A model generated the notes under the pieces. That model saw only the letters and a list, made by a program, of their open reading frames with translations, did no database searches and was not told the DNA's origin. Below, in pieces: positions 1 through 64,000 of a stretch of DNA of 64,000 nt. Every line of letters begins with the position of its first letter. Within the stretch, counting starts at the first letter, position 1. A program made the position numbers and the translations under genes. Source of the DNA: Verrucomicrobiota bacterium. GTDB lineage: Bacteria; Verrucomicrobiota; Verrucomicrobiia; Limisphaerales; J093. The DNA is taken from assembly GCA_022710935.1 (NCBI GenBank), contig JAKLFY010000001.1, forward strand, positions 1-64,000, in the 5' to 3' direction.

Positions 1-441
1 ATGCTGGTTCTTGAGCAGGGCAAAGTAGGCGATCGTGTCGAGCTCATACAGATACGGACAGACGATCATGAAAAAGTTGCCCAGCATCCGGTCGCTCAGC
101 CAGTACGCCGCCAGGTCGGACAGACAGTCGAAGATGTAAAACGCCCCCGGCCCCGCCCGCTCGATCACATCGAGGATGCCCGTCAGGAACCGCTCGAAGC
201 CTTCCTGCGGGTCGAACGCGTGAACCTCGGCGGGCGCGTCGGCCCCCAGCAGCGGCGGGTGCGGGGCGAAGCGGAAGTAGATCAGGCGCCGGCCGAGGCG
301 GGCCGCTTCGAGGCAGAGCGGTTCGAGCATGGGCTGATAATCGCGCAGGCTGTCGACCTGCCAGACCACGTTGTCGCCCGAACGCAGGCCTTGCAGGACC
401 CGATCCAGGCCCAGTTGCCCGGTGCTCATGGGAGTTGTCAT
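1..441 (-). CDS. KaiC/RecA-like protein without Walker A, C-terminus outside window
   Basis: The frame starts at an ATG at 441 (a second ATG lies at 429) and stays open to the left edge, giving the first 147 residues. The opening GQLGLDRVLQGLRSGDNVVW resembles the entry to the RecA fold in KaiC-type proteins, but the expected P-loop lysine is absent. Further on come FYIFDCLSDLAAYWLSDRML and CPYLYELDTIAYFALLKNQH. Similar segments, as far as I recall, occur at the N-terminus of, or beside, PEP-synthase/pyruvate-phosphate-dikinase-like proteins, so the missing part may carry such a domain; that is inference. The gene begins 25 bp after the stop of the large GDH-like gene and is probably cotranscribed with it. 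The start is weakly supported because no clear Shine-Dalgarno is seen. Confidence 0.55.
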   Translation of the reverse strand, partial: MTTPMSTGQLGLDRVLQGLRSGDNVVWQVDSLRDYQPMLEPLCLEAARLGRRLIYFRFAPHPPLLGADAPAEVHAFDPQEGFERFLTGILDVIERAGPGAFYIFDCLSDLAAYWLSDRMLGNFFMIVCPYLYELDTIAYFALLKNQH

Positions 442-466
442 GGTATGCGTGAGTTCCGCGCGCCGG

Positions 467-3400
467 TTACAAACCGGGGTTGCCTCCGCCCGCTTGCCAG
501 CCGGACGCGGCGCCCAGCGGGCCGATCGTGCGCATCCAGAGATCCTCGACCAACGCCTGGAACTGGCGGCGGGGGCCGGCTTCCGGGTCGCAGGGGATGC
601 GCGCGACCGCGGTGTTGGGGAGGCCGCCGGTCTCGAACCAGCCGGGCAGGCCGGCCGCCATCAGATCCACGCCTCGAGGGCTGCGCACCCGCATTCCCAG
701 GAGCGGCGAGTCGCCCGCGGACCGGATCAACTGGCCCACAATCACCGGTTTTTCGGCCAGGTTGCCACGCTGGGTGAGGACCTCCGAGATCCAGTGGTAG
801 AGTTTGAGCTCGGACGGCCTGTCGTTGGTTTGCGGGAGAGGCGACACCACCTCTTCGTCCGTGAAGAAGTGGGCGGTGTAGGGGCGGCGGCGGTTCTCGA
901 TCACGATCTTCTCGACCAGGACCTGGATGCGTTCGTCGAGCGTTTTGTACTCAGCCAGGAATTGTCCCCAAGCCGCGTTGGTTTCGAGCCGATCCGGCTG
1001 CGTCACGCCCCGCAGCGCCCGAATGGCGCTCAGGTAACCCCCGGTTCGCGTGACGGTGCGGATGGCGCGCGCGGCTTCGAGCGTGCGGTCGGGACTGAAC
1101 TGCGAGTAGAACAGGAGCCACTCGTCCACCATGTCCGGTGGTGCATCGAGAAAGCTGCCGACCGCCGCCTGCCAGTCGATGCGGATGAGGGCCTGCGGAT
1201 CGCCGATCAGGACGTGTGCCACCTCCTTGGCGATCATCGCCGTGGGAAAGTGAGTCGCCGGGATCGTCGCGCGGAGGCTCTGCGGCGAGATCAGGAGGAT
1301 TCCCAGATCCGACGGCGTGCGCGGCGAGCCGCGCGGACGGGTCCGGTGTGACCGGTCGACGGGGGTCAGGAAATGGGGGGGAAGGACATGGTTGTTGACG
1401 AAGGTGACGCGGCAGCGCTCGGCCACGCCAGCCAACACCTCCTGGTCGGCAGGGCGCAGGGGGAACGCGCGGTCCAGGACGAACACGTGGCGCACCGGCG
1501 TCTTGCTTCGCGCCCGGCGCCGGATGCAGTCGAGGATCGCCCCGGTGCGGAACGAGTCGTTGAGCCAGGTCATCCGCGGCTCGGCCGAGGGATGCAGTTG
1601 GGCGAAGAGCCCGCTGAGGATCGCGGCTGAGGCGACGCCGTCCTCGTCGTCGTCCAGAACAACCAGCACACCGTCATCGGGCTGGATGGCGCGGATGTGC
1701 CGCGCCAACAGATGGGATTGGGCTTCGAGGTGTTTGCGGTAGACGGCCAGGGCCTGCATGCGCTGCAAGGCCAGGATGTCGGAGGCCGTCGGGAGATCCA
1801 CCTCGTGCCGGTCGGCCAGCGCCAGCGTCGCCTCGCAGCTCCGCTCGATGCGGGTGCCGAGGCGTTCTTCTTCGAGCCGGCGATGCCAGGTCTGCCCCGC
1901 GCTGTTCTGGAGCATTTCGCAGAGTGAGACCAGCAGCCCGCCCGAACTGGCGAGGTTGTCGGGAATGACCCGGACGCGCTGCGTCTGCAGGATCGGCTTG
2001 GCGTCGCCCGTCACCGCCGCGCCCGCCAATTCGCAGACGATCCGTGCGCGAATGTCGCGCACATTGTCGGCACGAATCGAGGCCGGAATCGCCGCCAGCA
2101 CCAGGACATCGACCTCGGTCTGTTTGAGGCGCCCGGGATCCCGTTCGAACCGCACCTGGGCCTCCGTGGAACCGGGCCGCGGGACGGGCGGCGGGCATGT
2201 GTCGAGCCGGTGTCCGGCGTCTTTGTGGGCGAGGATGGCGGCCAGTTCGACGGCGGTGAATCCGGCGGGATTGAGCATGGCGCCCCGGCTGTCGCTGACG
2301 CCGGTGACGATGGCGCCTTTGGCCATCATGAGCCGGGCCACATTCTTGCCGGCGTTGCCCAGGCCCTCGATGGCCACCTTGAGTCCGCGCAACGGATCGG
2401 GCTTGAGGGCGGATTGGCGCAGGAGCATTTCGATGGTCTTGAGGGCGCCGACGGCCATCGCCTCGGGGCGCAACTCCGATCCGCAAACGGCGACGGGTTT
2501 GCGTGTGACGACGCCGAGTTTGGGTGTGGCGCACTGGTAGGCCAAAGGCAGCGTAAAGAACACGATGCGATCCACCGGCGGGATCGCTTCGCCGGCGGAT
2601 GTGACGGCCCGGATCGCGAGTTCGAGCAGCTCGCGCCGCCCGGTGCGGTACGGGTCGGGGGTCTGGGCCGGATCGCGCGCCACGGCCTCGACCAGAATGT
2701 TCACGATCGAGAGAAACCGGTCTGCAACCTCGGTTCGTGAGGTGTCCGGCCCGGGCATCAGATCCCAGAGGCGCTGCTCCTCGTCGCGTGACAAAAGGGC
2801 GGCGCGCTCGAACCAGTCCAGAGGCAGCGAGGCCCCGGGCGGGAGATGGCGCACCAGGCTCTTCTCGAGCATGATGCGCTGGTTGTCCAAGAGCGTTCTC
2901 AGATAGAGGGTCAGCACCTCCGGATCCCCGCACTCGTCGAGACAGCGGGTCGTCAAGGCCACGGACAACGCCCGCAGCAGGGGTTCGCGGTGATGGAGCA
3001 GAGCCTCTTCTGTCTGCTGGGTCTTGCCGGACCCGAAGAACAGGTCCATCACCTCGCGGTACTGGGCCGGCGTGGGCATGCCGCGATTCGGGAAATTGGC
3101 CAGCAGGGTCCGGAGTTTCTCCCGAGACGCCGGCAGGAGGATCGAATGCTCCATCTGCATCCGGGCCGCGGCGGATGCCAGCGCGCATGCTGTCGGACGG
3201 TAATCGGACCGCGCCAGGATCTCGCGCAGCCGGGCTGTCATGTCGTCGTCCCCAACCACGATGTCAGGATCCGTCAGCAGCAGTGTCCTGAGGTGTCCCT
3301 CGACCACGTTGGTGGGGAGCTGGAGGTCGAGTCGGGCGGTCAGGGTCGAGTTGGTCTCGGCCGCATGCACAATCCGGTCATGGGCAATGCGGCCGGCGCG

Positions 3401-4096
3401 TGTCAGAACCTCGGCCGCCGCGTTGGTCATCCACTCGATTCTTTCCTTGTCCGCGACGGCGTCGCCGGATTCGCCCTTGAGCATCGGCTCGACAAAGAAC
3501 CGTCGCGAGACGGGATCGAAGACGCGTTTGGCGCAGAGGAGCAAGCCCTCGCTGCCGGCAAATGGCGCGCCTGTGGCCTGGCATTTGAGGCTCATGCTCA
3601 GGCTCTCGCCGATCATCAGCTCGCGCATCGCGTGGCGGATGACCTCTTCCGCCTGGTCCGCCGCCGCCCAACCCGCGGCCCGGTCCGGCGCGAGGATCTC
3701 GACCGCGCCGTTCGGGGCGGGCTGGAAACACGCGCCTTTGCCCAGCAGATCCTCGGGGTAGACCAGTTTGAATGCGCCTTTGCCCACCTTGCCCTGGATG
3801 AGGTGATGCGTCTCGACGATCAGGGCGCGGGTGTCTCGTTCTTCAGGCAGAGGCTCAGTCTCGGCCTCGAAGACCTCGTGGCGTCCGAAGATGCGTCCCA
3901 GATCGGCGCGGGAAAGCCGCAGATGCCGGGCGGCGGCGCGGATGCGCTCGGTGATCACCGCGAGCAGGGCGTTGGAGGGTGTCTGTTCGCCGAGGATCCA
4001 CGCCAGGGCCAGGCCGTCGTCCCAATGCGCCTGGCCGGCTCGAGGCGGCCGGCACGGCCCCGCCGCGGGCGGACGCTTGTCAATGGATTGCGCCAT
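467..4096 (-). CDS. Large GDH-like protein fused to a C-terminal DHH-like domain
   Basis: About 1209 residues from the ATG at 4096; the frame extends to a TTG at 4138, but the ATG is the better start. The Glu/Leu/Phe/Val dehydrogenase fold is recognisable: MSLKC near 168-172, TRKPVAVCGSELRPEA near 531-546, the NAD-type loop EGLGNAG near 577-583, and VIPDNLASSGGLLVS near 710-724. An extra segment of roughly 270 residues (about 235-500) lies between the substrate and nucleotide halves. The residue matching the catalytic lysine of GDH (GGGKGG) is Glu183 in AGSEG, so classical dehydrogenase activity is doubtful. From about 800 a second domain begins with VVLDDDEDGVASAAIL, like the first motif of RecJ/DHH phosphoesterases (DxDxDG), and VNNH near 900-903 stands where DHH would be. 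It is divergent from an intact gdhA. Confidence 0.75.
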   Translation of the reverse strand: MAQSIDKRPPAAGPCRPPRAGQAHWDDGLALAWILGEQTPSNALLAVITERIRAAARHLRLSRADLGRIFGRHEVFEAETEPLPEERDTRALIVETHHLIQGKVGKGAFKLVYPEDLLGKGACFQPAPNGAVEILAPDRAAGWAAADQAEEVIRHAMRELMIGESLSMSLKCQATGAPFAGSEGLLLCAKRVFDPVSRRFFVEPMLKGESGDAVADKERIEWMTNAAAEVLTRAGRIAHDRIVHAAETNSTLTARLDLQLPTNVVEGHLRTLLLTDPDIVVGDDDMTARLREILARSDYRPTACALASAAARMQMEHSILLPASREKLRTLLANFPNRGMPTPAQYREVMDLFFGSGKTQQTEEALLHHREPLLRALSVALTTRCLDECGDPEVLTLYLRTLLDNQRIMLEKSLVRHLPPGASLPLDWFERAALLSRDEEQRLWDLMPGPDTSRTEVADRFLSIVNILVEAVARDPAQTPDPYRTGRRELLELAIRAVTSAGEAIPPVDRIVFFTLPLAYQCATPKLGVVTRKPVAVCGSELRPEAMAVGALKTIEMLLRQSALKPDPLRGLKVAIEGLGNAGKNVARLMMAKGAIVTGVSDSRGAMLNPAGFTAVELAAILAHKDAGHRLDTCPPPVPRPGSTEAQVRFERDPGRLKQTEVDVLVLAAIPASIRADNVRDIRARIVCELAGAAVTGDAKPILQTQRVRVIPDNLASSGGLLVSLCEMLQNSAGQTWHRRLEEERLGTRIERSCEATLALADRHEVDLPTASDILALQRMQALAVYRKHLEAQSHLLARHIRAIQPDDGVLVVLDDDEDGVASAAILSGLFAQLHPSAEPRMTWLNDSFRTGAILDCIRRRARSKTPVRHVFVLDRAFPLRPADQEVLAGVAERCRVTFVNNHVLPPHFLTPVDRSHRTRPRGSPRTPSDLGILLISPQSLRATIPATHFPTAMIAKEVAHVLIGDPQALIRIDWQAAVGSFLDAPPDMVDEWLLFYSQFSPDRTLEAARAIRTVTRTGGYLSAIRALRGVTQPDRLETNAAWGQFLAEYKTLDERIQVLVEKIVIENRRRPYTAHFFTDEEVVSPLPQTNDRPSELKLYHWISEVLTQRGNLAEKPVIVGQLIRSAGDSPLLGMRVRSPRGVDLMAAGLPGWFETGGLPNTAVARIPCDPEAGPRRQFQALVEDLWMRTIGPLGAASGWQAGGGNPGL

Positions 4097-4397
4097 GTCG
4101 TTATCTCGAATGTCTTTGCCTTTGCTGCACGGATGCAAAGGCCCCTTCTGGTGTCAGATTGCCGCCGGGGCGTCGAGCGAAATCCCCTTTGCATCATATC
4201 GACTTATACTTTTCATCCTCGCGAAGAAAAGGGTGGACCGCCGGGCGGCTCTCCACTAAGAACGTCCCCACGTCTATGCCGATTCGTCAATACGGTTCAG
4301 GATGCGGTTGCGCAAACCGCGCCCCGGAGCGTTTGAGGCGATGGGGGCGAGGCGCGCCTCAGGCCAAGTGACTTCAACCTGTTTCTGATGTTTAGCT
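4097..4397. promoter_or_regulatory. Divergent intergenic region between GDH-like gene and gdhA
   Basis: About 300 bases separate two genes transcribed outwards, so it should hold both promoters. The middle (4195-4235) is clearly more AT-rich than the surroundings and contains TATACTTTT-like and TATGAT-like words, but I found no convincing -35/-10 pair in either direction. A small self-complementary GCGGTTGCGCAAACCGC lies near 4303-4319. Confidence 0.35.
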
Positions 4398-5735
4398 ATG
4401 GGACTCATCCAAGACACCCTCGATGTTGTGCGCAGGCGCGACGCGAACGAACCGGAGTTTCTTCAGGCGGTGACGGAAGTGCTCGAATCGATCGAACCGG
4501 CGATCCAGCGCCACAGGAAGTACCGGGATGCCAACATCCTCCTGCGGATCGTCGAACCGGAGCGCGTGGTGATGTTTCGCGTGCCGTGGCAGGACGACAA
4601 GGGCCAGTTCCGAGTCAACCGCGGTTATCGGATTCAGATGAGCAGCGCGATCGGGCCATACAAGGGCGGGTTGCGCTTTCATCCCACGGTGAACCTGGGC
4701 ATCCTGAAGTTCCTGGCATTCGAGCAGGTGTTTAAGAACTCGCTGACGACGCTGCCGATGGGCGGAGGTAAAGGCGGTTCGGATTTCGATCCCAAAGGCC
4801 GGTCGGACCACGAGGTGATGCGTTTCTGCCAGAGCTTCATGATCGAGTTGTGCCGCCATATCGGGGCGGACACCGACGTGCCGGCGGGCGACATCGGGGT
4901 GGGGGGGCGGGAGATCGGCTATCTGTACGGCCAATACAAGCGCATCGCCAACGAGTTCACCGGCGTCCTCACCGGCAAGTCCGTGTCGTGGGGGGGGTCG
5001 CTGATCCGTCCCGAGGCCACCGGCTACGGCTGCGTCTACTTCGCCCTCGAGATGCTCAAGACCCGAGGCGACTCGCTCGAAGGGCGGGTTTGCGCCGTGT
5101 CCGGCTCCGGCAATGCGGCGCAATACACGGTCGAGAAGCTGATTCAGGTCGGGGCCAAACCCGTGACGATGTCCGATTCCAACGGGTTTATCTATGACAA
5201 AGAGGGGATCGACGCCGAGCGCCTCGAGTGGATCAAGGATCTGAAGAATGTCCGGCGCGGTCGCATCAAGGAATATGCCGAGAAGTTCGGCGCGAAGTAC
5301 GTCGAAGGTCAGCGTCCCTGGCTGGTCGACTGCCACTGCGCCTTTCCGTGCGCCACACAGAACGAAATCAGCGGCGAGGAAGCCAACCGCCTCATCTCTG
5401 GCGGCTGCTTTCTGGTGTCCGAAGCCTCGAACATGCCCTCCGAGCCGGAGGCGATTCATCTGTTCCTCGACAAGAAGATCCTTTACGGGCCGGGCAAGGC
5501 CGCAAACGCCGGCGGCGTCGCCACGTCGGGGCTCGAAATGACCCAGAACGCCATGCGCCTGCCCTGGTCGCGCGAGGAAGTCGACCGGCGGTTGCGCGAC
5601 ATCATGGTCACGATCCACAAGAATGCCTGGGAGACCGCGATCGAGTACGATCGTCCGGGCAACCTCGTCGTGGGAGCCAACATCGCCGGGTTCGTCAAGG
5701 TCGCCGACGCCATGCTCGAACAGGGCTTGGTCTGA
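4398..5735 (+). CDS. gdhA: Glutamate dehydrogenase
   Basis: Reversibly aminates 2-oxoglutarate to glutamate with NAD(P)H in the cytoplasm. The 445 residues are the normal length for the hexameric bacterial enzyme. Substrate and catalytic residues are in place: Lys89 in GPYKGGLRF, Lys113 in QVFKNSL, Lys125 in MGGGKGGSDF and Asp165 in VPAGDIGVGGREIG. The nucleotide-binding half has SGSGNAAQYTVEKL, a variant of the GxGxxA type often seen in NADP-preferring enzymes; cofactor choice is inferred. It is divergent from the large GDH-like gene and is followed immediately by apbE. Confidence 0.96.
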   Translation: MGLIQDTLDVVRRRDANEPEFLQAVTEVLESIEPAIQRHRKYRDANILLRIVEPERVVMFRVPWQDDKGQFRVNRGYRIQMSSAIGPYKGGLRFHPTVNLGILKFLAFEQVFKNSLTTLPMGGGKGGSDFDPKGRSDHEVMRFCQSFMIELCRHIGADTDVPAGDIGVGGREIGYLYGQYKRIANEFTGVLTGKSVSWGGSLIRPEATGYGCVYFALEMLKTRGDSLEGRVCAVSGSGNAAQYTVEKLIQVGAKPVTMSDSNGFIYDKEGIDAERLEWIKDLKNVRRGRIKEYAEKFGAKYVEGQRPWLVDCHCAFPCATQNEISGEEANRLISGGCFLVSEASNMPSEPEAIHLFLDKKILYGPGKAANAGGVATSGLEMTQNAMRLPWSREEVDRRLRDIMVTIHKNAWETAIEYDRPGNLVVGANIAGFVKVADAMLEQGLV

Positions 5736-5792
5736 GTGAGCGCCTCGGGCCAGTGCGCCATCGACGGCCTCCCGCTTCCTTCGAGGCCTTCG

Positions 5793-6908
5793 ATGCCGTG
5801 GACTCGATCGGGGCAGGGGGGCGGGTTTCCTGCCCGGTTGACTTGCCCGTCTCTGCTCTTGCTCGGATGGGCGATTCTCACCGGCGGGTGCGCGTCGAAA
5901 CCCGCGCCGTCGCTCGAACGCCACGAGTTCAGCGAACCGCAGATGGGGATCCCGTTCCGGATTGTGCTCTATGCGCCCAATGCCGCTTCTGCCCGGGCGT
6001 CCGCCCGCGCCGCCTTCGATCGGATCGCGGCGTTGAACCTTGTCCTCAGCGATTACGAGGACGAAAGCGAGTTGACGCGGCTCAACCGGACGGCAGGGAG
6101 CGGGCGGGCTGTTGCGGTGAGCGAGGACCTCTGGCGGGTCCTGTCCCGCGCCCAGGAGATGGCGCGGCGCACGGGCGGGGCTTTCGACGTGACAGTCGGC
6201 CCCTGTGTGCAGTTGTGGCGGCGGGCGCGGCGCCAGCGGGCGTGGCCGGAGGCATCGCGGCTCGAGGCGGCGCGCGAGGCTGTTGGATTTCAGCATCTCG
6301 AACTCGATCCGCTGCGCCGGACCGCTCTCCTGCGACGGCCGCGGATGCGGTTGGATCTTGGAGGCATTGGGAAAGGGTATGCGTTGCAGGAAGCGCTCGA
6401 AACACTCGAAGCGCGTGGCGTGCGCCGCGCCCTGGTCACAGGCGGCGGCGACATGGCGGCCGGCGAGCCTCCGCCCGGCAAGACGGGCTGGCAAATCGAG
6501 ATTGCGCCGCTCGATGCGACCAATGCGCCGCCAGCCCGGCTCGTCCTCTTGCGCCGCCGGGCTCTGGCGACCTCGGGAGATCTTTTTCAGCGCTTCGAGT
6601 TCGGTGGGCGGCGCTATTCACACATCGTCAACCCCCGCACCGGGATTGGGCTGACGGACCACAGCCTGGTGACGGTGATTGCGAGGGACGGCATGACGGC
6701 GGATGCGCTCTCGACCGCGGTGAGCGTGCTCGGTCCGGATGCGGGGATGCGGTTGGTCGATCGGGAGCGCGGCGCCGCGGCGCACGTGGTGCGCGAGGTC
6801 GACGGGGTCCTCGAACGGCGTGTGAGCCGCCGTTTTCGGGCGGGCAGAATGCCGGGGAGAATGCGCTTGCGCCGGTGTCCCTCGTTGGTAGAGTCAGCCC
6901 CGCTTTAG
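5793..6908 (+). CDS. apbE: FAD:protein FMN transferase, lipoprotein
   Basis: ApbE covalently attaches FMN to threonine residues of exported flavoproteins. The ATG at 5793 is preferred because a lipoprotein signal follows: a short basic stretch, a hydrophobic core and the lipobox LTGGC; the open frame itself reaches back to the end of gdhA. Family motifs occur in order: QMGIPFRI, LVLSDYEDESELTRLN, FDVTVGP, MRLDLGGIGKGYAL, VTGGGDMAAG, ALATSGD, SHIVNPRTG and TADALSTAVSVLG, the last containing the Mg-binding region. The C-terminal tail after VSRRFRAG is arginine-rich and unlike the family. It is close behind gdhA, with a terminator just after it. No flavoprotein partner is in the window. Confidence 0.93.
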   Translation: MPWTRSGQGGGFPARLTCPSLLLLGWAILTGGCASKPAPSLERHEFSEPQMGIPFRIVLYAPNAASARASARAAFDRIAALNLVLSDYEDESELTRLNRTAGSGRAVAVSEDLWRVLSRAQEMARRTGGAFDVTVGPCVQLWRRARRQRAWPEASRLEAAREAVGFQHLELDPLRRTALLRRPRMRLDLGGIGKGYALQEALETLEARGVRRALVTGGGDMAAGEPPPGKTGWQIEIAPLDATNAPPARLVLLRRRALATSGDLFQRFEFGGRRYSHIVNPRTGIGLTDHSLVTVIARDGMTADALSTAVSVLGPDAGMRLVDRERGAAAHVVREVDGVLERRVSRRFRAGRMPGRMRLRRCPSLVESAPL

Positions 6909-6919
6909 CAGGCCTGAGG

Positions 6920-6942
6920 CCACCGGCAGCGGTGGTTTTTTT
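6920..6942 (+). terminator. Rho-independent terminator after apbE
   Basis: A perfect 6-bp GC stem (6920-6925 with 6930-6935), a four-base loop and a run of seven T. It ends the gdhA-apbE transcript or could act as an attenuator in front of prs, which starts about 27 bp later. Confidence 0.75.
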
Positions 6943-6969
6943 ATTTGTGCGAACTCGGACAGGACGATC

Positions 6970-7914
6970 GTGAAGATTTTCAGCGGCACATCCAATCAGC
7001 CTCTGGCGGAGGCGATCTGCAAGTACATCGGCATCGAGCTGGGCAAATGCGATGTGACCCGGTTTCCGGATGGCGAGACGTTTGTCAAGATCCTGGAGAA
7101 CGTCCGGGGCCAGGACGCGTTCATCGTGCAGTCGACGAGTCCGCCGACTAACCATCACCTGATGGAACTGTTCATCATGATGGATGCCCTGCGACGGGCC
7201 AGCGCCAGCCGGATCACCGCGGTGCTGCCCTTCTACGGATATGCCCGGCAGGACCGCAAAGATCAGCCGCGGGTGCCGATCACGGCGAAGCTGGTGGCCA
7301 ATCTGCTGGTGGCGGCCGGGGCCAATCGCGTGCTGACGATGGATCTGCACGCGCAACAGATCCAGGGGTTCTTCGACATCCCGGTGGACCATCTCTACGC
7401 GGCGCCGGTCATGTACCAATACCTCAAGCAGATGCAGATGGGCGATCTGGTGGTGGTGAGTCCGGACGTCGGCGGGCTGAAGATGGCGTACGCCTATTCG
7501 CAGGTCCTGAGCGCGGGTTTGGCCATTGTCGCCAAGCGGCGCAAGAGCGCGACGGAAGTCGAGTCGCTGACCGTGATCGGCGAGATCCGCGGCAAGAACG
7601 TGCTGATGGTGGACGACCTGACCGAGACAGCCGGGACGCTGACGACGGCGGCGGCCCTGCTCAAGCGCAAGGGGGCCAAGCGGATTCTGGCGTGTGTCTC
7701 GCATGTCCTGCTCAACGACCTGGGGGTCGAGCGGCTGCGAAAATCGCCTATTGACGAACTGATCACGACTGATACAGTCCTCCGCCCTGTTATTGACGGA
7801 GTGAAGATAACCACCCTGTCGGTGGCGGGCTTGTTGGGCGAAGCTATCAAGCGAATCCACACGAATTCCTCGGTAACTTCGCTTTTTGAGTTTAAAGGCG
7901 GGCGTACCAGTTGA
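6970..7914 (+). CDS. prs: Ribose-phosphate pyrophosphokinase
   Basis: Makes PRPP from ribose 5-phosphate and ATP for nucleotide, histidine and tryptophan synthesis. The 314 residues match the usual length. Key segments are FPDGETFVKI, the flexible loop YGYARQDRKDQPR, the pyrophosphate loop DLHAQQIQGFF and the PRPP-binding loop VDDLTETAGTL (commonly VDDMIDTAGT). Translation starts at a GTG with AGGA a few bases upstream. It heads a plus-strand block with rplY, pth, rpsF, ssb and rplI; prs-rplY-pth is a common bacterial order. Confidence 0.97.
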   Translation: MKIFSGTSNQPLAEAICKYIGIELGKCDVTRFPDGETFVKILENVRGQDAFIVQSTSPPTNHHLMELFIMMDALRRASASRITAVLPFYGYARQDRKDQPRVPITAKLVANLLVAAGANRVLTMDLHAQQIQGFFDIPVDHLYAAPVMYQYLKQMQMGDLVVVSPDVGGLKMAYAYSQVLSAGLAIVAKRRKSATEVESLTVIGEIRGKNVLMVDDLTETAGTLTTAAALLKRKGAKRILACVSHVLLNDLGVERLRKSPIDELITTDTVLRPVIDGVKITTLSVAGLLGEAIKRIHTNSSVTSLFEFKGGRTS

Positions 7915-7948
7915 TGCTGGCCGTCCGCCAAGTGACGAATGATCTGAC

Positions 7949-8761
7949 ATGAAAGCAGTTCCTTTGACGGCCTACCCGCGGACGGCCCTGCGGCGGCATG
8001 GGGTGAAGAAACTCCGGACGGCGGCGCGCGTCCCGGCGGTTATCTACGGACGCAAGCGCGCCCCGCAGAACCTCGAGGTCAAACTCAAGGAGCTGAAGGA
8101 CCTGATCGCCGAGTCCTCGGCGACGAACGTCTTGCTCGATTTGGCGGTCGAGGGCGACGCCGAGCCGAAGCGGTTGGCGCTGCTGCAGGACGTGCAACAT
8201 CACCCGCTCTCAGGCGGGATTCTCCATGCGGACTTCCATGAGGTGTCCCCCGACGAGCAGGTGACAATCACCGTCCCGGTCGAGACCACCGGCGAGGCGA
8301 TCGGGGTGAAGAGCAGCGGCGGCGTGCTCGAACACGTTCTCTTCCAGCTCAAGGTCCGCGCGTTGCCCAAAGACCTCCCCGAGGTGCTCACTCTCGATGT
8401 GTCGCATCTCGACCTGGGCCAGGCGATTCACATCGGCGAAGTCCAGCCACCCCCCGGGGTCGAGATCCTTGGCAACAAGAATATCACCGTGATTGCCGTG
8501 TCGGCCCCGATCACCGAGGCCGAGGAAACGGCGGCCGCGGAAGCCGCCGAGGGCGCGCCGCTCGAACCCGAGGTTCTCACCCAGAAGAAGGAAGAGGGAG
8601 CCGAGGGGGCCGAGCCGGCGACCGGGAAAGGTGCCGACAAGAAGGCGCCGGAGAAGGGTTCCGAGAAAGCGGGTGAGAAGCCTGCCGACAAGAAGGCCGA
8701 AAAGCCTGCCGACAAGAAGGGCGAAAAGCCCGCTGACAAGAAGGCCGAGAAGAAGAAGTAG
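7949..8761 (+). CDS. rplY: 50S ribosomal protein bL25, CTC form with lysine-rich tail
   Basis: Binds 5S rRNA in the large subunit. The N-terminal L25 domain (VPAVIYGRKRAPQNLEV through LQDVQHHPLSGGILHADF) and the second beta domain (about 95-190) define the long CTC/TL5 form. After about residue 200 the protein becomes an acidic then lysine-rich low-complexity tail with the repeated unit EKPADKKAEKPADKKGEKPA, probably disordered and RNA-binding. It lies 34 bp after prs and is followed by pth. Confidence 0.95.
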   Translation: MKAVPLTAYPRTALRRHGVKKLRTAARVPAVIYGRKRAPQNLEVKLKELKDLIAESSATNVLLDLAVEGDAEPKRLALLQDVQHHPLSGGILHADFHEVSPDEQVTITVPVETTGEAIGVKSSGGVLEHVLFQLKVRALPKDLPEVLTLDVSHLDLGQAIHIGEVQPPPGVEILGNKNITVIAVSAPITEAEETAAAEAAEGAPLEPEVLTQKKEEGAEGAEPATGKGADKKAPEKGSEKAGEKPADKKAEKPADKKGEKPADKKAEKKK

Positions 8762-8774
8762 TTGCGGCGAGACG

Positions 8775-8794
8775 CGCGCGGGTCAGCCCGCGCG
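8775..8794 (+). other. Hairpin between rplY and pth
   Basis: A perfect 8-bp GC-only stem (8775-8782 with 8787-8794) and a TCAG loop in the 66-bp spacer. It has no T run, so it may slow or process the transcript rather than terminate it. Confidence 0.4.
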
Positions 8795-8827
8795 TGCCCG
8801 GTCTCCCCAACCCGGCCCCGGACTGAG

Positions 8828-9433
8828 ATGGAGAATGTGCGTCTCGTTGTGGGTTTGGGAAATCCGGGAAGCGACTACGCCCGCACGCGTCACAATGCCG
8901 GCTTTCTTCTGGTTGAGAGGTTGGCCGACCGCTGGCAGGCGGCGTGGCGGACCGACGATGGTCTGCGGGTGCGCCTGGCGCGGTCGGATCGGGAAGGCCT
9001 GCGGTGCTGGCTGGCGGAGCCGCTGACTTATATGAACTGCAGCGGCACGGCGGTTGCGGCTCTGATGCGGTATTACCGGGTCAGCCCCGAGGGCGTGCTG
9101 GTGCTTGTGGACGACGCCGATCTGCCGCTGGGTGAACTGCGCATGCGCCCGCGCGGCGGCGCCGGAGGCCACCACGGGCTCGAGTCGGTGACCGAGCATC
9201 TGGGGACGTCGGATTACGCGCGGCTGCGGCTGGGGATCGGTCGGCAGCCTGAGGCCGGTCGTGAAATCACCGGGCACGTGCTCGGTCGGTTCAGCCGGGA
9301 TGAGGCGACGCTGTTCGCCAAAGTGTTGGAACGGGCGGCGGATGCCGTGGCATGCTGGCTCGAATCGGGTATTGACACGGCCATGAATCGTTTTAATGGG
9401 GCGGTTGTCGCCCCCGCAACAAAGGAAAGCTGA
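8828..9433 (+). CDS. pth: Peptidyl-tRNA hydrolase
   Basis: Cleaves peptidyl-tRNA released from stalled ribosomes. The ATG at 8828 gives 201 residues beginning directly at the conserved GLGNPG strand. Catalytic and substrate residues are visible: Asn in GLGNPG, His in TRHNAGF, Asn in YMNCSG and Asp in VDDADLPLG. The conserved GGHNGL is GGHHGL here, so the asparagine that normally contacts the substrate is histidine. The stop abuts the GTG of rpsF, implying translational coupling. Confidence 0.95.
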   Translation: MENVRLVVGLGNPGSDYARTRHNAGFLLVERLADRWQAAWRTDDGLRVRLARSDREGLRCWLAEPLTYMNCSGTAVAALMRYYRVSPEGVLVLVDDADLPLGELRMRPRGGAGGHHGLESVTEHLGTSDYARLRLGIGRQPEAGREITGHVLGRFSRDEATLFAKVLERAADAVACWLESGIDTAMNRFNGAVVAPATKES

Positions 9434-9742
9434 GTGAAACGTTACACAGGTTTGTTCATCCTCGACACCGCTGGCAAAGAAGAGGCGATCAAGGACATGA
9501 TCGACAGGATCACCGCCGACATCGCCGCTGCGGGCGGAAAGATCGAAACTGTCCAGAAGATGGACAAGCGTCCTTTCGCGCGCGCGGCGGATCAGCGCAA
9601 AACAGCCGGTTTCTACGTGAACATCATCTTCGAGGCCGCCCCGCCGGTTGTCGCGGCGCTGCGCGCGCGGTTCGCCTCGGACGCGGATGTCTTCCGGACC
9701 CTATTCACGGTCGCTCCGGCACTCCAGCCCGTCGCCGGCTGA
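9434..9742 (+). CDS. rpsF: 30S ribosomal protein bS6
   Basis: A small-subunit protein that normally pairs with bS18 on 16S rRNA. The 102 residues start at a GTG placed right after the pth stop. The pattern YTGLFILD, GKIETVQKMDKRPFA and KTAGFYVNIIFEA fits the bS6 ferredoxin-like fold. It is followed 20 bp later by ssb, the usual neighbour, but rpsR, its functional partner, is not in this block. Confidence 0.93.
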   Translation: MKRYTGLFILDTAGKEEAIKDMIDRITADIAAAGGKIETVQKMDKRPFARAADQRKTAGFYVNIIFEAAPPVVAALRARFASDADVFRTLFTVAPALQPVAG

Positions 9743-9762
9743 GGTCGTCTCTCCCTCGAGCC

Positions 9763-10233
9763 ATGGCAAACTTCAACAAGGTCATCCTCGCCGGGAACCT
9801 GACGCGGGATCCCGAGGTCCGGTACACGTCCAAAGGCGTGGCAATCGCCAAGCTCGGATTGGCCCTGAACCGGACGTTCACGACCGAATCGGGCGAGAAA
9901 CGCGAGGAGGTCACATTCGTCGATGTCGACGCGTTTGGACGACAGGCTGAGGTCATCGGCCAGTACATGCGCAAAGGGCGTTCGATTCTGATCGAAGGCC
10001 GCCTCAAGCTCGATCAATGGGAGGACAAGACCACGCACCAGAAGAAGACCAAGCTCGGCGTCGTGCTCGAGTCGTTCTCGTTCCTCGATTCCGGACGCGG
10101 CGAAGGCAGCCCCGGCGATCCGGCGGCCCCGCGCCCGGCCGCCGCCGCTCCGAGCCCTGCCGCCGCCCCCTCCGCTCCCGTCTCGCCCGACCCGGACGCG
10201 GCGCCGGCGGAGGAAGACGACGTGCCGTTCTGA
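9763..10233 (+). CDS. ssb: Single-stranded DNA-binding protein
   Basis: Coats ssDNA during replication and repair. The 156 residues carry an N-terminal OB fold (FNKVILAGNLTRDPEVRY, ALNRTF, EVTFVDVDAFGRQAEVIGQY, GRSILIEGRLKLDQWED), a proline/alanine-rich linker and the acidic tip EEDDVPF that recruits partner proteins. It sits between rpsF and rplI as in many bacteria. Confidence 0.97.
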   Translation: MANFNKVILAGNLTRDPEVRYTSKGVAIAKLGLALNRTFTTESGEKREEVTFVDVDAFGRQAEVIGQYMRKGRSILIEGRLKLDQWEDKTTHQKKTKLGVVLESFSFLDSGRGEGSPGDPAAPRPAAAAPSPAAAPSAPVSPDPDAAPAEEDDVPF

Positions 10234-10303
10234 AGCGCCGCAACGATTCTTCATCCAAGCGATTCTTCCCCCAACTGCGCTCCAAATCGATACTCACCGT
10301 TTT

Positions 10304-10942
10304 ATGGCAAAGACCGAAGTCATTCTGACCAGCAACATCGTGGGCCTCGGCGCCGAGTCTGACCAGGTTGTGGTCGCCGCCGGCTACGCCCGCAATTACC
10401 TTTTCCCCCAACGCCTGGCGATCCCCGTGAGTGCCGCGAACAAGCGGCGGCTCGAGGTGCTCAGGCAGCGCCGGGCCGAACGCGAGGCGCACGATCTCAA
10501 CTCGATGACCGAACTGGCCGCTTCGTTGAGCCGCATCGTGCTCAAGATCGCCGTCAAGACCGGCGGGGACGGCAAGATGTTTGGCGCAATCACCGCCGGC
10601 AGCATCGCCGACGAGTTGCAGCGTCAATGCGACGTGAGCCTGGACAAGAAGAAGATCCACCTCGAGACGCCGATCCGCACCTTGGGCGAGCACGAGATCG
10701 AGCTGCGTCTCCATGCCGACGTCCACCCCAAACTCAGAGTCCAGGTCGAAAGCTCGACGCCGGTCGAAATCCCCGCGACCGCCCCGGCTGAGGGGTCCAA
10801 AGGTGCCGCCCCCGCGGCGGAAGCCCGGGCAGGACGTCCGGTGCGCGAACGCAAGGCGGGCGTGGAAGCCAAGGCACCCGCCGCGAAGGAAGCCAAGCCC
10901 GCCCGAGCCCGGCCTGAGCGTGGCGAGAAGCGCAAGGCCTGA
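10304..10942 (+). CDS. rplI: 50S ribosomal protein bL9 with extended tail
   Basis: A large-subunit protein bound near the L1 stalk. The N-terminal domain EVILTSNIVGLGAESDQVVV and GYARNYLFPQRLA is typical, followed by the connecting helix and a C-terminal domain ending near residue 150. About 60 extra Ala/Lys/Arg/Glu-rich residues follow, parallel to the tail on bL25 in the same operon. The preceding 70-bp spacer after ssb lacks rpsR. Confidence 0.95.
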   Translation: MAKTEVILTSNIVGLGAESDQVVVAAGYARNYLFPQRLAIPVSAANKRRLEVLRQRRAEREAHDLNSMTELAASLSRIVLKIAVKTGGDGKMFGAITAGSIADELQRQCDVSLDKKKIHLETPIRTLGEHEIELRLHADVHPKLRVQVESSTPVEIPATAPAEGSKGAAPAAEARAGRPVRERKAGVEAKAPAAKEAKPARARPERGEKRKA

Positions 10943-10961
10943 GTCGGTCCATTCGGCATCC

Positions 10962-10988
10962 TTGCGTCGGCGCCATGCGACCTATAGT
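10962..10988 (+). promoter_or_regulatory. Possible sigma70 promoter for pgk
   Basis: TATAGT at 10983-10988 is a strong -10 word; TTGCGT at 10962-10967, 15 bases upstream, is a partial -35. A start near 10995 would leave a very short leader before the pgk ATG at 11003. Confidence 0.35.
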
Positions 10989-11002
10989 CTCTGCAAGTCT
11001 TT

Positions 11003-12271
11003 ATGCCTAAGCTGACAATCAACGACGTCAATCTGAGCGGCAAACGGGTGTTTGTTCGAGTGGACTACAACGTGCCGATGGAAGAGAGGGAAGGGCGCAT
11101 GGTCGTCACCGACCTCACCCGTGTCCGGGAGACCCTGCCGACGCTCAAGGGGTTGATCGGCCAGGGCGCCCGGTTGATTCTGGCGGCCCACCTGGGACGT
11201 CCGAAAGGCAAACGCGAGCCGTCCATGTCGCTGGCGCCGGTGGCGGTCGAGTTGAGCAACCTCCTGGGCACGCCTGTGCGCTTCGTCGACGACTGCGTGG
11301 GCGAAGAGGTGCGGGCGGCCGTCCAGGAACTGAAGGCGGGGGATGTCCTCCTGCTCGAGAACGTTCGTTATTACGCCGAGGAAGAAGCGAATGAGCCTGT
11401 CTTCGCGGCGAGGCTGGCCGAGTCCGCGGAGGCTTACGTCAACGACGCCTTCGGATCCGCCCACCGGGCGCACGCCTCGACCGAAGGGGTGGCGCGCATC
11501 GTGGCCCGGAGGGGCGGGCTCTGCGTCGCCGGTCTTCTGATGGAGCGCGAGCTCAAGTTCCTGGGCGAGGAGCTCGAATCGCCGGCTCGCCCCTTTGTGG
11601 TGATCCTCGGCGGGGCGAAGGTCTCGGACAAGATCATGGTGATCGACCGGCTCTTGGAGAAGGCGGACACCATTTTGGTGGGGGGCGCGATGGCCTACAC
11701 GTTCCGTCTGGCACAGGGCCGCCAAACGGGGCGGTCGCTCGTCGAAGCGGACAAGGTCGAGGTGGCCAAGGCGGCGGTCGCGAAGGCCCAGGCCCGCAAC
11801 ATCCCGTTTCTGCTGCCCGTGGACGACGTCGTGGCCGTCCCGGTCAAAACCGACCAACTCGACAAGAAGGGCAAGCCGGTCATCGATTACCAGAGCATCA
11901 GGACCAACGCCGATCTCGACTGCCCGGCCGACGCTGCCGGACTGGATGTCGGGCCTGCGACCGTCAAGGCCTACGAGGAGGTCATTGCGCGGGCCAAAAC
12001 GATCCTGTGGAACGGGCCGATGGGGTTGTTCGAGGACAAGCGGTTCGCGGCGGGCACGTACGCTGTTGCACAAGCCGTGGCTCGGGCCACCGGTGCGGGC
12101 GCCAAGAGCATCATCGGCGGCGGGGACAGCGTGAAGGCGCTCAACAAGGCCAAGCTGGGCGACAAGGTGACTTTCATGAGCACCGGCGGCGGCGCCAGCC
12201 TCGAGTTTCTCGAAGGCCGCGTGCTGCCCGGCGTCGCCGCACTGGCCGACAAACCCGCGGGGGCATGCTGA
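11003..12271 (+). CDS. pgk: Phosphoglycerate kinase
   Basis: Transfers phosphate from 1,3-bisphosphoglycerate to ADP in glycolysis. The 422 residues contain RVFVRVDYNVPM, ILAAHLGRPKG, LLLENVRYY, VNDAFGSAHRAHAST, the hinge segment PFVVILGGAKVSDK, ILWNGPMGLFE and the nucleotide loop IIGGGDSVKAL. It is followed 57 bp later by tpiA, so two consecutive glycolytic steps are probably cotranscribed. Confidence 0.98.
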   Translation: MPKLTINDVNLSGKRVFVRVDYNVPMEEREGRMVVTDLTRVRETLPTLKGLIGQGARLILAAHLGRPKGKREPSMSLAPVAVELSNLLGTPVRFVDDCVGEEVRAAVQELKAGDVLLLENVRYYAEEEANEPVFAARLAESAEAYVNDAFGSAHRAHASTEGVARIVARRGGLCVAGLLMERELKFLGEELESPARPFVVILGGAKVSDKIMVIDRLLEKADTILVGGAMAYTFRLAQGRQTGRSLVEADKVEVAKAAVAKAQARNIPFLLPVDDVVAVPVKTDQLDKKGKPVIDYQSIRTNADLDCPADAAGLDVGPATVKAYEEVIARAKTILWNGPMGLFEDKRFAAGTYAVAQAVARATGAGAKSIIGGGDSVKALNKAKLGDKVTFMSTGGGASLEFLEGRVLPGVAALADKPAGAC

Positions 12272-12328
12272 CGCGCCCCGCACAGATCACGCACGATCGC
12301 AGGACCGACCTTTTAACCCGATTTTGAC

Positions 12329-13093
12329 ATGCACAAAGACCGCAAACTGATCATCGCCGGCAATTGGAAGATGAACAAGACAGTCGCCGAAGCCCTCGAC
12401 CTCGTGGGCGGGTTGCGCCGAGAACTGGCATCGGTGAAGGAGGTGGACCTGGTGGTCTGCCCGCCCTTCACCGCGCTGGGGGAGGTGTCGAAGGCGATTC
12501 TCGATTCGAACGTTCGGCTGGGCGCTCAAAACATGAGCGAGCACTCCGGCGGGGCGTATACCGGGGAAATCTCCGCGATGATGCTGAAGGAGTTCTCGGT
12601 GCGGTATGTGATCCTGGGCCACTCGGAGCGGCGACAGTTTTATGGCGAATCGAACGCCCTGATTTCCAGGAAGGCCCTGGCCGCTCACGCCGCGACGCTC
12701 AAGCCGATTCTCTGCATCGGAGAGACGCTTGCTGAACGCGAGGCCGGCCAGACCGAGGCGGTCCTCGAGTCCCAGCTCCGAGGCAGCCTGGCGGGGCTGA
12801 GCAAGGAACACATGGAGGAGACGATTCTGGCTTACGAGCCGGTCTGGGCCATCGGGACGGGCAAGACCGCCACCACGGAACAGGCCCAATCGGCCCACGC
12901 CTTCGTGCGCCACATCGTGACCTCGATGTTCGACGAGACGATCGCCAAGTACGTCCGCATCCAGTACGGAGGCAGCGTCAAACCGTCCAACGCCCGCGAG
13001 CTGATGAGCCAGCCGGACGTGGACGGGGCCTTGGTGGGCGGGGCATCCCTCGAGGTCCGGAGTTTCACGGACATCGTCAAGAACTCGATTTAA
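12329..13093 (+). CDS. tpiA: Triosephosphate isomerase
   Basis: Interconverts dihydroxyacetone phosphate and glyceraldehyde 3-phosphate. The 254 residues show NWKMNK with the catalytic lysine, GAQNMSEHSGGAYTGEIS, the catalytic histidine in ILGHSERR, the catalytic glutamate and loop 6 in AYEPVWAIGTG, and the phosphate-binding IQYGGSVKPSN plus DGALVGGASL. Its place between pgk and secG is a widespread arrangement. Confidence 0.98.
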   Translation: MHKDRKLIIAGNWKMNKTVAEALDLVGGLRRELASVKEVDLVVCPPFTALGEVSKAILDSNVRLGAQNMSEHSGGAYTGEISAMMLKEFSVRYVILGHSERRQFYGESNALISRKALAAHAATLKPILCIGETLAEREAGQTEAVLESQLRGSLAGLSKEHMEETILAYEPVWAIGTGKTATTEQAQSAHAFVRHIVTSMFDETIAKYVRIQYGGSVKPSNARELMSQPDVDGALVGGASLEVRSFTDIVKNSI

Positions 13094-13113
13094 GCGGAAG
13101 GACACCGATCGTT

Positions 13114-13647
13114 ATGGCTCTGGTTATCGGCCTGCTCACGTTCCTGTTGGTTCTCAACAGTCTCCTGATCATCCTCCTCGTCCTGGTGCAGTTGCCCAAG
13201 AAGGAGGCGGGCGCCGGCTTGGCCTTTGGCGGCAGCACGAGCGACGCCCTCTTCGGCGCCGGCTCGGGCACGGTCCTCAGCCGCATTACCAAGTACGGCG
13301 TCGGCATCTTTCTGGCCCTCTCGTTCACCCTCTCCGTGCTCTACACTCATTCGGCCAAGGTCAGCCGACAAGGTGTCCTGCTCGAACTCGAACGCCAGGT
13401 CGGAGCTGCCGCCGCCATCCCAGCCGCGGTCGCCACCAATGTCCCGGCTCCGGTCTTCCAGCCCCTGACAACGAATCTCCCATTGCCGGCCGTGCCGACT
13501 CCGGCAACAAACGCCCCTGTCGCCGTCCCCGCTGCCGCTCCGTCCACAGACGCGCCCGCGGCAGAACCCGGCGCGGCGCCGGCCCCAGCCGCGCCGTCGC
13601 CCGCCGCCGCCAATGAGCCGGCCGCGCCCGTTGTTCCTGCGCCTTAG
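13114..13647 (+). CDS. secG: Preprotein translocase subunit SecG
   Basis: A small SecYEG partner in the inner membrane. Residues 1-25 form one membrane helix, LVQLPKKEAGAGLAFGGSTS and DALFGAGSGTVLSRITKYG are the conserved cytoplasmic loop, and a second helix follows near 62-82. The rest (about 95 residues) is an Ala/Pro-rich tail not needed for the SecG fold. The last 35 bp overlap the start of the solute-binding protein gene in another frame. Confidence 0.9.
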   Translation: MALVIGLLTFLLVLNSLLIILLVLVQLPKKEAGAGLAFGGSTSDALFGAGSGTVLSRITKYGVGIFLALSFTLSVLYTHSAKVSRQGVLLELERQVGAAAAIPAAVATNVPAPVFQPLTTNLPLPAVPTPATNAPVAVPAAAPSTDAPAAEPGAAPAPAAPSPAAANEPAAPVVPAP

Positions 13648-15316
13648 CACGGATCGAGCAGGTTCGGAGACGTCCGTTGGCCGTCGGCTCGGGAGGCTCG
13701 CCGGCCTGGCGTGCGCGTTGGTCTTGTGCGCAACGGGGTGTCGGCCTTCATTCGAGCGCGCGGACCTTGTCATTCTGAACGGGGCCGAGCCGGAGTCGCT
13801 CGATCCCCACCTGGTCACCGGCCAGGCCGACGGACGCATTGTGATGGCCCTCTTCGAGGGTCTGACACGATTCGATCCGCGCACGGCCCAGCCAATGCCG
13901 GGTCTGGCCGAGCGCTGGGACATTTCGGACGACGGATGTGTCTATACCTTCCATCTGCGGACCAATGCGGCGTGGTCCACCGGCGAGCCGATCGTTGCGG
14001 AGGATGTCGTCTGGTCGTGGCGGCGAATTCTCTCGCCCGAGACGGCCAGCGACTACGTCGGGGTGTTGTTCTATCTGAGGAACGGCGAGGCGTTCGCGAC
14101 CGGCAAGCTCAAGGACTTCAACCAGGTGGGTGTCCGTGCCCTCGATGCGCGGACGCTGCGTGTCGAACTCGAATCCCCCGCCGCGTTCTTCCTGGATCTT
14201 TGCTGTTTCCAGCCGTTCGCAGTTGTGCCGCGGCAGCGGATCGAGCGTCATGGCGATCGCTGGCTGCACGCCCGCCCTTTCATGGCGAGCGGAGCCTACA
14301 CGCTCGATTCCTGGCGGTTGAACGACCGCGTCCGGCTGCGCAGGAATCCCCGCTACTGGGACGCCGCGAACACCCAGAGCGCGGTGATCGATCTGCTCTC
14401 CGGCGTCGTCCCCGCCACCGCCCTGAACCTCTACCTCTCGGGCGCGGTCGACATCGTCTGGGACAAGGAACTCGTGCCTCCGGACCTGATCGACAAGCTG
14501 AAGGGGCGTCCGGACTTCCACATCGCGCCTTCCCTGGGGAATTACTTCATTCGCGTCAATGTCACCCGGACGCCGTTCGATGACCCGCGTGTCCGCCGCG
14601 CCCTTGCGCTGGTGATCGACCGGGAGCGGATCGTGTCCAGGATCACGAAAGGCGGCGAACGGGTGGCGTATTGCGTGTCGCCGCCCGGCATCGCCAACGG
14701 AACGAACGTCTATGAGCCGCCTCGGGGGCTGCGACCCGATCCGGACCTTGCCCGGCAACTGCTCGCCGAGGCGGGGTATCCTCAGGGGCGCGGTTTCCCG
14801 ACGGTGACGTACACCTACAACACGCAGGAGAGCCACCGGAAGATCGGGGTGGAATTGCGCGAGATGTGGGGGCGCGAGCTGGGATTGCGCGTCGAGTTGC
14901 GGCAGTTGGAATGGAAGGCCTGGCTGCGGGCTCAATCGATGCTCGATTACGATCTTGTGCGGAGCAGTTGGGTGGGGGATTACAACGATCCGAACACGTT
15001 TCTCGACCTGTTCATGAGCGAGAATCCGAACAACCGGACCGGCTGGCGGAACCCGGCCTACGATCGCATTCTGCGCCAGGCGAACGCCGAGACCGATCCG
15101 GCCCGGCGGCAGGACCTCCTTTGCGCCGCCGAGACCATCCTTGTCGAGCAGGATCTGCCGGTCCTGCCGCTGTTCTTCTACGTGAACATGGAGTTTTTCG
15201 ATCCCGCCCGCGTGACGGGAATCCATGAGAATATTCGGTCCGAGCACCCGCTGCGCGTGATCCGGCGCATCGCGTCCGCGCCGGCGGGCAAGCCGCGGCA
15301 TGAACTACCTTTTTAA
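13613..15316 (+). CDS. oppA: Oligopeptide ABC transporter, substrate-binding lipoprotein
   Basis: An SBP family 5 protein (OppA/MppA type), 567 residues. A lipoprotein signal ends in the lipobox CATGC, so it is anchored outside the inner membrane. Motifs include LVILNGAEPESLDPHLVTG, the cluster region RIVMALFEGLTRFDP, TFHLRTNAAWSTGEPIVAEDVVWSW and PFDDPRVRRALALVIDRE. The start at 13613 overlaps the end of secG by 35 bp and the stop overlaps the next permease by 17 bp, so the whole run is likely one transcript. The real substrate may be peptides or another solute. ATPase subunits are not in the window. Confidence 0.9.
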   Translation: MSRPRPLFLRLSTDRAGSETSVGRRLGRLAGLACALVLCATGCRPSFERADLVILNGAEPESLDPHLVTGQADGRIVMALFEGLTRFDPRTAQPMPGLAERWDISDDGCVYTFHLRTNAAWSTGEPIVAEDVVWSWRRILSPETASDYVGVLFYLRNGEAFATGKLKDFNQVGVRALDARTLRVELESPAAFFLDLCCFQPFAVVPRQRIERHGDRWLHARPFMASGAYTLDSWRLNDRVRLRRNPRYWDAANTQSAVIDLLSGVVPATALNLYLSGAVDIVWDKELVPPDLIDKLKGRPDFHIAPSLGNYFIRVNVTRTPFDDPRVRRALALVIDRERIVSRITKGGERVAYCVSPPGIANGTNVYEPPRGLRPDPDLARQLLAEAGYPQGRGFPTVTYTYNTQESHRKIGVELREMWGRELGLRVELRQLEWKAWLRAQSMLDYDLVRSSWVGDYNDPNTFLDLFMSENPNNRTGWRNPAYDRILRQANAETDPARRQDLLCAAETILVEQDLPVLPLFFYVNMEFFDPARVTGIHENIRSEHPLRVIRRIASAPAGKPRHELPF

Positions 15317-16217
15317 ACGCCTGGCCCTGCTGCCTCCGCTGTTGCTGGTGATCAGCTTCCTGGCGTTCGTGCTGGTCCGCCTGGCGCCCGGAGGGCCGTT
15401 CGACCGGGAACGCAAACCGGCATCGCCGGAAATCGAACGGGCCCTGCTCGCCCGGTATCACCTCGATGAGCCTGTGGCGCGGCAGTATGTGCGCTTCCTG
15501 GCCGGTCTTGTCCGCGGCGACTTCGGCGCGTCGCTCAAGTATCGGAACCACACGGTTGCGGACATCATCGCTCAGGGCCTGCCCGTGTCGCTGACGCTGG
15601 GGCTGCTGGCCTTCGGTTTTTCTATGGGTTTGGGCATTCCGGCCGGGTTCTACGGGGCGCTGCGGCGCGGGCAGTGGCGGGAGCATGGGGTGGCGCTGCT
15701 GACCTTGTTGGCGGTGTGTGTGCCGAGTTTTGTTGTGGGACCGGTTTTGGTCATGCTTCTGGCGGTGAAGTGGTCGGTGTTTCCCGTGGCGCTCTGGGAG
15801 TCGCCGCTGCATGTCGTCCTGCCCACTGCGAGCCTGGGTGTGTACTTCGCTGGGAAGGTGGCTCGGCTCATGCGCGAGGGGATGATCGAGACCCTGCGGC
15901 TCGAGTTCATCCAAACCGCCCGCGCCAAGGGTCTCTCCGAGACGGCCGTGCTGCTCCGGCATGCGTTGCGGTTGGCCGTGGTGCCGGTGGTTTCGTATTC
16001 GGGCCCGCTGCTTGCGGACCTGTTGACCGGGTCGTTTGTGATCGAGAACCTGTTCCAGATCCCCGGCATTGGCGTCTTCATGGTAAACAGCTCCTTGAGC
16101 CGCGATTACCCGATGGTGGTTGGGCTGGTGTTGCTCTACGCGATCCTGCTGCTGGTCCTCAACCTGATCGTGGATCTCGCCTACCATCTGCTCGATCCCC
16201 GCGTCCGCCATGAGTGA
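15300..16217 (+). CDS. oppB: Oligopeptide ABC transporter permease (OppB type)
   Basis: A 305-residue inner-membrane permease with about six helices. The N-terminal MNYLFKRLALLPPLLLVISF and LVRLAPGGPFD are typical of DppB/OppB. The cytoplasmic EAA loop occurs around ETLRLEFIQTARAKGLSETA, followed by VLLRHALR, the site that contacts the ATPase. Overlap with genes on both sides (17 and 8 bp) indicates an operon. Confidence 0.94.
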   Translation: MNYLFKRLALLPPLLLVISFLAFVLVRLAPGGPFDRERKPASPEIERALLARYHLDEPVARQYVRFLAGLVRGDFGASLKYRNHTVADIIAQGLPVSLTLGLLAFGFSMGLGIPAGFYGALRRGQWREHGVALLTLLAVCVPSFVVGPVLVMLLAVKWSVFPVALWESPLHVVLPTASLGVYFAGKVARLMREGMIETLRLEFIQTARAKGLSETAVLLRHALRLAVVPVVSYSGPLLADLLTGSFVIENLFQIPGIGVFMVNSSLSRDYPMVVGLVLLYAILLLVLNLIVDLAYHLLDPRVRHE

Positions 16218-17145
16218 TGCGAACGTCCAGAGCCCGACCGCCCGGGCATGGCAACGGTTCAAGCGCAACCGTGCCGGCTGGTGCAGCGCCTGGTTTTTGG
16301 CTGGATTCGTCCTCCTGGTCGCGCTCTGGCCCGCCTTTGCGCCCTATCCACCCGACGCGATCAGCGACGCCCAATTCCACCCGCCCAGCGCGGCGCACTG
16401 GTTCGGCACGGATGTCCACGGACGCGACCTCCTGACCCGCGTGTTCTACGGTGCGCGGATCTCCCTGCTCGTTGGCGGCGTCGGCGCAGGCGTCAGCCTG
16501 GTCATCGGCGTGCTCTGGGGCGCCGTCGCCGGTTACGTGGGCGGGCGCCTCGATGGCCTGATGATGCGGATTGTGGACGTCCTTTATGCGCTGCCGTCGA
16601 TCGTGTTTGTCATTGTGCTTCTCACCGCCCTGAACGGCATCCTCGACCGCTTCCAGGCGCGCGGATGGTCGGGCGAGACCGCCCGCGGCGTCCAGTTGCT
16701 GGGATTGTTTGTCGGTTTGGGGGCCATTTCATGGCTGACGATGGCCCGCATTGTGCGGGGCGAGGTGTTGTCACTTCGGACGCGCCCGTTCGTCGAGGCG
16801 AGCCGGGCTCTTGGAGCCGGACACGCGCGGATCCTCTGGCTGCACATCCTGCCCAATGTTGTCGGCATCGTGATTGTCTATCTGGCCCTGACAGTCCCCG
16901 CCGTTGTCCTGTACGAGTCGTTTCTGAGCTACCTCGGCCTGGGCATCCAACCGCCCCAGGCCAGCCTCGGCTCCCTGATCGCCGAAGGCGCCTCGCAGAT
17001 CAACCCCATCCGCATTTATTGGTGGATCATCGCCTTTCCCGCGGCGACTCTCGCCCTCACGCTCCTCGCCCTGAATTTCCTCGGTGACGCCCTCCGCGAC
17101 GCCCTGGATCCCAGAAGCGCCCTGGATCAGTCGCCGGTCCGCTGA
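16210..17145 (+). CDS. oppC: Oligopeptide ABC transporter permease (OppC type)
   Basis: A 311-residue partner of the preceding permease. Recognisable are the N-terminal helix after QRFKRNRAGWCSAWF, the periplasmic stretch HWFGTDVHGRDLLTRVFYGA, and the EAA loop VLSLRTRPFVEASRALGAGH with RILWLHILPN. FLSYLGLGIQPPQASLG near the end is a strong DppC/OppC signature. It is the last gene of the pgk-to-opp run; the next gene converges on it 47 bp away. Confidence 0.94.
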   Translation: MSDANVQSPTARAWQRFKRNRAGWCSAWFLAGFVLLVALWPAFAPYPPDAISDAQFHPPSAAHWFGTDVHGRDLLTRVFYGARISLLVGGVGAGVSLVIGVLWGAVAGYVGGRLDGLMMRIVDVLYALPSIVFVIVLLTALNGILDRFQARGWSGETARGVQLLGLFVGLGAISWLTMARIVRGEVLSLRTRPFVEASRALGAGHARILWLHILPNVVGIVIVYLALTVPAVVLYESFLSYLGLGIQPPQASLGSLIAEGASQINPIRIYWWIIAFPAATLALTLLALNFLGDALRDALDPRSALDQSPVR

Positions 17146-17192
17146 AACCCGGCAGGCTCGGCTCGAGCCGCGATCACCCGATGGCTCAGAGA

Positions 17193-18263
17193 CTACGATG
17201 GATTGATCGCCAAATCGTCGTCGTCGTCGTCGCGCGGGGGGGCAGGCGAGCGGTCGGCTTGTCGGCAAGCCCTGGTCCGGGCAGTCGTAGGTTTGGCGAT
17301 GGCGGGGGAGGGATCGACGGGTTGCTCGGTCGGCGTTTCCGTCGAGGCGTCCGCATCCTCGATCCCCGGGCTGGCAAAGGGATTCCCGGAGGCATCGGAA
17401 GCAGGTGTGGGCGCGCTGAACGGGCTCGGAGGCTCGCCGAAAGGGCTCGGGGGTGGGCCTTCGGGAATGCGCAGCGGGCTGATCAGGAGGTAGGCGGTGT
17501 TGACCAGCAGGTGGAGTCCGTGGATCAGCATCAACTCGCCCAGACTGAGGCGGCGGAGGCCGTAGCCGAAGAGAGCGGCGCACATGATGAGCGCTCCCGG
17601 CAGCAGGGCTGCGAATGCCAGTTTCCAACACCCGCCAAGACCGGGCTGTCGGCCCAGCAGGAGCGCATACGCCCTGAGCGGGATGGTCAGGAGCGTTGCG
17701 ATGATCGCCCACAGCGCCAGCAGAATGACAAACGTTGTGCCAGCCACTGTGGCCAGAGCGTGCGGACGCCAGGCGCCCCAAAGGGGATCCAGTTCAGTGC
17801 GATTGAGCGCCAGCACGTAGCCGGGAGGGTAGGGGATCTCGATGTATCCCAGCAGGGAAGAGGCGTGCAGGCTGGTCGACCGGAAGTTGAACTGGAGGTC
17901 GGCGGTGTGCTTTGGCGGAGAAGTCCCCGGCGGCGTGACCGAGATGGACACGAAGGAGCCATCGGCCAAGGACATTGCCTGGCCGGCGGGCCAGACCAGG
18001 TGTCCGTTGTCGATGGCTCCCTCCGCCGGAAGGCGGGCGATGGCCATGCTGATCGTGGGAGACCACACGGTGACCGCCAGGCGCCACACAGCCGCGCTGA
18101 CCAGCAAGGCAACCAGCGCCGCCACCGCGAGCAGACGTCCGGCAGGCGCGGCGGCAAACGCGGCGACCCCGCCAAAGGTCAACGGTTGCCATGCTTCCAG
18201 AGGCGCGGCGGGAGGGGTGGAAAGAGTGGAATCCACGAAAGGCCGAGACCGTCTAACCCGCAT
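17193..18263 (-). CDS. Membrane protein of unknown function
   Basis: 356 residues, family not recognised. Hydrophobic segments suggest a helix near 33-62, an extracytoplasmic domain of about 100 residues (LPAEGAIDNGHLVWPAGQA to PPGYVLALNRTELDPLWGAW), and three further helices near 168-196, 206-236 and 241-262. The C-terminal 90 residues are Pro/Ser/Ala-rich and end in an Asp run (encoded by a short GTC/GAC repeat near 17217-17234). It lies downstream of the DUF6941-type gene in the same direction, separated by a family A repeat. Confidence 0.65.
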   Translation of the reverse strand: MRVRRSRPFVDSTLSTPPAAPLEAWQPLTFGGVAAFAAAPAGRLLAVAALVALLVSAAVWRLAVTVWSPTISMAIARLPAEGAIDNGHLVWPAGQAMSLADGSFVSISVTPPGTSPPKHTADLQFNFRSTSLHASSLLGYIEIPYPPGYVLALNRTELDPLWGAWRPHALATVAGTTFVILLALWAIIATLLTIPLRAYALLLGRQPGLGGCWKLAFAALLPGALIMCAALFGYGLRRLSLGELMLIHGLHLLVNTAYLLISPLRIPEGPPPSPFGEPPSPFSAPTPASDASGNPFASPGIEDADASTETPTEQPVDPSPAIAKPTTARTRACRQADRSPAPPRDDDDDDLAINPS

Positions 18264-18279
18264 ATTTCATACTCCGGCC

Positions 18280-18370
18280 GGGCGCGGTCTTGCTTTCCTG
18301 GCCTGCATGCTGACCTCTCTTGTGAACTCCGGCTTCGCCGTGGCAAAAAGTGGTGAGAAATGCAGGCCAG
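18280..18370 (-). repeat. Family A structured intergenic repeat, copy 1
   Basis: The ends CTGGCCTGCAT (18298-18308) and ATGCAGGCCAG (18360-18370) are perfect 11-bp inverted arms. The interior carries CTCCGGCTTCGCCGTGG and AAAAAGTGGTGAGAA. A conserved flank GGCGCGGTCTTGCTTTC precedes it on the plus strand. On the minus strand the element begins about 4 bp after the stop of the upstream gene. Near-identical copies lie at 22852-22942 and 46760-46842, and a diverged one at 49959-50048. Confidence 0.85.
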
Positions 18371-18374
18371 GGGT

Positions 18375-18827
18375 CTACTGCGTCTCGGTGGGCGCTGGGG
18401 GCGGGGTGTCCGCCTCCGGCGCTCCCTTGGCGGGCGGTTGGAGCATCAGGGGGATCGGGTAGCGCAGCTTCATGACATCGTCGACCAGGATCTCGATGTG
18501 ATAGACGCCGACGCTGGGGAACTCGATCTGCGTGAAGACCGTGACATTGACCGCGTGGTGCGAGGCATCCTGAAGGCCAAAGCGCATGGGATTCTGGCGC
18601 AGCACCGTGATGCCGTCGGGAGCGATGATCCGGACGTTCTGCGTGAAGACACCAATCCCGGCAGTCCATCGGTTGAAGATGCACAGCTTGAACGCGGTGA
18701 TCGGCACCTGGGGGACGCGGATCACGCCGATGACGCCGATGATGATGAAGTTGCCCGAGGTCTCCTGGCGGACGTCCTCACACAGGAGGGAGGCTTGGAG
18801 ATCGGGAAGAATACGAGCGGGTTGCAT
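18375..18827 (-). CDS. DUF6941-like protein
   Basis: 150 residues without signal peptide or membrane helix. The pattern ASLLCEDVRQETSGNFIIIG followed by a beta-rich core resembles the DUF6941 family (function unknown), from memory. The C-terminus is Pro/Glu/Thr-rich. It follows folD by 36 bp in the same direction and is probably in the same transcript. The stop is directly followed by a family A repeat. Confidence 0.65.
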   Translation of the reverse strand: MQPARILPDLQASLLCEDVRQETSGNFIIIGVIGVIRVPQVPITAFKLCIFNRWTAGIGVFTQNVRIIAPDGITVLRQNPMRFGLQDASHHAVNVTVFTQIEFPSVGVYHIEILVDDVMKLRYPIPLMLQPPAKGAPEADTPPPAPTETQ

Positions 18828-18863
18828 AACGATTCGAGTTCGAGACTGTTGGGTTCTGTTCGT

Positions 18864-19778
18864 CTAAGTTTGAGGGTCGAAGGTTCGCGGTCGCGCCGAG
18901 GTCTCGGCAGCCCGCACCGTGTTCTGCATCAGCATGGCGATCGTCATCGGACCCACTCCACCCGGATTGGGCGTCAGACGCCCCGCCACCTCCCGGACGG
19001 AGTCGAAATCGACGTCGCCGACCAGACGATAGCCGGTCTTGGCGGACGGATCCGGCTCGCGGTTCACACCGACGTCGATGACCACGGCGCCCGGTTTGAT
19101 CATGTCGGCTTTGACGAATCGCGCCACGCCCAGCGCCGCGATCAGAATGTCGGCGCGGCGGCAATGCACCGCGATGTCGCGTGTCATGGAATGGCAAACC
19201 GTGACGGTTGCGTTGGCGTGCCGGGCCTTTTGCACCAGGAGCGCCGCCATCGGCTTGCCGACAATCGTCCCCCGTCCGAGAACCACCACGTCCGCCCCCT
19301 CGATCCGCACGCCGGATCGAATGAGCAGTTCATGCACCCCGGCCGGTGTGCAGGGGACAAATCCGGTCGTGTCCCCCAGCAGCAGCTTACCCACATTGAC
19401 CGGATGAAAGCCGTCAACGTCCTTGTCCGGTGAAACCGACTTGTACACCCGCGCGGCATCGATGTGGCGTGGCAGTGGCGCCTGCACCAGGATCCCATGG
19501 ACCCCGGAATCCGCGTTGAGCCGGCCGATCAACTCGATCAAGGCGCCCTCAGTCGCGCCCTCGGGCAGGACTTCGGTCGTCGAACGAATGCCCAACCGCT
19601 GGCTCATCCGCTCCTTCATGCCCACATACACGCGGGAAGCGGGATCCTCGCCGACCCGCACAAAAGCCAACCCCGGCGCCTGCCCGCGCGCCTTCAGCGA
19701 CGCAATGCGCTCTGCCGTCTCGCGGTGAATCTGTTCCGCAATCGCCCGCCCATCGATGAGATTGTCGCTCGGTGTCAT
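18864..19778 (-). CDS. folD: Bifunctional methylenetetrahydrofolate dehydrogenase/cyclohydrolase
   Basis: Interconverts methylene-, methenyl- and formyl-tetrahydrofolate. The ATG at 19778 overlaps the upstream stop as ATGA and gives 304 residues, close to the family norm; the frame remains open further upstream. The catalytic lysine is in SRVYVGMKERM. Other signatures are GILVQAPLPRHID, PDKDVDGFHPVNVGKL, VLGRGTIVGKPMA for NADP binding, and TPNPGGVGPMTIAML near the end. Confidence 0.96.
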   Translation of the reverse strand: MTPSDNLIDGRAIAEQIHRETAERIASLKARGQAPGLAFVRVGEDPASRVYVGMKERMSQRLGIRSTTEVLPEGATEGALIELIGRLNADSGVHGILVQAPLPRHIDAARVYKSVSPDKDVDGFHPVNVGKLLLGDTTGFVPCTPAGVHELLIRSGVRIEGADVVVLGRGTIVGKPMAALLVQKARHANATVTVCHSMTRDIAVHCRRADILIAALGVARFVKADMIKPGAVVIDVGVNREPDPSAKTGYRLVGDVDFDSVREVAGRLTPNPGGVGPMTIAMLMQNTVRAAETSARPRTFDPQT

Positions 19779-20962
19779 GGAGCCAACTGAATCGTCCGCG
19801 CCTCGAAGATCGGCAGGTTGGGCCAACCGGGCGCACTCCGTTCCTCTCCAGTAATGATCACCCGCTGCCCGCGGTAAAGCGCCAATTGAACCTCGTCGGA
19901 CGCCGGCATGACGAAGTTGAGGTCCCGGCCCGTCTCCAAAGACCTCAATTTGTGCCTGGCTGGAGCTTGAATGTGCAAGGCCTCGAGCAGAACACCTTCA
20001 CGCTGGATGATCCGATGCGATCCGGACGCTGGGGCGGCAGAGGCCGTGCGCGAAGTCCAGAGACGGTCTGTGAGGCGTGCGGACGGCTGAACTGCGGCGG
20101 GCACCGCGGCTGGGCTGGCCGGCATGGGCTTGCCAGCCATCGAACCACCCCGACTCTCGGGCCTCGGCACGGTATCCAGTGCAACCGCAGCGTGCGGTCG
20201 CTCGACCGGTTTCGGCTCCTGCGCCGGCGGTTGGAGAGCGACCGGAACCGCCACTGTCATCGCTGAGACCTGAGCCTCAGGAGCCGGGGCCGACGGCGTC
20301 GCTTGCGGCGTCGGTTCGCTCGTCGCCGCGGCCGGAGTCTCTCGAGTCCTGTCCGAACTCGCGGCGACAGACCTTTCGACGGGCGGCGGTGTCGCCGCTG
20401 GTGCTACCGCATCCGCCCGGTGGGGTCGGGCCGCGGACACCGTCGCGGGTTGGAGCGCTGCAAAGGCAGCCGCGATGTAGGCATACGTGCCCGATGGCGG
20501 TTCGATCTCCATCCAGTCGTCCACGATGCGAATCTCTCGAACGCTCTCGCCTTGGGCGAGATGGCCCAGGACGCTGTATCGATCGCCCGGCCCGGCCCGC
20601 ACATTGAGGCGGCTGGCGGTGACCGTCCTGGTCGTGCGATCGATGAAACCGGCATGCACCCACACAGGGGTGTCTTCGGGAAGGCGGATTTTGTGCCACT
20701 GGACGACCTCGCCCCGGCGGGACGGGCTCAGGCTGAGCGAATCGATCACAACCAACGTTTCTCCCTCGACGACTTGGGTCACCACCTCGCTGGAAAGGGT
20801 TGGACGGCCCCGCAGGTTGACGCGGTCTCCCGTGACGATGGCCACCGTATCGGCGTGAATGCCGAGGGCAAAAGCAAACCCTGGCACGACCCGCAGGACC
20901 AGATCCCAGACTCGCCGGCAGGTCGACCTCGAAAACGGATGCTGAATCCGGGCCGATCTCAA
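19775..20962 (-). CDS. Exported double-SH3b protein
   Basis: 395 residues. An N-terminal signal-like hydrophobic stretch (about 20-36) precedes two bacterial SH3 domains: GDRVNLRGRPTLSSEVVTQV (about 45-105) and ASRLNVRAGPGDRYSVLGHL (about 115-170), each with the RxGPS-like turn typical of SH3b. A Pro/Ala-rich linker of about 150 residues leads to a C-terminal region containing LRSLETGRDLNFVMPASDEV that I do not recognise. SH3b domains commonly bind peptidoglycan or cell-surface polymers. ATGA overlaps join it to the pseudouridine synthase upstream and folD downstream. Confidence 0.8.
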   Translation of the reverse strand: MRSARIQHPFSRSTCRRVWDLVLRVVPGFAFALGIHADTVAIVTGDRVNLRGRPTLSSEVVTQVVEGETLVVIDSLSLSPSRRGEVVQWHKIRLPEDTPVWVHAGFIDRTTRTVTASRLNVRAGPGDRYSVLGHLAQGESVREIRIVDDWMEIEPPSGTYAYIAAAFAALQPATVSAARPHRADAVAPAATPPPVERSVAASSDRTRETPAAATSEPTPQATPSAPAPEAQVSAMTVAVPVALQPPAQEPKPVERPHAAVALDTVPRPESRGGSMAGKPMPASPAAVPAAVQPSARLTDRLWTSRTASAAPASGSHRIIQREGVLLEALHIQAPARHKLRSLETGRDLNFVMPASDEVQLALYRGQRVIITGEERSAPGWPNLPIFEARTIQLAP

Positions 20963-21756
20963 CGCCGTCCTCCCTCGTCTGAGCCAGTCCGCATGGCGTT
21001 CGGAACAGCGGCGGCATCGGCCCGCGCCGGTCGGGGCGCCGCATCGGCTGCCATTCTCAGGGCGCGAATCTCGCTGGGCGTCAGAACGCGGTACTTGCCG
21101 GGCGGCAATTCGCCGAGCTTGATTGGGCCGATCTGCGTTCGCGTCAACGAGAGCACCGGGAAGCTCTGCGACTCGAACAGGCGCCGCACCTCGCGATGCT
21201 TGCCTTCGATCAGTTCGAGTTCGACCATGCTGCGGGTCGCGTTGGCGGAACGAAGCCGCGCGCGCTGTGCGCGAAGCAGTTCTCCGCTTTCCATGACGCC
21301 CGCTTCGAGCCGCCTCAAGACATCCTCGGTCACCCGCCCCTCGACGGTCGCCAGGTACTTCTTGCGCACCCCGTATCGCGGATGTGTGAGCCGGAGGCAG
21401 AAATCGCCATCGTTTGTCAGCAGGAGGAGTCCTTCAGTGTCGCGGTCCAGTCGCCCGACCGAATAGAGGAATGACCAGTCGCGCGGCAGGAGATCGCTGA
21501 TGGGCGCCTGCCCCCGCTCGACCTGGCGTGAGCAGACGTACCCGGCCGGTTTGTTGAGCGCAACGTGCAATTTCCGACGCGGCCGGACCTCGCGATCGTC
21601 ACATCGCACCACGTCCACGTCCCCATCCACCTGCGTGCCGAGCTGGCAGACGGTGCGACCATTCACGCTGACCCGCCCGGCCACGATCATGGCTTCGGAG
21701 GCACGCCGGGATGCAATCCCTGCGTCGGCGAGGTATCTCTGCAGCCGGACTTTCAC
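20959..21756 (-). CDS. rRNA pseudouridine synthase, RsuA/RluB family
   Basis: 265 residues. The N-terminal S4 RNA-binding domain MKVRLQRYLADAGIASRRAS is followed by the synthase domain with NKPAGYVCS and the catalytic aspartate in GRLDRDTEGLLLLTNDG. EGKHREVRRLFE near 185-195 is also typical. The exact target (23S position 2605 as RluB, or 16S 516 as RsuA) cannot be told from sequence alone. First gene of a minus-strand run coupled by ATGA to the SH3 protein. Confidence 0.92.
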   Translation of the reverse strand: MKVRLQRYLADAGIASRRASEAMIVAGRVSVNGRTVCQLGTQVDGDVDVVRCDDREVRPRRKLHVALNKPAGYVCSRQVERGQAPISDLLPRDWSFLYSVGRLDRDTEGLLLLTNDGDFCLRLTHPRYGVRKKYLATVEGRVTEDVLRRLEAGVMESGELLRAQRARLRSANATRSMVELELIEGKHREVRRLFESQSFPVLSLTRTQIGPIKLGELPPGKYRVLTPSEIRALRMAADAAPRPARADAAAVPNAMRTGSDEGGRR

Positions 21757-21816
21757 TCGGATCCGGGCTTCCCGCCCCGCCGCGATGGCCTCGAGCGCCA
21801 GGGCAGGTCGGCGCGT

Positions 21817-21972
21817 TTAACTCTCGGGCTTGGTCTTGACGAGACCGGTGACGCGGTCTCCGCCCTTCCACTGCCCGCGTTTCTTGAGCAATTCCACACG
21901 TTCAAAACGTTTCAAAACGGTCCGCTTCGCGCCCAAGGTGGCGGCGGCGCGGAGACTTCGGTGTTGTGACAT
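21817..21972 (-). CDS. Small basic protein of the Planctomycetes/Verrucomicrobia type
   Basis: 51 residues from the ATG at 21972, rich in Lys and Arg: MSQHRSLRAAATLGAKRTVL, then KRFERVELLKKRGQWKGGDR and a TGLVKTKPES tail. I recognise this as the short conserved small basic protein annotated in Planctomycetes and Verrucomicrobia; its function is not known to me. An RNA-binding or ribosome-associated role would fit the charge but is inference. It stands alone between hisA and the pseudouridine synthase. Confidence 0.85.
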   Translation of the reverse strand: MSQHRSLRAAATLGAKRTVLKRFERVELLKKRGQWKGGDRVTGLVKTKPES

Positions 21973-22052
21973 AAGCCTGATTCGATTACCCGCTGAGCTC
22001 GGGATTCCGAGCGCCGGTGTGTCTAGCACACGCGGGCGCGCTTGCCAAAACA

Positions 22053-22820
22053 TTATTTGGGCCGGACACGGCGGTTGAAGGCGACACAATCGACGTACCG
22101 CACCCCGGTGCCGCCGAAGATGTCGAGTGCGGACCCGATGGTGATGTCCACACGCCCCTGTCCAAGGCGCGTCACCGTTTCGAGATCGGCCAGGGACCTG
22201 GCGCCGCCGGCGTAGGTGATGGGGATGGGGGACCAGGCCGCCAGGTCGGCCACCAACGTCTCATCGATTCCCCGGCAAAGGCCCTCGATATCGACCGCAT
22301 GGATCAGAAACTCCGCGCACGAATCACCCAGGCGTTCGAGCGTCGCCCGGCTCAGGTCCAATCGGGTGAACTTCTGCCAGCGATCCGTCACAACCCAGTA
22401 GCGCCCCGCGCGTTGACGGCAGCTCAGATCGAGAACAAGCCGATCGCGCCCTACGGATCGGACCAGGGCGTCGAGCCGCTCACGGTCCAGGTGGCCGTCG
22501 CGGAAGACCCACGAGGTTACGATCACATGGGAGGCCCCGGCGTCGAGCCAGCCCTGTGCGTTGTCGAGCCGAATGCCGCCGCCGACCTGCAGTCCGCACG
22601 GATAGGCCGCCAACGCCTCGCACGCCGCCTCCTCGTTGCCGGGCCCGAGCATGATGACATGCCCGCCCTCCAGACCATCCCGGCGATACATCGCGGCGAA
22701 CCAGGCCGGGGAACGCTCCGAAATGAAATTGGTTCGGACCGCGGACGGATCGTCTCCCAAGGTCGCGCCCACGATTTGGGTCACCTTGCCCTCGCGCAGG
22801 TCGATGCAGGGACGAAACAC
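22053..22820 (-). CDS. hisA: Eukaryotic-type ProFAR isomerase (HisA)
   Basis: Fourth step of histidine synthesis: isomerises ProFAR to PRFAR. The 255 residues begin MFRPCIDLREGKVTQIVG, the signature of the form found in yeast HIS6 and a minority of bacteria, not the common bacterial HisA. The catalytic Asp of strand 1 is in CIDLREGK; the partner on the second half is in HAVDIEGL. GGGIRLDNA and TYAGGARSLADL supply the two phosphate sites of the (beta-alpha)8 barrel. No other his gene is nearby. Confidence 0.9.
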   Translation of the reverse strand: MFRPCIDLREGKVTQIVGATLGDDPSAVRTNFISERSPAWFAAMYRRDGLEGGHVIMLGPGNEEAACEALAAYPCGLQVGGGIRLDNAQGWLDAGASHVIVTSWVFRDGHLDRERLDALVRSVGRDRLVLDLSCRQRAGRYWVVTDRWQKFTRLDLSRATLERLGDSCAEFLIHAVDIEGLCRGIDETLVADLAAWSPIPITYAGGARSLADLETVTRLGQGRVDITIGSALDIFGGTGVRYVDCVAFNRRVRPK

Positions 22821-22851
22821 GGCGGCCTAGCCCGGTTATGCCACACGCTTC

Positions 22852-22942
22852 CGGCGCGGTTTTGCTTTCCTAACCTGCATGCGGACTTCTCTTGTGAACT
22901 CCGGCTTCGCGGCGGCAAAAAGTGGTGAGAAATGCAGGCTAG
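22852..22942 (-). repeat. Family A structured intergenic repeat, copy 2
   Basis: The conserved flank GGCGCGGTTTTGCTTTCC is followed by CCTGCATGCGGACTTCTCTT, CTCCGGCTTCGC and AAAAAGTGGTGAGAAATGCAGG. Arms CTAACCTGCAT and ATGCAGGCTAG pair with one mismatch. On the minus strand the TAG stop of the FG-GAP gene forms the first bases of the element. Confidence 0.85.
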
Positions 22943-24267
22943 CGGGCGATGCGTTTGGGCTGGGCAGCATCGTATTCGCTCTGGCTTACGGTCTTCACCT
23001 CCTGGAGGAAGACGGCGCCGCCCTTCTTGTTGCCGACAACGATGTCGGGCCGCTCGTCGCCATTCATGTCCAAGGCCATGACCTGGGTGCCCACGCCGGA
23101 GTTCTCATCGATCAGATGCGGCTCAAACTCCGCCGTCCGGCCCGGTCCGCGCACCAGCTTGTACCAATAGAGGACCGCCGGCGCGTTGGGATCGACGTCC
23201 CCCGCCGGTCCGTGCGCCCAGAATCGTTTGCCGGTGACGAGATCCTTCAAGCCGTCGCCGTCCATATCGACCAGGTCGAAGGCATGAGGCTGGGTGAACT
23301 TGACGCCGAAGGGACTGTCCGCCGGCTCTCGATTCATGAAGATGTGCGGCTTGAAAGTGATTTGGCCGCTCTCCCGCACTTGTTCATACCAGGCCAATCC
23401 GTGGCCGTGTGAGGCAAGGCAGGTGATGACATCGGCCAGTCCGTCGCCGTTCATGTCGTAGGCGAACATCTGGGCGCCGCCGACGGGCATGCCTTCCTGG
23501 GGCGGCGAGAAGGGGTAGGGATGGTGTTTCCAGACCGGATCTCCGGTCAGGGAGGCGGGTTGCTCCCACCACCCGTCTTTCTCGAGCAGATCGGGCCGCC
23601 CATCGCCGTTCACGTCTCCGACACCCAGTCCGTGATTGTACTTGTGATAGTTCTTGTTGGGCGTGACGGGGTGGAACGTCCAGGGCTGAGTCGGCTGGGC
23701 CGGATCCGGCATCGCATAGCCGAAGAACCCCCTCGAGTTGCAGATGAGCTCCGGCGCCGCATCCCCCACCAGATTGTCGAACATCGGCGATTCGTTGTCC
23801 ACGATGTCGAATGCCGTGTGCCGCGTCCAGTGTCCTGCCTTGTTGCGGGGGTTCTCGAACCAAGACGCCTCCTCGCCGGGCAGCCCGACGATCAGGATGT
23901 CCGTCCAGCCGTCTCCGTCGAAATCCCGTGTCCAGGTGAAAAAGTTGTCCGAGTACGCATTGTTCGAGCCAAGCGCCCCCTCGAATCCCGGCAGCGTCTC
24001 CTCCTCGCCAGCCGCGTTCTTGCGCTTGAAGGTGGCCGTCGCCGGGCGGTATTCGTTGCGCTTCGCGAACTCCGGCCCCTCCCACCAGAACGGGCCGTAA
24101 ACGGCATCCATCTTGCCGTCGCGGTTGAAATCCCCCGCCGCCGCCCCCTCGGCCCAGAAATGGGGTGTCAGTTGGATCTTCTTGAACGTGTGCAAGGATG
24201 CACCCCGCGCAAGACCCGGCAGAGCGACGGCAGTCAGAACAGCGCCGACGATGAACGTCTTGATCAT
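22939..24267 (-). CDS. Exported FG-GAP/VCBS repeat protein
   Basis: The ATG at 24267 is chosen because a clean signal peptide follows (MIKTFIVGAVLTAVALPGLA), giving 442 residues; the open frame is longer upstream. At least six calcium-binding FG-GAP-like blades are visible: DFNRDGKMDAVYG, DFDGDGWTDILIVG, DVNGDGRPDLLEKDG, DMNGDGLADVITCL, DMDGDGLKDLVTGKRFW and DMNGDERPDIVVGNKKG. This predicts an exported beta-propeller. Such proteins are common in Verrucomicrobia and Planctomycetes and their ligands are unknown. Confidence 0.88.
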   Translation of the reverse strand: MIKTFIVGAVLTAVALPGLARGASLHTFKKIQLTPHFWAEGAAAGDFNRDGKMDAVYGPFWWEGPEFAKRNEYRPATATFKRKNAAGEEETLPGFEGALGSNNAYSDNFFTWTRDFDGDGWTDILIVGLPGEEASWFENPRNKAGHWTRHTAFDIVDNESPMFDNLVGDAAPELICNSRGFFGYAMPDPAQPTQPWTFHPVTPNKNYHKYNHGLGVGDVNGDGRPDLLEKDGWWEQPASLTGDPVWKHHPYPFSPPQEGMPVGGAQMFAYDMNGDGLADVITCLASHGHGLAWYEQVRESGQITFKPHIFMNREPADSPFGVKFTQPHAFDLVDMDGDGLKDLVTGKRFWAHGPAGDVDPNAPAVLYWYKLVRGPGRTAEFEPHLIDENSGVGTQVMALDMNGDERPDIVVGNKKGGAVFLQEVKTVSQSEYDAAQPKRIAR

Positions 24268-24546
24268 GTGCAATCTCTGGCACTTCAATTGCCGTGGGTC
24301 AAGCCGGATGAAAGGGACTGCGCGCCCGAATCCGCGGCTCGGGAGCTTGCACTCCGATGCAAGAGACTGGCACAATGCCGAAACTTCGGCCGGCGCCCCT
24401 TGTTCCTGCCTGACAGCTCGGGCCATTCCGATGTTCGAGCCGGCATGGATTGGGCCAGCCGCTGCGATCCCTCAGGGTCGTTCGGTTGCACGAAGCGCCG
24501 AGCCCTGAACGGTAAAGACATGACAGCAATCCGTTGACGCCTGCAC

Positions 24547-25137
24547 ATGACGATCTCGATCATCCTGGCCCATCCGACTCCCGGCAGTTTCAATCACGCC
24601 ATCGCCGAAACCGTGCGCGCCGTCGCCGCAAACCGTGGCCACACCGTCCATTGGCACGACCTGTACGCCGAGGGCTTCGATCCGGTCCTGCCTTCCCACG
24701 AACTCCCGAAAGACGCCGCGCTCGATACTCGAATCGCCGGGCAGGTCGATGAAATCGTCGCCGCCGATGGAATTGTGATCGTCCACCCGAACTACTGGAG
24801 CCGGCCTCCGGCGATCTTGTGCGGGTGGGTGGACCGGGTCCTGCGGGCGGGTCGAGCCTACCAGTTTGTTCCCGACGGGAAAGGTGGCGGCAGGGCACAG
24901 GGCCTGCTCAAGGCCCGGTGGGGGATGGTTTTCAACACTGCAAACACGCCTCAGGAAATCGAGGAGAAGGTCCTGGGGGACCCGATCGAAGTCCATTGGC
25001 GCAAGGTGGTGTTCGGTCTCTGCGGCGTCACCGACGTCGCGCGACGCGTCTTCACTCCGGTCATCGTCAGCACGGATGACCAACGCCGCGCCTGGCTGGA
25101 CGAGGTGCGGGCCGTGGCCGAGAAGCACTTGCCATGA
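24547..25137 (+). CDS. Flavodoxin-fold NAD(P)H oxidoreductase
   Basis: 196 residues of the NQO1/MdaB/KefF group (Flavodoxin_2). The N-terminal strand and phosphate loop ISIILAHPTPGSFNHAI bind FMN or FAD; HPNYWSRPPAILCGWVDRVL is the typical central segment and EVHWRKVVFGLCGV the last. It probably reduces quinones or other electrophiles with two electrons. The stop overlaps the start of the giant lamin-tail gene as ATGA, although the functions seem unrelated. Confidence 0.85.
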   Translation: MTISIILAHPTPGSFNHAIAETVRAVAANRGHTVHWHDLYAEGFDPVLPSHELPKDAALDTRIAGQVDEIVAADGIVIVHPNYWSRPPAILCGWVDRVLRAGRAYQFVPDGKGGGRAQGLLKARWGMVFNTANTPQEIEEKVLGDPIEVHWRKVVFGLCGVTDVARRVFTPVIVSTDDQRRAWLDEVRAVAEKHLP

Positions 25138-28100
25138 GCACCAGACTCGTTCCGATGAACCAGCCGGTTTCGAGGGCCGAGTGCCGCGAGGCCTTGGCTT
25201 GCCTGGCGATGGCCTTCACCCTCGGTCTCCAGGCCGATACGGCCCTGGTCTTCAACGAGGTGATGTATCATCCGGTCTCGGACGAGCCGGCAATGGAGTG
25301 GATCGAGTTCTACAACCAGATGGCGGTCGACCTCGATGTCTCGGGATGGCGCGTCGCCGGCGATATCGCGTATGTCTTTCCTGAAGGCACGCGCGCGCCC
25401 GGCCAAGGCCACCTCGTCCTTGCTCTGGACCCGTCCGCCCTGTCTGCAGCCACCGGTTTAGCGTCCGTGCTTGGCCCCTTCACAAGCCGACTGTCCAATG
25501 GCGACGGGACCCTCGAACTCCGCAATCGGGACGGGCGCCTGATGGATCGGCTCGAGTATGAATCCGACGGCGATTGGCCGGTGACGCCCGACGGGAGCGG
25601 CGTGTCCCTGGCCAAGCGCGATCGGGACATCGGCAGCGCCTCGCCCGCGAACTGGGCCGCCAGCGAGCAGAAGGGTGGGACGCCGGGAGGAGTGAACTTC
25701 CCGGCACCCGGGGACACCATCGTGTTCGAGCCGCTCCGGTTCGTGAGCTTCAACGAATCGTCCGGGACCACCAACGGAACCTACTGGGTCGAAATAGCCA
25801 ATCGCAGCGCGCTCACCGTTGACCTCGGTGGCTGCGTCGTACGTTGGGCGGGCGCCGATGCTGCCGAGTGTGTTTTGCCCGACGGGTTCATGCTCGAGCC
25901 GTCGGCTTTTGTGGTGCTGGACGAGGTTTCTCTCGGCTTCAGGCCGCAGCCGGGCGACCGGCTGTTCTTCTTCTCGCCCGGTTTGGTCCAGGTGCTCGAT
26001 GGCATGGTCGCCCAGCGCGGTGCGGCCGCGCGCTTCCCGGACGGCTTGGGCCGCTGGCTCCGGCCGTCGGCGCTCACGCCCGGAGCAGCCAACCGGGTCG
26101 ACCTGCACGACGACGTGGTGATCAACGAGATCATGTATCACCATGCGCTTGTGGCGACGCCCGGCGGCCTGGCATACGCCCCTTCGTCCGAGCAGTGGAT
26201 CGAATTCTACAACCGCGGCACGAACAGCGTAGACCTCGCCGGCTGGCAACTGGAAGGCGGCGTCCGCTACCGATTTGGTCCCGGCCAATCCTTGGGGCCA
26301 GGAGGCTATTTGGTCGTGGCGCGCGACGCCGCCGCATTGCGGCACGAGTACCCCGGCGTCGACATCGTGGGCGATTTCTCCGGCCAATTGTCGCGGCGCG
26401 GCGAAGCGATTCGTATCGAGGACGCGGCTGGCAATCCGGCGGACGAGGTCCATTACTTCGATCGCGGACACTGGGCGGATTATGCGGACGGCGGCGGTTC
26501 GAGCCTCGAACTGCGCGATCCGTTCGCGGACAATGCGCGCGCGGAGGCCTGGGGGGGCAGCGACGAAACGATGGGCTCGGCTTGGCAGACGGTCACCTAC
26601 CGCATGACGGCCGGTTATCCTGGCGGAACACAACCGACCCAATGGAACGACTTCGTCCTGGGCCTGCTCGGCGCGGGCGAGTGCCTGGTCGACGATCTCA
26701 CCGTGGTCGAATCGCCCGGCGGGACGCCCGTGGCCCTGGTTGGCAACGGCAGCTTCGAGAACGGCCTGTCCGGTTGGCGCCTGCTGGGAACCCACCGGCA
26801 CAGCCGGGTGATCGCCGATCCGGACAATTCGGACAACCACGTCCTGCACCTTGTGGCGACAGGGCCGCAAGAGCACATGCACAATCACATCGAGACCACT
26901 GTGCTCAACGGCCGAAGCGTGGCAAACGGGCGGGAATACGAGGTCTCGTACCGTGCGCGCTGGCTTGCCGGCAACAACCGGCTCAACACACGGCTCTATT
27001 TCAATCGCGTCGCCCGGACAGCGCTCCTCGAGATGCCCGCCCGCAACGGCACCCCGGGCGCGCGCAACTCGCGTTTCACATCGAACCTCGGGCCGACATT
27101 CAGCGGGCTCCGACACACGCCGCTGGTGCCCAATCCGGGCGTGCCCGCGATCGTTTCGGTTGTTGCCCAGGATCCGCAGGGGGTCGCCTCCGCAACACTC
27201 TGGTGGTCTGCGAACGGGGGATCATGGCGCAACGCTCCGCTGATCACCCTCGATGGCAGAACGTTTGCAGCCCAGATCCCGGGCCACGCCGCCGGAACCG
27301 TCGTGCAGTTCTTTGTCCGGGCCGTGGACGGTCTGGACGCCATGGCCGCATACCCGCCGGACGGTCCGGAATCGGGAGCCTTGTATGTGGTGAACGACGG
27401 GCAGTTCGATGCCCGCCGCGGGCACAACCTGCGCCTGCTTCTCACGCCGGCCAACCGGGACCTGCTCCACGCATTCACCAACGTCATGAGCAACGACGAA
27501 CTGCCGGCGACGGTCATCTATGACGAACGCCGGGCGTATTACGACGTCGGACTCCGGCTCAAGGGCAGTCAGCGGGGGCGCTACAGCGACACACGCGTCA
27601 GTTTCCATCTCGAGTTCCAGCCCGACGATTTGTTCCGGGATGTGCATCCGGTCATGCTGATCGACCGCTCCGGCGCGGGCGACTCGACCGGCAACAAGCA
27701 GCTTGAAATCCTGATCAAGCATCTGGTCACACGCGTCGGCGGGATTGCGGGACCGCCGGCCGACCTCTGCAAAGTCATCGCCCCGCGCAGCACCCATTCG
27801 AGTTCGGCGATTCTCGCTCCCCGCCACGAGGACGAGTTCATCGACACCGCCTACGAGAATGGGGGCGACGGGACGCTGTTCGAGTTGGAGCTCATCTACT
27901 ACCCCACGACCGCAAACGCCGCGGGCTACAAGAATCCTCAGCCCGACAATGTTCTGGGTGTCGATCTCCAGGACCTCGGCCCGGACCCGGAGCTCTATCG
28001 CTACAACTTCCTGATCAAGAACCATCGCGACGAGGACAACTACGGTCCGTTCATCCGTTTCGCCCGAACCCTCAGTCTGAGCGGCACGGCGCTCGACCAG

Positions 28101-30905
28101 CAGACACGCGCGGTGATGGACGTCGAGGCCTGGATGCGCGCCTGGGCGTTGGTCACGCTCTGCGGGGTGGGCGACAGCTACACATTCGGCAATGACCACA
28201 ACCTCATGATGTATCACCGGCCCGCCGACGGACGCTTCGTTCCCTTCCCCGTCGACATGGATTTCTCGTTCGTGCGCGGCGCGACCTCGGGCCTGGTCGG
28301 CGACCGCAACCTGAGCCGCGTCATCAGCCTGCCGGGGAACCTCAGGCTCTTCTACGCCCATCTCCTCGACATCATCGCCGCGGGCTTCAATCCCGCCTAC
28401 ATGGGATCCTGGATCGCGCACTACAACAGCTTCGTCCCCGAGCAGGGCTTCGCGTCGATCAACGACTACATCCGTCAGCGGGGCAATTATGCCGTGTCGG
28501 CGATCGATTCCGCCGGAGGCAACACGCCGTTCACCCTGGCCGGAGCCAGCACCATCACCACGGCAAACAACCTGGTCACGCTCTCGGGCGCGGCGCCCGT
28601 CACCCTGCGCACGCTGCTGGTCAACGGGGTCGAATGGCCGGTCACCTGGACGTCCCTCACCCAATGGCAACTGCGCGTGCCCGTCACCGAGCCGGTCAGC
28701 CGCCTCGAATTGACCGGACTCGATTTGCGCGGAAACCCCGTGCCGAACGCCGCGGCGACGGTGACGGTCAATTACACCGGTCCGGAGGTTGTCCCGGACG
28801 GTCGGATCGTCTTCAACGAGATCATGTACAACCCGGCCGCTCCCAACGCCTCGTTCATCGAACTGCTCAACGCAACGACCGACATGGCCTTCGACCTCTC
28901 GGGATGGCGCATCGACGGACTGGGATTTCGTTTCCCGCCGGGGGCCAGTCTGGCCGCCGGAGAGCACCGCGTGCTGGCGGGGGATCGGGGCGGGTTCATG
29001 GACGCCTACGCGTCGGGCGCCCCGGCGCCCTGGGCTGTGTTTCCGGGCAACCTCCGCAACGAGGGCGAGACGCTCACCTTGCTGCGACCGGGCCCAATCC
29101 CGGGCGATGAGATCATCGTCGACCAGGTGCGTTATGAGAGCGCCACGCCCTGGCCGGCGTCGGCCAACGGACTCGGCCCCTCCTTGCAGCTCGTCGATCC
29201 CAGCCAGGACAACCGCCGCGTGGCCAATTGGGCCGCCGCGGATCCGACCGGCGCCGGGGAATTGCGCTGGGTGCGGGTGGTCGCCCAGGGCACGGCGTCG
29301 AGTTCGAGTTTCTACATGTACCTGCAATCCGCCGGCGACCTGTACATCGACGATGTCCGCATTGTGCCGGGAACGGTGCCCGATGTCGGGATCAACTCGG
29401 TCCGGAACGGCGACTTCGAGTCGCCTTTAAGCGGTTCGTGGACCGTGTCCCCGAACCACGCCGCCTCCTCGCTGAGCAGCACGATCAAGCACTCCGGCGC
29501 ATCGAGCCTCCACATGGTGGCCAGCAGCGGCGGCACCACGCGCGCCAGCTCGATCTACCAGGAACTCTCGCCGGCACTCGTCCAGGACCAGCCCTACACG
29601 CTCAGCTTCTGGTATCGCCAGAGCACAAATGGCGGCCCGCTCACTCTCAGGTTGTCGTTGCATGGCATCACGGTGACGGTGGATCCGGCGCCGACGGTGA
29701 CCGGCCCTTACACCCCCGGCGCCCCGAACTCAGTCGCCCGCGCTCTGGCGCCCTTCCCGCCGCTGTGGCTCAATGAAGTGCAGCCCGTCAACCTCACCGG
29801 CCCCATGGACAACCAGGCCGAACGCGAGCCATGGATCGAGCTCTTCAATGCGGGACTCGATCCGGTGGATCTGGGCGGCCTGTTCCTGGGGAATGAGGCG
29901 GCCAATCCAATGGGCTGGGAGTTTCCGACTGGCACGCACCTCGGCCCCGGCCAGCACATGATCGTGTGGGCCGATGGCGAACCGGCCGAGTCCGCCGCCG
30001 ATCACCTGCACACCGGCTTTCGCCTCGAAGGCGGGCAGGGGATCGTCGTCTTGAGCCGGCAAGGCGGCACCGGATCTGAGATCCTGGACTATTTGAGCTA
30101 CCGGGGGCTCGATGCGGATGATTCGTACGGCAGTTTGCACGATGGTGACCCTGATCCGCGAGCCATCCTGCCCGCACCCACACCCGGCACCGCGAATGCC
30201 GACGCCCCCGGGTCCGCCATCGTCCTCATCAACGAGTGGATGGCGTCGAACACCGCCTCGAGCGGCATCGCCGATCCCGCGGACAATCGGTTTCAGGACT
30301 GGTTCGAGCTCTTCAACCCGGGTGAACGCGCAGTGAATCTCGAGGGGTGGCATCTGAGCGACAACCCAACCGACCCATTCAAGTTCCGCATCCCACCGGA
30401 CTACGCCGTTCCACCGCGCGGCTACCTGCTGGTTTGGGCTGACGAAGAGACCGAACAGAACCAGCCGGAACGCCCGGATCTGCACGTCAACTTCAAGCTC
30501 AGCCAGGAAGGCGAAGCCATCGTTCTCGCGCGTCCCGATGGCAGCGTCGCCGACTCCGTCGTGTTCGGTCCGCAGACCGAGAACCTCAGCCAGGGCCGAT
30601 CGCCTGATGGCGGGGTCCTCGTTCAGTTCCTGCCGATACCTACGCCGCGGGCCTCCAACAGCTCCGAGCCTCCCGATCCCGCTCCGCAAATCGCCGGGAT
30701 TCGGCTTTCCTCCGATGCCGCCATCGAGTTGGTGGTGCGCACGGAGGCCGGGCGGACCTACCTTTTGGAGTGGACCGATGCATTCCCGGATGGAGAGTGG
30801 GTCCCCTCCGGTCCAGCCAGGGTCGCGTCCGGGACGGAGCTGATCTTCATCGATCCTCCCGGCCCGGCTGCTTCCCGCTTCTACCGTGTTCTCCTGCTGC
30901 CGTGA
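25134..30905 (+). CDS. Giant exported lamin-tail/CotH protein
   Basis: 1923 residues, with a signal-like segment ending near ALGLQADT-type residues 30-37. Lamin-tail domains begin with the repeated strand (V/I)xxNEhMxxx near residues 40 (VFNEVMYHP), 327 (VINEIMYHH), 1222 (VFNEIMYNP), 1543 and 1696 (INEWMASN). Between about 750 and 1120 lies a CotH-kinase-like region: RLKGSQRGRYSD, ... GVGDSYTFGNDHNLMMYH and FPVDMDFSFVRG, matching the DNYxxxxHN and DxD motifs of the family. Carbohydrate-binding-like jelly-roll segments sit near 530-640 and 1420-1530. Surface display or secretion is likely. Only a 4-bp overlap links it to the upstream oxidoreductase. Confidence 0.85.
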   Translation: MSTRLVPMNQPVSRAECREALACLAMAFTLGLQADTALVFNEVMYHPVSDEPAMEWIEFYNQMAVDLDVSGWRVAGDIAYVFPEGTRAPGQGHLVLALDPSALSAATGLASVLGPFTSRLSNGDGTLELRNRDGRLMDRLEYESDGDWPVTPDGSGVSLAKRDRDIGSASPANWAASEQKGGTPGGVNFPAPGDTIVFEPLRFVSFNESSGTTNGTYWVEIANRSALTVDLGGCVVRWAGADAAECVLPDGFMLEPSAFVVLDEVSLGFRPQPGDRLFFFSPGLVQVLDGMVAQRGAAARFPDGLGRWLRPSALTPGAANRVDLHDDVVINEIMYHHALVATPGGLAYAPSSEQWIEFYNRGTNSVDLAGWQLEGGVRYRFGPGQSLGPGGYLVVARDAAALRHEYPGVDIVGDFSGQLSRRGEAIRIEDAAGNPADEVHYFDRGHWADYADGGGSSLELRDPFADNARAEAWGGSDETMGSAWQTVTYRMTAGYPGGTQPTQWNDFVLGLLGAGECLVDDLTVVESPGGTPVALVGNGSFENGLSGWRLLGTHRHSRVIADPDNSDNHVLHLVATGPQEHMHNHIETTVLNGRSVANGREYEVSYRARWLAGNNRLNTRLYFNRVARTALLEMPARNGTPGARNSRFTSNLGPTFSGLRHTPLVPNPGVPAIVSVVAQDPQGVASATLWWSANGGSWRNAPLITLDGRTFAAQIPGHAAGTVVQFFVRAVDGLDAMAAYPPDGPESGALYVVNDGQFDARRGHNLRLLLTPANRDLLHAFTNVMSNDELPATVIYDERRAYYDVGLRLKGSQRGRYSDTRVSFHLEFQPDDLFRDVHPVMLIDRSGAGDSTGNKQLEILIKHLVTRVGGIAGPPADLCKVIAPRSTHSSSAILAPRHEDEFIDTAYENGGDGTLFELELIYYPTTANAAGYKNPQPDNVLGVDLQDLGPDPELYRYNFLIKNHRDEDNYGPFIRFARTLSLSGTALDQQTRAVMDVEAWMRAWALVTLCGVGDSYTFGNDHNLMMYHRPADGRFVPFPVDMDFSFVRGATSGLVGDRNLSRVISLPGNLRLFYAHLLDIIAAGFNPAYMGSWIAHYNSFVPEQGFASINDYIRQRGNYAVSAIDSAGGNTPFTLAGASTITTANNLVTLSGAAPVTLRTLLVNGVEWPVTWTSLTQWQLRVPVTEPVSRLELTGLDLRGNPVPNAAATVTVNYTGPEVVPDGRIVFNEIMYNPAAPNASFIELLNATTDMAFDLSGWRIDGLGFRFPPGASLAAGEHRVLAGDRGGFMDAYASGAPAPWAVFPGNLRNEGETLTLLRPGPIPGDEIIVDQVRYESATPWPASANGLGPSLQLVDPSQDNRRVANWAAADPTGAGELRWVRVVAQGTASSSSFYMYLQSAGDLYIDDVRIVPGTVPDVGINSVRNGDFESPLSGSWTVSPNHAASSLSSTIKHSGASSLHMVASSGGTTRASSIYQELSPALVQDQPYTLSFWYRQSTNGGPLTLRLSLHGITVTVDPAPTVTGPYTPGAPNSVARALAPFPPLWLNEVQPVNLTGPMDNQAEREPWIELFNAGLDPVDLGGLFLGNEAANPMGWEFPTGTHLGPGQHMIVWADGEPAESAADHLHTGFRLEGGQGIVVLSRQGGTGSEILDYLSYRGLDADDSYGSLHDGDPDPRAILPAPTPGTANADAPGSAIVLINEWMASNTASSGIADPADNRFQDWFELFNPGERAVNLEGWHLSDNPTDPFKFRIPPDYAVPPRGYLLVWADEETEQNQPERPDLHVNFKLSQEGEAIVLARPDGSVADSVVFGPQTENLSQGRSPDGGVLVQFLPIPTPRASNSSEPPDPAPQIAGIRLSSDAAIELVVRTEAGRTYLLEWTDAFPDGEWVPSGPARVASGTELIFIDPPGPAASRFYRVLLLP

Positions 30906-31032
30906 TCTGTGGATGGACCGCGCCGCGCGGGGCCTTCACGCGATAAGAGATGCGGCGAGCTCGGGGTTCCCTTCGCCGGCTCGCGCCGGCTTCTGCCCGC
31001 AAAGGCAGCCGCACTGCGAGACGGCATCGCCG

Positions 31033-32595
31033 ATGCGGCGGGCGGTTCGAAGGCGGGTGGCCGAGTGGTTTCTCTGCCTTGCTCTGCCGATCGTTCCGGC
31101 ACGATCGGGCGGTCTGGTGCTGGTGCGTCAGTACGCCACAACTCTCGGTGATGAGAGTCCCTCCGCCCGCCAAACGCGGCATCAAGTCGTCGCCCTCCGG
31201 CGTCAGGGGCCCGCGGTCATCGTTCGTCGCGGCGCGACTGCCATGGCTCCGGAAAACTCGATCGAGTCCTGCGTGGCAGCGCTGTCTTATGGCGCTGACG
31301 GATGCGAAGTCGATCTGCGCCGGACGCGCGATGGCATTCTTGTGCTCTTTGCCGATGAGGCCTTGGACCGGATTACCGACGGCTTTGGCCGCATGCGCGA
31401 TGCGACGTTGCGCGAATTGGTGTCCTTGAAACCCCAGGTCGCCTCTGGCCGCACCCTGTTCAGTTCCCCGCCGACGTTCGCCGCTCTGCTCGACGTGGCC
31501 AGGCAGCAGAACATGCTGCTCGACCTGCACCTGAGAGAACCCGGACTCGAATCAGAGGTCGCACGTTTGCTCGAAGAGGCCGATGCCTGGGACCACGTCA
31601 TCCATGTGAGCAGACCGGACACCGACCGCCCGTTCGAGGCTGCGCGCTTGCGACCGCTCGCCTACAAGGCCCGGCTTTGTGAGAGCGGACGCGACATGGA
31701 TCCTGCCGCCGTCGCTGCTGCCTTGGCTCGACCCGGCGAGATGATCCTGGTCGATGATCCGCGCGTGGCAGCCCGTCTTCTGAGCCGTGCGCCTTACCAA
31801 CCGCAGCCCTACACCACAACACTGCGAATTGTCGCCGAACCGCCGTTGCCCACCATCCTGTCCGCTGCCGGCGATGCCGGACCTCTCCCTGTCACGCGCG
31901 CCCTGGCCGCCCTGCCACGTGCGAACTCGCCAAGTTGGTTGCTCGGGCTCATGGCCAACCGGCACAACCCCGCCGGCCCCCAGCACCGACTGACTGAGCG
32001 CGCCTGGGCAGCCAGCCGCCTCGGCGAGTTGGGGCAGAAGCCGCGTCCGGTCATCCAGGCACTGCTGCGCCAGGCGCGCAAGCCGACTCCCCATCCGGAC
32101 CGGGCATGCGGCGGACTGGACGCGCTGGCTGCGATCCGGGCGCTGGGTCAGCTCGAGGCGACGGAGTGCGCCGGCGATCTGATCGGCCTGCTGCATCGCC
32201 CGCCAACTCGGGCCTCGAGACCGGGGGAGTGGAACCTCAGTGCGGATTCCATCTCCCAACCGCGGGAGACGTTCGAATTCCGAAGGACCGGGTATGTGCT
32301 CAGGGCCCTGGGGGAATTGCCGTGCCGGACCTCGCGGCGGTTTCTCGAACGCTACGTCCGCATGGACGAAGTCCAGGCCCGGCGATTCGGACCGCCTCAG
32401 TTCGACGAGGCCACGCGCGCGCTCCTGCATCAACGCCTGGCTTGGGATGACATCGCCCGCCTTCTGCGCAGTTCCAATTCGGGGGTGCGGACGACGGCAA
32501 TTCTCGAGTGCTTGGATGCCCCGACGGAGGAGAGAACGCTGGCGCTCAGGACGGCCGTGCCTTGGGCGGTGGACTTGCCGCGAGCCAGACGGTGA
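31033..32595 (+). CDS. Exported GDPD-like protein lacking catalytic histidines
   Basis: About 520 residues from the ATG at 31033, which precedes a signal-like stretch (RRVAEWFLCLALPIVPA). Residues around 65-130 copy the entry of glycerophosphodiester phosphodiesterases: VRRGATAMAPENSIESCVAA, GADGCEVDLRRTRDGILVLF, ADEALDRITDG. The family has HRG and HD at the two catalytic histidines; here they read RRG and AD. The metal-binding E-x-D is kept. After about 300 the protein turns into helical repeats that look HEAT-like (AWAASRLGELG, ALAAIRALGQLEATECAGDL). A binding rather than hydrolytic role is inferred. Confidence 0.7.
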   Translation: MRRAVRRRVAEWFLCLALPIVPARSGGLVLVRQYATTLGDESPSARQTRHQVVALRRQGPAVIVRRGATAMAPENSIESCVAALSYGADGCEVDLRRTRDGILVLFADEALDRITDGFGRMRDATLRELVSLKPQVASGRTLFSSPPTFAALLDVARQQNMLLDLHLREPGLESEVARLLEEADAWDHVIHVSRPDTDRPFEAARLRPLAYKARLCESGRDMDPAAVAAALARPGEMILVDDPRVAARLLSRAPYQPQPYTTTLRIVAEPPLPTILSAAGDAGPLPVTRALAALPRANSPSWLLGLMANRHNPAGPQHRLTERAWAASRLGELGQKPRPVIQALLRQARKPTPHPDRACGGLDALAAIRALGQLEATECAGDLIGLLHRPPTRASRPGEWNLSADSISQPRETFEFRRTGYVLRALGELPCRTSRRFLERYVRMDEVQARRFGPPQFDEATRALLHQRLAWDDIARLLRSSNSGVRTTAILECLDAPTEERTLALRTAVPWAVDLPRARR

Positions 32596-32601
32596 GGCCC
32601 G

Positions 32602-33459
32602 CTAATACGACTCCGCTATGGGGCTGCTCGAGTGTTCCTGGAGCCACGCCACGTCCGGGTTGTCCGGGGAAGGCACGTCGAGTTGGATCGCCTGATTGCT
32701 GCGCAGGGCCGGCGTCGTGCGCCGATCGTGCCACCGTTTGATCTCCGCATGGCCGTCGGCGAAGGAAATGCCCGCGGCCCTTGTGTGGTAGCTGGCGGGG
32801 TAGTCGACGATCTTGGCGAGCTTGCCCCGGCCCTTCAGATTGGTCTGGAACAAGCCGTCATTGATGCTGTCCTCCCGTTCGTCCATGAAGACCCACGCCT
32901 TCGAGGGTGGCGGATCCACGATGTCGCCCGTCTTGCGGAAGACGCGGTACTTGTCCTGGCCGATCGGGACGGTGCCCAGGTAATTCATCCAGCAGTTCAT
33001 CGACATGCTGCGCACCCGCGGGAACACGGCGCCGCCGATGTTGACCGTGCTCCGATCCGCCGGACAGCGATAGATCCGCGCGGGCACGTCATACGGCCCG
33101 AGCTGGGAGAACCTGCGATCCGTCAGGTAAAGCGTGTTGGTGTTGTCCGGGCTGCTGCTGAAGTCCATCCAACCGGACACCCAAACCCCCGGTCCGGGAG
33201 ACGAGCCGCCGATCACGCCCGGGAGATGATCCTGGTGTTCGTCGGCGTACATGGTCCACCCGAGCTGCAACTGGCGCAGATTCTTGAGGCAGTAAAGGCC
33301 CTGGGCCTTTGCCTTCGAGGATGAGAAGGTCGGCAGAAGCAACGCCATCAGGATGCCGATGATGGCCAAAACAGCCAGCAATTCGACCAGTGTGAATGCA
33401 TTCCCCCCCCTGCGGCTCGGAAGCCGTTCGCGCGCGTGCCTATGCGTCAAGAGAGACAT
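32602..33459 (-). CDS. Prepilin-type protein with H-X9-DG motif
   Basis: 285 residues from the ATG at 33459. After a basic leader with several Arg, NAFTLVELLAVLAIIGILMA is a type IV prepilin/pseudopilin N-terminus with Glu at the fifth position of the mature helix, to be cut by prepilin peptidase before Phe. The end carries HTRAAGISFADGH, i.e. His, nine residues, Asp-Gly, the motif of a protein class expanded in Verrucomicrobia and Planctomycetes. Several cysteines lie in the body (YRCPADRST, NCWMNYLG). Probably part of a type II-secretion-like pseudopilus or surface structure. Confidence 0.92.
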   Translation of the reverse strand: MSLLTHRHARERLPSRRGGNAFTLVELLAVLAIIGILMALLLPTFSSSKAKAQGLYCLKNLRQLQLGWTMYADEHQDHLPGVIGGSSPGPGVWVSGWMDFSSSPDNTNTLYLTDRRFSQLGPYDVPARIYRCPADRSTVNIGGAVFPRVRSMSMNCWMNYLGTVPIGQDKYRVFRKTGDIVDPPPSKAWVFMDEREDSINDGLFQTNLKGRGKLAKIVDYPASYHTRAAGISFADGHAEIKRWHDRRTTPALRSNQAIQLDVPSPDNPDVAWLQEHSSSPIAESY

Positions 33460-33524
33460 GCCGCAATTGCTGATCGGTCCGACTATAGACCGGACTCGAT
33501 GGGAATCAAGTCCAAAGGTTGACC

Positions 33525-35687
33525 CTATTCGATCAGGCGCAGGTAGCGTCCCATCCAGTAAGGAAGCAGGAACTCGTCCCCGGCCAACTCCCGCAGGCCG
33601 CCGTTGCCGCCGTCCAGGACGAACGGGTTCCCGTTCCAGCGCATGATCGGGCGCTCGTCCGGAGGCAGGAGTTCCTCGGTGTCCTGCCCGCGAAAATTGG
33701 CGGGCCGGCGCGTGAGATCCTGGCGCCCGGAGTTGCGGACAGTCCAATCGACCAGATCGAGTGGGAAGTTCCGCAAGGTCCAGAGCGCGCCCGCGATGTC
33801 GAATGGATCGGCGCCGGTCGCGGCCAGCACGAAATTCCAGAGCGGATTGCGCTCGACCTTCTCGATCTCCCAGTGGTCCTGGATCGCCGCGGCGTAGAGG
33901 CGCCGCAGGTCCTCGGTGAACGCGAAGCGGTAAAGGACCCAGTACGCGTGGAACGCAAGCTCGTCGTCGGAGTGGTTCCACGCGTCGCCCATGTCGTGCC
34001 CGCGGAAGACGAATCCGGGCGTGGGGCGAATGAGGGCCATGCTGTTTGTGATGTTGCGCAGGTAGCCGTGCCTTTCGAACAGTTCGTAGGCCTTGTCCCG
34101 ATACACTGGCTTGCCGGTGGCGTGATGGGCAAACTGAAGAAACGCGACAATCTCGGCGCTGTTGAGCCGCCGATCGACGATGGTCGGCGGATAGTGATTC
34201 ACGTACTCGGGATTCCATCGGCCCCAAAGAGTCGGCTGGCCGTCGACGTCGACCAGATAGTAGTTGTGGCGGAGGATGTGGTTGATGATCCGCTCGTATC
34301 CCGCCGCGATCCGGCTCTTCTCGTTGGGCGTGCGCGCCGCCACCTCGTAAAGCACCGCGTAGGCGAATGTCTGCCCCGTGATCTCGTCGCTGCTGGTGTG
34401 CGCCTTCCATTCCCAATGCCGTTCCGGCGCCGGGTGCCAGCGCTCGGGATCGGATACCTTGAATCCCGTCCGCTCGAATGTGCGGGCGGGGAAACCGTCC
34501 AGCCCATTGATGGTCTGGAGCCGCTCGAGGGCCGCAAAGGTCTCCCACGCGTTGGCGCGCGCCTTCTCGTCGTCCGTGGCGGCATAGCGAAAGGCCTGGC
34601 TGGCGAGATACGCGCTGCTCCACGTGCCGTCGTTGTCGGTGTCGATCATCTCGGCTGACGCGATGTCCCCGGGCACGTTCAGGCGCAGCTCCGCGCACAG
34701 CCCGTACCGGACGTGCCGCTGCCGGATCTTGTCGTCGTAGTACCGCGCCTTGTCGGCCAGCGTGATCTGCGGAAACTCGATCTTGCCCAGGCCGCCCCTG
34801 GTGAGGACGTACATGTCGCCCTGCGGGTCGGCTTGGAGGTCGACGACGTGGTCGTCCGGCAGCCACCGCTTCGAGGCATAGTATTTGAACGACCCCGGCT
34901 CCGTCTGGCAGTACGCGCCCTGCGTCGTGCCGACCCACAATGCGCCGGACAACGGACGCAACGCGGTGATGTGCGTGGCCGGCAGTCGCTCTTGCGGCGG
35001 GACAAGGTGTTTCCCGCTCCGCAGATCGAGGACGTAGTAGCCGCGCGCGGTGCCCACAAACAGCTCCACGCCCCGAAAACCCAGCGCCGTCAAATCCTTG
35101 CCCCGATGGAAGAGATCGACCTGCGGTCCGGTCATGCGGTAGATGGTGTCGTTGGCCAGGATGAAAAACTGACCGCCCCAGGCGTATAGACGCTCCGTTT
35201 GCCGAGGGACCTGAAAGGGCAGATTCGTCCACGACGCCCCGGCCACCAGCAGCAGATTCGTGGGCGCGGCCAGGAGAGCCACGCCCTCGGCGTTGACCGC
35301 CGCACTGCGATAGGCGCCTTTAGGCAGAGCCACGTGGTACTGCCCCGCCAGATCGTTCGAGAGCAGTTTGTCCTCGAACAGGTAAAAGACATGGCCGCCT
35401 TCGCCCACCAGATCGAGCGGCACTCGGCCGGCCAGCGGGCGAAAGCTCTGGTCCAGTGCCACACGATCCCCGAACACGCGCCCGACGCCTTTGTCCGTCA
35501 ACACGTACGCAATCCCATCCCGCTGGACCGCCAGACGACGGCAGTCCGCCCCGTCAAGTTCGGGCGCCTGCGCCAAACGCACCGCCATCGCCTGGCGAAA
35601 TGGGACATCCGGCAGGGCCGCGGCCGCGGCCGGAAGCGACGCAAGCACGAGAGCCGAAAGAAAAGAGGTGAAACGTGAAGACTTCAT
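33525..35687 (-). CDS. Exported propeller plus helical-barrel protein
   Basis: 720 residues with a clear signal peptide (FLSALVLASLPAAAAA). Residues about 30-330 consist of short beta repeats (GVGRVFGDRVALDQSF, GALWVGTTQGAYCQTEPGSF, GDMYVLTRGGLGKIEFP), resembling the regulator-type beta-propeller. The C-terminal half is helical with aromatic and His/Asp-rich lines such as EMIDTDNDGTWSSAYLASQA, NHILRHNYYLVDVDGQPTLW and RGHDMGDAWNHSDDELAFHA, suggesting an (alpha/alpha)6 barrel as in many carbohydrate-active enzymes. I do not recognise the family. The prepilin-type gene follows 66 bp downstream. Confidence 0.72.
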   Translation of the reverse strand: MKSSRFTSFLSALVLASLPAAAAALPDVPFRQAMAVRLAQAPELDGADCRRLAVQRDGIAYVLTDKGVGRVFGDRVALDQSFRPLAGRVPLDLVGEGGHVFYLFEDKLLSNDLAGQYHVALPKGAYRSAAVNAEGVALLAAPTNLLLVAGASWTNLPFQVPRQTERLYAWGGQFFILANDTIYRMTGPQVDLFHRGKDLTALGFRGVELFVGTARGYYVLDLRSGKHLVPPQERLPATHITALRPLSGALWVGTTQGAYCQTEPGSFKYYASKRWLPDDHVVDLQADPQGDMYVLTRGGLGKIEFPQITLADKARYYDDKIRQRHVRYGLCAELRLNVPGDIASAEMIDTDNDGTWSSAYLASQAFRYAATDDEKARANAWETFAALERLQTINGLDGFPARTFERTGFKVSDPERWHPAPERHWEWKAHTSSDEITGQTFAYAVLYEVAARTPNEKSRIAAGYERIINHILRHNYYLVDVDGQPTLWGRWNPEYVNHYPPTIVDRRLNSAEIVAFLQFAHHATGKPVYRDKAYELFERHGYLRNITNSMALIRPTPGFVFRGHDMGDAWNHSDDELAFHAYWVLYRFAFTEDLRRLYAAAIQDHWEIEKVERNPLWNFVLAATGADPFDIAGALWTLRNFPLDLVDWTVRNSGRQDLTRRPANFRGQDTEELLPPDERPIMRWNGNPFVLDGGNGGLRELAGDEFLLPYWMGRYLRLIE

Positions 35688-35700
35688 GGCTGCGACATCG

Positions 35701-35991
35701 TCAGTTCAGAGATCCCGCCACAAAGGCGATCAGACCGACAACCATCAGACCGATCGCCACCCACCAGACCCAACCGCGTTGGCCCGACCGCCGTTGGTTC
35801 GGGCTGAACTCCCGCGCGACAAAGTCGTCATAGTCAAACTCCTGGTCCGGCAAATCCAAGGCGTCATAGGGCGCCTGATCCGACCATCCCGTCCGTTCGT
35901 CGGATCCACACTCAGGGCAGGCCGCCGCCCCCTCGGGAACCTCCGTCCCGCAACACGGACAGATGCCGGGTGTCGATCGATCGGGATTCAT
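35701..35991 (-). CDS. Zinc-ribbon membrane protein
   Basis: 96 residues. Cys11, Cys14, Cys25 and Cys28 (CPCC...CPEC, with an extra Cys13) form a zinc ribbon, followed by an acidic stretch and one C-terminal membrane helix (WVWWVAIGLMVVGLIAFVAG). The ribbon is predicted to face the cytoplasm. Function unknown. Its stop lies just upstream of the signal-peptide gene that follows in the same direction (14 bp). Confidence 0.75.
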   Translation of the reverse strand: MNPDRSTPGICPCCGTEVPEGAAACPECGSDERTGWSDQAPYDALDLPDQEFDYDDFVAREFSPNQRRSGQRGWVWWVAIGLMVVGLIAFVAGSLN

Positions 35992-36349
35992 GGATTCACA
36001 CTCGGAGCTTCATTCGTCGCGCCTGCGCGGCACAGCGGCCTGCCTTCCGTAATCGGCGATTCGATGGCGTCGGCGCAGGGCGTTCCTTCGCAGCACCCAA
36101 ATGCGCACTGCGCCGCAGCCCACCATCAACGCGCTCCTGGACCAACATGTCACCCTCAGGGTTGAATGTCCAGCGAGGCGCGCCTGAGACCAAATCCAGT
36201 CCTCGTTTTTTCTCTGCAAACGGTCGAGGAGGGCATCGAGAGCGCATCGGCGGGGCTGGCGGAACCAACGAAGGGCGAGGGGCTCGCGGAAGTTATTCAC
36301 AGTGTATTCAAAACATGTTCACTATCAACATTTTGCAGCGTTTTTTCCA
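35992..36349. other. Gene-free region before the structured RNA
   Basis: I see no convincing coding frame here; short open frames on both strands lack recognisable motifs. Base composition drops in GC from about 36290 onward, as expected for a promoter region. Confidence 0.5.
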
Positions 36350-36377
36350 TTGACAGAACTACAATGCGGTGTATGGT
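36350..36377 (+). promoter_or_regulatory. Sigma70-type promoter of the structured RNA
   Basis: A perfect TTGACA at 36350-36355 and TATGGT at 36372-36377 are separated by 16 bases. It is the best promoter match I found in the window and is not followed by a gene. Transcription would start near 36384. Confidence 0.7.
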
Positions 36378-36383
36378 GTGCTC

Positions 36384-37266
36384 AGTTCATTGAAAGAACA
36401 GGAAAGGGTTGCAGGGGCCTGAACGGTCCGGCAGTTCTTTCCGAAGATACTCCCAGGCGACTGGGGAAAGGTCGGGTCAGGCTGGTTGGCCCGGCCCCTG
36501 TGAGGAAGAGCGGATCGTGAGGTTTGCGCGTCTTGCAGGCAGGATTCACCAGTTCCTCTGGCGGCGTTCGCGCGCCGTCAGTGACGCGAGCAAGGAACTG
36601 AGCGACGAGGGGCGATGAGAAGCCGCTCCGAGTCGAGTCAAGTCAACTCGGGCTGGTTTCGGGCTCGAGCCAATCGCAGTCACCCAGAGGGTGCGTAGCT
36701 GCTACTGCGCGCCAGCACGCGGCGGACGGCTCTGGCGGTTGTACCAAATGAGGGCCGCCCGACGAAAGGCGCCGAAAGGCGAGACAAAGCGAGCGTCTGT
36801 TGCGGGGAGGCCACGGGGCGAGGCAGGTCCTGTGAAAACCTCCCAAAACGCCGGCGATGTTAAAAACGGCACCGCTGGCCGATGAGCGTAAGGCAGCTTG
36901 AGAGGTAAGAGGTCAGACCCGTGGCACCGGGCCAACGCACCGCCACACGCGGTGGCCGACCTGGTGCAAGCGGCAAAGACGCGAAGCAACGGTCATAGAC
37001 GTGTCTTTGCCCGGTTCGCAAGCCGGTGGTGCAAACACCAGCCCAGTCGAGCCGAGAGGCCTCACTCGATAATTCAGCGACCGCAAGGCGCTGGACGGCC
37101 CTGCTATGAGGCCGGGAACTCCGCTTGCCGCGGAGAATGGCGTCGGGAAGCTGGCAGCCCAATCGAGAGGCGCCTAATGCCAGCCCGGGGAAGAGAGCGT
37201 GGCGAACTCCCACTCCCAGATTTGTCCCTGTCTGGTCCCGCGATCAGGCAGGGACAATTTCTTTTC
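36384..37266 (+). ncRNA. Unassigned large structured RNA, about 880 nt
   Basis: Between a strong promoter and an intrinsic terminator, no frame encodes a plausible protein, while strong hairpins are frequent. Examples: GCAGGGGCC (36411-36419) with GGCCCCTGT (36493-36501) enclosing a GCGA-capped stem (36452-36465); CAGTTCCT (36550-36557) with AGGAACTG (36593-36600); GCAAAGAC (36973-36980) with GTCTTTGC (37003-37010); TGGTG/CACCA (37027-37040); CTCCGC/GCGGAG (37119-37135). Unpaired A-rich words such as GTGAAAACC and GTTAAAAACGG lie between them, as in ribozyme-like RNAs. I could not match it to tmRNA, SRP, 6S or intron cores. Short resemblances to RNase P RNA exist (GGAAAGGTCGGGTC near 36464, GGTAAGA near 36904, GGTGCAAGCGGCAAAGACG near 36964), but the 3' P4 strand was not found. 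Confidence 0.65.
37222..37266 (+). terminator. Rho-independent terminator of the structured RNA
   Basis: TTGTCCCTG (37222-37230) pairs perfectly with CAGGGACAA (37249-37257), followed by TTTCTTTTC. It lies directly before the end of the convergent fabF gene. Confidence 0.85.
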
Positions 37267-38526
37267 TCACCCCACGTATCCGCGGGCGACGAGGCAGGCA
37301 TTGTGGCCGCCGAAGCCGAAGGAGTTGTTGACAATGGCGTCGACCGTCGTTTCCCGCGCCGTGTGAGGCACAAGATCGAGGTCACAGGCCGGGTCGGGAT
37401 GATCGAGGTTGAGCGTGGGCGGCACAATGCCCGTCTGGATCGCCTTCGAGCAGACGGCCATTTCGACCGCCCCGGCCGCCCCGAGCATGTGGCCGGTGGC
37501 GCCTTTGGTGGAACTGACGGCCAACCGGCGGGCATGCGCGCCAAAGACGGCCTGGATGGCCTGGGCCTCGCAAATGTCGCCCTGGGGTGTGGCCGTGCCG
37601 TGGGCGTTGATGTAACTGATCTGCTCGGGCGCCATCCCCGCCGACCGCAGCGCCATCCGCATGCACCGGGCAGCCCCTTCGCCCTCGGGCGAGGGGACTG
37701 TCATGTGATGGGCATCGGCGGTGTTGCCGTAGCCCATCACCTCGCAGTAGATGCGCGCGCCGCGTCGACGCGCATGTTCGAGGTCCTCGAGCACCACTAC
37801 GCCCGCGCCTTCTCCCATCACGAAGCCGTCCCGATCCGTGTCGAACGGGCGCGAGGCGCGTTTGGGCTCCGCGTTGCGGGTGCTCATCGCCCGCATGGCG
37901 CAGAAACCGCCGATGCCCAGCGGCGTGATCGTGGCCTCGCTGCCCCCGGCGAACATCACATCGGCGTCCCCCATCTTGAGTGTGCGCCAGGCCTCGCCGA
38001 TGGCATGCGAGGAGGTCGCGCATGCGGAGCAGGTCGCCAGATTGGGGCCCCGCAGGCCGTGAAACATCGAGAAGAGGCCCGACGCCATGTTCAGGATCAG
38101 CATTGGGATCATGAAGGGCGACAGGCGGCCCGGCCCCTTGCTCAACAGAATCTTGTGCTGCTCCTCGGTGGTGTGCAGGCCGCCAATCCCCGAGCCGAGG
38201 AAGGCGCCGATGGCGTCGCGATTGCACCGATCCAGATCAAGCCCCGAGTCGACCAAGGCTTCCTTGGCCGCGACCAGGGCGAATTTCATGTAGCGATCTG
38301 TCCGCCGCTCGTCTTTGGCCGAGGGGAATGCCCCGGTGGCATTGAGATCGCGCACCTCGGCGGCAATCTGGCAGTCGAACGGTGTCGGGTCGAACAGCGC
38401 AATGCGGTCGATGCCGCACTGGCCGGCGAGGAGATTGGTCCAGAAGGTGTCCACCGAGTGGCCCAGACACGACACAACCCCCAGTCCGGTGATCACCACG
38501 CGTCGTTCGGTATGCGAGATCGCCAT
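37267..38526 (-). CDS. fabF: Beta-ketoacyl-ACP synthase II
   Basis: Elongates acyl-ACP with malonyl-ACP in fatty acid synthesis. 419 residues. N-terminal [15 protein letters not shown] is typical; the catalytic cysteine lies in [15 protein letters not shown] and the two histidines in [12 protein letters not shown] and [16 protein letters not shown]. It follows acpP by about 60 bp in the same direction, a standard fab arrangement; its 3' end meets the terminator of the structured RNA. Confidence 0.97.
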
Positions 38527-38587
38527 AAACAGAAAGGGCAGCTCGCGCTTGAATCCGGCGGGGCTGCCCAGTTCAATCCGCAGGCTC

Positions 38588-38833
38588 TTACTTCTGCTGC
38601 AGGTCTTCGATGTACTTGATCACATCGCCCACGCTCTGTAGCTTCTCGGCCTCTTCGTCGGGAATCTCCTGTCCGAACTCCTCTTCCAAAGCCATCACCA
38701 ACTCGACGGTGTCGAGTGAGTCGGCCCCGAGATCCTCGATGAACTTCGCCTCAGGGACAACTTGATCGACAGTGACACCCAACTGTTCGACGATAATCTC
38801 TTTAACCCTCTGCTCGATGGATTGTTCAGCCAT
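38588..38833 (-). CDS. acpP: Acyl carrier protein
   Basis: 81 residues from the ATG at 38833, preceded by GGAGAGA as Shine-Dalgarno. The phosphopantetheine attachment serine is Ser39 in [12 protein letters not shown], and the rest is acidic and helical as expected ([18 protein letters not shown]). It carries the growing acyl chain for FabF, encoded directly downstream. Confidence 0.98.
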
Positions 38834-38867
38834 GCGTCTCTCCAATTTCGTTTTCCGGTTGCGGTTG

Positions 38868-38896
38868 TGTCTATGCGACGTCCTCCGGAGCGTCAA
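38868..38896 (-). promoter_or_regulatory. Promoter for acpP-fabF
   Basis: On the minus strand TTGACG (38896-38891) and TAGACA (38873-38868) are separated by exactly 17 bases, placing the start about 28 bases before the acpP ATG. Confidence 0.55.
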
Positions 38897-39063
38897 GTCC
38901 CGATTGGCGAATTTTTTTACCGCGCCGCGGCGCGGGATGCAGCCGCTCGAACCCGCGGACTGCCGGGTGACCCGACACGTGTCGTTCGCGGAGAAACGGC
39001 AGCATCACGCCCCTGGCTTCGCCACCCCGTGACAAACGCTCCGATCAAAAATCGGCGCTCGGG

Positions 39064-40344
39064 CTAGGCCCGGGGCGGCAGCTTCTTCTCAACAGGGCTC
39101 TTCTCGAGGGTGACGTACTTCGGCAGCCCGCCTTCCATCGGCACCTTCACCTCGCCCTCGACCAACGGCCGCGCATACTCGATGAACTTCTCGTTGGGCA
39201 TGAAACCGTCCTCGCTCACCCAATCGCGCGGCACGAAATGCTCGACATTCGCCACCTCGGCCAGCGGATGCAGCCCGGTGCTCCAGCCCACCGTCCCGTC
39301 TTCGCGGGCAGTGCGGACGATCTTGACCATGAAGCCGCTCTGCCCCTCGACGGCCGCGCGCACTGCGGCCTCGCCGCAGGCAAAGGCATTGTCGATGTCG
39401 GTCAGGCTCGCGCAGTGCCCCGCGGCGCGCTGTGCGTACCCCAGGATCACGGTGCGCGTCTTGGTGTTCAACCTGCCCTGCACATGCTCCTTGAGCTTCT
39501 CGGCCGCGCCGGCCAAAACCGGGTGCCCGAAGGCGTCCAAACGGGTCACGTCGGCGCCGATTTCCTTGCCGTCCTGGTCCTTGATGCCCTCGCCGACCAC
39601 CATCACGCAATAGCGATGGGCCTCGACCACCTCTTTGATCTTGGCCATCACGGCCTCCATGTCGTACCGGATCTCCGGCAGCAGGACAATGTGCGGCGCG
39701 GCGGCCGGGTTGCCCCGCTTGGCCAGCACCGTCCCGCCCGCGATCCATCCCGCCGACCGGCCCATCACCTCGATGATGCAGCACGATCCGTCATCGGTCG
39801 CCATGCTCCCAACATCGATGCCGACTTCCATCACGACGGTGGCGTCGTGCTTGACGACGGACCCGTACCCGGGACAACTGTCCGTGAAGGGCAGGTCGTT
39901 GTCGATCGTCTTGGGCACGCCGATCACACGCAACTCGTAGCCGCGCCTGACGGCGTCCTCGTGGATCTTGTGGGATGTGTCCTGTGAATCGTTGCCCCCG
40001 GCGTAGAAGAAGTACCGGATATTGTGGGCCTGAAAGACCTCGAACAGCCGATCCATGTCCTTGGCTGCCTGAGCCGGCTTGCGCTTGAAGTCGACCTTGT
40101 AGCGGCATGTGCCCAGGGCGGCCGCCGGCGTGTGCTTCAATCCCTCGATCGTCTTCGATTTCTCGTCGTTCAGGTCAATCAGATTCTCCTGGAGGATCCC
40201 CAGAATCCCATTGAGCCCTCCGTAGATTTCCTCGATGCATTCGTGCTTCCCAGCCTCGCGGATCACTCCCGCCAGGCTGGCGTTTATCGCACAGGTCGGC
40301 CCGCCCGACTGAGCGACCAGCAAATTCCCAACAAGTTCAGCCAT
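39064..40344 (-). CDS. pfp: Pyrophosphate-dependent 6-phosphofructokinase
   Basis: Reversibly phosphorylates fructose 6-phosphate using PPi. The ATG at 40344 gives 426 residues starting LVGNLLVAQSGGPTCAIN. In PFKs the phosphoryl donor is read from two sites: here AGGNDS has Asp where ATP enzymes have Gly, and PKTIDNDL has Lys where ATP enzymes have Gly; both point to PPi. GRSAGWIAGG and the sugar-binding ILGYAQRAAG follow. With pgk and tpiA elsewhere in the window, it suggests PPi-linked glycolysis. It stands alone. Confidence 0.93.
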   Translation of the reverse strand: MAELVGNLLVAQSGGPTCAINASLAGVIREAGKHECIEEIYGGLNGILGILQENLIDLNDEKSKTIEGLKHTPAAALGTCRYKVDFKRKPAQAAKDMDRLFEVFQAHNIRYFFYAGGNDSQDTSHKIHEDAVRRGYELRVIGVPKTIDNDLPFTDSCPGYGSVVKHDATVVMEVGIDVGSMATDDGSCCIIEVMGRSAGWIAGGTVLAKRGNPAAAPHIVLLPEIRYDMEAVMAKIKEVVEAHRYCVMVVGEGIKDQDGKEIGADVTRLDAFGHPVLAGAAEKLKEHVQGRLNTKTRTVILGYAQRAAGHCASLTDIDNAFACGEAAVRAAVEGQSGFMVKIVRTAREDGTVGWSTGLHPLAEVANVEHFVPRDWVSEDGFMPNEKFIEYARPLVEGEVKVPMEGGLPKYVTLEKSPVEKKLPPRA

Positions 40345-40735
40345 AATCGTTTTCGTCTCCACTCCGCCTTCTCCGTTGCCTAACGGACCGGCACCAAATC
40401 CAGTTAAATTGGCCCAGACACTGCCAACCGCCCTGATTGATGTCAAAGCGGAACTACGCCCCGCGCGTCGTTTCCGTGCATCTGGTTGTTGTCGGTGTTC
40501 TCCCGCCCGGTGAGGGCACCGGGCCTACAACGGATGGAGATTGCCGTTGTAGGCCGCGTGCCCCCACGCGGCGCAGACTCGATTCCCACCGACAACCTCC
40601 AGATGCACTGGCGTCCTTTTGCCCTTGAGGCCGCCCCGACCCTTTGTTACACCCTGCGCTGACTCGGGCGCCCCCCCGGTCCAAGCGGGGGGAGTCGCCC
40701 CGCTTGCGATTCACAGAGCACACGAGACGATCACG
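40345..40735. other. Gene-free region holding repeat family B and a hairpin
   Basis: About 390 bases between divergent genes, without a believable gene. It contains family B copy 1 (40476-40608) and, just before the next gene, a 9-bp hairpin CAAGCGGGG (40682-40690) with CCCCGCTTG (40698-40706). Confidence 0.6.
40476..40608. repeat. Family B nested-hairpin repeat, copy 1
   Basis: The terminal inverted arms GTGCATCTGG and CCAGATGCAC, then TTGTCGGTG and CACCGACAA, pair around three internal hairpins: GCCCGGTGAGGGCACCGGGC, CCTACAACGG with CCGTTGTAGG, and GCCGCGTGCCCCCACGCGGC. A second full copy is at 61186-61318 and a fragment at 53029-53053. Confidence 0.85.
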
Positions 40736-41494
40736 ATGAGATACCGCCTGAACCGGAATCCCGGATCTTTCCTGACTGTGTTTGGGCTGTTCTGGTTCGG
40801 CGTGTGCCATCCCCAATTCGGGCGCGCGGATGAACTGCGCGCGTTCTGGGTGGACACCTTCCACGCCGCCATGCGCAACGCGGCTGAAGTCAGCCAGCTC
40901 GTGTCCGACGCCCGGGCCGGCAATTTCAACGCCGTGATTGTCGAAGTGCGCAAGCGGGGTGCCGCCTACTCAAGGGTTATCCAGGACTGGCGCGGCTGGC
41001 TCGAGGAGGGGATTCTGGACCTCAACATTCCCATGGCCTATTTCCGCCATGAGCAGAACGCGGGCGACTGGGCCAACTGGAGCAGGTTCGCCAAGGAAAA
41101 CCGTTCTGGGCGGCACCTGGCCCTGGGTGTGGGCGCCTACCTCAACACCATCTCGAACACGCTGGTGCAGATGAATTCCGTGCGCCAGGGCACGGCAAGC
41201 GCCCTCCCGTCCGAAGGCGTGGTGTGCTACTCGTATGCCGCCCCCGTGAAAGACGCTGTGCCGCGCAACGAGTTCCTCGAGGCCCTCACCGGCCCTTCAA
41301 GCCATCACCCGAATACGCCCGCGCTCTTCCCCACACCCGTCAACCCGCCAGCCATGCCCTGGAAGTCGCCGACCGGCCCCGCGCTTCTGATGGGCTATGT
41401 TCGTGACGCCCAAACCGGCCAACCGCTCGACGGTGTCACGATCGAGGTCTGCGATGCGACCCGGACGTTCTACCGACTCGAAGTTGACCTCTAG
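40736..41494 (+). pseudogene. GHL10-type glycosyl hydrolase shortened by internal deletion
   Basis: 252 residues with a signal peptide (FLTVFGLFWFGVCH). Residues 32-80 match the start of the GHL10/DUF187 glycoside-hydrolase-like barrel (ELRAFWVDTFHAAMRN, AGNFNAVIVEVRKRG), but the next residues AAYSRVIQDWRGWLEEGILD belong to a point roughly 150-200 residues further on in the family. The barrel centre, with its catalytic acids, is therefore missing. The C-terminal accessory domain (GQPLDGVTIEVCDATRTFY) stops after a few strands. The frame is intact, so a short protein could still be made; I call it a degraded gene. A sialidase-like gene follows 37 bp downstream. Confidence 0.65.
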
Positions 41495-41531
41495 CGACGC
41501 GCGCCTCAGACTAATTCTAATCACGAACACC

Positions 41532-42761
41532 ATGAACCAGCCCCGCCGTCCTCCAGGCATCCTCTCCTACGGCATGCTTCTGGTCCTCGTCACCATCGCC
41601 GCCGGCGCCGTCCACGCGGCTTCGAGCGCCGACACGAACCGCGTTCCAGGGGTGGTGATCCACCATAGCCCGCAATCGTCCGGCATCTACATCGGGTCGC
41701 CAAGCCTGGCCGTGCTGCCCAGCGGCGACTACGTGGCTTCGCACGACGAGTTCGGCCCGAAGAGCACCGAACACCAACGCGCCATCAGCCATGTCTATCG
41801 CTCCTCCGACCGGGGCCAGTCGTGGCAGCGCGTCGCCACAATCAACGGCGCCTTTTGGTCAACGCTCTTCACCCATGCCGACAGCCTCTACCTCATTGGC
41901 GCCGACAAGCATCACGGGAACGCCGTCATCCGCCGCTCGAAAGACGGCGGTCGGACCTGGACCGAGCCGCGCGACCGCCGGTCCGGGCTGCTCCGAGACG
42001 ACGGTCAATACCACTGCGCTCCAGTGCCCGTTCTCGAGCATCGGGGGCGGCTGTGGCGCGGCATGGAACGACGCGATCCGCCGGTCGGGTGGGGTGTCAA
42101 TTACCGCGCCGGCATGCTCTCCGTGGCCGCGGATGCCGACTTGCTCGATGCGGATCAGTGGACCTTCGCGACGTTTCTCCCGAGCAACACGAACTGGAAC
42201 CAGGGCGATTTCGGGGCCTGGCTCGAGGGCAATGCCGTCGTCGCCCCCAATGGCGAACTGGTCGATGTGCTCCGCGTCCAAACCCGGTCTCCGGATGAAA
42301 AGGCGGCCATCGTGCGGGTCATTGATGAGGGAAGGACGATGAGGTTCGATCCCGAGAGCGGTTTTGTCCCTTTCCCCGGTGGCGCAAAGAAAGTCACCAT
42401 CCGCTGGGACGACCGCGCCTCGCTCTACTGGGCGCTGGCAACGATCATTCCCGAGCCGTTTCGCGCCCCCGGTCCGGGAAGCACCCGCAACACCCTCGCC
42501 CTGACCGCGTCACCCGATCTGCGCGCGTGGACAGTGCGCTGCATTCTCCTGCACCACCCCGACACCGCGAAGCACGGCTTCCAGTATCCCGATTGGCTCT
42601 TTGACGGCGAGGACATCATCGCCGTCGTGCGCACGGCCTTCGACGACGGCCTGGGCGGCGCGCGCAACAATCACGACGCCAACTTCCTGACCTTCCATCG
42701 GATCACCGGATTCCGCCGGCTGACTCCGGCCGATTCGGTCCCCATCCAGACACCGAGATGA
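41532..42761 (+). CDS. Exported sialidase/BNR-repeat family protein
   Basis: The ATG at 41532 starts a good signal peptide (ILSYGMLLVLVTIAAGAVHA), giving 409 residues. Asp-box motifs SSDRGQSWQRV and SKDGGRTWTEP mark a six-bladed sialidase-type propeller. The segments GIYIGSPSLAVLPSGDYVAS and GDFGAWLEGNAVVAPNGELV belong to the exo-alpha-sialidase-like group common in Verrucomicrobia. Whether it acts on sialic acid is not known; many relatives act on other sugars or only bind. It follows the damaged GHL10 gene and may once have worked with it. Confidence 0.8.
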   Translation: MNQPRRPPGILSYGMLLVLVTIAAGAVHAASSADTNRVPGVVIHHSPQSSGIYIGSPSLAVLPSGDYVASHDEFGPKSTEHQRAISHVYRSSDRGQSWQRVATINGAFWSTLFTHADSLYLIGADKHHGNAVIRRSKDGGRTWTEPRDRRSGLLRDDGQYHCAPVPVLEHRGRLWRGMERRDPPVGWGVNYRAGMLSVAADADLLDADQWTFATFLPSNTNWNQGDFGAWLEGNAVVAPNGELVDVLRVQTRSPDEKAAIVRVIDEGRTMRFDPESGFVPFPGGAKKVTIRWDDRASLYWALATIIPEPFRAPGPGSTRNTLALTASPDLRAWTVRCILLHHPDTAKHGFQYPDWLFDGEDIIAVVRTAFDDGLGGARNNHDANFLTFHRITGFRRLTPADSVPIQTPR

Positions 42762-43360
42762 TCGGTGAATCGCGTCGTAGGACCGAACCCAGCCGGTCGG
42801 TCTGCCGCGCGACTTTTGGCCCCGCACATTTCACTCGCTTCTTGAGGAACCGTAACCGGGCCAGTGCGAGAGAGGCCGGTTCCAGAAAAGCAAGCAGCGT
42901 GTCGGACTGTCCAAGTCCGACACGCTGCCACCCGCGTGTCCCACACTCAACCATTGTTCGCTGCGATCAAACTACGCAGCATGACTGGCGTGCGGGCCGG
43001 AAAGGTACAGCCACGCACCAGCAGCCGATGCCACAACCGCAGTCTCGCGTGGTGAGTGTTGAAATCTCTGATGCCAGCACACGCAAAACAGCACATCTTG
43101 TATACGTACCAGTATGTAAGTGCAATGACTGATATAGCATCCGAAAATGACTGTCAATAGATTTTACGCATGATCGCCCTGTTTTACACTTGGCGTAATC
43201 CCCCAGTGCCTGCAGCGCCTGACACCGCTCCCTGATTCACCCGATTTGCCGACAATCCCGGCCCTGCCCACAAGCAGCCCGCCATTGGCGGGCTGCCGCC
43301 AGAGCCCGGATGTGAGACGGCGCGGCGCGCTATAAAACATCCGGGCTGGAATGTCCTCGC
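42762..43360. other. Gene-free region with long hairpin and AT-rich stretch
   Basis: Nearly 600 bases between two convergent genes. I see no supported gene. It contains a 15-bp perfect hairpin (42894-42928) and, at about 43060-43200, an AT-rich stretch (TTGTATACGTACCAGTATG, TGACTGTCAATAGATTTTAC) that stands out from the GC-rich background. Confidence 0.6.
42894..42928. repeat. Perfect 15-bp inverted repeat
   Basis: GCAGCGTGTCGGACT (42894-42908) and AGTCCGACACGCTGC (42914-42928) around a GTCCA loop. No T run follows on either strand, so it may be a factor-binding or processing structure or a remnant of a palindromic element. Confidence 0.8.
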
Positions 43361-44644
43361 TCAGACCCTCAAACCGCTCAGGTCGACTTCGAGCCGTTTC
43401 CTCTCGGCGAGCAACTCGGCCATGCTGACCTTGCCCCGGCGCAGGCCGGCCTCGCGGCCCAGGATCGTGGCCAGGGCGCCGTCCACCGAGCGGCGGACGG
43501 TGTCGTTCTCGACGTTGCCATCGACCACGGATTGGTAGAACTTCGCAATGTTCCGCACCGCGCCGGCTTCGTAGAGGTTCTGCACTTCACCGTTGTAGCC
43601 ATCGTCGGGGCCTTTGGACGCCACCCTGCCGCCGTAGCCGATCTGGGCGGTGCCGACCTGGCCCTGCGCCTGACAGACAACATCGAAATCGGTCAGGTTG
43701 TTGAGATGTTTGCCCCGGTGACTCAGAACAAGCCCGTTCTCGAACTCGAAAACGAGCTGGAACACGTCATGGCTGTCCCCGTGCGGATCGGCCCGTCCGA
43801 CGCGGGAACATCCCATCGCGCTGATGGGGCGTTGACCGGCAATCCACAGGTCCCCATCGACGGCATGAATGCAGGCGTTGACGTGATAACCGCCGCCCAA
43901 CACCACATCGTTGCACCAGACCAGGCCGCGGAAGCGGTCGGCGACGTTTTTCGTTTTGGCCGGGTCGGGAAACAAGCCGGCGAAGTAATGGCTGTTGATC
44001 GAAATCACCTTGCCGATTTCACCCGCGTGGATGCGCCGGACGACCTCGATGTTCTGGGGGTCGGTGGGGATCTGGTAATCGACCAGGAACACCCGTTGGC
44101 GGGCGGCCGCCTTCCGAGCCGCGGCCTCGATCTCGAGACAGCCCCACACATCGACGGCCACGGGCTTCGCCATGTACACGTGCAACCCGGCGTCGACTGC
44201 CGCCCGGGCATGTTCAGGGAAGAAATAGGGCGGCGTCTCGAGAGCAATGGCCTCGACGCCCGATTCGATCAGCCGGCGGTAACCCTCAAGGCCCGAGAAG
44301 CGGCGCGAGGTGTCCACTCCCAAACCGTCGCCACAGGCGTCGGCCACCTCCTGGAAATAGTCCGCCACTGCCCACATCTGGTAACCGCCGTGCCGACGAA
44401 ACAGCCCGGCGATCCAGCACCCTCGGCCCCCTGTGCCCACAACTCCCAGCTTGATCTTGCGGCCAGGTTCATCGGACGGACTTCGAGTCACATGGGTTTC
44501 CGCGGCTCGCCCGGCCCGCTGCGCGTCGATCGAGGCCGCGGCCGCCGCGGCCAATGCGCCTCCCAGAAAGCGCCGCCGGCTCAGGCGATGATTGGATTGA
44601 GCCCGATCAGGTCGGCATGGACTGATATCAAGTGGAAAGCGCAT
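43361..44644 (-). CDS. Tat-exported Gfo/Idh/MocA oxidoreductase
   Basis: 427 residues from the ATG at 44644. The twin-arginine signal (SRRRFLGGALAAAAAA) implies folded export. The Rossmann motif KLGVVGTGGRGCW and the catalytic-lysine motif MAKPVAVD (usually EKP) follow at about 60-150, then the beta-sheet substrate domain. Such exported enzymes presumably carry a tightly bound NAD(P) and modify sugars outside the cytoplasm. The Glu of EKP is Ala here. It is divergent from the FIST gene. Confidence 0.88.
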   Translation of the reverse strand: MRFPLDISPCRPDRAQSNHRLSRRRFLGGALAAAAAASIDAQRAGRAAETHVTRSPSDEPGRKIKLGVVGTGGRGCWIAGLFRRHGGYQMWAVADYFQEVADACGDGLGVDTSRRFSGLEGYRRLIESGVEAIALETPPYFFPEHARAAVDAGLHVYMAKPVAVDVWGCLEIEAAARKAAARQRVFLVDYQIPTDPQNIEVVRRIHAGEIGKVISINSHYFAGLFPDPAKTKNVADRFRGLVWCNDVVLGGGYHVNACIHAVDGDLWIAGQRPISAMGCSRVGRADPHGDSHDVFQLVFEFENGLVLSHRGKHLNNLTDFDVVCQAQGQVGTAQIGYGGRVASKGPDDGYNGEVQNLYEAGAVRNIAKFYQSVVDGNVENDTVRRSVDGALATILGREAGLRRGKVSMAELLAERKRLEVDLSGLRV

Positions 44645-44863
44645 AGGCGTTCGATGTTGGTTGCCGTGGTTCTCTGCGGGGAACTTCAGACCAACCGCCC
44701 GCGGTTGGCAAGCCCGGACGCAGGGTGACGGTCGGCGATGTTCTGCGCCCGCATGCACATCCTGCGGCCCCATTGGTCGGGGACGCCATCGTCCCCACTC
44801 CACTTCCGATGCGACGAAGTCAAGGTTCTGGATTTCCGTTCCGAGTGGGGTTACTGTCCGGCG

Positions 44864-46060
44864 ATGACTTTTCAGTCGACCGAGAGTTGTGCAACGGGGC
44901 ACTGGTCGGGGAACTTCGATGACGCCGATTTGCAGCAGTGGGCGACGCAGTTGCGCTCGCACCTGAGGGCGCCGGAGGTTTCGCTGGGCTTGGTGTTCAT
45001 GGCGCCCTGGCTGGCGCCGCACGCGGCGCAAGTGCTCGAAATCCTCCGCGTCCATGCCCAAGCCAGCTTGCTGGTGGGATGTTCGGGCGCAAGCCTCATC
45101 GCCGGCAGTGAGGAGATCGAGCAGCACCCCGGATTGGTCGTCGGTCTGTACCACCTGCCCGGGGCGGATGTGCGGGCGTTTCGGTTCACTCAGGCGGATG
45201 TCGAAGCAGGAGGCGGACCCGCCTATTGGCATAGTCAGGCCGGGCTCGAGCCTGCGGACGTTCATGGCTGGCTGGTGTTCATGGACCCATACACAGTGGA
45301 TGGCGAGCGGTGGCTTGGCCAGTGGAACGAGGCGTGGCATGGATGCCCCACCTTCGGCGGGATGGCCAGCGGATCTGCGAGCGAGCAGGGGACCCAGGTC
45401 TATCTCGATGGCGCCGTCCATGACGACGGCGCAATCGCCGTTGCCTTCTGTGGCGCCGTGAGCCTTGTCGGCGCGGTCTCACAGGGGTGCGTCCCGATCG
45501 GTGAGCCGTGGACCGTGACCAAGGCCGAAGGCAATTTGATACACGAGATCGGGAATCGCCCGGCCTATGAGGTGCTGGCCAGGACCTTCAACGAATTGCC
45601 CCGCGCCGAGCAGGAGCGCGCCCAGGGCAACCTGATGCTCGGGCTGGTGACCAATGAGTATCAGGACGAGTTTCGGCGCGGCGATTTCCTGATCCGCAAC
45701 CTCCTCGGCGGCGATCCCTCGACCGGCGTTCTCGCCGTCGGGGCCCGGCCTCGAATGGGTCAGTCCGTTCAATTCCAGTGCCGCGATGCCGCCGCCGCGA
45801 CCGAGGACATGGTTCAGACTCTGCGCCAGGTCCGGCACACCCTGGGGGAGCGCCCGGTCTATGGCGGCTGCCTGTGCACCTGCGGCGGGCGCGGCGTGCG
45901 CCTCTTCGGCACGCCACATCACGACGCCGCCCTGGCTCAACGGCACTTTGGCCCTCTGGGTCTGGCCGGGTTTTTCGGCAATGGAGAAATCGGGCCCGTG
46001 GGCGGTCGCAATTACCTCCACGGCTACACCGCTTCCCTGGCCCTGATGGTCGGCAAATGA
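44864..46060 (+). CDS. FIST-domain sensor-like protein
   Basis: 398 residues from the ATG at 44864. The N-terminal FIST_N half includes LVGCSGASLIAGSEEIEQHP, and the FIST_C half GVLAVGARPRMGQSVQFQCR, GGCLCTCGGRG and GFFGNGEIGPVGGRNYLHGY, the last being the strong end signature. FIST proteins are thought to sense small molecules such as amino acids. Relatives often sit beside signalling proteins; here the stop overlaps trmB as ATGA instead. Confidence 0.9.
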   Translation: MTFQSTESCATGHWSGNFDDADLQQWATQLRSHLRAPEVSLGLVFMAPWLAPHAAQVLEILRVHAQASLLVGCSGASLIAGSEEIEQHPGLVVGLYHLPGADVRAFRFTQADVEAGGGPAYWHSQAGLEPADVHGWLVFMDPYTVDGERWLGQWNEAWHGCPTFGGMASGSASEQGTQVYLDGAVHDDGAIAVAFCGAVSLVGAVSQGCVPIGEPWTVTKAEGNLIHEIGNRPAYEVLARTFNELPRAEQERAQGNLMLGLVTNEYQDEFRRGDFLIRNLLGGDPSTGVLAVGARPRMGQSVQFQCRDAAAATEDMVQTLRQVRHTLGERPVYGGCLCTCGGRGVRLFGTPHHDAALAQRHFGPLGLAGFFGNGEIGPVGGRNYLHGYTASLALMVGK

Positions 46061-46722
46061 TTCAACATATTTCCCCGGCCGACCCGCGCCTGGCCGTCAA
46101 GCCCGCGCCGCTTCTTCACCCGCTGGCCTCGATCGTCGATCGCCTCGATTGGGCCACCGTCTTTCCCGAAACGCGCCCTGTCGAAGTCGAGTTGGGTGCG
46201 GGCGATTGCTCGTTCCTCCTCGAACTCGCCCGCCTCCGTCCCGATCGCAACTTCCTTGGCGTGGAACGTATGCTCGGGCGGTTGCGCAAGCTGGATCGGA
46301 AAGGCCGCCGGGCTGGGCTGACGAATCTGCGCGGACTGCGCGTGGAAGCGGCTTACTGTCTCGAGTACCTGCTCCCGCTCGAAGATGTCGAGGCTCTCCA
46401 CGTCTACTTCCCGGATCCGTGGCCCAAGAGACGCCATTGGCGGCGCCGATTGGTCAACGAACGGTTCCCCGACCTAGCCGCGCGTGTCCTGCGGCCCGGC
46501 GGCTGGGTCCATCTCCGAACCGACCATCCGGATTACTTCGAGCGGATGCGCCAAGTGTTCGCCGCCCGCCCCGCCTTTCGCGAAGCGCCGGTGCCCGGCC
46601 ATCTCGCCGCCCTCGAGACCGATTTCGAGCACGAATTCCTCGCCCGCGGCATTCCGATCCTGCGGCTATCCTGCCGGTACGATCCGGATGGCAGCCCGGA
46701 TGCGCCACTGACGACCGGTTAG
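46057..46722 (+). CDS. trmB: tRNA (guanine-N7-)-methyltransferase
   Basis: Methylates G46 in tRNA with SAM. 221 residues. PVEVELGAGDCSFLLELA is the SAM-binding motif, and YFPDPWPKRRHWRRRLVN is the family hallmark; HLRTDHPDYFERM comes later. It is translationally coupled to the FIST gene by ATGA and followed by an intrinsic terminator. Confidence 0.95.
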   Translation: MIQHISPADPRLAVKPAPLLHPLASIVDRLDWATVFPETRPVEVELGAGDCSFLLELARLRPDRNFLGVERMLGRLRKLDRKGRRAGLTNLRGLRVEAAYCLEYLLPLEDVEALHVYFPDPWPKRRHWRRRLVNERFPDLAARVLRPGGWVHLRTDHPDYFERMRQVFAARPAFREAPVPGHLAALETDFEHEFLARGIPILRLSCRYDPDGSPDAPLTTG

Positions 46723-46770
46723 CCCGGATTTCTCACGACCGGGAAGATGACAACGAAATCCGGGCTTTTC
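46721..46770 (+). terminator. Terminator after trmB
   Basis: AGCCCGGATTTC (46721-46732) pairs perfectly over 12 bp with GAAATCCGGGCT (46755-46766), followed by TTTTC. The left arm begins at the trmB stop and the right arm runs into a family A repeat. Confidence 0.75.
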
Positions 46771-46842
46771 CTACCCTGCATGCCGACTTCTCTTGAGACC
46801 CCGGCTTCGCGGTGGCGGAAAGTGGTGAGAAATGCAGGCTAG
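46760..46842 (-). repeat. Family A structured intergenic repeat, copy 3
   Basis: CTACCCTGCAT and ATGCAGGCTAG form the arms; the inside repeats GCCGACTTCTCTTGA, CGGCTTCGCGGTGG and AAAGTGGTGAGAAATGCAGG. As in copy 2, on the minus strand the TAG stop of the upstream gene (46839-46841) is inside the element. Confidence 0.85.
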
Positions 46843-48170
46843 AACAGATACGGCGCTCGCATCGCGCGGGACCGCAGCCGATTGGCCTCCGCATCCCCGA
46901 CGAATTCCGCCTTGCGCAGATCGAACGTCATGTTGCGCTTGAGCTGCTCGCAAATGTCCGCGGCGAGACAGATGTTCATGGACTGCGCCATCACATCCTG
47001 GTTCGCCACCGTGAGCCGGCGGGACCGGATGCACTCGATGAAATCGCGCACGTGGTTCAACGGCCGCTGCGTCCGGGCGGTGTAGTCGGCCAGCACTTTC
47101 CTGTAGTCGCGCAGCAACGCCGGGGACGAGACATCTGTCTCCGAATAACCGTCGGCCGCCGCCACCCAGCCCTCGGGCCCATCGAATCGTTCGCCGCACG
47201 CCCCATGCCAGTACTCGCACTTTTCCCAAACCGACCCCGCCACGCGATAGAGCACCAGTTTCACCCCGCTCGATAAACGGGTCATCATCGTCTGGTCCGG
47301 ACCCGCAAACTCGAAGTCGATCGAATGGACGTCGGTCATATCGAGTCCGGCCAGGGCCTGGGCCACCGTGTGGGCGCCCCACATCGCAACGTCCGTTGCG
47401 AAGTCGTAGAAGTGATACCACCCGCCGCCGTTCACATAACCGCTGTTGTAGGGGCGCCAGGGGCAGGGGCCCAACCAGATGTCCCAGTCGAGTTCGTCCT
47501 TGGACGGCTCGGCCTCCGGCGGCAGCCAGTCGTGACGCAACCCGTCGCGCCAGCGGCAGTCGGCGTAGGCGGTGTGGATCGGTCCCAGCCGACCGGATCG
47601 CGCCATCTCGATGGCGAACACGTGATGCGGTTCGCTGAGCCGTTGCGCCCCCGTCTGGTACACGCGCGCGTAGCGGCGGGCCGTTTCGGCGACCATCTGT
47701 CCCTGGGCCATTGTCAGGCAGGCCGGTTTCTCGCAATAGACGTCCTTGCCGGCTCGCATGGCCAGCACCGACGCCAGCGCGTGCCAGCGGTCGCCGGTGG
47801 CGATCAGGACCGCATCCACATCGGTCCGCTCGGCCAGGAGCTGCCGCATGTCGCTGTACGCGGCGCAGTCGTAATTCCCCATTTTGTTGTCCACGAGGTT
47901 CTTGGCTGCCTGGCGCTGGCGCTTGAGAACATCGCAGACAGCGACCCATTGGACGTCGGGCATGCCCAACAACACGCTCAAGTCGTAGGCGCCGCGTCCG
48001 CCCATGCCGATGCCCCCCATCACGATCCGGTCGCTGGGGGCCACGGCCCCGTCGCGTCCCAGCACCGACGCCGGGATCAGGAACGGCAGTGCCGCCGCAC
48101 CCGCCGCGCCCGCCGCGCCTCGGGCAAGAAACTGCCGCCTCGTGAGTCCTCTTCGCGTCTCATTGCTCAT
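46839..48170 (-). CDS. Tat-exported Gfo/Idh/MocA oxidoreductase
   Basis: 443 residues. Twin-arginine signal LTRRQFLARGAAGAAGAAAL, Rossmann motif MGGIGMGGRGAYDL and the active-site motif VYCEKPACLTMAQG. GGGWYHFYDFATDVAMWGAH is typical of the planctomycete/verrucomicrobial subgroup. Predicted to oxidise or reduce a sugar outside the cytoplasm with bound NAD(P). A tRNA-Arg gene lies 37 bp upstream on the same strand. Confidence 0.9.
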   Translation of the reverse strand: MSNETRRGLTRRQFLARGAAGAAGAAALPFLIPASVLGRDGAVAPSDRIVMGGIGMGGRGAYDLSVLLGMPDVQWVAVCDVLKRQRQAAKNLVDNKMGNYDCAAYSDMRQLLAERTDVDAVLIATGDRWHALASVLAMRAGKDVYCEKPACLTMAQGQMVAETARRYARVYQTGAQRLSEPHHVFAIEMARSGRLGPIHTAYADCRWRDGLRHDWLPPEAEPSKDELDWDIWLGPCPWRPYNSGYVNGGGWYHFYDFATDVAMWGAHTVAQALAGLDMTDVHSIDFEFAGPDQTMMTRLSSGVKLVLYRVAGSVWEKCEYWHGACGERFDGPEGWVAAADGYSETDVSSPALLRDYRKVLADYTARTQRPLNHVRDFIECIRSRRLTVANQDVMAQSMNICLAADICEQLKRNMTFDLRKAEFVGDAEANRLRSRAMRAPYLF

Positions 48171-48206
48171 ATGCCTCTTTGCTTTGTCAGGTCAGTTGCC
48201 GGGACG

Positions 48207-48282
48207 TGGTACCCCCACCCTGAATTGAACAGGGATCAGCGGTTTAGGAAACCGTCGCTCTATCCATTTGAGCTATGGGGGC
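48207..48282 (-). tRNA. tRNA-Arg (anticodon CCU)
   Basis: Reading the minus strand, GCCCCCA at the 5' end pairs with TGGGGGT (first pair G-U), the D-stem is GCTC/GAGC, the anticodon loop TTCCTAA gives CCU, and the T-arm is CCCTG-TTCAATT-CAGGG. The CCA end is encoded. One mismatch lies at the base of the anticodon stem. It reads AGG arginine codons. Confidence 0.95.
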
Positions 48283-48845
48283 AACCGTGGCCATCTCCGC
48301 TCGAAGCCCTGGATCCGGTGAGTTCCCGGAGCTTTTTCACAGGCGTCAGCCATCAGGGACTTACTATGGTTTGATGCAGCGGCACCGCAAGCAGATTCGA
48401 CGCGGATTCGGCGTGGCAGATTTGGCGCTCGCTCACCACCGGGCAGGACTGCGGCAAAGCCGGACCCTAATTCACACCCGCGTCCGCATTGAGCGCCAAC
48501 CGATCGAGTTCGCGCGGCACCGGCTGGCCGGTCAGCTCGAGAATGCGCTGAGCGGTACGGCTGTTGCGCATCGGTCGCAGTTCCAGGGAACGGCGGTAAA
48601 GCGTTACGGCTTCGTCGAGCGCGCCTTCTAGAGAAGGTCGAACTTGGTCTCCAACAGGCTCGCCTGAAGGTCAGGGTTGTCGATCAAGTCCAGCACACTG
48701 TCTACCAGCCCCAAGCCGGTGGCGAACTCCAGCCTTTCGAGATGGTCGCGCGCTTGGCCGCCGGCTGAATTCATCGCCGGCGGGGGAGGTGATAGGAGAT
48801 TTCGGAGGGCCAAGTTTCACGAGGCCCTGCCCAGAGATCGACACG
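48283..48845. other. Region between tRNA-Arg and sugar isomerase, holding gene remains
   Basis: About 560 bases with no intact gene. The only recognisable content is the degraded TPR frame at 48467-48813; the part next to the tRNA (48283-48466) shows nothing I can support. Confidence 0.5.
48467..48813 (-). pseudogene. Decayed TPR-containing gene fragment
   Basis: Two adjacent minus-strand frames look like one broken protein. The first (48813-48628) gives RDHLERLEFATGLGLVDSVL and ends LLETKFDLL-stop. The second, shifted by one base, reads EGALDEAVTLYRRSLELRP and then ILELTGQPVPREL before a stop at 48467. The second piece is a typical TPR unit at a protein C-terminus. A frameshift near 48625-48630 separates them, and no proper start or N-terminal domain is present. 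Confidence 0.5.
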
Positions 48846-49805
48846 TCAGACGTCACAGACCTTGGCGGCGTGGCGCAGGGCCAGGATTCTGTCAGGCCAG
48901 GTGGGGATGAATTCCTGCGCGACGTAGCCCGTGTAGCCGAGGTCGACAAGCGCACGCATGATGGCGGGATAATTCAGTTCCTGCGCGTCGTCCAGCTCGC
49001 CGCGCCCCGGAACGCCGGCCGTGTGCACGTGGCCGACGATGTCCTTAAGCTGGCGCAATCGGCGGATGACATCGCCGTCCATCACTTGCACATGGTAGAT
49101 GTCGAACAGCAGCTTCATGTTGGGCGAGTCGACGCGCCGGATCAGATCGACGCAGAGGTCGACGTGGTCGCCGAAGTAGCCCGGATGCCCCTTCATCGGA
49201 TGGGTGTCGTCGCGGGTGTTCAGGTGTTCGAGGCACAGGTTGACCCGTTTCTCTTCCGCATAGCCCATCACGCGTTTCCACAAATCGACGCAGTGACGTG
49301 CACCGGCTTCGTCGCTGATGCCCGGCTCTCTCATCCCAGTGAACGTAATCACATTCTTGCATTGCACCTGAACCGCCAGGTCGATGCCCTCTCGCAGGCT
49401 GCGCTCGCAATGATCATGGTTGTCGGGATTGAACGGGCCTTTGACGAACCCGTGGCTGCCTACCAGGGAGATTGCCAGGCCCAGATCGCGGATCGCCGGG
49501 TAATGCTTCGCGTCGATCCCTTCCATCGCCACCAGGCCGATGGCCTTGCAGAGCTTCGCCAGTTCCGGCACCGGCATCGGATCGAAGGTCCAGCCCATGA
49601 TGGACTGGCGGATCCGCCCGTGCCGGATGCGGAAATCCGGCTCGACGGGCGGCGCTGCGGCCGCGTGGAGGGCAGGGGATGCGTGGGCCGCGGCAACAGC
49701 ACCCAGCCCGCTGGCGGTCGTCTTGAACCAGGCACGTCGGGACAGTGTTGATCGTGTTGATGGGGCGCGCCGGTCCGGCGAGAAGTCAGTCGAGTGCGCA
49801 GTCAT
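48846..49805 (-). CDS. Exported sugar isomerase/epimerase (hydroxypyruvate isomerase-like)
   Basis: An AP-endonuclease-2-type TIM barrel. The ATG at 49805 (another at 49832) precedes a signal with STLSRRAWFKTTASGLGAVA, Tat-like. Metal-binding acids are likely in LCLEHLN, LLFDIYHVQ and YVAQEFIP, with HVHTAGVPGRGELDD as the hydroxypyruvate-isomerase signature. The substrate may be a keto-sugar. The exported form matches the exported Gfo/Idh/MocA enzymes nearby, with which it may work. Confidence 0.85.
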   Translation of the reverse strand: MTAHSTDFSPDRRAPSTRSTLSRRAWFKTTASGLGAVAAAHASPALHAAAAPPVEPDFRIRHGRIRQSIMGWTFDPMPVPELAKLCKAIGLVAMEGIDAKHYPAIRDLGLAISLVGSHGFVKGPFNPDNHDHCERSLREGIDLAVQVQCKNVITFTGMREPGISDEAGARHCVDLWKRVMGYAEEKRVNLCLEHLNTRDDTHPMKGHPGYFGDHVDLCVDLIRRVDSPNMKLLFDIYHVQVMDGDVIRRLRQLKDIVGHVHTAGVPGRGELDDAQELNYPAIMRALVDLGYTGYVAQEFIPTWPDRILALRHAAKVCDV

Positions 49806-50119
49806 GCGCGCACCATCGCAGCCGCCGCCCATAACGGCAATACCAACTTCAGCGCTGTGGCAAAACCGCGCCCAGAATGGGATCCAAGGGCATCGTGCCG
49901 GTCCTCAAGACGATCTGCCATGCCAACAGTGTGCTGCATTTCTCGAACTCCCGAACCTGGCGCGGTTTTGCTTTCTGGCCCGCAGCGGTCCGCATTTTGG
50001 AGTTGTCCGCTTCGCCGTGGTCACAACATCACGAAACATGCGGGCCAGATTGAATCTTCTTGCTGCGTCGGAGCGTGTCGGCAAGATTGAGGACGGTTCT
50101 GTCGATTCTTATGGATGTT
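49806..50119. other. Gene-free region between sugar isomerase and cysK
   Basis: About 300 bases between divergent genes. The only structure I see is the diverged family A repeat at 49959-50048. Confidence 0.5.
49959..50048 (-). repeat. Family A structured intergenic repeat, diverged copy 4
   Basis: The conserved flank GGCGCGGTTTTGCTTTC is followed by arms CTGGCCCGCA (49976-49985) and TGCGGGCCAG (50039-50048) and a core with CCGCTTCGCCGTGG. Arm sequences differ from copies 1-3, but the layout and orientation are the same, and compensating changes keep the stem paired. Confidence 0.7.
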
Positions 50120-51103
50120 ATGAGCCGATTCTACACTGACATCGTCAAGACTGTGGGGCGCACGCCGCTGGTGCGCCTCAATCGCCTGACCGCTGGACTG
50201 GATGCGACCGTTCTGGTGAAGTGCGAGTTCTTCAACCCACTCGGGAGCGTGAAGGACCGCATCGGGGTGGCCATGATTGAGGACGCCGAGCGTCGCGGCG
50301 TGCTCAAACCCGAGAGCGTGATCATCGAACCGACCAGCGGAAACACGGGCGTCGCTCTGGCTTTTGTGGCCGCGGCCAAGGGCTACAAGCTCATGTTGAC
50401 GATGCCCGACACGATGTCCCTCGAACGTCGGACCTTGTTGGCGATGCTCGGGGCGCGCCTGGTGTTGACACCCGGGGTCGAAGGCATGCGCGGGGCGATT
50501 GCGCGGGCGGAGCAACTGGCGCAGGAGACGCCCAACGCCTGGATCCCGCAGCAGTTCGAGAACCCCGCCAATCCGGAAGTCCATCGCCGGACCACCGGGG
50601 AAGAGATCTGGGAGGATACCGGCGGCCTGATCGACTTCTTTGTGGCAAGCGTGGGAACGGGGGGCACACTGACAGGCTGCTGCGAGGCCATCAAGCCGCG
50701 GCGTCCGGGCTTCCAGGCCATCGCGGTCGAACCGAAGGACTCGCCGGTCATCTCGCAGACCCTGGCGGGCGAACCGCTTAAGCCTGGGCCGCACAAGATT
50801 CAGGGGACCGGCGCCGGATTCGTGCCCAAGAACCTGCATCTGAAGGACGCGCAGGGAGCGCCCCAGATCACCGAGTGCATCCGGGTTACGAATGATGATG
50901 CGTTCGCCATGGCGCGCCGACTGGCGAAGGAGGAAGGGATCCTGGCCGGGATTTCGTCAGGCGCGAATGTCTGGGCCGCGCTCGAAGTCGCCGCGCGTCC
51001 TGAGAACAAGGGCAAGCTCATCGTGACTGTGGCCTGCTCGACCGGCGAGCGCTATTTAAGCACCCCGCTGGCGGCCGAGGCGCGGGCATCGGTCGGGGCC
51101 TAG
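50120..51103 (+). CDS. cysK: Cysteine synthase
   Basis: A PLP enzyme that makes cysteine from O-acetylserine and sulfide. The ATG at 50120 gives 327 residues; another in-frame ATG lies three codons upstream. The PLP lysine is Lys45 in [30 protein letters not shown] is the substrate loop and [12 protein letters not shown] the phosphate cradle. The [15 protein letters not shown] segment is typical of CysK. The epimerase gene follows 19 bp later. Confidence 0.96.
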
Positions 51104-51122
51104 CGCGCATATTATTGCTTCT

Positions 51123-52091
51123 ATGTTCGTTTCTTCTGTGCGCGCGCTGGTGACAGGTGGCGCGGGATTCATCGGGTCGCACCTGGCGCAGGCGCTCTGT
51201 GAGCAGGGCGCCGAGGTCATTGTGCTCGACAATCTCAGTTCCGGGCTGCGCGCCAATCTGGACTGGCGCCAACCGGCGCACCGCCTCGAGTTCGTCGAGG
51301 GAGACATACGCGACCAGGCCCTCGTGCGCAGGTGCGTAACGGGATGCGATTGGGTCTTTCATCAGGCGGCGATCGCGTCCGTGCCGTACTCGGTGGATCA
51401 CCCCGCCGAGACGAACAGTCAGAACCTGACCGCCACGCTCGAACTGCTGGCGGCCGCGCGCGATGCCGGGGTGCGGCGGTTCGTGTTTGCCTCGTCGTCG
51501 GCGATCTACGGCGACGGTCCCGAGCCGGTGAAACACGAGGGCCTGCCGCCGTTGCCTTTGTCGCCGTACGCGCTGCAGAAGTATGCCAGCGAGCGGTACG
51601 GCCAACTCTTCCATGCCCTGTACGGAATCGAGACGGTCGGCTTGCGGTATTTCAACGTGTTCGGGCCGCGCCAGGTGTTCGATTCCCCTTACTCGGGCGT
51701 GATCGCGCGGTTCTGCACGGCGTTCCTGGCGGGGACACGACCGACGATCTTCGGCGACGGGCTGCAATCGCGCGATTTCGTCTATGTCACCGACGTGGCC
51801 CGGGCGAATATCCGGGCGGCGATGGCCCCGGCGTCGCAGGTGGCGGGCCGGGTTTTCAACATCGCGGGCGGGCGCTCGGTGTCGTTGTTGGACCTGGTAT
51901 CGAGTCTGAACGCATTGACAGGGCAGCGGCTCGATCCGGTATTCGAACCCGCCCGGGCTGGCGATGTGCGCCATTCGCAGGCGGACATTGCCGCGGCGCA
52001 GGCAGGCTTCGGATTCGAGGCGAGCGTTCCGCTCAGCGAGGGGCTCGAGTCCACACTCGACTTCTATCGGTCTTCACCGGGCAAACAGTAG
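51123..52091 (+). CDS. NAD-dependent nucleotide-sugar epimerase
   Basis: 322 residues, extended SDR family. RALVTGGAGFIGSHLAQAL binds NAD, and the catalytic set is SSSAIYGD with YALQKYASE (YxxxK). LRYFNVFGPRQ and GDGLQSRDFVYVTDVA are typical of the UDP-GlcNAc/UDP-GalNAc 4-epimerase (WbpP) and UDP-glucose epimerase group. Probably supplies precursors for surface polysaccharide. Its end overlaps the convergent uppP gene by 18 bp. Confidence 0.88.
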   Translation: MFVSSVRALVTGGAGFIGSHLAQALCEQGAEVIVLDNLSSGLRANLDWRQPAHRLEFVEGDIRDQALVRRCVTGCDWVFHQAAIASVPYSVDHPAETNSQNLTATLELLAAARDAGVRRFVFASSSAIYGDGPEPVKHEGLPPLPLSPYALQKYASERYGQLFHALYGIETVGLRYFNVFGPRQVFDSPYSGVIARFCTAFLAGTRPTIFGDGLQSRDFVYVTDVARANIRAAMAPASQVAGRVFNIAGGRSVSLLDLVSSLNALTGQRLDPVFEPARAGDVRHSQADIAAAQAGFGFEASVPLSEGLESTLDFYRSSPGKQ

Positions 52092-52871
52092 AATCGCGCC
52101 GCCCACGAGAATTCGGTACCATCCGAATCCGTTGAAGGTGTGGCTTTGCACGAAGCGGAGCAGCCATTTCACCGAAAGAAACGCCGTGATCGCCGAGGCG
52201 ATCGAGCCGATCAGGACGAGCGACCAGTCGATGGCGAAGCCGGGCGGCGTTTCATGGAAGTCCATGAACTCCTTGACCGCCGCGGCCAGAAGAGTCGGCA
52301 AGCCCAGCATAAACGAGAACTCGGTCGCCTGGGGCCGCGCCAAACCCATGGCCAGCGCCAGCAAAATGGTCGATCCCGACCGCGACAGGCCCGGGAAAGC
52401 CGCCGCCAGCAACTGGCCGCCCGCCACGGCCAGGGCAATCCACCAGGTGACTTCGGTGCCGGGCTTGTGGTTCTTGAGCCATCGCTCGACGAGCAGAAAG
52501 AGAACGCCGCCGAGAAAGGTGGCCAGAGCGATCGGCATGATTGTCTTCGGCAAACGCATGCCCAGTTCCTTCAGCAGATAGCCCCCGAGCACCGTCAACA
52601 TGAAACCGGCCGCAAGCTTCAGCATGTAATCGCGCGATTGCGGCTCGCGCCAGTTGCGCGCCAGTCCGACCAGTTTGTTCCAGAACAGCAGCAGCACGGC
52701 GACGACGGCAGCGGGCTGGATGATGACGGTGAAGAGGTCAGACTGCAAAAAGGGCGACTCGATCGGCAGCCAGTGTCCGGCCAGCAGAAGATGGCCAGTC
52801 GAGGAAATGGGCAGAAACTCGGTCACTCCCTCGACAATCCCCAGGATGAGCGCTGCAAGCCAGTTGTCCAT
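52074..52871 (-). CDS. uppP: Undecaprenyl-diphosphatase
   Basis: Removes a phosphate from undecaprenyl diphosphate to recycle the lipid carrier of cell-wall synthesis. The ATG at 52871 gives 265 residues. The two active-site motifs are EGVTEFLPISSTGHL and PGLSRSGSTIL, on a hydrophobic protein with about eight helices. Convergent with the epimerase gene, which it overlaps by 18 bp. Confidence 0.96.
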   Translation of the reverse strand: MDNWLAALILGIVEGVTEFLPISSTGHLLLAGHWLPIESPFLQSDLFTVIIQPAAVVAVLLLFWNKLVGLARNWREPQSRDYMLKLAAGFMLTVLGGYLLKELGMRLPKTIMPIALATFLGGVLFLLVERWLKNHKPGTEVTWWIALAVAGGQLLAAAFPGLSRSGSTILLALAMGLARPQATEFSFMLGLPTLLAAAVKEFMDFHETPPGFAIDWSLVLIGSIASAITAFLSVKWLLRFVQSHTFNGFGWYRILVGGAILLFAR

Positions 52872-53028
52872 GTCGCGTGCTGTTAGACGTGAAAACCGCC
52901 GCGCTGGCAAGCGACAAACCGGGAGTATGCCTTGGGCTGAGTTCTGTCGCAGCAGGGTCAACGGGTGTCACCAGGGTGATCGCCGCGTCAGAGCACCCGC
53001 TCAACAAGCTGTTCAGGCTCATGGTGCC

Positions 53029-53053
53029 GGCCGCGTGCCCCCACGCGGCGCAA
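53029..53053. repeat. Fragment of family B repeat
   Basis: GGCCGCGTGCCCCCACGCGG followed by CGCAA matches the third internal hairpin of family B and the bases after it. The rest of the element is missing, so this is a truncated copy in the uppP-esterase spacer. Confidence 0.6.
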
Positions 53054-53113
53054 CGACAGTTCGCTGAGGATTTGCGTCTTGAGTGCCGCTGCGATTCGCC
53101 TGATCGTCGCCGT

Positions 53114-55129
53114 ATGCAAACTCTCCCGGCTTTGAAGCGCGCCTCTCAGGCGACGCTCCTGCTGCTGGCGGCTGCGCCCGCCCTGGCGGCGGCCATCCCG
53201 CCTCCAGCCTCTCCAGCCGATGACGCGCTGTCCCGGTACTTCGCCGCGGAAACAGACCGGCTCGAACGCGCCTGTCTGTCCGAGATCCACACCATCGAGG
53301 ATTGGCAGGCACGGCGAGCCGAGTACCGCCGGCAGCTTCAGGATATGCTCGGATTGTCGCCCTGGCCGCTGCGAGGCGACCTTCGGAGCACCGTGACCGG
53401 CATGATCGAGCACGACCAGTTCCGGGTCGAGAACCTGCATTTCCAGTCGATGCCAGGCCTGTACGTGACGGCGAATCTCTATCTGCCCAAGACGGCGGCG
53501 GGCAAGCTGCCGGGCATCCTGTACGTCTGCGGTCACAGCCGGGTGGCCACCAACGGGGTGAGCTGCGGCAGCAAGACCGGCTATCAGCATCATGGCGCCT
53601 GGTTCGCCCGAAACGGCTATGTCTGCCTGACGATCGACACGGTCCAACTGGGAGAAATCGAAGGCCTCCACCACGGCACCTATCGCGAGGGACTGTGGTG
53701 GTGGAATGCGCGCGGGTACACCCCCGCCGGAATCGAAACCTGGAACGGCATCCGCGCCCTGGATTACCTGGTGTCGCGTCCGGAGGTCGATCCGGCCCGT
53801 TTGGGCGTGACCGGGCGCTCCGGCGGCGGGGCCTACAGTTGGTTCGTGGCCGCGCTGGACGAGCGCGTGCAAGTGGCTGCTCCCGTTGCCGGCATCACCG
53901 ACCTTCGCAACCACGTGGTCGACGGCGTCGTCGAGGGCCACTGCGACTGCATGTTCGTCGTCAACACTCATCGTTGGGATTATCCGTTGCTCGCCGCCTT
54001 GATTGCCCCGCGTCCGTTGCTGCTCGCCAACTCCGACAAGGACACCATCTTCCCCCTGGACGGAGTCCTGCGCACGCATCGAAAGGTGCGGCGGATCTAC
54101 GAACTGCATGGCGCGGCGGCCAGGTTCGGCCTGTTGATCACCGAGGGGCCCCACCGCGACACCCAGGATCTCCAGGTGCCTGTTTTTCGCTGGATGAATC
54201 GCTGGCTTAAGGATGACCAATCGGCCATCGATGCCATCGCGGAGAAGTTCTTTCATCCGCTCGACCTGCGCGTGTTTGACACGCTTCCTGCCGATGCGAT
54301 CAACACGAACATCCACGAGCACCTTGTTCCCCGAGCCCAGCCGATGCCGGACGGGCTGGACGCATCGTTGCAGAAGGCCTGGCTGACCGAGCGCGTCGCT
54401 GCCGCGCGCGCTCAGTGTTTCGCCGGTTGGCCTGCGCAGCCTTCCCCCCTGGACCTCAAGCCCGCCATCCGCGCCGAATGCGACGGGCTCCTGTTCCGCG
54501 CATGGGACTTCACGAGCCAGCCTGAGGTTGTCTTGCGGCTCTATGCGCTCAGTCGAGTCGGAGTCGAAGAACCCGACCGGATTACCCTCCGGAGTCTGGA
54601 CGCCAGGGAGTGGACCAGGTGGCTCGCGGCCCTCAGCGGGGCCTTTGCGGTCGAACTGGGCGACGAACGCTCCGCCCTGGGGACGAACCACGTGGCCTCC
54701 GATCCCGAGGCATGGACTGCCCTGGCCAAATCCGTCGCTGGCAACGCATCGGCCTGCTTCTGGCTCGCCCCGCGGGGGATCGGCCTGAACGCGTGGAGCG
54801 GCGATGCCGCCAAAGCGCGGCAGATTCGGCGTCGTTTCATGCTCGTCGGCCAGACTCTCGATGCGATGCGCGTCTGGGACATCCGCCGCGCTGTTGGCGT
54901 CGTGCAGGGACTTTGTCCGGGTGTTCCGGTGGCGCTCGAAGGCCAAGGCAACATGGGAGTCAATGTCCTGTACGCCTCGCTCTTCGAGTCCGGACCCGAT
55001 CGGCTGATTCTGCGCGATCTCCCGGCTTCGCATCGGGAAGGGCCGGATTACCTCAACGTGCTGCGCGTCTGGGATCTTCCCGACGCTCTGACTGCCGCGC
55101 GCAACCGGTGCACCGTGGAGACGCAGTGA
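53114..55129 (+). CDS. Exported acetyl-xylan-esterase-like alpha/beta hydrolase
   Basis: The ATG at 53114 precedes a signal peptide (ATLLLLAAAPALAA), giving 671 residues. The first half is an alpha/beta hydrolase: GILYVCGHSRVA near the oxyanion region, the nucleophile in VTGRSGGGAYSW, the acid in NSDKDTIFPL and the histidine in EGPHRDTQD. The second half (about 400-671) looks like a degenerate repeat of the same fold without a clear catalytic set. Relatives deacetylate hemicellulose; the substrate here is inferred. Confidence 0.82.
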   Translation: MQTLPALKRASQATLLLLAAAPALAAAIPPPASPADDALSRYFAAETDRLERACLSEIHTIEDWQARRAEYRRQLQDMLGLSPWPLRGDLRSTVTGMIEHDQFRVENLHFQSMPGLYVTANLYLPKTAAGKLPGILYVCGHSRVATNGVSCGSKTGYQHHGAWFARNGYVCLTIDTVQLGEIEGLHHGTYREGLWWWNARGYTPAGIETWNGIRALDYLVSRPEVDPARLGVTGRSGGGAYSWFVAALDERVQVAAPVAGITDLRNHVVDGVVEGHCDCMFVVNTHRWDYPLLAALIAPRPLLLANSDKDTIFPLDGVLRTHRKVRRIYELHGAAARFGLLITEGPHRDTQDLQVPVFRWMNRWLKDDQSAIDAIAEKFFHPLDLRVFDTLPADAINTNIHEHLVPRAQPMPDGLDASLQKAWLTERVAAARAQCFAGWPAQPSPLDLKPAIRAECDGLLFRAWDFTSQPEVVLRLYALSRVGVEEPDRITLRSLDAREWTRWLAALSGAFAVELGDERSALGTNHVASDPEAWTALAKSVAGNASACFWLAPRGIGLNAWSGDAAKARQIRRRFMLVGQTLDAMRVWDIRRAVGVVQGLCPGVPVALEGQGNMGVNVLYASLFESGPDRLILRDLPASHREGPDYLNVLRVWDLPDALTAARNRCTVETQ

Positions 55130-55140
55130 TTCAGGCCCTC

Positions 55141-55231
55141 GGGGTCACATCTTCATATTTGACATTTGCCCGGCCATCCCGGGTGACGGCAGCTCGTCCG
55201 ATCCAATTGTCAACTATGAAGATGTGACCCC
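55141..55231. repeat. Family C palindromic element, left copy
   Basis: The 17-bp arms GGGGTCACATCTTCATA and TATGAAGATGTGACCCC are perfect. The inside contains TTTGACATTTGCCCGG and CCAATTGTCAAC. The copy at 55964-56052 is the same element in reverse complement with a few substitutions and two fewer outer bases. It starts 11 bp after the esterase stop. Confidence 0.9.
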
Positions 55232-55238
55232 ACACCAA

Positions 55239-55646
55239 TTACGGCTTCACGGTGAAACCGGCCTGGGCGAAATGCCGATCGGTGGTCAGGACCTCGCGGA
55301 GCTTGAGTTCCCGCATCACCACGAAGCTGGTGCAATCCGTGAACGAGAAGTCCTTGTCGCGGTACCGGAAAAACAACGCGCGTGCCTTGTCCGCCCGCGC
55401 CAAGCTGATGTGCTCCCATTCGAGCCGCTGACTGGCGTCCACTTGCTGCCACCAGGCCTCAGCCGCGTTGAGACCCAGGCGCATTCGCATCAGCGTCAGG
55501 GTCTCGTCCGCCACGTAGTCCGTTGTGATCAAGACGCCGCCCGCCTGGAACCAGGCATCCCGCGCGGCCATCGCCCGGTCGTGGGCCGGATCGGCTTCGT
55601 CCGCGCAGGCGACCCATCCAGCCGTGTCGACAAACAGGGTCTTCAT
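55239..55646 (-). CDS. PIN-domain toxin (VapC family)
   Basis: 135 residues. PIN RNase acids are visible: Asp7 in FVDTAGW, Glu in VADETLTLMRMR, Asp in FSFTDCTSFVVM and Asp in LTTDRHFAQAG. VapC toxins cut tRNA or rRNA when free of antitoxin. The ATG overlaps the antitoxin stop (ATGA), the standard antitoxin-first order. The pair is bracketed by family C palindromes. Confidence 0.93.
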   Translation of the reverse strand: MKTLFVDTAGWVACADEADPAHDRAMAARDAWFQAGGVLITTDYVADETLTLMRMRLGLNAAEAWWQQVDASQRLEWEHISLARADKARALFFRYRDKDFSFTDCTSFVVMRELKLREVLTTDRHFAQAGFTVKP

Positions 55647-55891
55647 GCCCGGTAAAGAAGGTCATCATGATCGGCAGCCGAACGGTGGTCGGTCGATCGC
55701 CCCAATGGCTTCGCTCGGTACAGCGGTTCATCGTCCACTTTGCCCCTGGGAGCGCCGGTGGCGCCCACAGGGATCACCTGGAACGCGGGCCGGCTTCGGT
55801 AAAGCACCGTAAACCGGGCGCCGCGCCGGACCCGTTCCACCACGTCCGGCAGCGAGGCGCGCAGTTCTTTGGCGTTGATGATCGTATTCAC
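55643..55891 (-). CDS. Phd/YefM-type antitoxin
   Basis: 82 residues. MNTIINAKELRASLPDVVER and FTVLYRSRPAFQVIPV match the Phd/YefM DNA-binding N-terminus, and the C-terminus is polar and presumably binds the toxin. It should repress its own promoter upstream of 55891. Partner: the PIN toxin coupled downstream. Confidence 0.88.
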   Translation of the reverse strand: MNTIINAKELRASLPDVVERVRRGARFTVLYRSRPAFQVIPVGATGAPRGKVDDEPLYRAKPLGRSTDHRSAADHDDLLYRA

Positions 55892-55963
55892 TGGTTCACC
55901 TTAAGTTGACCCGGAAGCGGAGTCAACGCCGGACTGGCTGCTGCAGCGGGTGGGGGGTGCTTA

Positions 55964-56052
55964 GGGTCACATCTTCATAGTTGACAATTCGATCGGACGA
56001 GCCGCGGTCCCCCGGGAATGCCGGGCAAATGTCAAATATGAAGATGTGACCC
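55964..56052. repeat. Family C palindromic element, right copy
   Basis: Arms GGGTCACATCTTCATA and TATGAAGATGTGACCC are perfect. Taken as reverse complement it aligns with the left copy over its whole length, with differences only in the loop. It touches the TAA stop of the beta-helix gene at 56053-56055. Confidence 0.9.
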
Positions 56053-58137
56053 TTAGTCCACGGCGAGACCGTCCAGCCAGACGGTGAACGGATCGCCGCC
56101 CCACGAGTCGACGGCCAGGCTCACGGCGTCGATGCGGGCCAGATTAATCTCGCCGGTGACGCGGCGTTCCCAACGGGCGTCTCCCGCCAGCGGGATCACA
56201 ATCGGCATCCATTGCCACCGGGCCTCACTGAAGGGCGGGTCGTTCAGGAGGTTGGCGTCCTTCGCGGGTTTGTATTCAAGCGTGCCACGGCTGCCCAAGA
56301 GCCGCACCACCGGTCCGGCGTTTTGCCATCCGGGCACGTTTGGATTCTGCGCCTTAATCCAGAAGCGCAACTCGCGCCTGCCGCTCCAATCCCATCCTGC
56401 GTCCCGGGAGGCGGGATAGACGACTGTTGCGTAGGCGCCGGGATACGGATTGGGCGAGAAGCGCAGCGCGCAGCGTCCGATCAGGCCCGGGGCGTCCTCG
56501 GCGAACCGGACGCGTCCCCGCCCCTGGTCGTTGCCTTCGAGTTCGAAGTCCCAGAGGTCGGCGGGGCCTTCGGTGCCAAGCTCCTCCCTGACGGGGGCGA
56601 CGACCAGCAGATCGCGCCATGCCATCGCGGCCCGGAGGCCGTTGTGAACAGTCAAGCCGAGGCGCTGAAAGCCCGGCTGTGTGAACACGCGTTCGAACTG
56701 AGCCCCCTGGCTGGCGGCGCCATCGAGCCACCAATGAAACTGGAGGGGGCGCCCGGTCGGATCGGCGCTCGATGAGGCATCGAAACGAGCGGGTTGGCCA
56801 CTGAATACAACGTCCGGCCCCGCGAGATCGGCTGTTGGCGCGAGGGCGGGGGCAGGGGAGGGCGGCAGCTGGATGAGGTCTGTGGTGTCCTGGATCAGAT
56901 CGCCCTCGGAGTTATTGGCCAGCGTGTTTCCGGCGAGCAGGATGGCGTTGCCCCATCGGCCCCAGATCCCGAAGCGATTGTTGGCGATGCGGTTGCCCTG
57001 GACAATCCAATGCTCGGTGCGCCATGCGGCGCCTTTCGAGGCGGCGTCGCCGCGGAACGCGATGCCCGCGCCATGGTTGTCGTGAAGATCATTGCCCTCG
57101 ATGCGCGTGTGGCTCGAGGGTCCGCCGACGATCACGATTCCGCCATGGCCGAACCCCGGCTCCGGGGCGTTGTGGAAGCCGTCGGGGCGTCCATTGAAGG
57201 CCGCTTCGTTGCCGATGAGGGTGGTGTGATCGCTGCCTCCAAGCCAGAATCCGTAGCTCCCGTGATTGGCGCGGTTGCGAATGAACGTGTTGCCGGGGCT
57301 CCAGGACTCGACGCAATTGTTGTTCGCGTAGGACGTGTCGTTTTCCACGAACAGATTGCCGCGCGACACCCAGCGGTTGAGCGGGCGGATGAAGATCCCG
57401 TCCCCTCCGTGCGTGATGTCGTTGCGATACCAGGAGTTGTCGTCTGAGCCGGTCTCAATCAGCACGCCGGTCGAGTCGCGCGCATGGACCTCGCCGGCGG
57501 CACGATCGATACGCAGACTGTAGGAGAGGTTGTTTTGCATGAACTTGTTCCGGCACGAGCGCCACAGCTTCGCGCATGTGTTCGAGCAGCGGGAGAAGTC
57601 GTTGTCGGCAATCAGATTGTCGTCCGAGTGGATCAGGTGGAGGCCGTCCCAGACGCGGTTGGCGCGGTTGCGCCGATGCACAGTCTGCCGAACGCGGTCG
57701 AGCAGGATGCCGCCGCGTGCGGGCAACTCGCCCCAACCGTGCCCCGGGTTGTGATAGTTGTCGGAGAAATCACAGTCTTCGACAACAGCCCCTTCGACCT
57801 GGCGCAGCACCAGGCCTGTGGCAAAGCCGCGGACATTCAGATTCTTGAGCGTTACGTCGGCGGCGCCCTCGATCAGGACGCCGATTCCCGCCGATTCGAG
57901 GGATTCGGGATCGCCGATCCGTCCGGGTCCCACCAGGGTGGCGCCCTGGCCATCGATGGTGACGTGGCTTGCGCGCACCAGGAGGCGGAGACTGTTCGAG
58001 GATCCGGGAGCGAAAACGAAATCGTTCGTGATCACAAGCGCACGCACCCCGGATTCGTCCGAGTTGGCCGACACGAGGTGTCCGACCGCGAGGCAGACCG
58101 CCAGAAACCTCATTCCGATGCGCAGCGATGATGTCAT
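56053..58137 (-). CDS. Exported right-handed beta-helix protein
   Basis: The ATG at 58137 precedes a signal-like stretch (MRFLAVCLAVGHLVSA), giving 694 residues. Parallel beta-helix repeats run from about 50 to 430 (VTIDGQGATLVGPG, HLIHSDDNLIADNDFSRCSN, GNTFIRNRANHGSYGFWLGG, GNRIANNRFGIWGRWGNAIL), similar to NosD/CASH-type lyases. A PKD-like domain (DVVFSGQPARFDASSSADPT) and a C-terminal jelly-roll-like domain follow. Probably binds or cleaves polysaccharides outside the cell. Confidence 0.85.
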   Translation of the reverse strand: MTSSLRIGMRFLAVCLAVGHLVSANSDESGVRALVITNDFVFAPGSSNSLRLLVRASHVTIDGQGATLVGPGRIGDPESLESAGIGVLIEGAADVTLKNLNVRGFATGLVLRQVEGAVVEDCDFSDNYHNPGHGWGELPARGGILLDRVRQTVHRRNRANRVWDGLHLIHSDDNLIADNDFSRCSNTCAKLWRSCRNKFMQNNLSYSLRIDRAAGEVHARDSTGVLIETGSDDNSWYRNDITHGGDGIFIRPLNRWVSRGNLFVENDTSYANNNCVESWSPGNTFIRNRANHGSYGFWLGGSDHTTLIGNEAAFNGRPDGFHNAPEPGFGHGGIVIVGGPSSHTRIEGNDLHDNHGAGIAFRGDAASKGAAWRTEHWIVQGNRIANNRFGIWGRWGNAILLAGNTLANNSEGDLIQDTTDLIQLPPSPAPALAPTADLAGPDVVFSGQPARFDASSSADPTGRPLQFHWWLDGAASQGAQFERVFTQPGFQRLGLTVHNGLRAAMAWRDLLVVAPVREELGTEGPADLWDFELEGNDQGRGRVRFAEDAPGLIGRCALRFSPNPYPGAYATVVYPASRDAGWDWSGRRELRFWIKAQNPNVPGWQNAGPVVRLLGSRGTLEYKPAKDANLLNDPPFSEARWQWMPIVIPLAGDARWERRVTGEINLARIDAVSLAVDSWGGDPFTVWLDGLAVD

Positions 58138-58265
58138 TGCGCGATTAACCGGGGGTGAACGGAACCCGTCAAGCCTGCAGGCGCGTCCTGCGGCGTCGTC
58201 TTTGCTTTTTGGCGGAGTCGATTGCACATTTGCGGCAGAGAGAAAAGCAAACTGGGATTTCGAAT

Positions 58266-58613
58266 ATGCCTGAACACACGGAAACGAAACAGGTCGGCCT
58301 GTCCGGCGCGACCGCAACCGCTGCCACGGCGTTGGCCCAATACCAGGATCATGCCATCGTGAGCCGCGAAGTGATTCGCAAGGCGACGGGGGGCGTGACG
58401 GCCTTCGCGTTCGACGCGGGCCAGCGTTTGAGTGAGCACACTGCGCCGTTCGACGCGCTGGTGCACGTGCTCGAAGGGGAAGCGGAGATCCGGATCAACG
58501 GCCAGCCGTACCGGGTGCCGGCCGGCCAGATGATCCTCATGCCGGCGAACCAGCCGCATTCGGTCGAGGCCGTCCAGCGGTTCAAGATGCTGCTGATCAT
58601 GATTCGCTCGTGA
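58266..58613 (+). CDS. Small cupin protein
   Basis: 115 residues. The two cupin motifs are LSEHTAPFDALVHVLEGEAE and MILMPANQPHSVEAVQRF, with His near residues 58 and 100 as likely metal ligands. Small cupins of this type often act as sugar or quercetin-like binding proteins or are of unknown function. Followed by a strong hairpin. Confidence 0.85.
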   Translation: MPEHTETKQVGLSGATATAATALAQYQDHAIVSREVIRKATGGVTAFAFDAGQRLSEHTAPFDALVHVLEGEAEIRINGQPYRVPAGQMILMPANQPHSVEAVQRFKMLLIMIRS

Positions 58614-58623
58614 GCGGAAAGAA

Positions 58624-58653
58624 AACGCCCGACTGCGCGGGCAGTCGGGCGTT
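58624..58653 (+). terminator. Hairpin after the cupin gene
   Basis: A perfect 12-bp stem AACGCCCGACTG (58624-58635) with CAGTCGGGCGTT (58642-58653). The T run is weak (ends in GTT), so termination in either direction is plausible but not certain. The next gene is convergent. Confidence 0.6.
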
Positions 58654-58710
58654 CGAAGCGAATGAATGTTGGTGGACGATCCGGGCCAGACAGGCCGTTG
58701 GACGTCGCGT

Positions 58711-60144
58711 CTAGGCTTCCCAGCCGGCTCGGTTGTTGCGGCTGACGAACTTCGCGGCTTGCGGCAGGTTGGGCGAGGTCATATTGGGCCCGTCCCACTC
58801 CATGCGGTAACCTTCGCCCACGCGCAGCGCGACGCAACCGAGCAGGATGATCTCGGTGAGGTACGCCGCGATGTCGAAGTTCGAGTAAGCGGGTGTGCCG
58901 TCCTTCATCATCCGGAACCATTCCTGCATGTGGCCCGGGGAGCGCGGAATGGACTGCGGGACGTCCTTGCACGCTTCGTGTTGGCCGCTGGACTTGAATT
59001 CGTCCTCGCCTTTCATGGCCAGGTAGAACTGGGCGCCGTAGTCATCGGGGGAGAACACTTTGCCCTTTTCGCCCACGATCAGGGCGCCGCTTCCGGGCAG
59101 GCCGCCCTGCGTGGCGATGATTTCCTTGGCGACTTCAGCGACGGGCCGAAGCGGCCTGATCTTTTCGCGAGCCGGCGCGCCGGGGACGGCCGGGGTGCCG
59201 CCCGGATTGCCGTCGTACCACCAGAACTTGAGGGGCGGGAGCCCTTCGCGTTCGGGGAACTCGAAGCGGATGCGGGAGGTCTCGGGGAAGGTCTCCGGAT
59301 AGACGCGCGAGGCGAGTTCGCACTCGACGAGGGTCGGGTAGCCGAGTTTCAGGGCGCGGAAGGGCATATTGACCGTGTGACAGGCCATGTCGCCCAGGGC
59401 GCCGGTGCCGAACTCGTACCATCCGCGCCAGGCGAACGTGTGGTAGATGCCATTCTTGTAGGGTCGCATGGCGGCGGGGCCGATCCAGGCGTCCCAATCC
59501 ACTCCGGCGGGCAGAGGATCATCGCCGGCGGGGCGGTCGTAGCCCTGGGGCCAGACCGGGCGATTGGACCAGACGTGCAGCTCGATCGGTTTGCCGATGA
59601 CGCCGGCCTGGATGACCTCGACGGCGCGGCGCAGGCCGGATTCGGCGCTGCCCTGGTTGCCCATTTGGGTGGCGAGTTTCTTCTCGGTGGCCAGTTGGCG
59701 CATGATCCGCGCTTCCTTGACGTTCTGGACAAGCGGCTTCTGACAGAAGCAATGCTTGCCCATCTTCATGGCGCGGATGGCGGCGACGCCATGGTTGTGG
59801 TCTGGAGTCGAGACCGTGACGGCGTCGATCTCCTTGCCCATTTCATCGAGCAGCTTGCGGTAGTCGCGGTATTGTTTGGCGTTTGGGAACTGCTTGCCTT
59901 TGCGGTCGAGGGTGCGCTGGTCGACGTCGCAGATGGCCACGATGTTGCCGCCGCAGTTGGCGGCGTCGCTGCTGTCGCTGTCGCCCTTGCCGCCGACGCC
60001 GATGCAGGCGATGTTGATGCGGTCGTTCGCGCCCTGCACATGGCCGATATACGGGAAGGCGAAGGAGGCCGCGCCGACCGCCGCGGTTGTGCGGGTCAGA
60101 AACTGTCGGCGATTCAACGAGGTGTGTGGTCTGTGTTTTTCCAT
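58711..60144 (-). CDS. Tat-exported Gfo/Idh/MocA oxidoreductase
   Basis: 477 residues. Signal SLNRRQFLTRTTAAVGAASF with twin arginine; Rossmann motif IACIGVGGKGDSDS; active-site motif HCFCQKPLVQNVKEAR with Gln in place of the usual Glu of EKP. The substrate domain contains YHTFAWRGWYEFGTGALGDM, typical of the verrucomicrobial/planctomycete subgroup. An exported sugar isomerase gene lies just upstream in the same direction, suggesting one pathway. Confidence 0.9.
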   Translation of the reverse strand: MEKHRPHTSLNRRQFLTRTTAAVGAASFAFPYIGHVQGANDRINIACIGVGGKGDSDSSDAANCGGNIVAICDVDQRTLDRKGKQFPNAKQYRDYRKLLDEMGKEIDAVTVSTPDHNHGVAAIRAMKMGKHCFCQKPLVQNVKEARIMRQLATEKKLATQMGNQGSAESGLRRAVEVIQAGVIGKPIELHVWSNRPVWPQGYDRPAGDDPLPAGVDWDAWIGPAAMRPYKNGIYHTFAWRGWYEFGTGALGDMACHTVNMPFRALKLGYPTLVECELASRVYPETFPETSRIRFEFPEREGLPPLKFWWYDGNPGGTPAVPGAPAREKIRPLRPVAEVAKEIIATQGGLPGSGALIVGEKGKVFSPDDYGAQFYLAMKGEDEFKSSGQHEACKDVPQSIPRSPGHMQEWFRMMKDGTPAYSNFDIAAYLTEIILLGCVALRVGEGYRMEWDGPNMTSPNLPQAAKFVSRNNRAGWEA

Positions 60145-60193
60145 AGTCTGATTTCAGGTAATCGCGCCTGGGCGCGGGTTGTCTGTTGCTGAA

Positions 60194-61072
60194 TCAAGGT
60201 TTGCCGTAGCCCCTCACGAAGCCGATGCACTGGCCAACTTCAGGCACGCTGTTGTCCCAGTTGTACTCGTATTCGATCGAGATATTGCCGGCAAAACCCT
60301 GGGCTGCGAGTTCATCGAGGCAGGCCCGGATATCGGCCACGCCGGTCCCAAACGGGACGTCGTGGGCGCCGGGGCCTTTCTGATGGAGATCCTTGAGATG
60401 GCTGCTCACGATGCGGCCTTTGAGAATCTTCAGACACTCGACCGGATCGAGATTCGAGCGCAGCCAGTGGCCGGTGTCGACGCAGGCCCCGATGCGCGGA
60501 TCGCGTCCCTTGGTCAATTCCACGATGTAGTTCGGATCCCAGACTTTGTAATTCGGGTTATTGGGCTGGCGCGGGTGATTGTGGTAACCGACCACCAGGT
60601 CATACTCCTTGACCAGCTTCTCGATCGTGTCGATCGACTCTGTCGATTCGGTTGTGATGCCGCGCATGCCCATCTTCTTGGCGAATGCGAAAATCTTGCG
60701 GGCGGCCGCTTCGTCCTTCGGGATGCCGACCACGCCGTAGTTGACCGCCATGATCTTATGCTCGGCCAGCTTGGCCTTGACCTTCGCAATGACTTCGTCG
60801 GAGACGTTGTGATCCCACCCGACACCCGGTTCCTCCTTGCTCAGCTTCTGGCCGGGGTAGAACTCGATCACCTTGGCTCCAGCGTGAGCCGTCTTCTCGA
60901 TCGCCTCGAACACGCTGAATCGGTTGAAGGTGTAGGCTTGGCATCCGATGGCGAATCCGCCCGTCTTGTACTCGTCGGGAATCGCCGGTTGGGCCAAGAG
61001 GTTGAGGGAGGTGATGGTCGTCAAGGTGGCCAGAGCCAACCCGCGACCCGTCCATAGCATCCAGGTCTTCAT
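60194..61072 (-). CDS. Exported sugar phosphate isomerase/epimerase-like protein
   Basis: The ATG at 61072 precedes a signal peptide (GLALATLTTITSLNLLA), giving 292 residues. An AP-endonuclease-type TIM barrel: GVVGIPKDEAAARKIFAFAK, LVVGYHNHPRQP, ACVDTGHWLRSNLDPVE, SSHLKDLHQKGPGAHDVPFG and NISIEYEYNWD contain the expected metal-binding His, Asp and Glu. Located 49 bp upstream of the exported oxidoreductase; together they resemble an exported sugar oxidation/isomerisation pair. Confidence 0.88.
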   Translation of the reverse strand: MKTWMLWTGRGLALATLTTITSLNLLAQPAIPDEYKTGGFAIGCQAYTFNRFSVFEAIEKTAHAGAKVIEFYPGQKLSKEEPGVGWDHNVSDEVIAKVKAKLAEHKIMAVNYGVVGIPKDEAAARKIFAFAKKMGMRGITTESTESIDTIEKLVKEYDLVVGYHNHPRQPNNPNYKVWDPNYIVELTKGRDPRIGACVDTGHWLRSNLDPVECLKILKGRIVSSHLKDLHQKGPGAHDVPFGTGVADIRACLDELAAQGFAGNISIEYEYNWDNSVPEVGQCIGFVRGYGKP

Positions 61073-61399
61073 GGTTAATTCGTTTTCGGTGTCGCCGCCG
61101 CGGAGGCCGAACTCAAACCGCCCCGCCGCGTATGGGGAAATAGCAGCGCGATTCAACCCCGGGTGTCAAACCCAAACGCTCGTCGGTACATCGGATTGCT
61201 GTCGGTGTTCTGTCGCCCGGTGAGGGCACCGGGCCTACCACGGATCAAGGCCCCTGGTGTAGGCCGCGTGCCCCCACGCGGCGCAAGCTCGTTTCCTGCC
61301 GACAACTTACAGATGCACTGAATGCTCGTCGCAAAACCGCGCTTGTGTGGGCGCGGGTGTTCTGGTATCGCCCCTCCGTCCTTTCTCAATCCCACTCAT
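61073..61399. other. Gene-free region with family B repeat
   Basis: About 330 bases between divergent genes. Apart from family B copy 2 (61186-61318) I see no supported gene. No clear promoter was found for the RCC1 gene. Confidence 0.5.
61186..61318. repeat. Family B nested-hairpin repeat, copy 2
   Basis: Ends GTACATCGG and GATGCAC with inner CTGTCGGTG and CCGACAAC arms. The internal blocks GCCCGGTGAGGGCACCGGGC and AGGCCGCGTGCCCCCACGCG are identical to copy 1, while the middle hairpin has changed. Same length and orientation as copy 1. Confidence 0.85.
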
Positions 61400-64000
61400 A
61401 TGAATGCGGTCAATGGCACCCCGCGACGCCCCGGGGTCGCTCCCTGCGGACTGGCGGACACACTGCGGATGGCGCTGTTGGTGTGTGCAGTGGCGGCTCC
61501 CCTGTCTGCTGCGAAGCCGGCGCGCGGGGCCGGCGGTCGCGTGGTGGCCTGGGGGCGAAACGCCGAGGGCCAGTGCACCGTGCCGGCCAGCGCGACCAAT
61601 ATCGTTGGGATCGCGGCCACGGCCATTCAAACGCTCGCATTGCGCGAGGACGGGACGCTCCTGGCCTGGGGCAGCTCGCCGCCCGCCGGCGCCGGCAACC
61701 TGGTGCGGATCGCCGGCGACAATTTTCACGCAGCCGGCGTCCGGTCCGATGGAACCGTGGGCGTGTGGAGTTCGTTTCCGTCCGTGGCGGCGGTGCCGCC
61801 CGAAGCGACGAATGTCGTCGATGTCGCTGTTGGCAACAGCCATGTGTTGGCGCTGCGGCAGGACGGTCGCGTGATTGCCTGGGGAGAAAACGCCTGGGGA
61901 CAGCTCAACGTTCCCGCGTCCGCCACGAATGTGGTCCAGATCGACGCGGGCGGCGTGCATGGGATGGCGCTGTGCGCCGATGGGCGGCTGCTGGTTTGGG
62001 GCCAGGTCAGCTACGTTCCCGCCGCGGCGACGAACCTGATGGCGATCGCGGCCACCTTCGACCGATGTCTGGCGCTGCGCCGCGACGGGCGCGTGTTCGA
62101 ATGGTTCGCCGACGCGGATCTCGAAGTTCCGCCCCAGGCCACGAACGTTGTGGCCATCTCGGGCGGCGCGTCTCACTGGCTGGCCTTGCGCCAGGACGGA
62201 AAGGTGGTGGCATGGGGACTGAGTCCCGAGCCGGAGACGATTGTGCCGGCGAGCCTGGCGGATGTCACCGCCATCGCGGCTGGGGGCAATCATAGCGTCG
62301 CGTTGCTCGGATCCACGGCGCCTTCGGTCTTTGTGGCGCCGCCCGGCGCGACGGTGCTGGCCGGGGATTCGCTTTTGTTCCGGGGTGAGCCGCGCGGATT
62401 GCGTCCGGTCAGCCGGCAATGGTTTCTCGATGGGTCGGCTGTGGCAGGGGCGACCGACAGCACGCTCTTTCTCGACAATGTCCAGGCCGTGCATGCCGGA
62501 GGCTACACCCTGGCGATGACGCGGGCGACCGGGACGGTGACAAGCGACTTGCTGAGGCTCGATGTGATCGAGTCACCGCCGCGTTTTGCCGGATCGGAGC
62601 GCGCGTTCGGCTTACTCAAAGGCCAGGAGCTGCTGCTCGCGCCTGAGGTGCGGGGGACGGAGCCGATGGCGTTTCAGTGGCGCAGAGACGGCATGGTTCT
62701 GGAGGGTGAAAACGGGCCGACACTGGCCAGAGCCGCCGTGACGGGGACGGATGCGGGCGTTTACGAGCTTGTGGCGAGCAATCGGGTGGGAGTGACATCG
62801 AGCCCGGCCCAGACTGTGTCGATCGTCCACGTCGCGGCCTGGGGGTCGAACACGATGGGACCAACCCAGGTGCCGCACTCGGCCACAAATCTCGTGGCGG
62901 TGGCGGCGGGCGTGAACCACAGCCTGGGTCTGCGCGAAGACGGAACGGTCCTGGGCTGGGGCGACTCGACCTTCGGCCAGACAATGCCACCCGATGCCGC
63001 CACCAACGTTGTCGCCATCGCCGCTGGTGACGGCGTGAGCCTTGTGTTGCGGGCCGACGGCGGCCTGATCGCGTGGGGCTCGAACGACCATGGCCAAATG
63101 ACCACGCCCGCCGACGCGACCAATCTGATCGGGATCGCCGCTGGACCCGCCCATTGCCTTGCGGTGCGCCAGGATGGGAAGGTGTTTGCCTGGGGAGCAA
63201 ACTGGGCCGGGGAATGCACGGTCCCGGAGTCGGCAACCAACGTTGTTGCGGTGGCCGCGGGTGGCGGGCACAGTCTGGCATTGCGTGCGGATGGGACCGC
63301 GGTGGCCTGGGGCTCCGGTTCATACGGCATGAACAGCGTACCGGAGGCGGCTACGAACGTGGTGGCCATCGCCGCGGGAGGCGAACACAACCTGGCCCTG
63401 CGCGCCGACGGGACAGTGGTGGGGTGGGGGAGCAACGATGCTGGCGAGTCCGCGCCTCCCGAATGGGCCACGAACCTCGTGTCGATTTCCGCCCACGGCT
63501 GCAGCAGCCTCGGGGTGTGCGCCGACGGCACGATTGTCGAGTGGGGTTGCGGTTTCTCTCCTGAGGCGCCAATTCCCGCCCAAGCCACCAACGCGATCGC
63601 TGTGTCAGCGGGCCGAGGGTTCAATTTGGCGTTGCTTGATCGCGACGTGTTGCAGGTGTCTCAGGCCCCGAGGAACCCGGTGACGGCCGCCGGCGAGACG
63701 CTGATTCTGCGGGGAGCCGCCTTCGGTTATCCCGCACCGAGCTATCGTTGGCTGCGGAACGGTGTGCCGGTTGCAGGCGCGACCAATGCCTGGCTCGTCT
63801 TGTTGAATGTGCAGGCCGACGCGGCCGCGGAATACTCGGTCGAGATACGGAGCGGCGGTCGAGTGGCGAGGAGTCTGGCGGCGCCGCTTGTTGTTGTTCC
63901 GGCCGCACCCACGATCACGATGAATCCGGTGAGCCAATTGGCGCTTCTGGGCACCGAGGCGGTCTTCTTTGGGGGCGCGAAGGGGACCGAGCCGATCGCG
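61400..64000 (+). CDS. RCC1-repeat/Ig-like surface protein, C-terminus outside window
   Basis: Open from the ATG at 61400 to the right edge (867 codons). After a signal-like stretch (LRMALLVCAVAAPLSA) come about six RCC1-type propeller repeats with the pattern ATNVVxIAAGxxHSLALRxDG(T/R)VxAWG, an Ig-like pair (about 310-470, FLDGSAVAGATDSTLFLDNV and FQWRRDGMVLEGENGPTLAR), a second set of six or seven RCC1 repeats (about 475-755) and the start of another Ig domain (YRWLRNGVPVAGATNAWLVL). Typical of large Verrucomicrobia surface proteins; ligand unknown. Confidence 0.85.
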   Translation, partial: MNAVNGTPRRPGVAPCGLADTLRMALLVCAVAAPLSAAKPARGAGGRVVAWGRNAEGQCTVPASATNIVGIAATAIQTLALREDGTLLAWGSSPPAGAGNLVRIAGDNFHAAGVRSDGTVGVWSSFPSVAAVPPEATNVVDVAVGNSHVLALRQDGRVIAWGENAWGQLNVPASATNVVQIDAGGVHGMALCADGRLLVWGQVSYVPAAATNLMAIAATFDRCLALRRDGRVFEWFADADLEVPPQATNVVAISGGASHWLALRQDGKVVAWGLSPEPETIVPASLADVTAIAAGGNHSVALLGSTAPSVFVAPPGATVLAGDSLLFRGEPRGLRPVSRQWFLDGSAVAGATDSTLFLDNVQAVHAGGYTLAMTRATGTVTSDLLRLDVIESPPRFAGSERAFGLLKGQELLLAPEVRGTEPMAFQWRRDGMVLEGENGPTLARAAVTGTDAGVYELVASNRVGVTSSPAQTVSIVHVAAWGSNTMGPTQVPHSATNLVAVAAGVNHSLGLREDGTVLGWGDSTFGQTMPPDAATNVVAIAAGDGVSLVLRADGGLIAWGSNDHGQMTTPADATNLIGIAAGPAHCLAVRQDGKVFAWGANWAGECTVPESATNVVAVAAGGGHSLALRADGTAVAWGSGSYGMNSVPEAATNVVAIAAGGEHNLALRADGTVVGWGSNDAGESAPPEWATNLVSISAHGCSSLGVCADGTIVEWGCGFSPEAPIPAQATNAIAVSAGRGFNLALLDRDVLQVSQAPRNPVTAAGETLILRGAAFGYPAPSYRWLRNGVPVAGATNAWLVLLNVQADAAAEYSVEIRSGGRVARSLAAPLVVVPAAPTITMNPVSQLALLGTEAVFFGGAKGTEPIA

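Follow-up and report, generated by a model that had tools for sequence, protein, structure and literature searches.

A full-length match to MISL RNA in a Verrucomicrobiota genome, with its predicted ends, covarying pseudoknots and a boxA-like 5' element

The window analyzed here comprises 64,000 nucleotides of a Verrucomicrobiota bacterium of the order Limisphaerales (contig JAKLFY010000001.1, positions 1 to 64,000 of the forward strand). Between a divergently transcribed gene for a small zinc-ribbon protein and the convergent gene fabF lies a plus-strand stretch that opens with a sigma-70-like promoter and closes with an intrinsic terminator (Table 1). Elsewhere in the window, a tandem repeat of 12/24 bp (AAGCCTGCCGACAAGAAGGCCGAA) at 8678-8755 is probably a Lys/Ala/Pro-rich coding repeat, and the sole tRNA gene encodes a tRNA-Arg (anticodon CCT) on the minus strand at 48207-48282.

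Table 1. Features of the MISL locus and its flanks, in window coordinates.
Feature	Position	Strand	Remarks
Gene for small zinc-ribbon protein with C-terminal hydrophobic stretch	35701-35991	-	PF13240, E = 5.8e-6; divergent from MISL
Sigma-70-like promoter	36350-36377	+	-35 TTGACA 36350-36355, 16-nt spacer, -10 TATGGT 36372-36377
Conserved 5'-terminal element	36385-36399	+	GTTCATTGAAAGAAC; spans roughly nt 1-15 of the transcript; outside the Rfam model
5' hairpin P0	36401-36442	+	From MFE fold; between 5' element and start of Rfam model
MISL RNA core	36445-37210	+	RF03079 positions 1-751; cmscan
Candidate PK4	36568-36572 with 36585-36589	+	36568-36572 is a hairpin loop
PK2, 5' strand	36697-36702	+	AGCUGC here, GGUUGC in most relatives; partner strand 36893-36898
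PK1, 5' strand	36880-36885	+	Pairs with hairpin loop 36993-36998
PK2, 3' strand	36893-36898	+	GCAGCU (GCAACC in most relatives); pairs with 36697-36702
PK1, 3' strand	36993-36998	+	Apical loop of hairpin 36972-37011
Candidate PK3	37102-37106 with 37138-37142	+	37102-37106 is a loop
Intrinsic terminator, RNA 3' end	37222-37266	+	16-bp stem 37222-37257, then TTTCTTTTCT, T-rich
fabF, beta-ketoacyl-ACP synthase	37267-38526	-	PF00109/PF02801; convergent with MISL
acpP	38588-38896		PF00550; next after fabF

We compared the locus with all 4227 Rfam families using cmscan. The model of MISL RNA (RF03079) matched with 544.2 bits (E = 2.1e-164), against a curated gathering threshold of 274.6 bits, and was covered end to end without truncation (mean posterior 0.95), its conserved unpaired segments included. 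Given also the hallmarks of a stand-alone gene, namely a promoter and terminator of its own and neighbors that lie on the opposite strand and vary between lineages, the feature at 36350-37266 is almost certainly a MISL RNA gene. The locus is therefore a new occurrence of a catalogued RNA family and not the undescribed element that an earlier note on this DNA had taken it for; that note had itself proposed an Rfam scan, holding that a high-scoring known family would speak against novelty, and such a family is what the scan returned. MISL RNA is said to have been reported by Weinberg et al. in 2017 in NAR. Our literature search found nothing on its function, the only use that we came across being the chemical mapping of a MISL window, and we know of no protein partner, phenotype or biochemical function for it.

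In both the full and a permissive scan (E <= 5, 36000-37700), the models for GOLLD, ROOL, OLE, HEARO, tmRNA, 6S and SRP gave no match at the locus, in line with the earlier judgment by eye that tmRNA, SRP and 6S do not fit. Besides MISL, the permissive scan returned only a c-di-GMP-I-GGC riboswitch at 36963-37037, a chance match at E = 2 and 15 bits. A strongly expanded RNase P RNA (rnpB), which the earlier note had left open after seeing a local similarity and which would be plausible at this size only with large insertions, is ruled out, as neither RF00010 nor RF00011 matched at E <= 5 in 36000-37700, RF00010 matches other contigs of the same genome with 198 and 193 bits (C242 and C152), and the MISL model is matched end to end. 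The two rnpB genes on those contigs (L002, L003) are only ~74% alike; estimated contamination of the assembly is 4.3%, and one of the two probably belongs to another organism in it. A 6S match is likewise found elsewhere in the genome, on contig C168, and we reject a role for MISL as a 6S replacement, since among 40 genomes, some with MISL and some lacking it, 36 have a 6S match.

The Rfam model covers only part of the transcription unit, and we delimited the remainder with a set of 115 homologous loci from Verrucomicrobiota. Promoter-like sites numbered two in 2 kb, against 0.3 in shuffled sequence. Among the homologues, 78 that group with the order of the window keep the promoter spacing relative to a conserved element at the 5' end of the RNA (TTG at -35 to -33, TA at -13/-12 and T at -8). 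In the order, 8-13 nt separate the -10 element from the 5' element downstream of it, and the transcript should therefore start at or just before that element, here probably at about 36384-36385, some 6-7 nt after TATGGT. From 36385 to 37266 the sequence folds with -421.6 kcal/mol, compared with -379 +/- 8 for shuffles (z = -5.2). The arms of hairpin P0 are complementary and lineage-specific, forming stems of at least 5 bp in 89% of 108 homologues versus 47% when arms were swapped between sequences. At the other end, the terminator helix is 96% paired over ~112 homologues with 272 double-change cells, and because it covaries, the 3' end is fixed. Open reading frames inside MISL sequences show no excess over shuffled sequence (median 80 aa versus 83.5 aa), which rules out a coding RNA.

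Because promoter, structure and terminator are all conserved in relatives, none of them is a chance occurrence. Much of the earlier note thus stands: it had described a free-standing structured-RNA gene with a promoter (TTGACA-16-TATGGT) that has no gene behind it, strong hairpins over ~830 bases and an end stem followed by a T run, and its coordinates, 36350-37266, were essentially correct. The covariation that it had suggested looking for among Verrucomicrobiota homologues is also present, as described below.

We then clustered the neighboring ORFs of the 115 loci. In much of the order, the genes preceding MISL encode a lipoprotein (divergent) and an M23-type peptidase, and those after it are cysK and rho; in family f66, some of whose genomes are complete, it sits between an HrpB-like helicase and TypA/BipA; these are presumptive names, from our reading of the sequences. 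No protein neighbor was universal among the 115 loci, neighbors being lineage-specific instead, and for this reason MISL most likely acts in trans. A role in cis, as a leader or a 3' regulatory element for fabF or the zinc-ribbon gene, would be in keeping with a position between two genes and with the short gap to fabF, but both neighbors lie on the opposite strand, the RNA ends in its own terminator and the neighbors differ between lineages, making such a role very improbable. With no fixed cis neighbor, coding capacity or detected mobile context, we infer a trans-acting chromosomal RNA of the housekeeping type. That MISL is an autonomous, non-coding, trans-acting RNA we hold with high confidence, and we are as confident of this nature and the MISL identity taken jointly.

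Of the genomes sampled, 85 of 196 from the order and 28 of 388 across the phylum had a MISL score above the cut-off; its occurrence is patchy and it is nearly always single-copy. That more than half of the order's genomes lack MISL argues against an essential role. A single MISL is present in the genome studied here, which comprises 7.5 Mb in 259 contigs. Genomes of the same genus and family also have MISL, and in the nearest named relative, the MAG Verrucomicrobia bacterium ADurb.Bin006, its neighbor is a FabF with 96% identity. In G350 (loci L127 and L198) and G525 (loci L128 and L197), MISL occurs in two full-length copies, and in family f24 (L181-L186) MISL extends to ~940 nt, some 190 nt above the usual length. 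No MISL was found in 15 genomes of other phyla, a sample too small to exclude it there. Phage and plasmid records gave no match either, one viral contig with a matching 16-mer holding no MISL, and we rejected a phage or plasmid origin. MISL, which both cultured and uncultured members of the phylum carry, ranks among the larger orphan RNA families of bacteria.

Covariation was computed on an alignment of 114 sequences using an APC-corrected G statistic and, in the manner of R-scape, a null simulated on a tree. At E < 0.05, 25 pairs were significant, comprising 19 pairs of the Rfam structure, two of the terminator and four others, two of which belong to helices that we call PK1 and PK2. Helices were built by joining adjacent columns; covariance models cannot hold pseudoknots. 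PK1 is 95-96% paired, compared with 24-40% when its strands are slid against each other, with 107 double-change cells and one pair at E ~0, and PK2 is 95-99% paired, compared with 19-46% when slid, also with one pair at E ~0. In a second alignment of 50 sequences, which shares sequences and aligner with the first and so does not provide independent data, the two together were 97.2% paired (slid controls, 20-40%) and had 60 double-change cells versus 15.8 in shuffles, none of 500 shuffles being as good. PK1 and PK2 are thus long-range pseudoknots strongly supported by covariation. Two further helices are likely pseudoknots: PK3, with 35 double-change cells, is 100% paired in the 114 sequences, compared with 11-62% for slid strands, and falls below the tree-null threshold, and PK4, with 43 double-change cells, is 95% paired, compared with 18-47% for slid strands, and has no single significant pair. 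Together with the true ends of the RNA, at the 5' element and the terminator, these long-range pseudoknots specify a construct for probing, pull-down or cryo-EM.

The locus is thus a stand-alone gene for a non-coding RNA of ~880 nt that has a predicted start, bears the conserved 15-nt element at its 5' end, forms many hairpins linked by covarying pseudoknots and stops at the terminator at 37222-37266. In the picture that we favor, it would act in trans as a compact chromosomal RNA of the housekeeping type, either as an RNP scaffold or as an RNA-only particle in the manner of OLE, ROOL and GOLLD. We consider the chances of a scaffold or particle, rather than a ribozyme or regulator, to be evenly balanced. 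Nearly invariant, mostly unpaired segments, which include UGAGAGGUAAGAGG...AGACCCGU next to PK2 and others toward the 3' end, are what one would expect of an active or binding site, and UGAGAGGUAAGAGG and AGACCCGU are the best candidates for such a site. They favor, over an architectural RNA, a catalytic RNA or a trans regulator, the regulator acting, for instance, by protein sequestration, as has been proposed for OLE and ribosomal protein S21. Known ribozyme core models, however, gave no match at the locus in the full and permissive scans, and overall we think a catalytic or regulatory RNA rather unlikely.

The 5' element is conserved well beyond the window. The sequence GTTCNTTGANAGAAC was matched at 13 or more of 15 positions in 113 of the 115 homologues, and the 15-mer pattern GTTCHTTGANAGAAC has a single occurrence in the 7.5-Mb genome, at 36385. 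A shorter pattern, [AT]TCNTTGANA, is present in 108 of 115 homologues, about 58 nt upstream of the point at which the Rfam model begins (50-63 nt in most of them); the expectation is 0.004 occurrences per 160 nt. At two loci (L188, L193), a near-copy of the element, GTTCTTCGAAAGAGGAAC, directly precedes GTTCATTGAAAGAAC.

The element resembles boxA, the site bound by NusB-NusE (S10), which has the gammaproteobacterial consensus GYTCTTTAANA and whose C4T/T6C double mutant in E. coli loses SuhB recruitment (PMC5725501). Scored against the consensus GYTCTTTRANA, 107 of the 115 MISL elements are boxA-like and 17 are canonical at position 5. Leaders of rRNA operons carry G(C/T)TCTTTGA(A/C)A in G000, G071, G022, G050, G098, G353, G314, G377, G525, G255 and G406, and their boxA reads, for example, GCTCTTTGACAA (G000), GCTCTTTGAAAG (G050, G098), GTTCTTTGAAAG (G353, G314) or GTTCTTTGAAAT (G377, G525, G406). 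The MISL element is similar to the rRNA-leader boxA of its own genome: the 12-mer GTTCTTTGAAAG is identical in the two in G353 and G314, and the remaining genomes show at least one difference. In families f64 and f75 the MISL element is GATCTTTGACAG. No boxA-like element was found in the upstream regions of rnpB and 6S in these genomes. What the MISL element shares with the boxA of rRNA leaders is G-T-T-C-x-T-T-G-A-x-A at the 5' end of the RNA. Against a boxA, position 5 is T in all rRNA boxA sequences seen here, whereas MISL has C there in f66 and A in the majority of the order; the MISL element also occupies the extreme 5' end of the RNA, can form a small hairpin and lacks the sequence that follows boxA in rRNA leaders. 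Moreover, three sequences (G063, G050, G019) change the core yet keep the hairpin arms. Weighing these likenesses and differences, we put the prospect that the element is a functional boxA at slightly below even.

The chief alternative to a boxA is that the element is a short hairpin at the 5' terminus (GUUC-loop-GAAC). It would shield the RNA from 5'-end-dependent decay or seed its folding, MISL otherwise being the same trans-acting RNA. Pairing between the two arms is possible in 99 of 115 sequences and is present in the MFE fold, the element is located at the predicted transcript start, and the three sequences with an altered loop core retain the arms. The arms are, however, almost devoid of compensatory change, their variation mostly just breaking pairs; the core TCTTTGA is kept while the arms are partly broken in several deep lineages (f64, f74, f75, G218, G254); and other stable RNAs of these genomes do without the element. 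A plain hairpin is a real if somewhat doubtful prospect.

Were the element a boxA, it would recruit NusB-S10, and RNA polymerase would then complete a long untranslated RNA without Rho termination. Such boxA-guarded transcription of MISL is possible, and that MISL is made by a boxA-modified polymerase complex of the rRNA type (NusB-S10) is a tentative suggestion from the sequences. If it is correct, the rRNA antitermination machinery would, across Verrucomicrobiota, also serve an ornate non-ribosomal RNA family. The output of MISL would then be linked to the synthesis of rRNA, which hints that MISL has a part in ribosome biology or in the control of growth rate. A boxA at the 5' end would also account for the escape from Rho of an untranslated RNA as long as 880 nt, and it yields a concrete prediction for expression. 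In 26 loci (Limisphaerales-type, e.g. L150), rho itself follows MISL at a distance of ~1.3 kb, with cysK, if the locus has it, in between; this proximity is suggestive beside a boxA-like element and may be plain conserved synteny.

Among known RNAs, RNase P RNA (RF00010) and 6S RNA (RF00013) are, like MISL, stable stand-alone chromosomal RNAs, but their models have no match at the locus and both are encoded elsewhere in the genome. OLE, ROOL and GOLLD give no covariance-model match to the window's MISL, and ROOL and GOLLD occur in phages or prophages, whereas MISL lies among chromosomal housekeeping genes and matches no phage or plasmid. All three nevertheless resemble MISL as large bacterial non-coding RNAs (~600-900 nt) with extensive secondary structure and poorly understood function, ROOL explicitly having multiple pseudoknots, as MISL does, and all three form RNA homo-oligomers (PMC12286853). 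With MISL as catalogued in Rfam, the locus agrees in its full-length covariance-model match, its Verrucomicrobiota host, its stand-alone gene and the want of an assigned function. The Rfam model spans only 36445-37210; although parts of the structure may already be in the original MISL description, our analysis adds to that model the true boundaries of the gene, with the boxA-like 5' element, hairpin P0 and the terminator, and the pseudoknots PK1-PK4.
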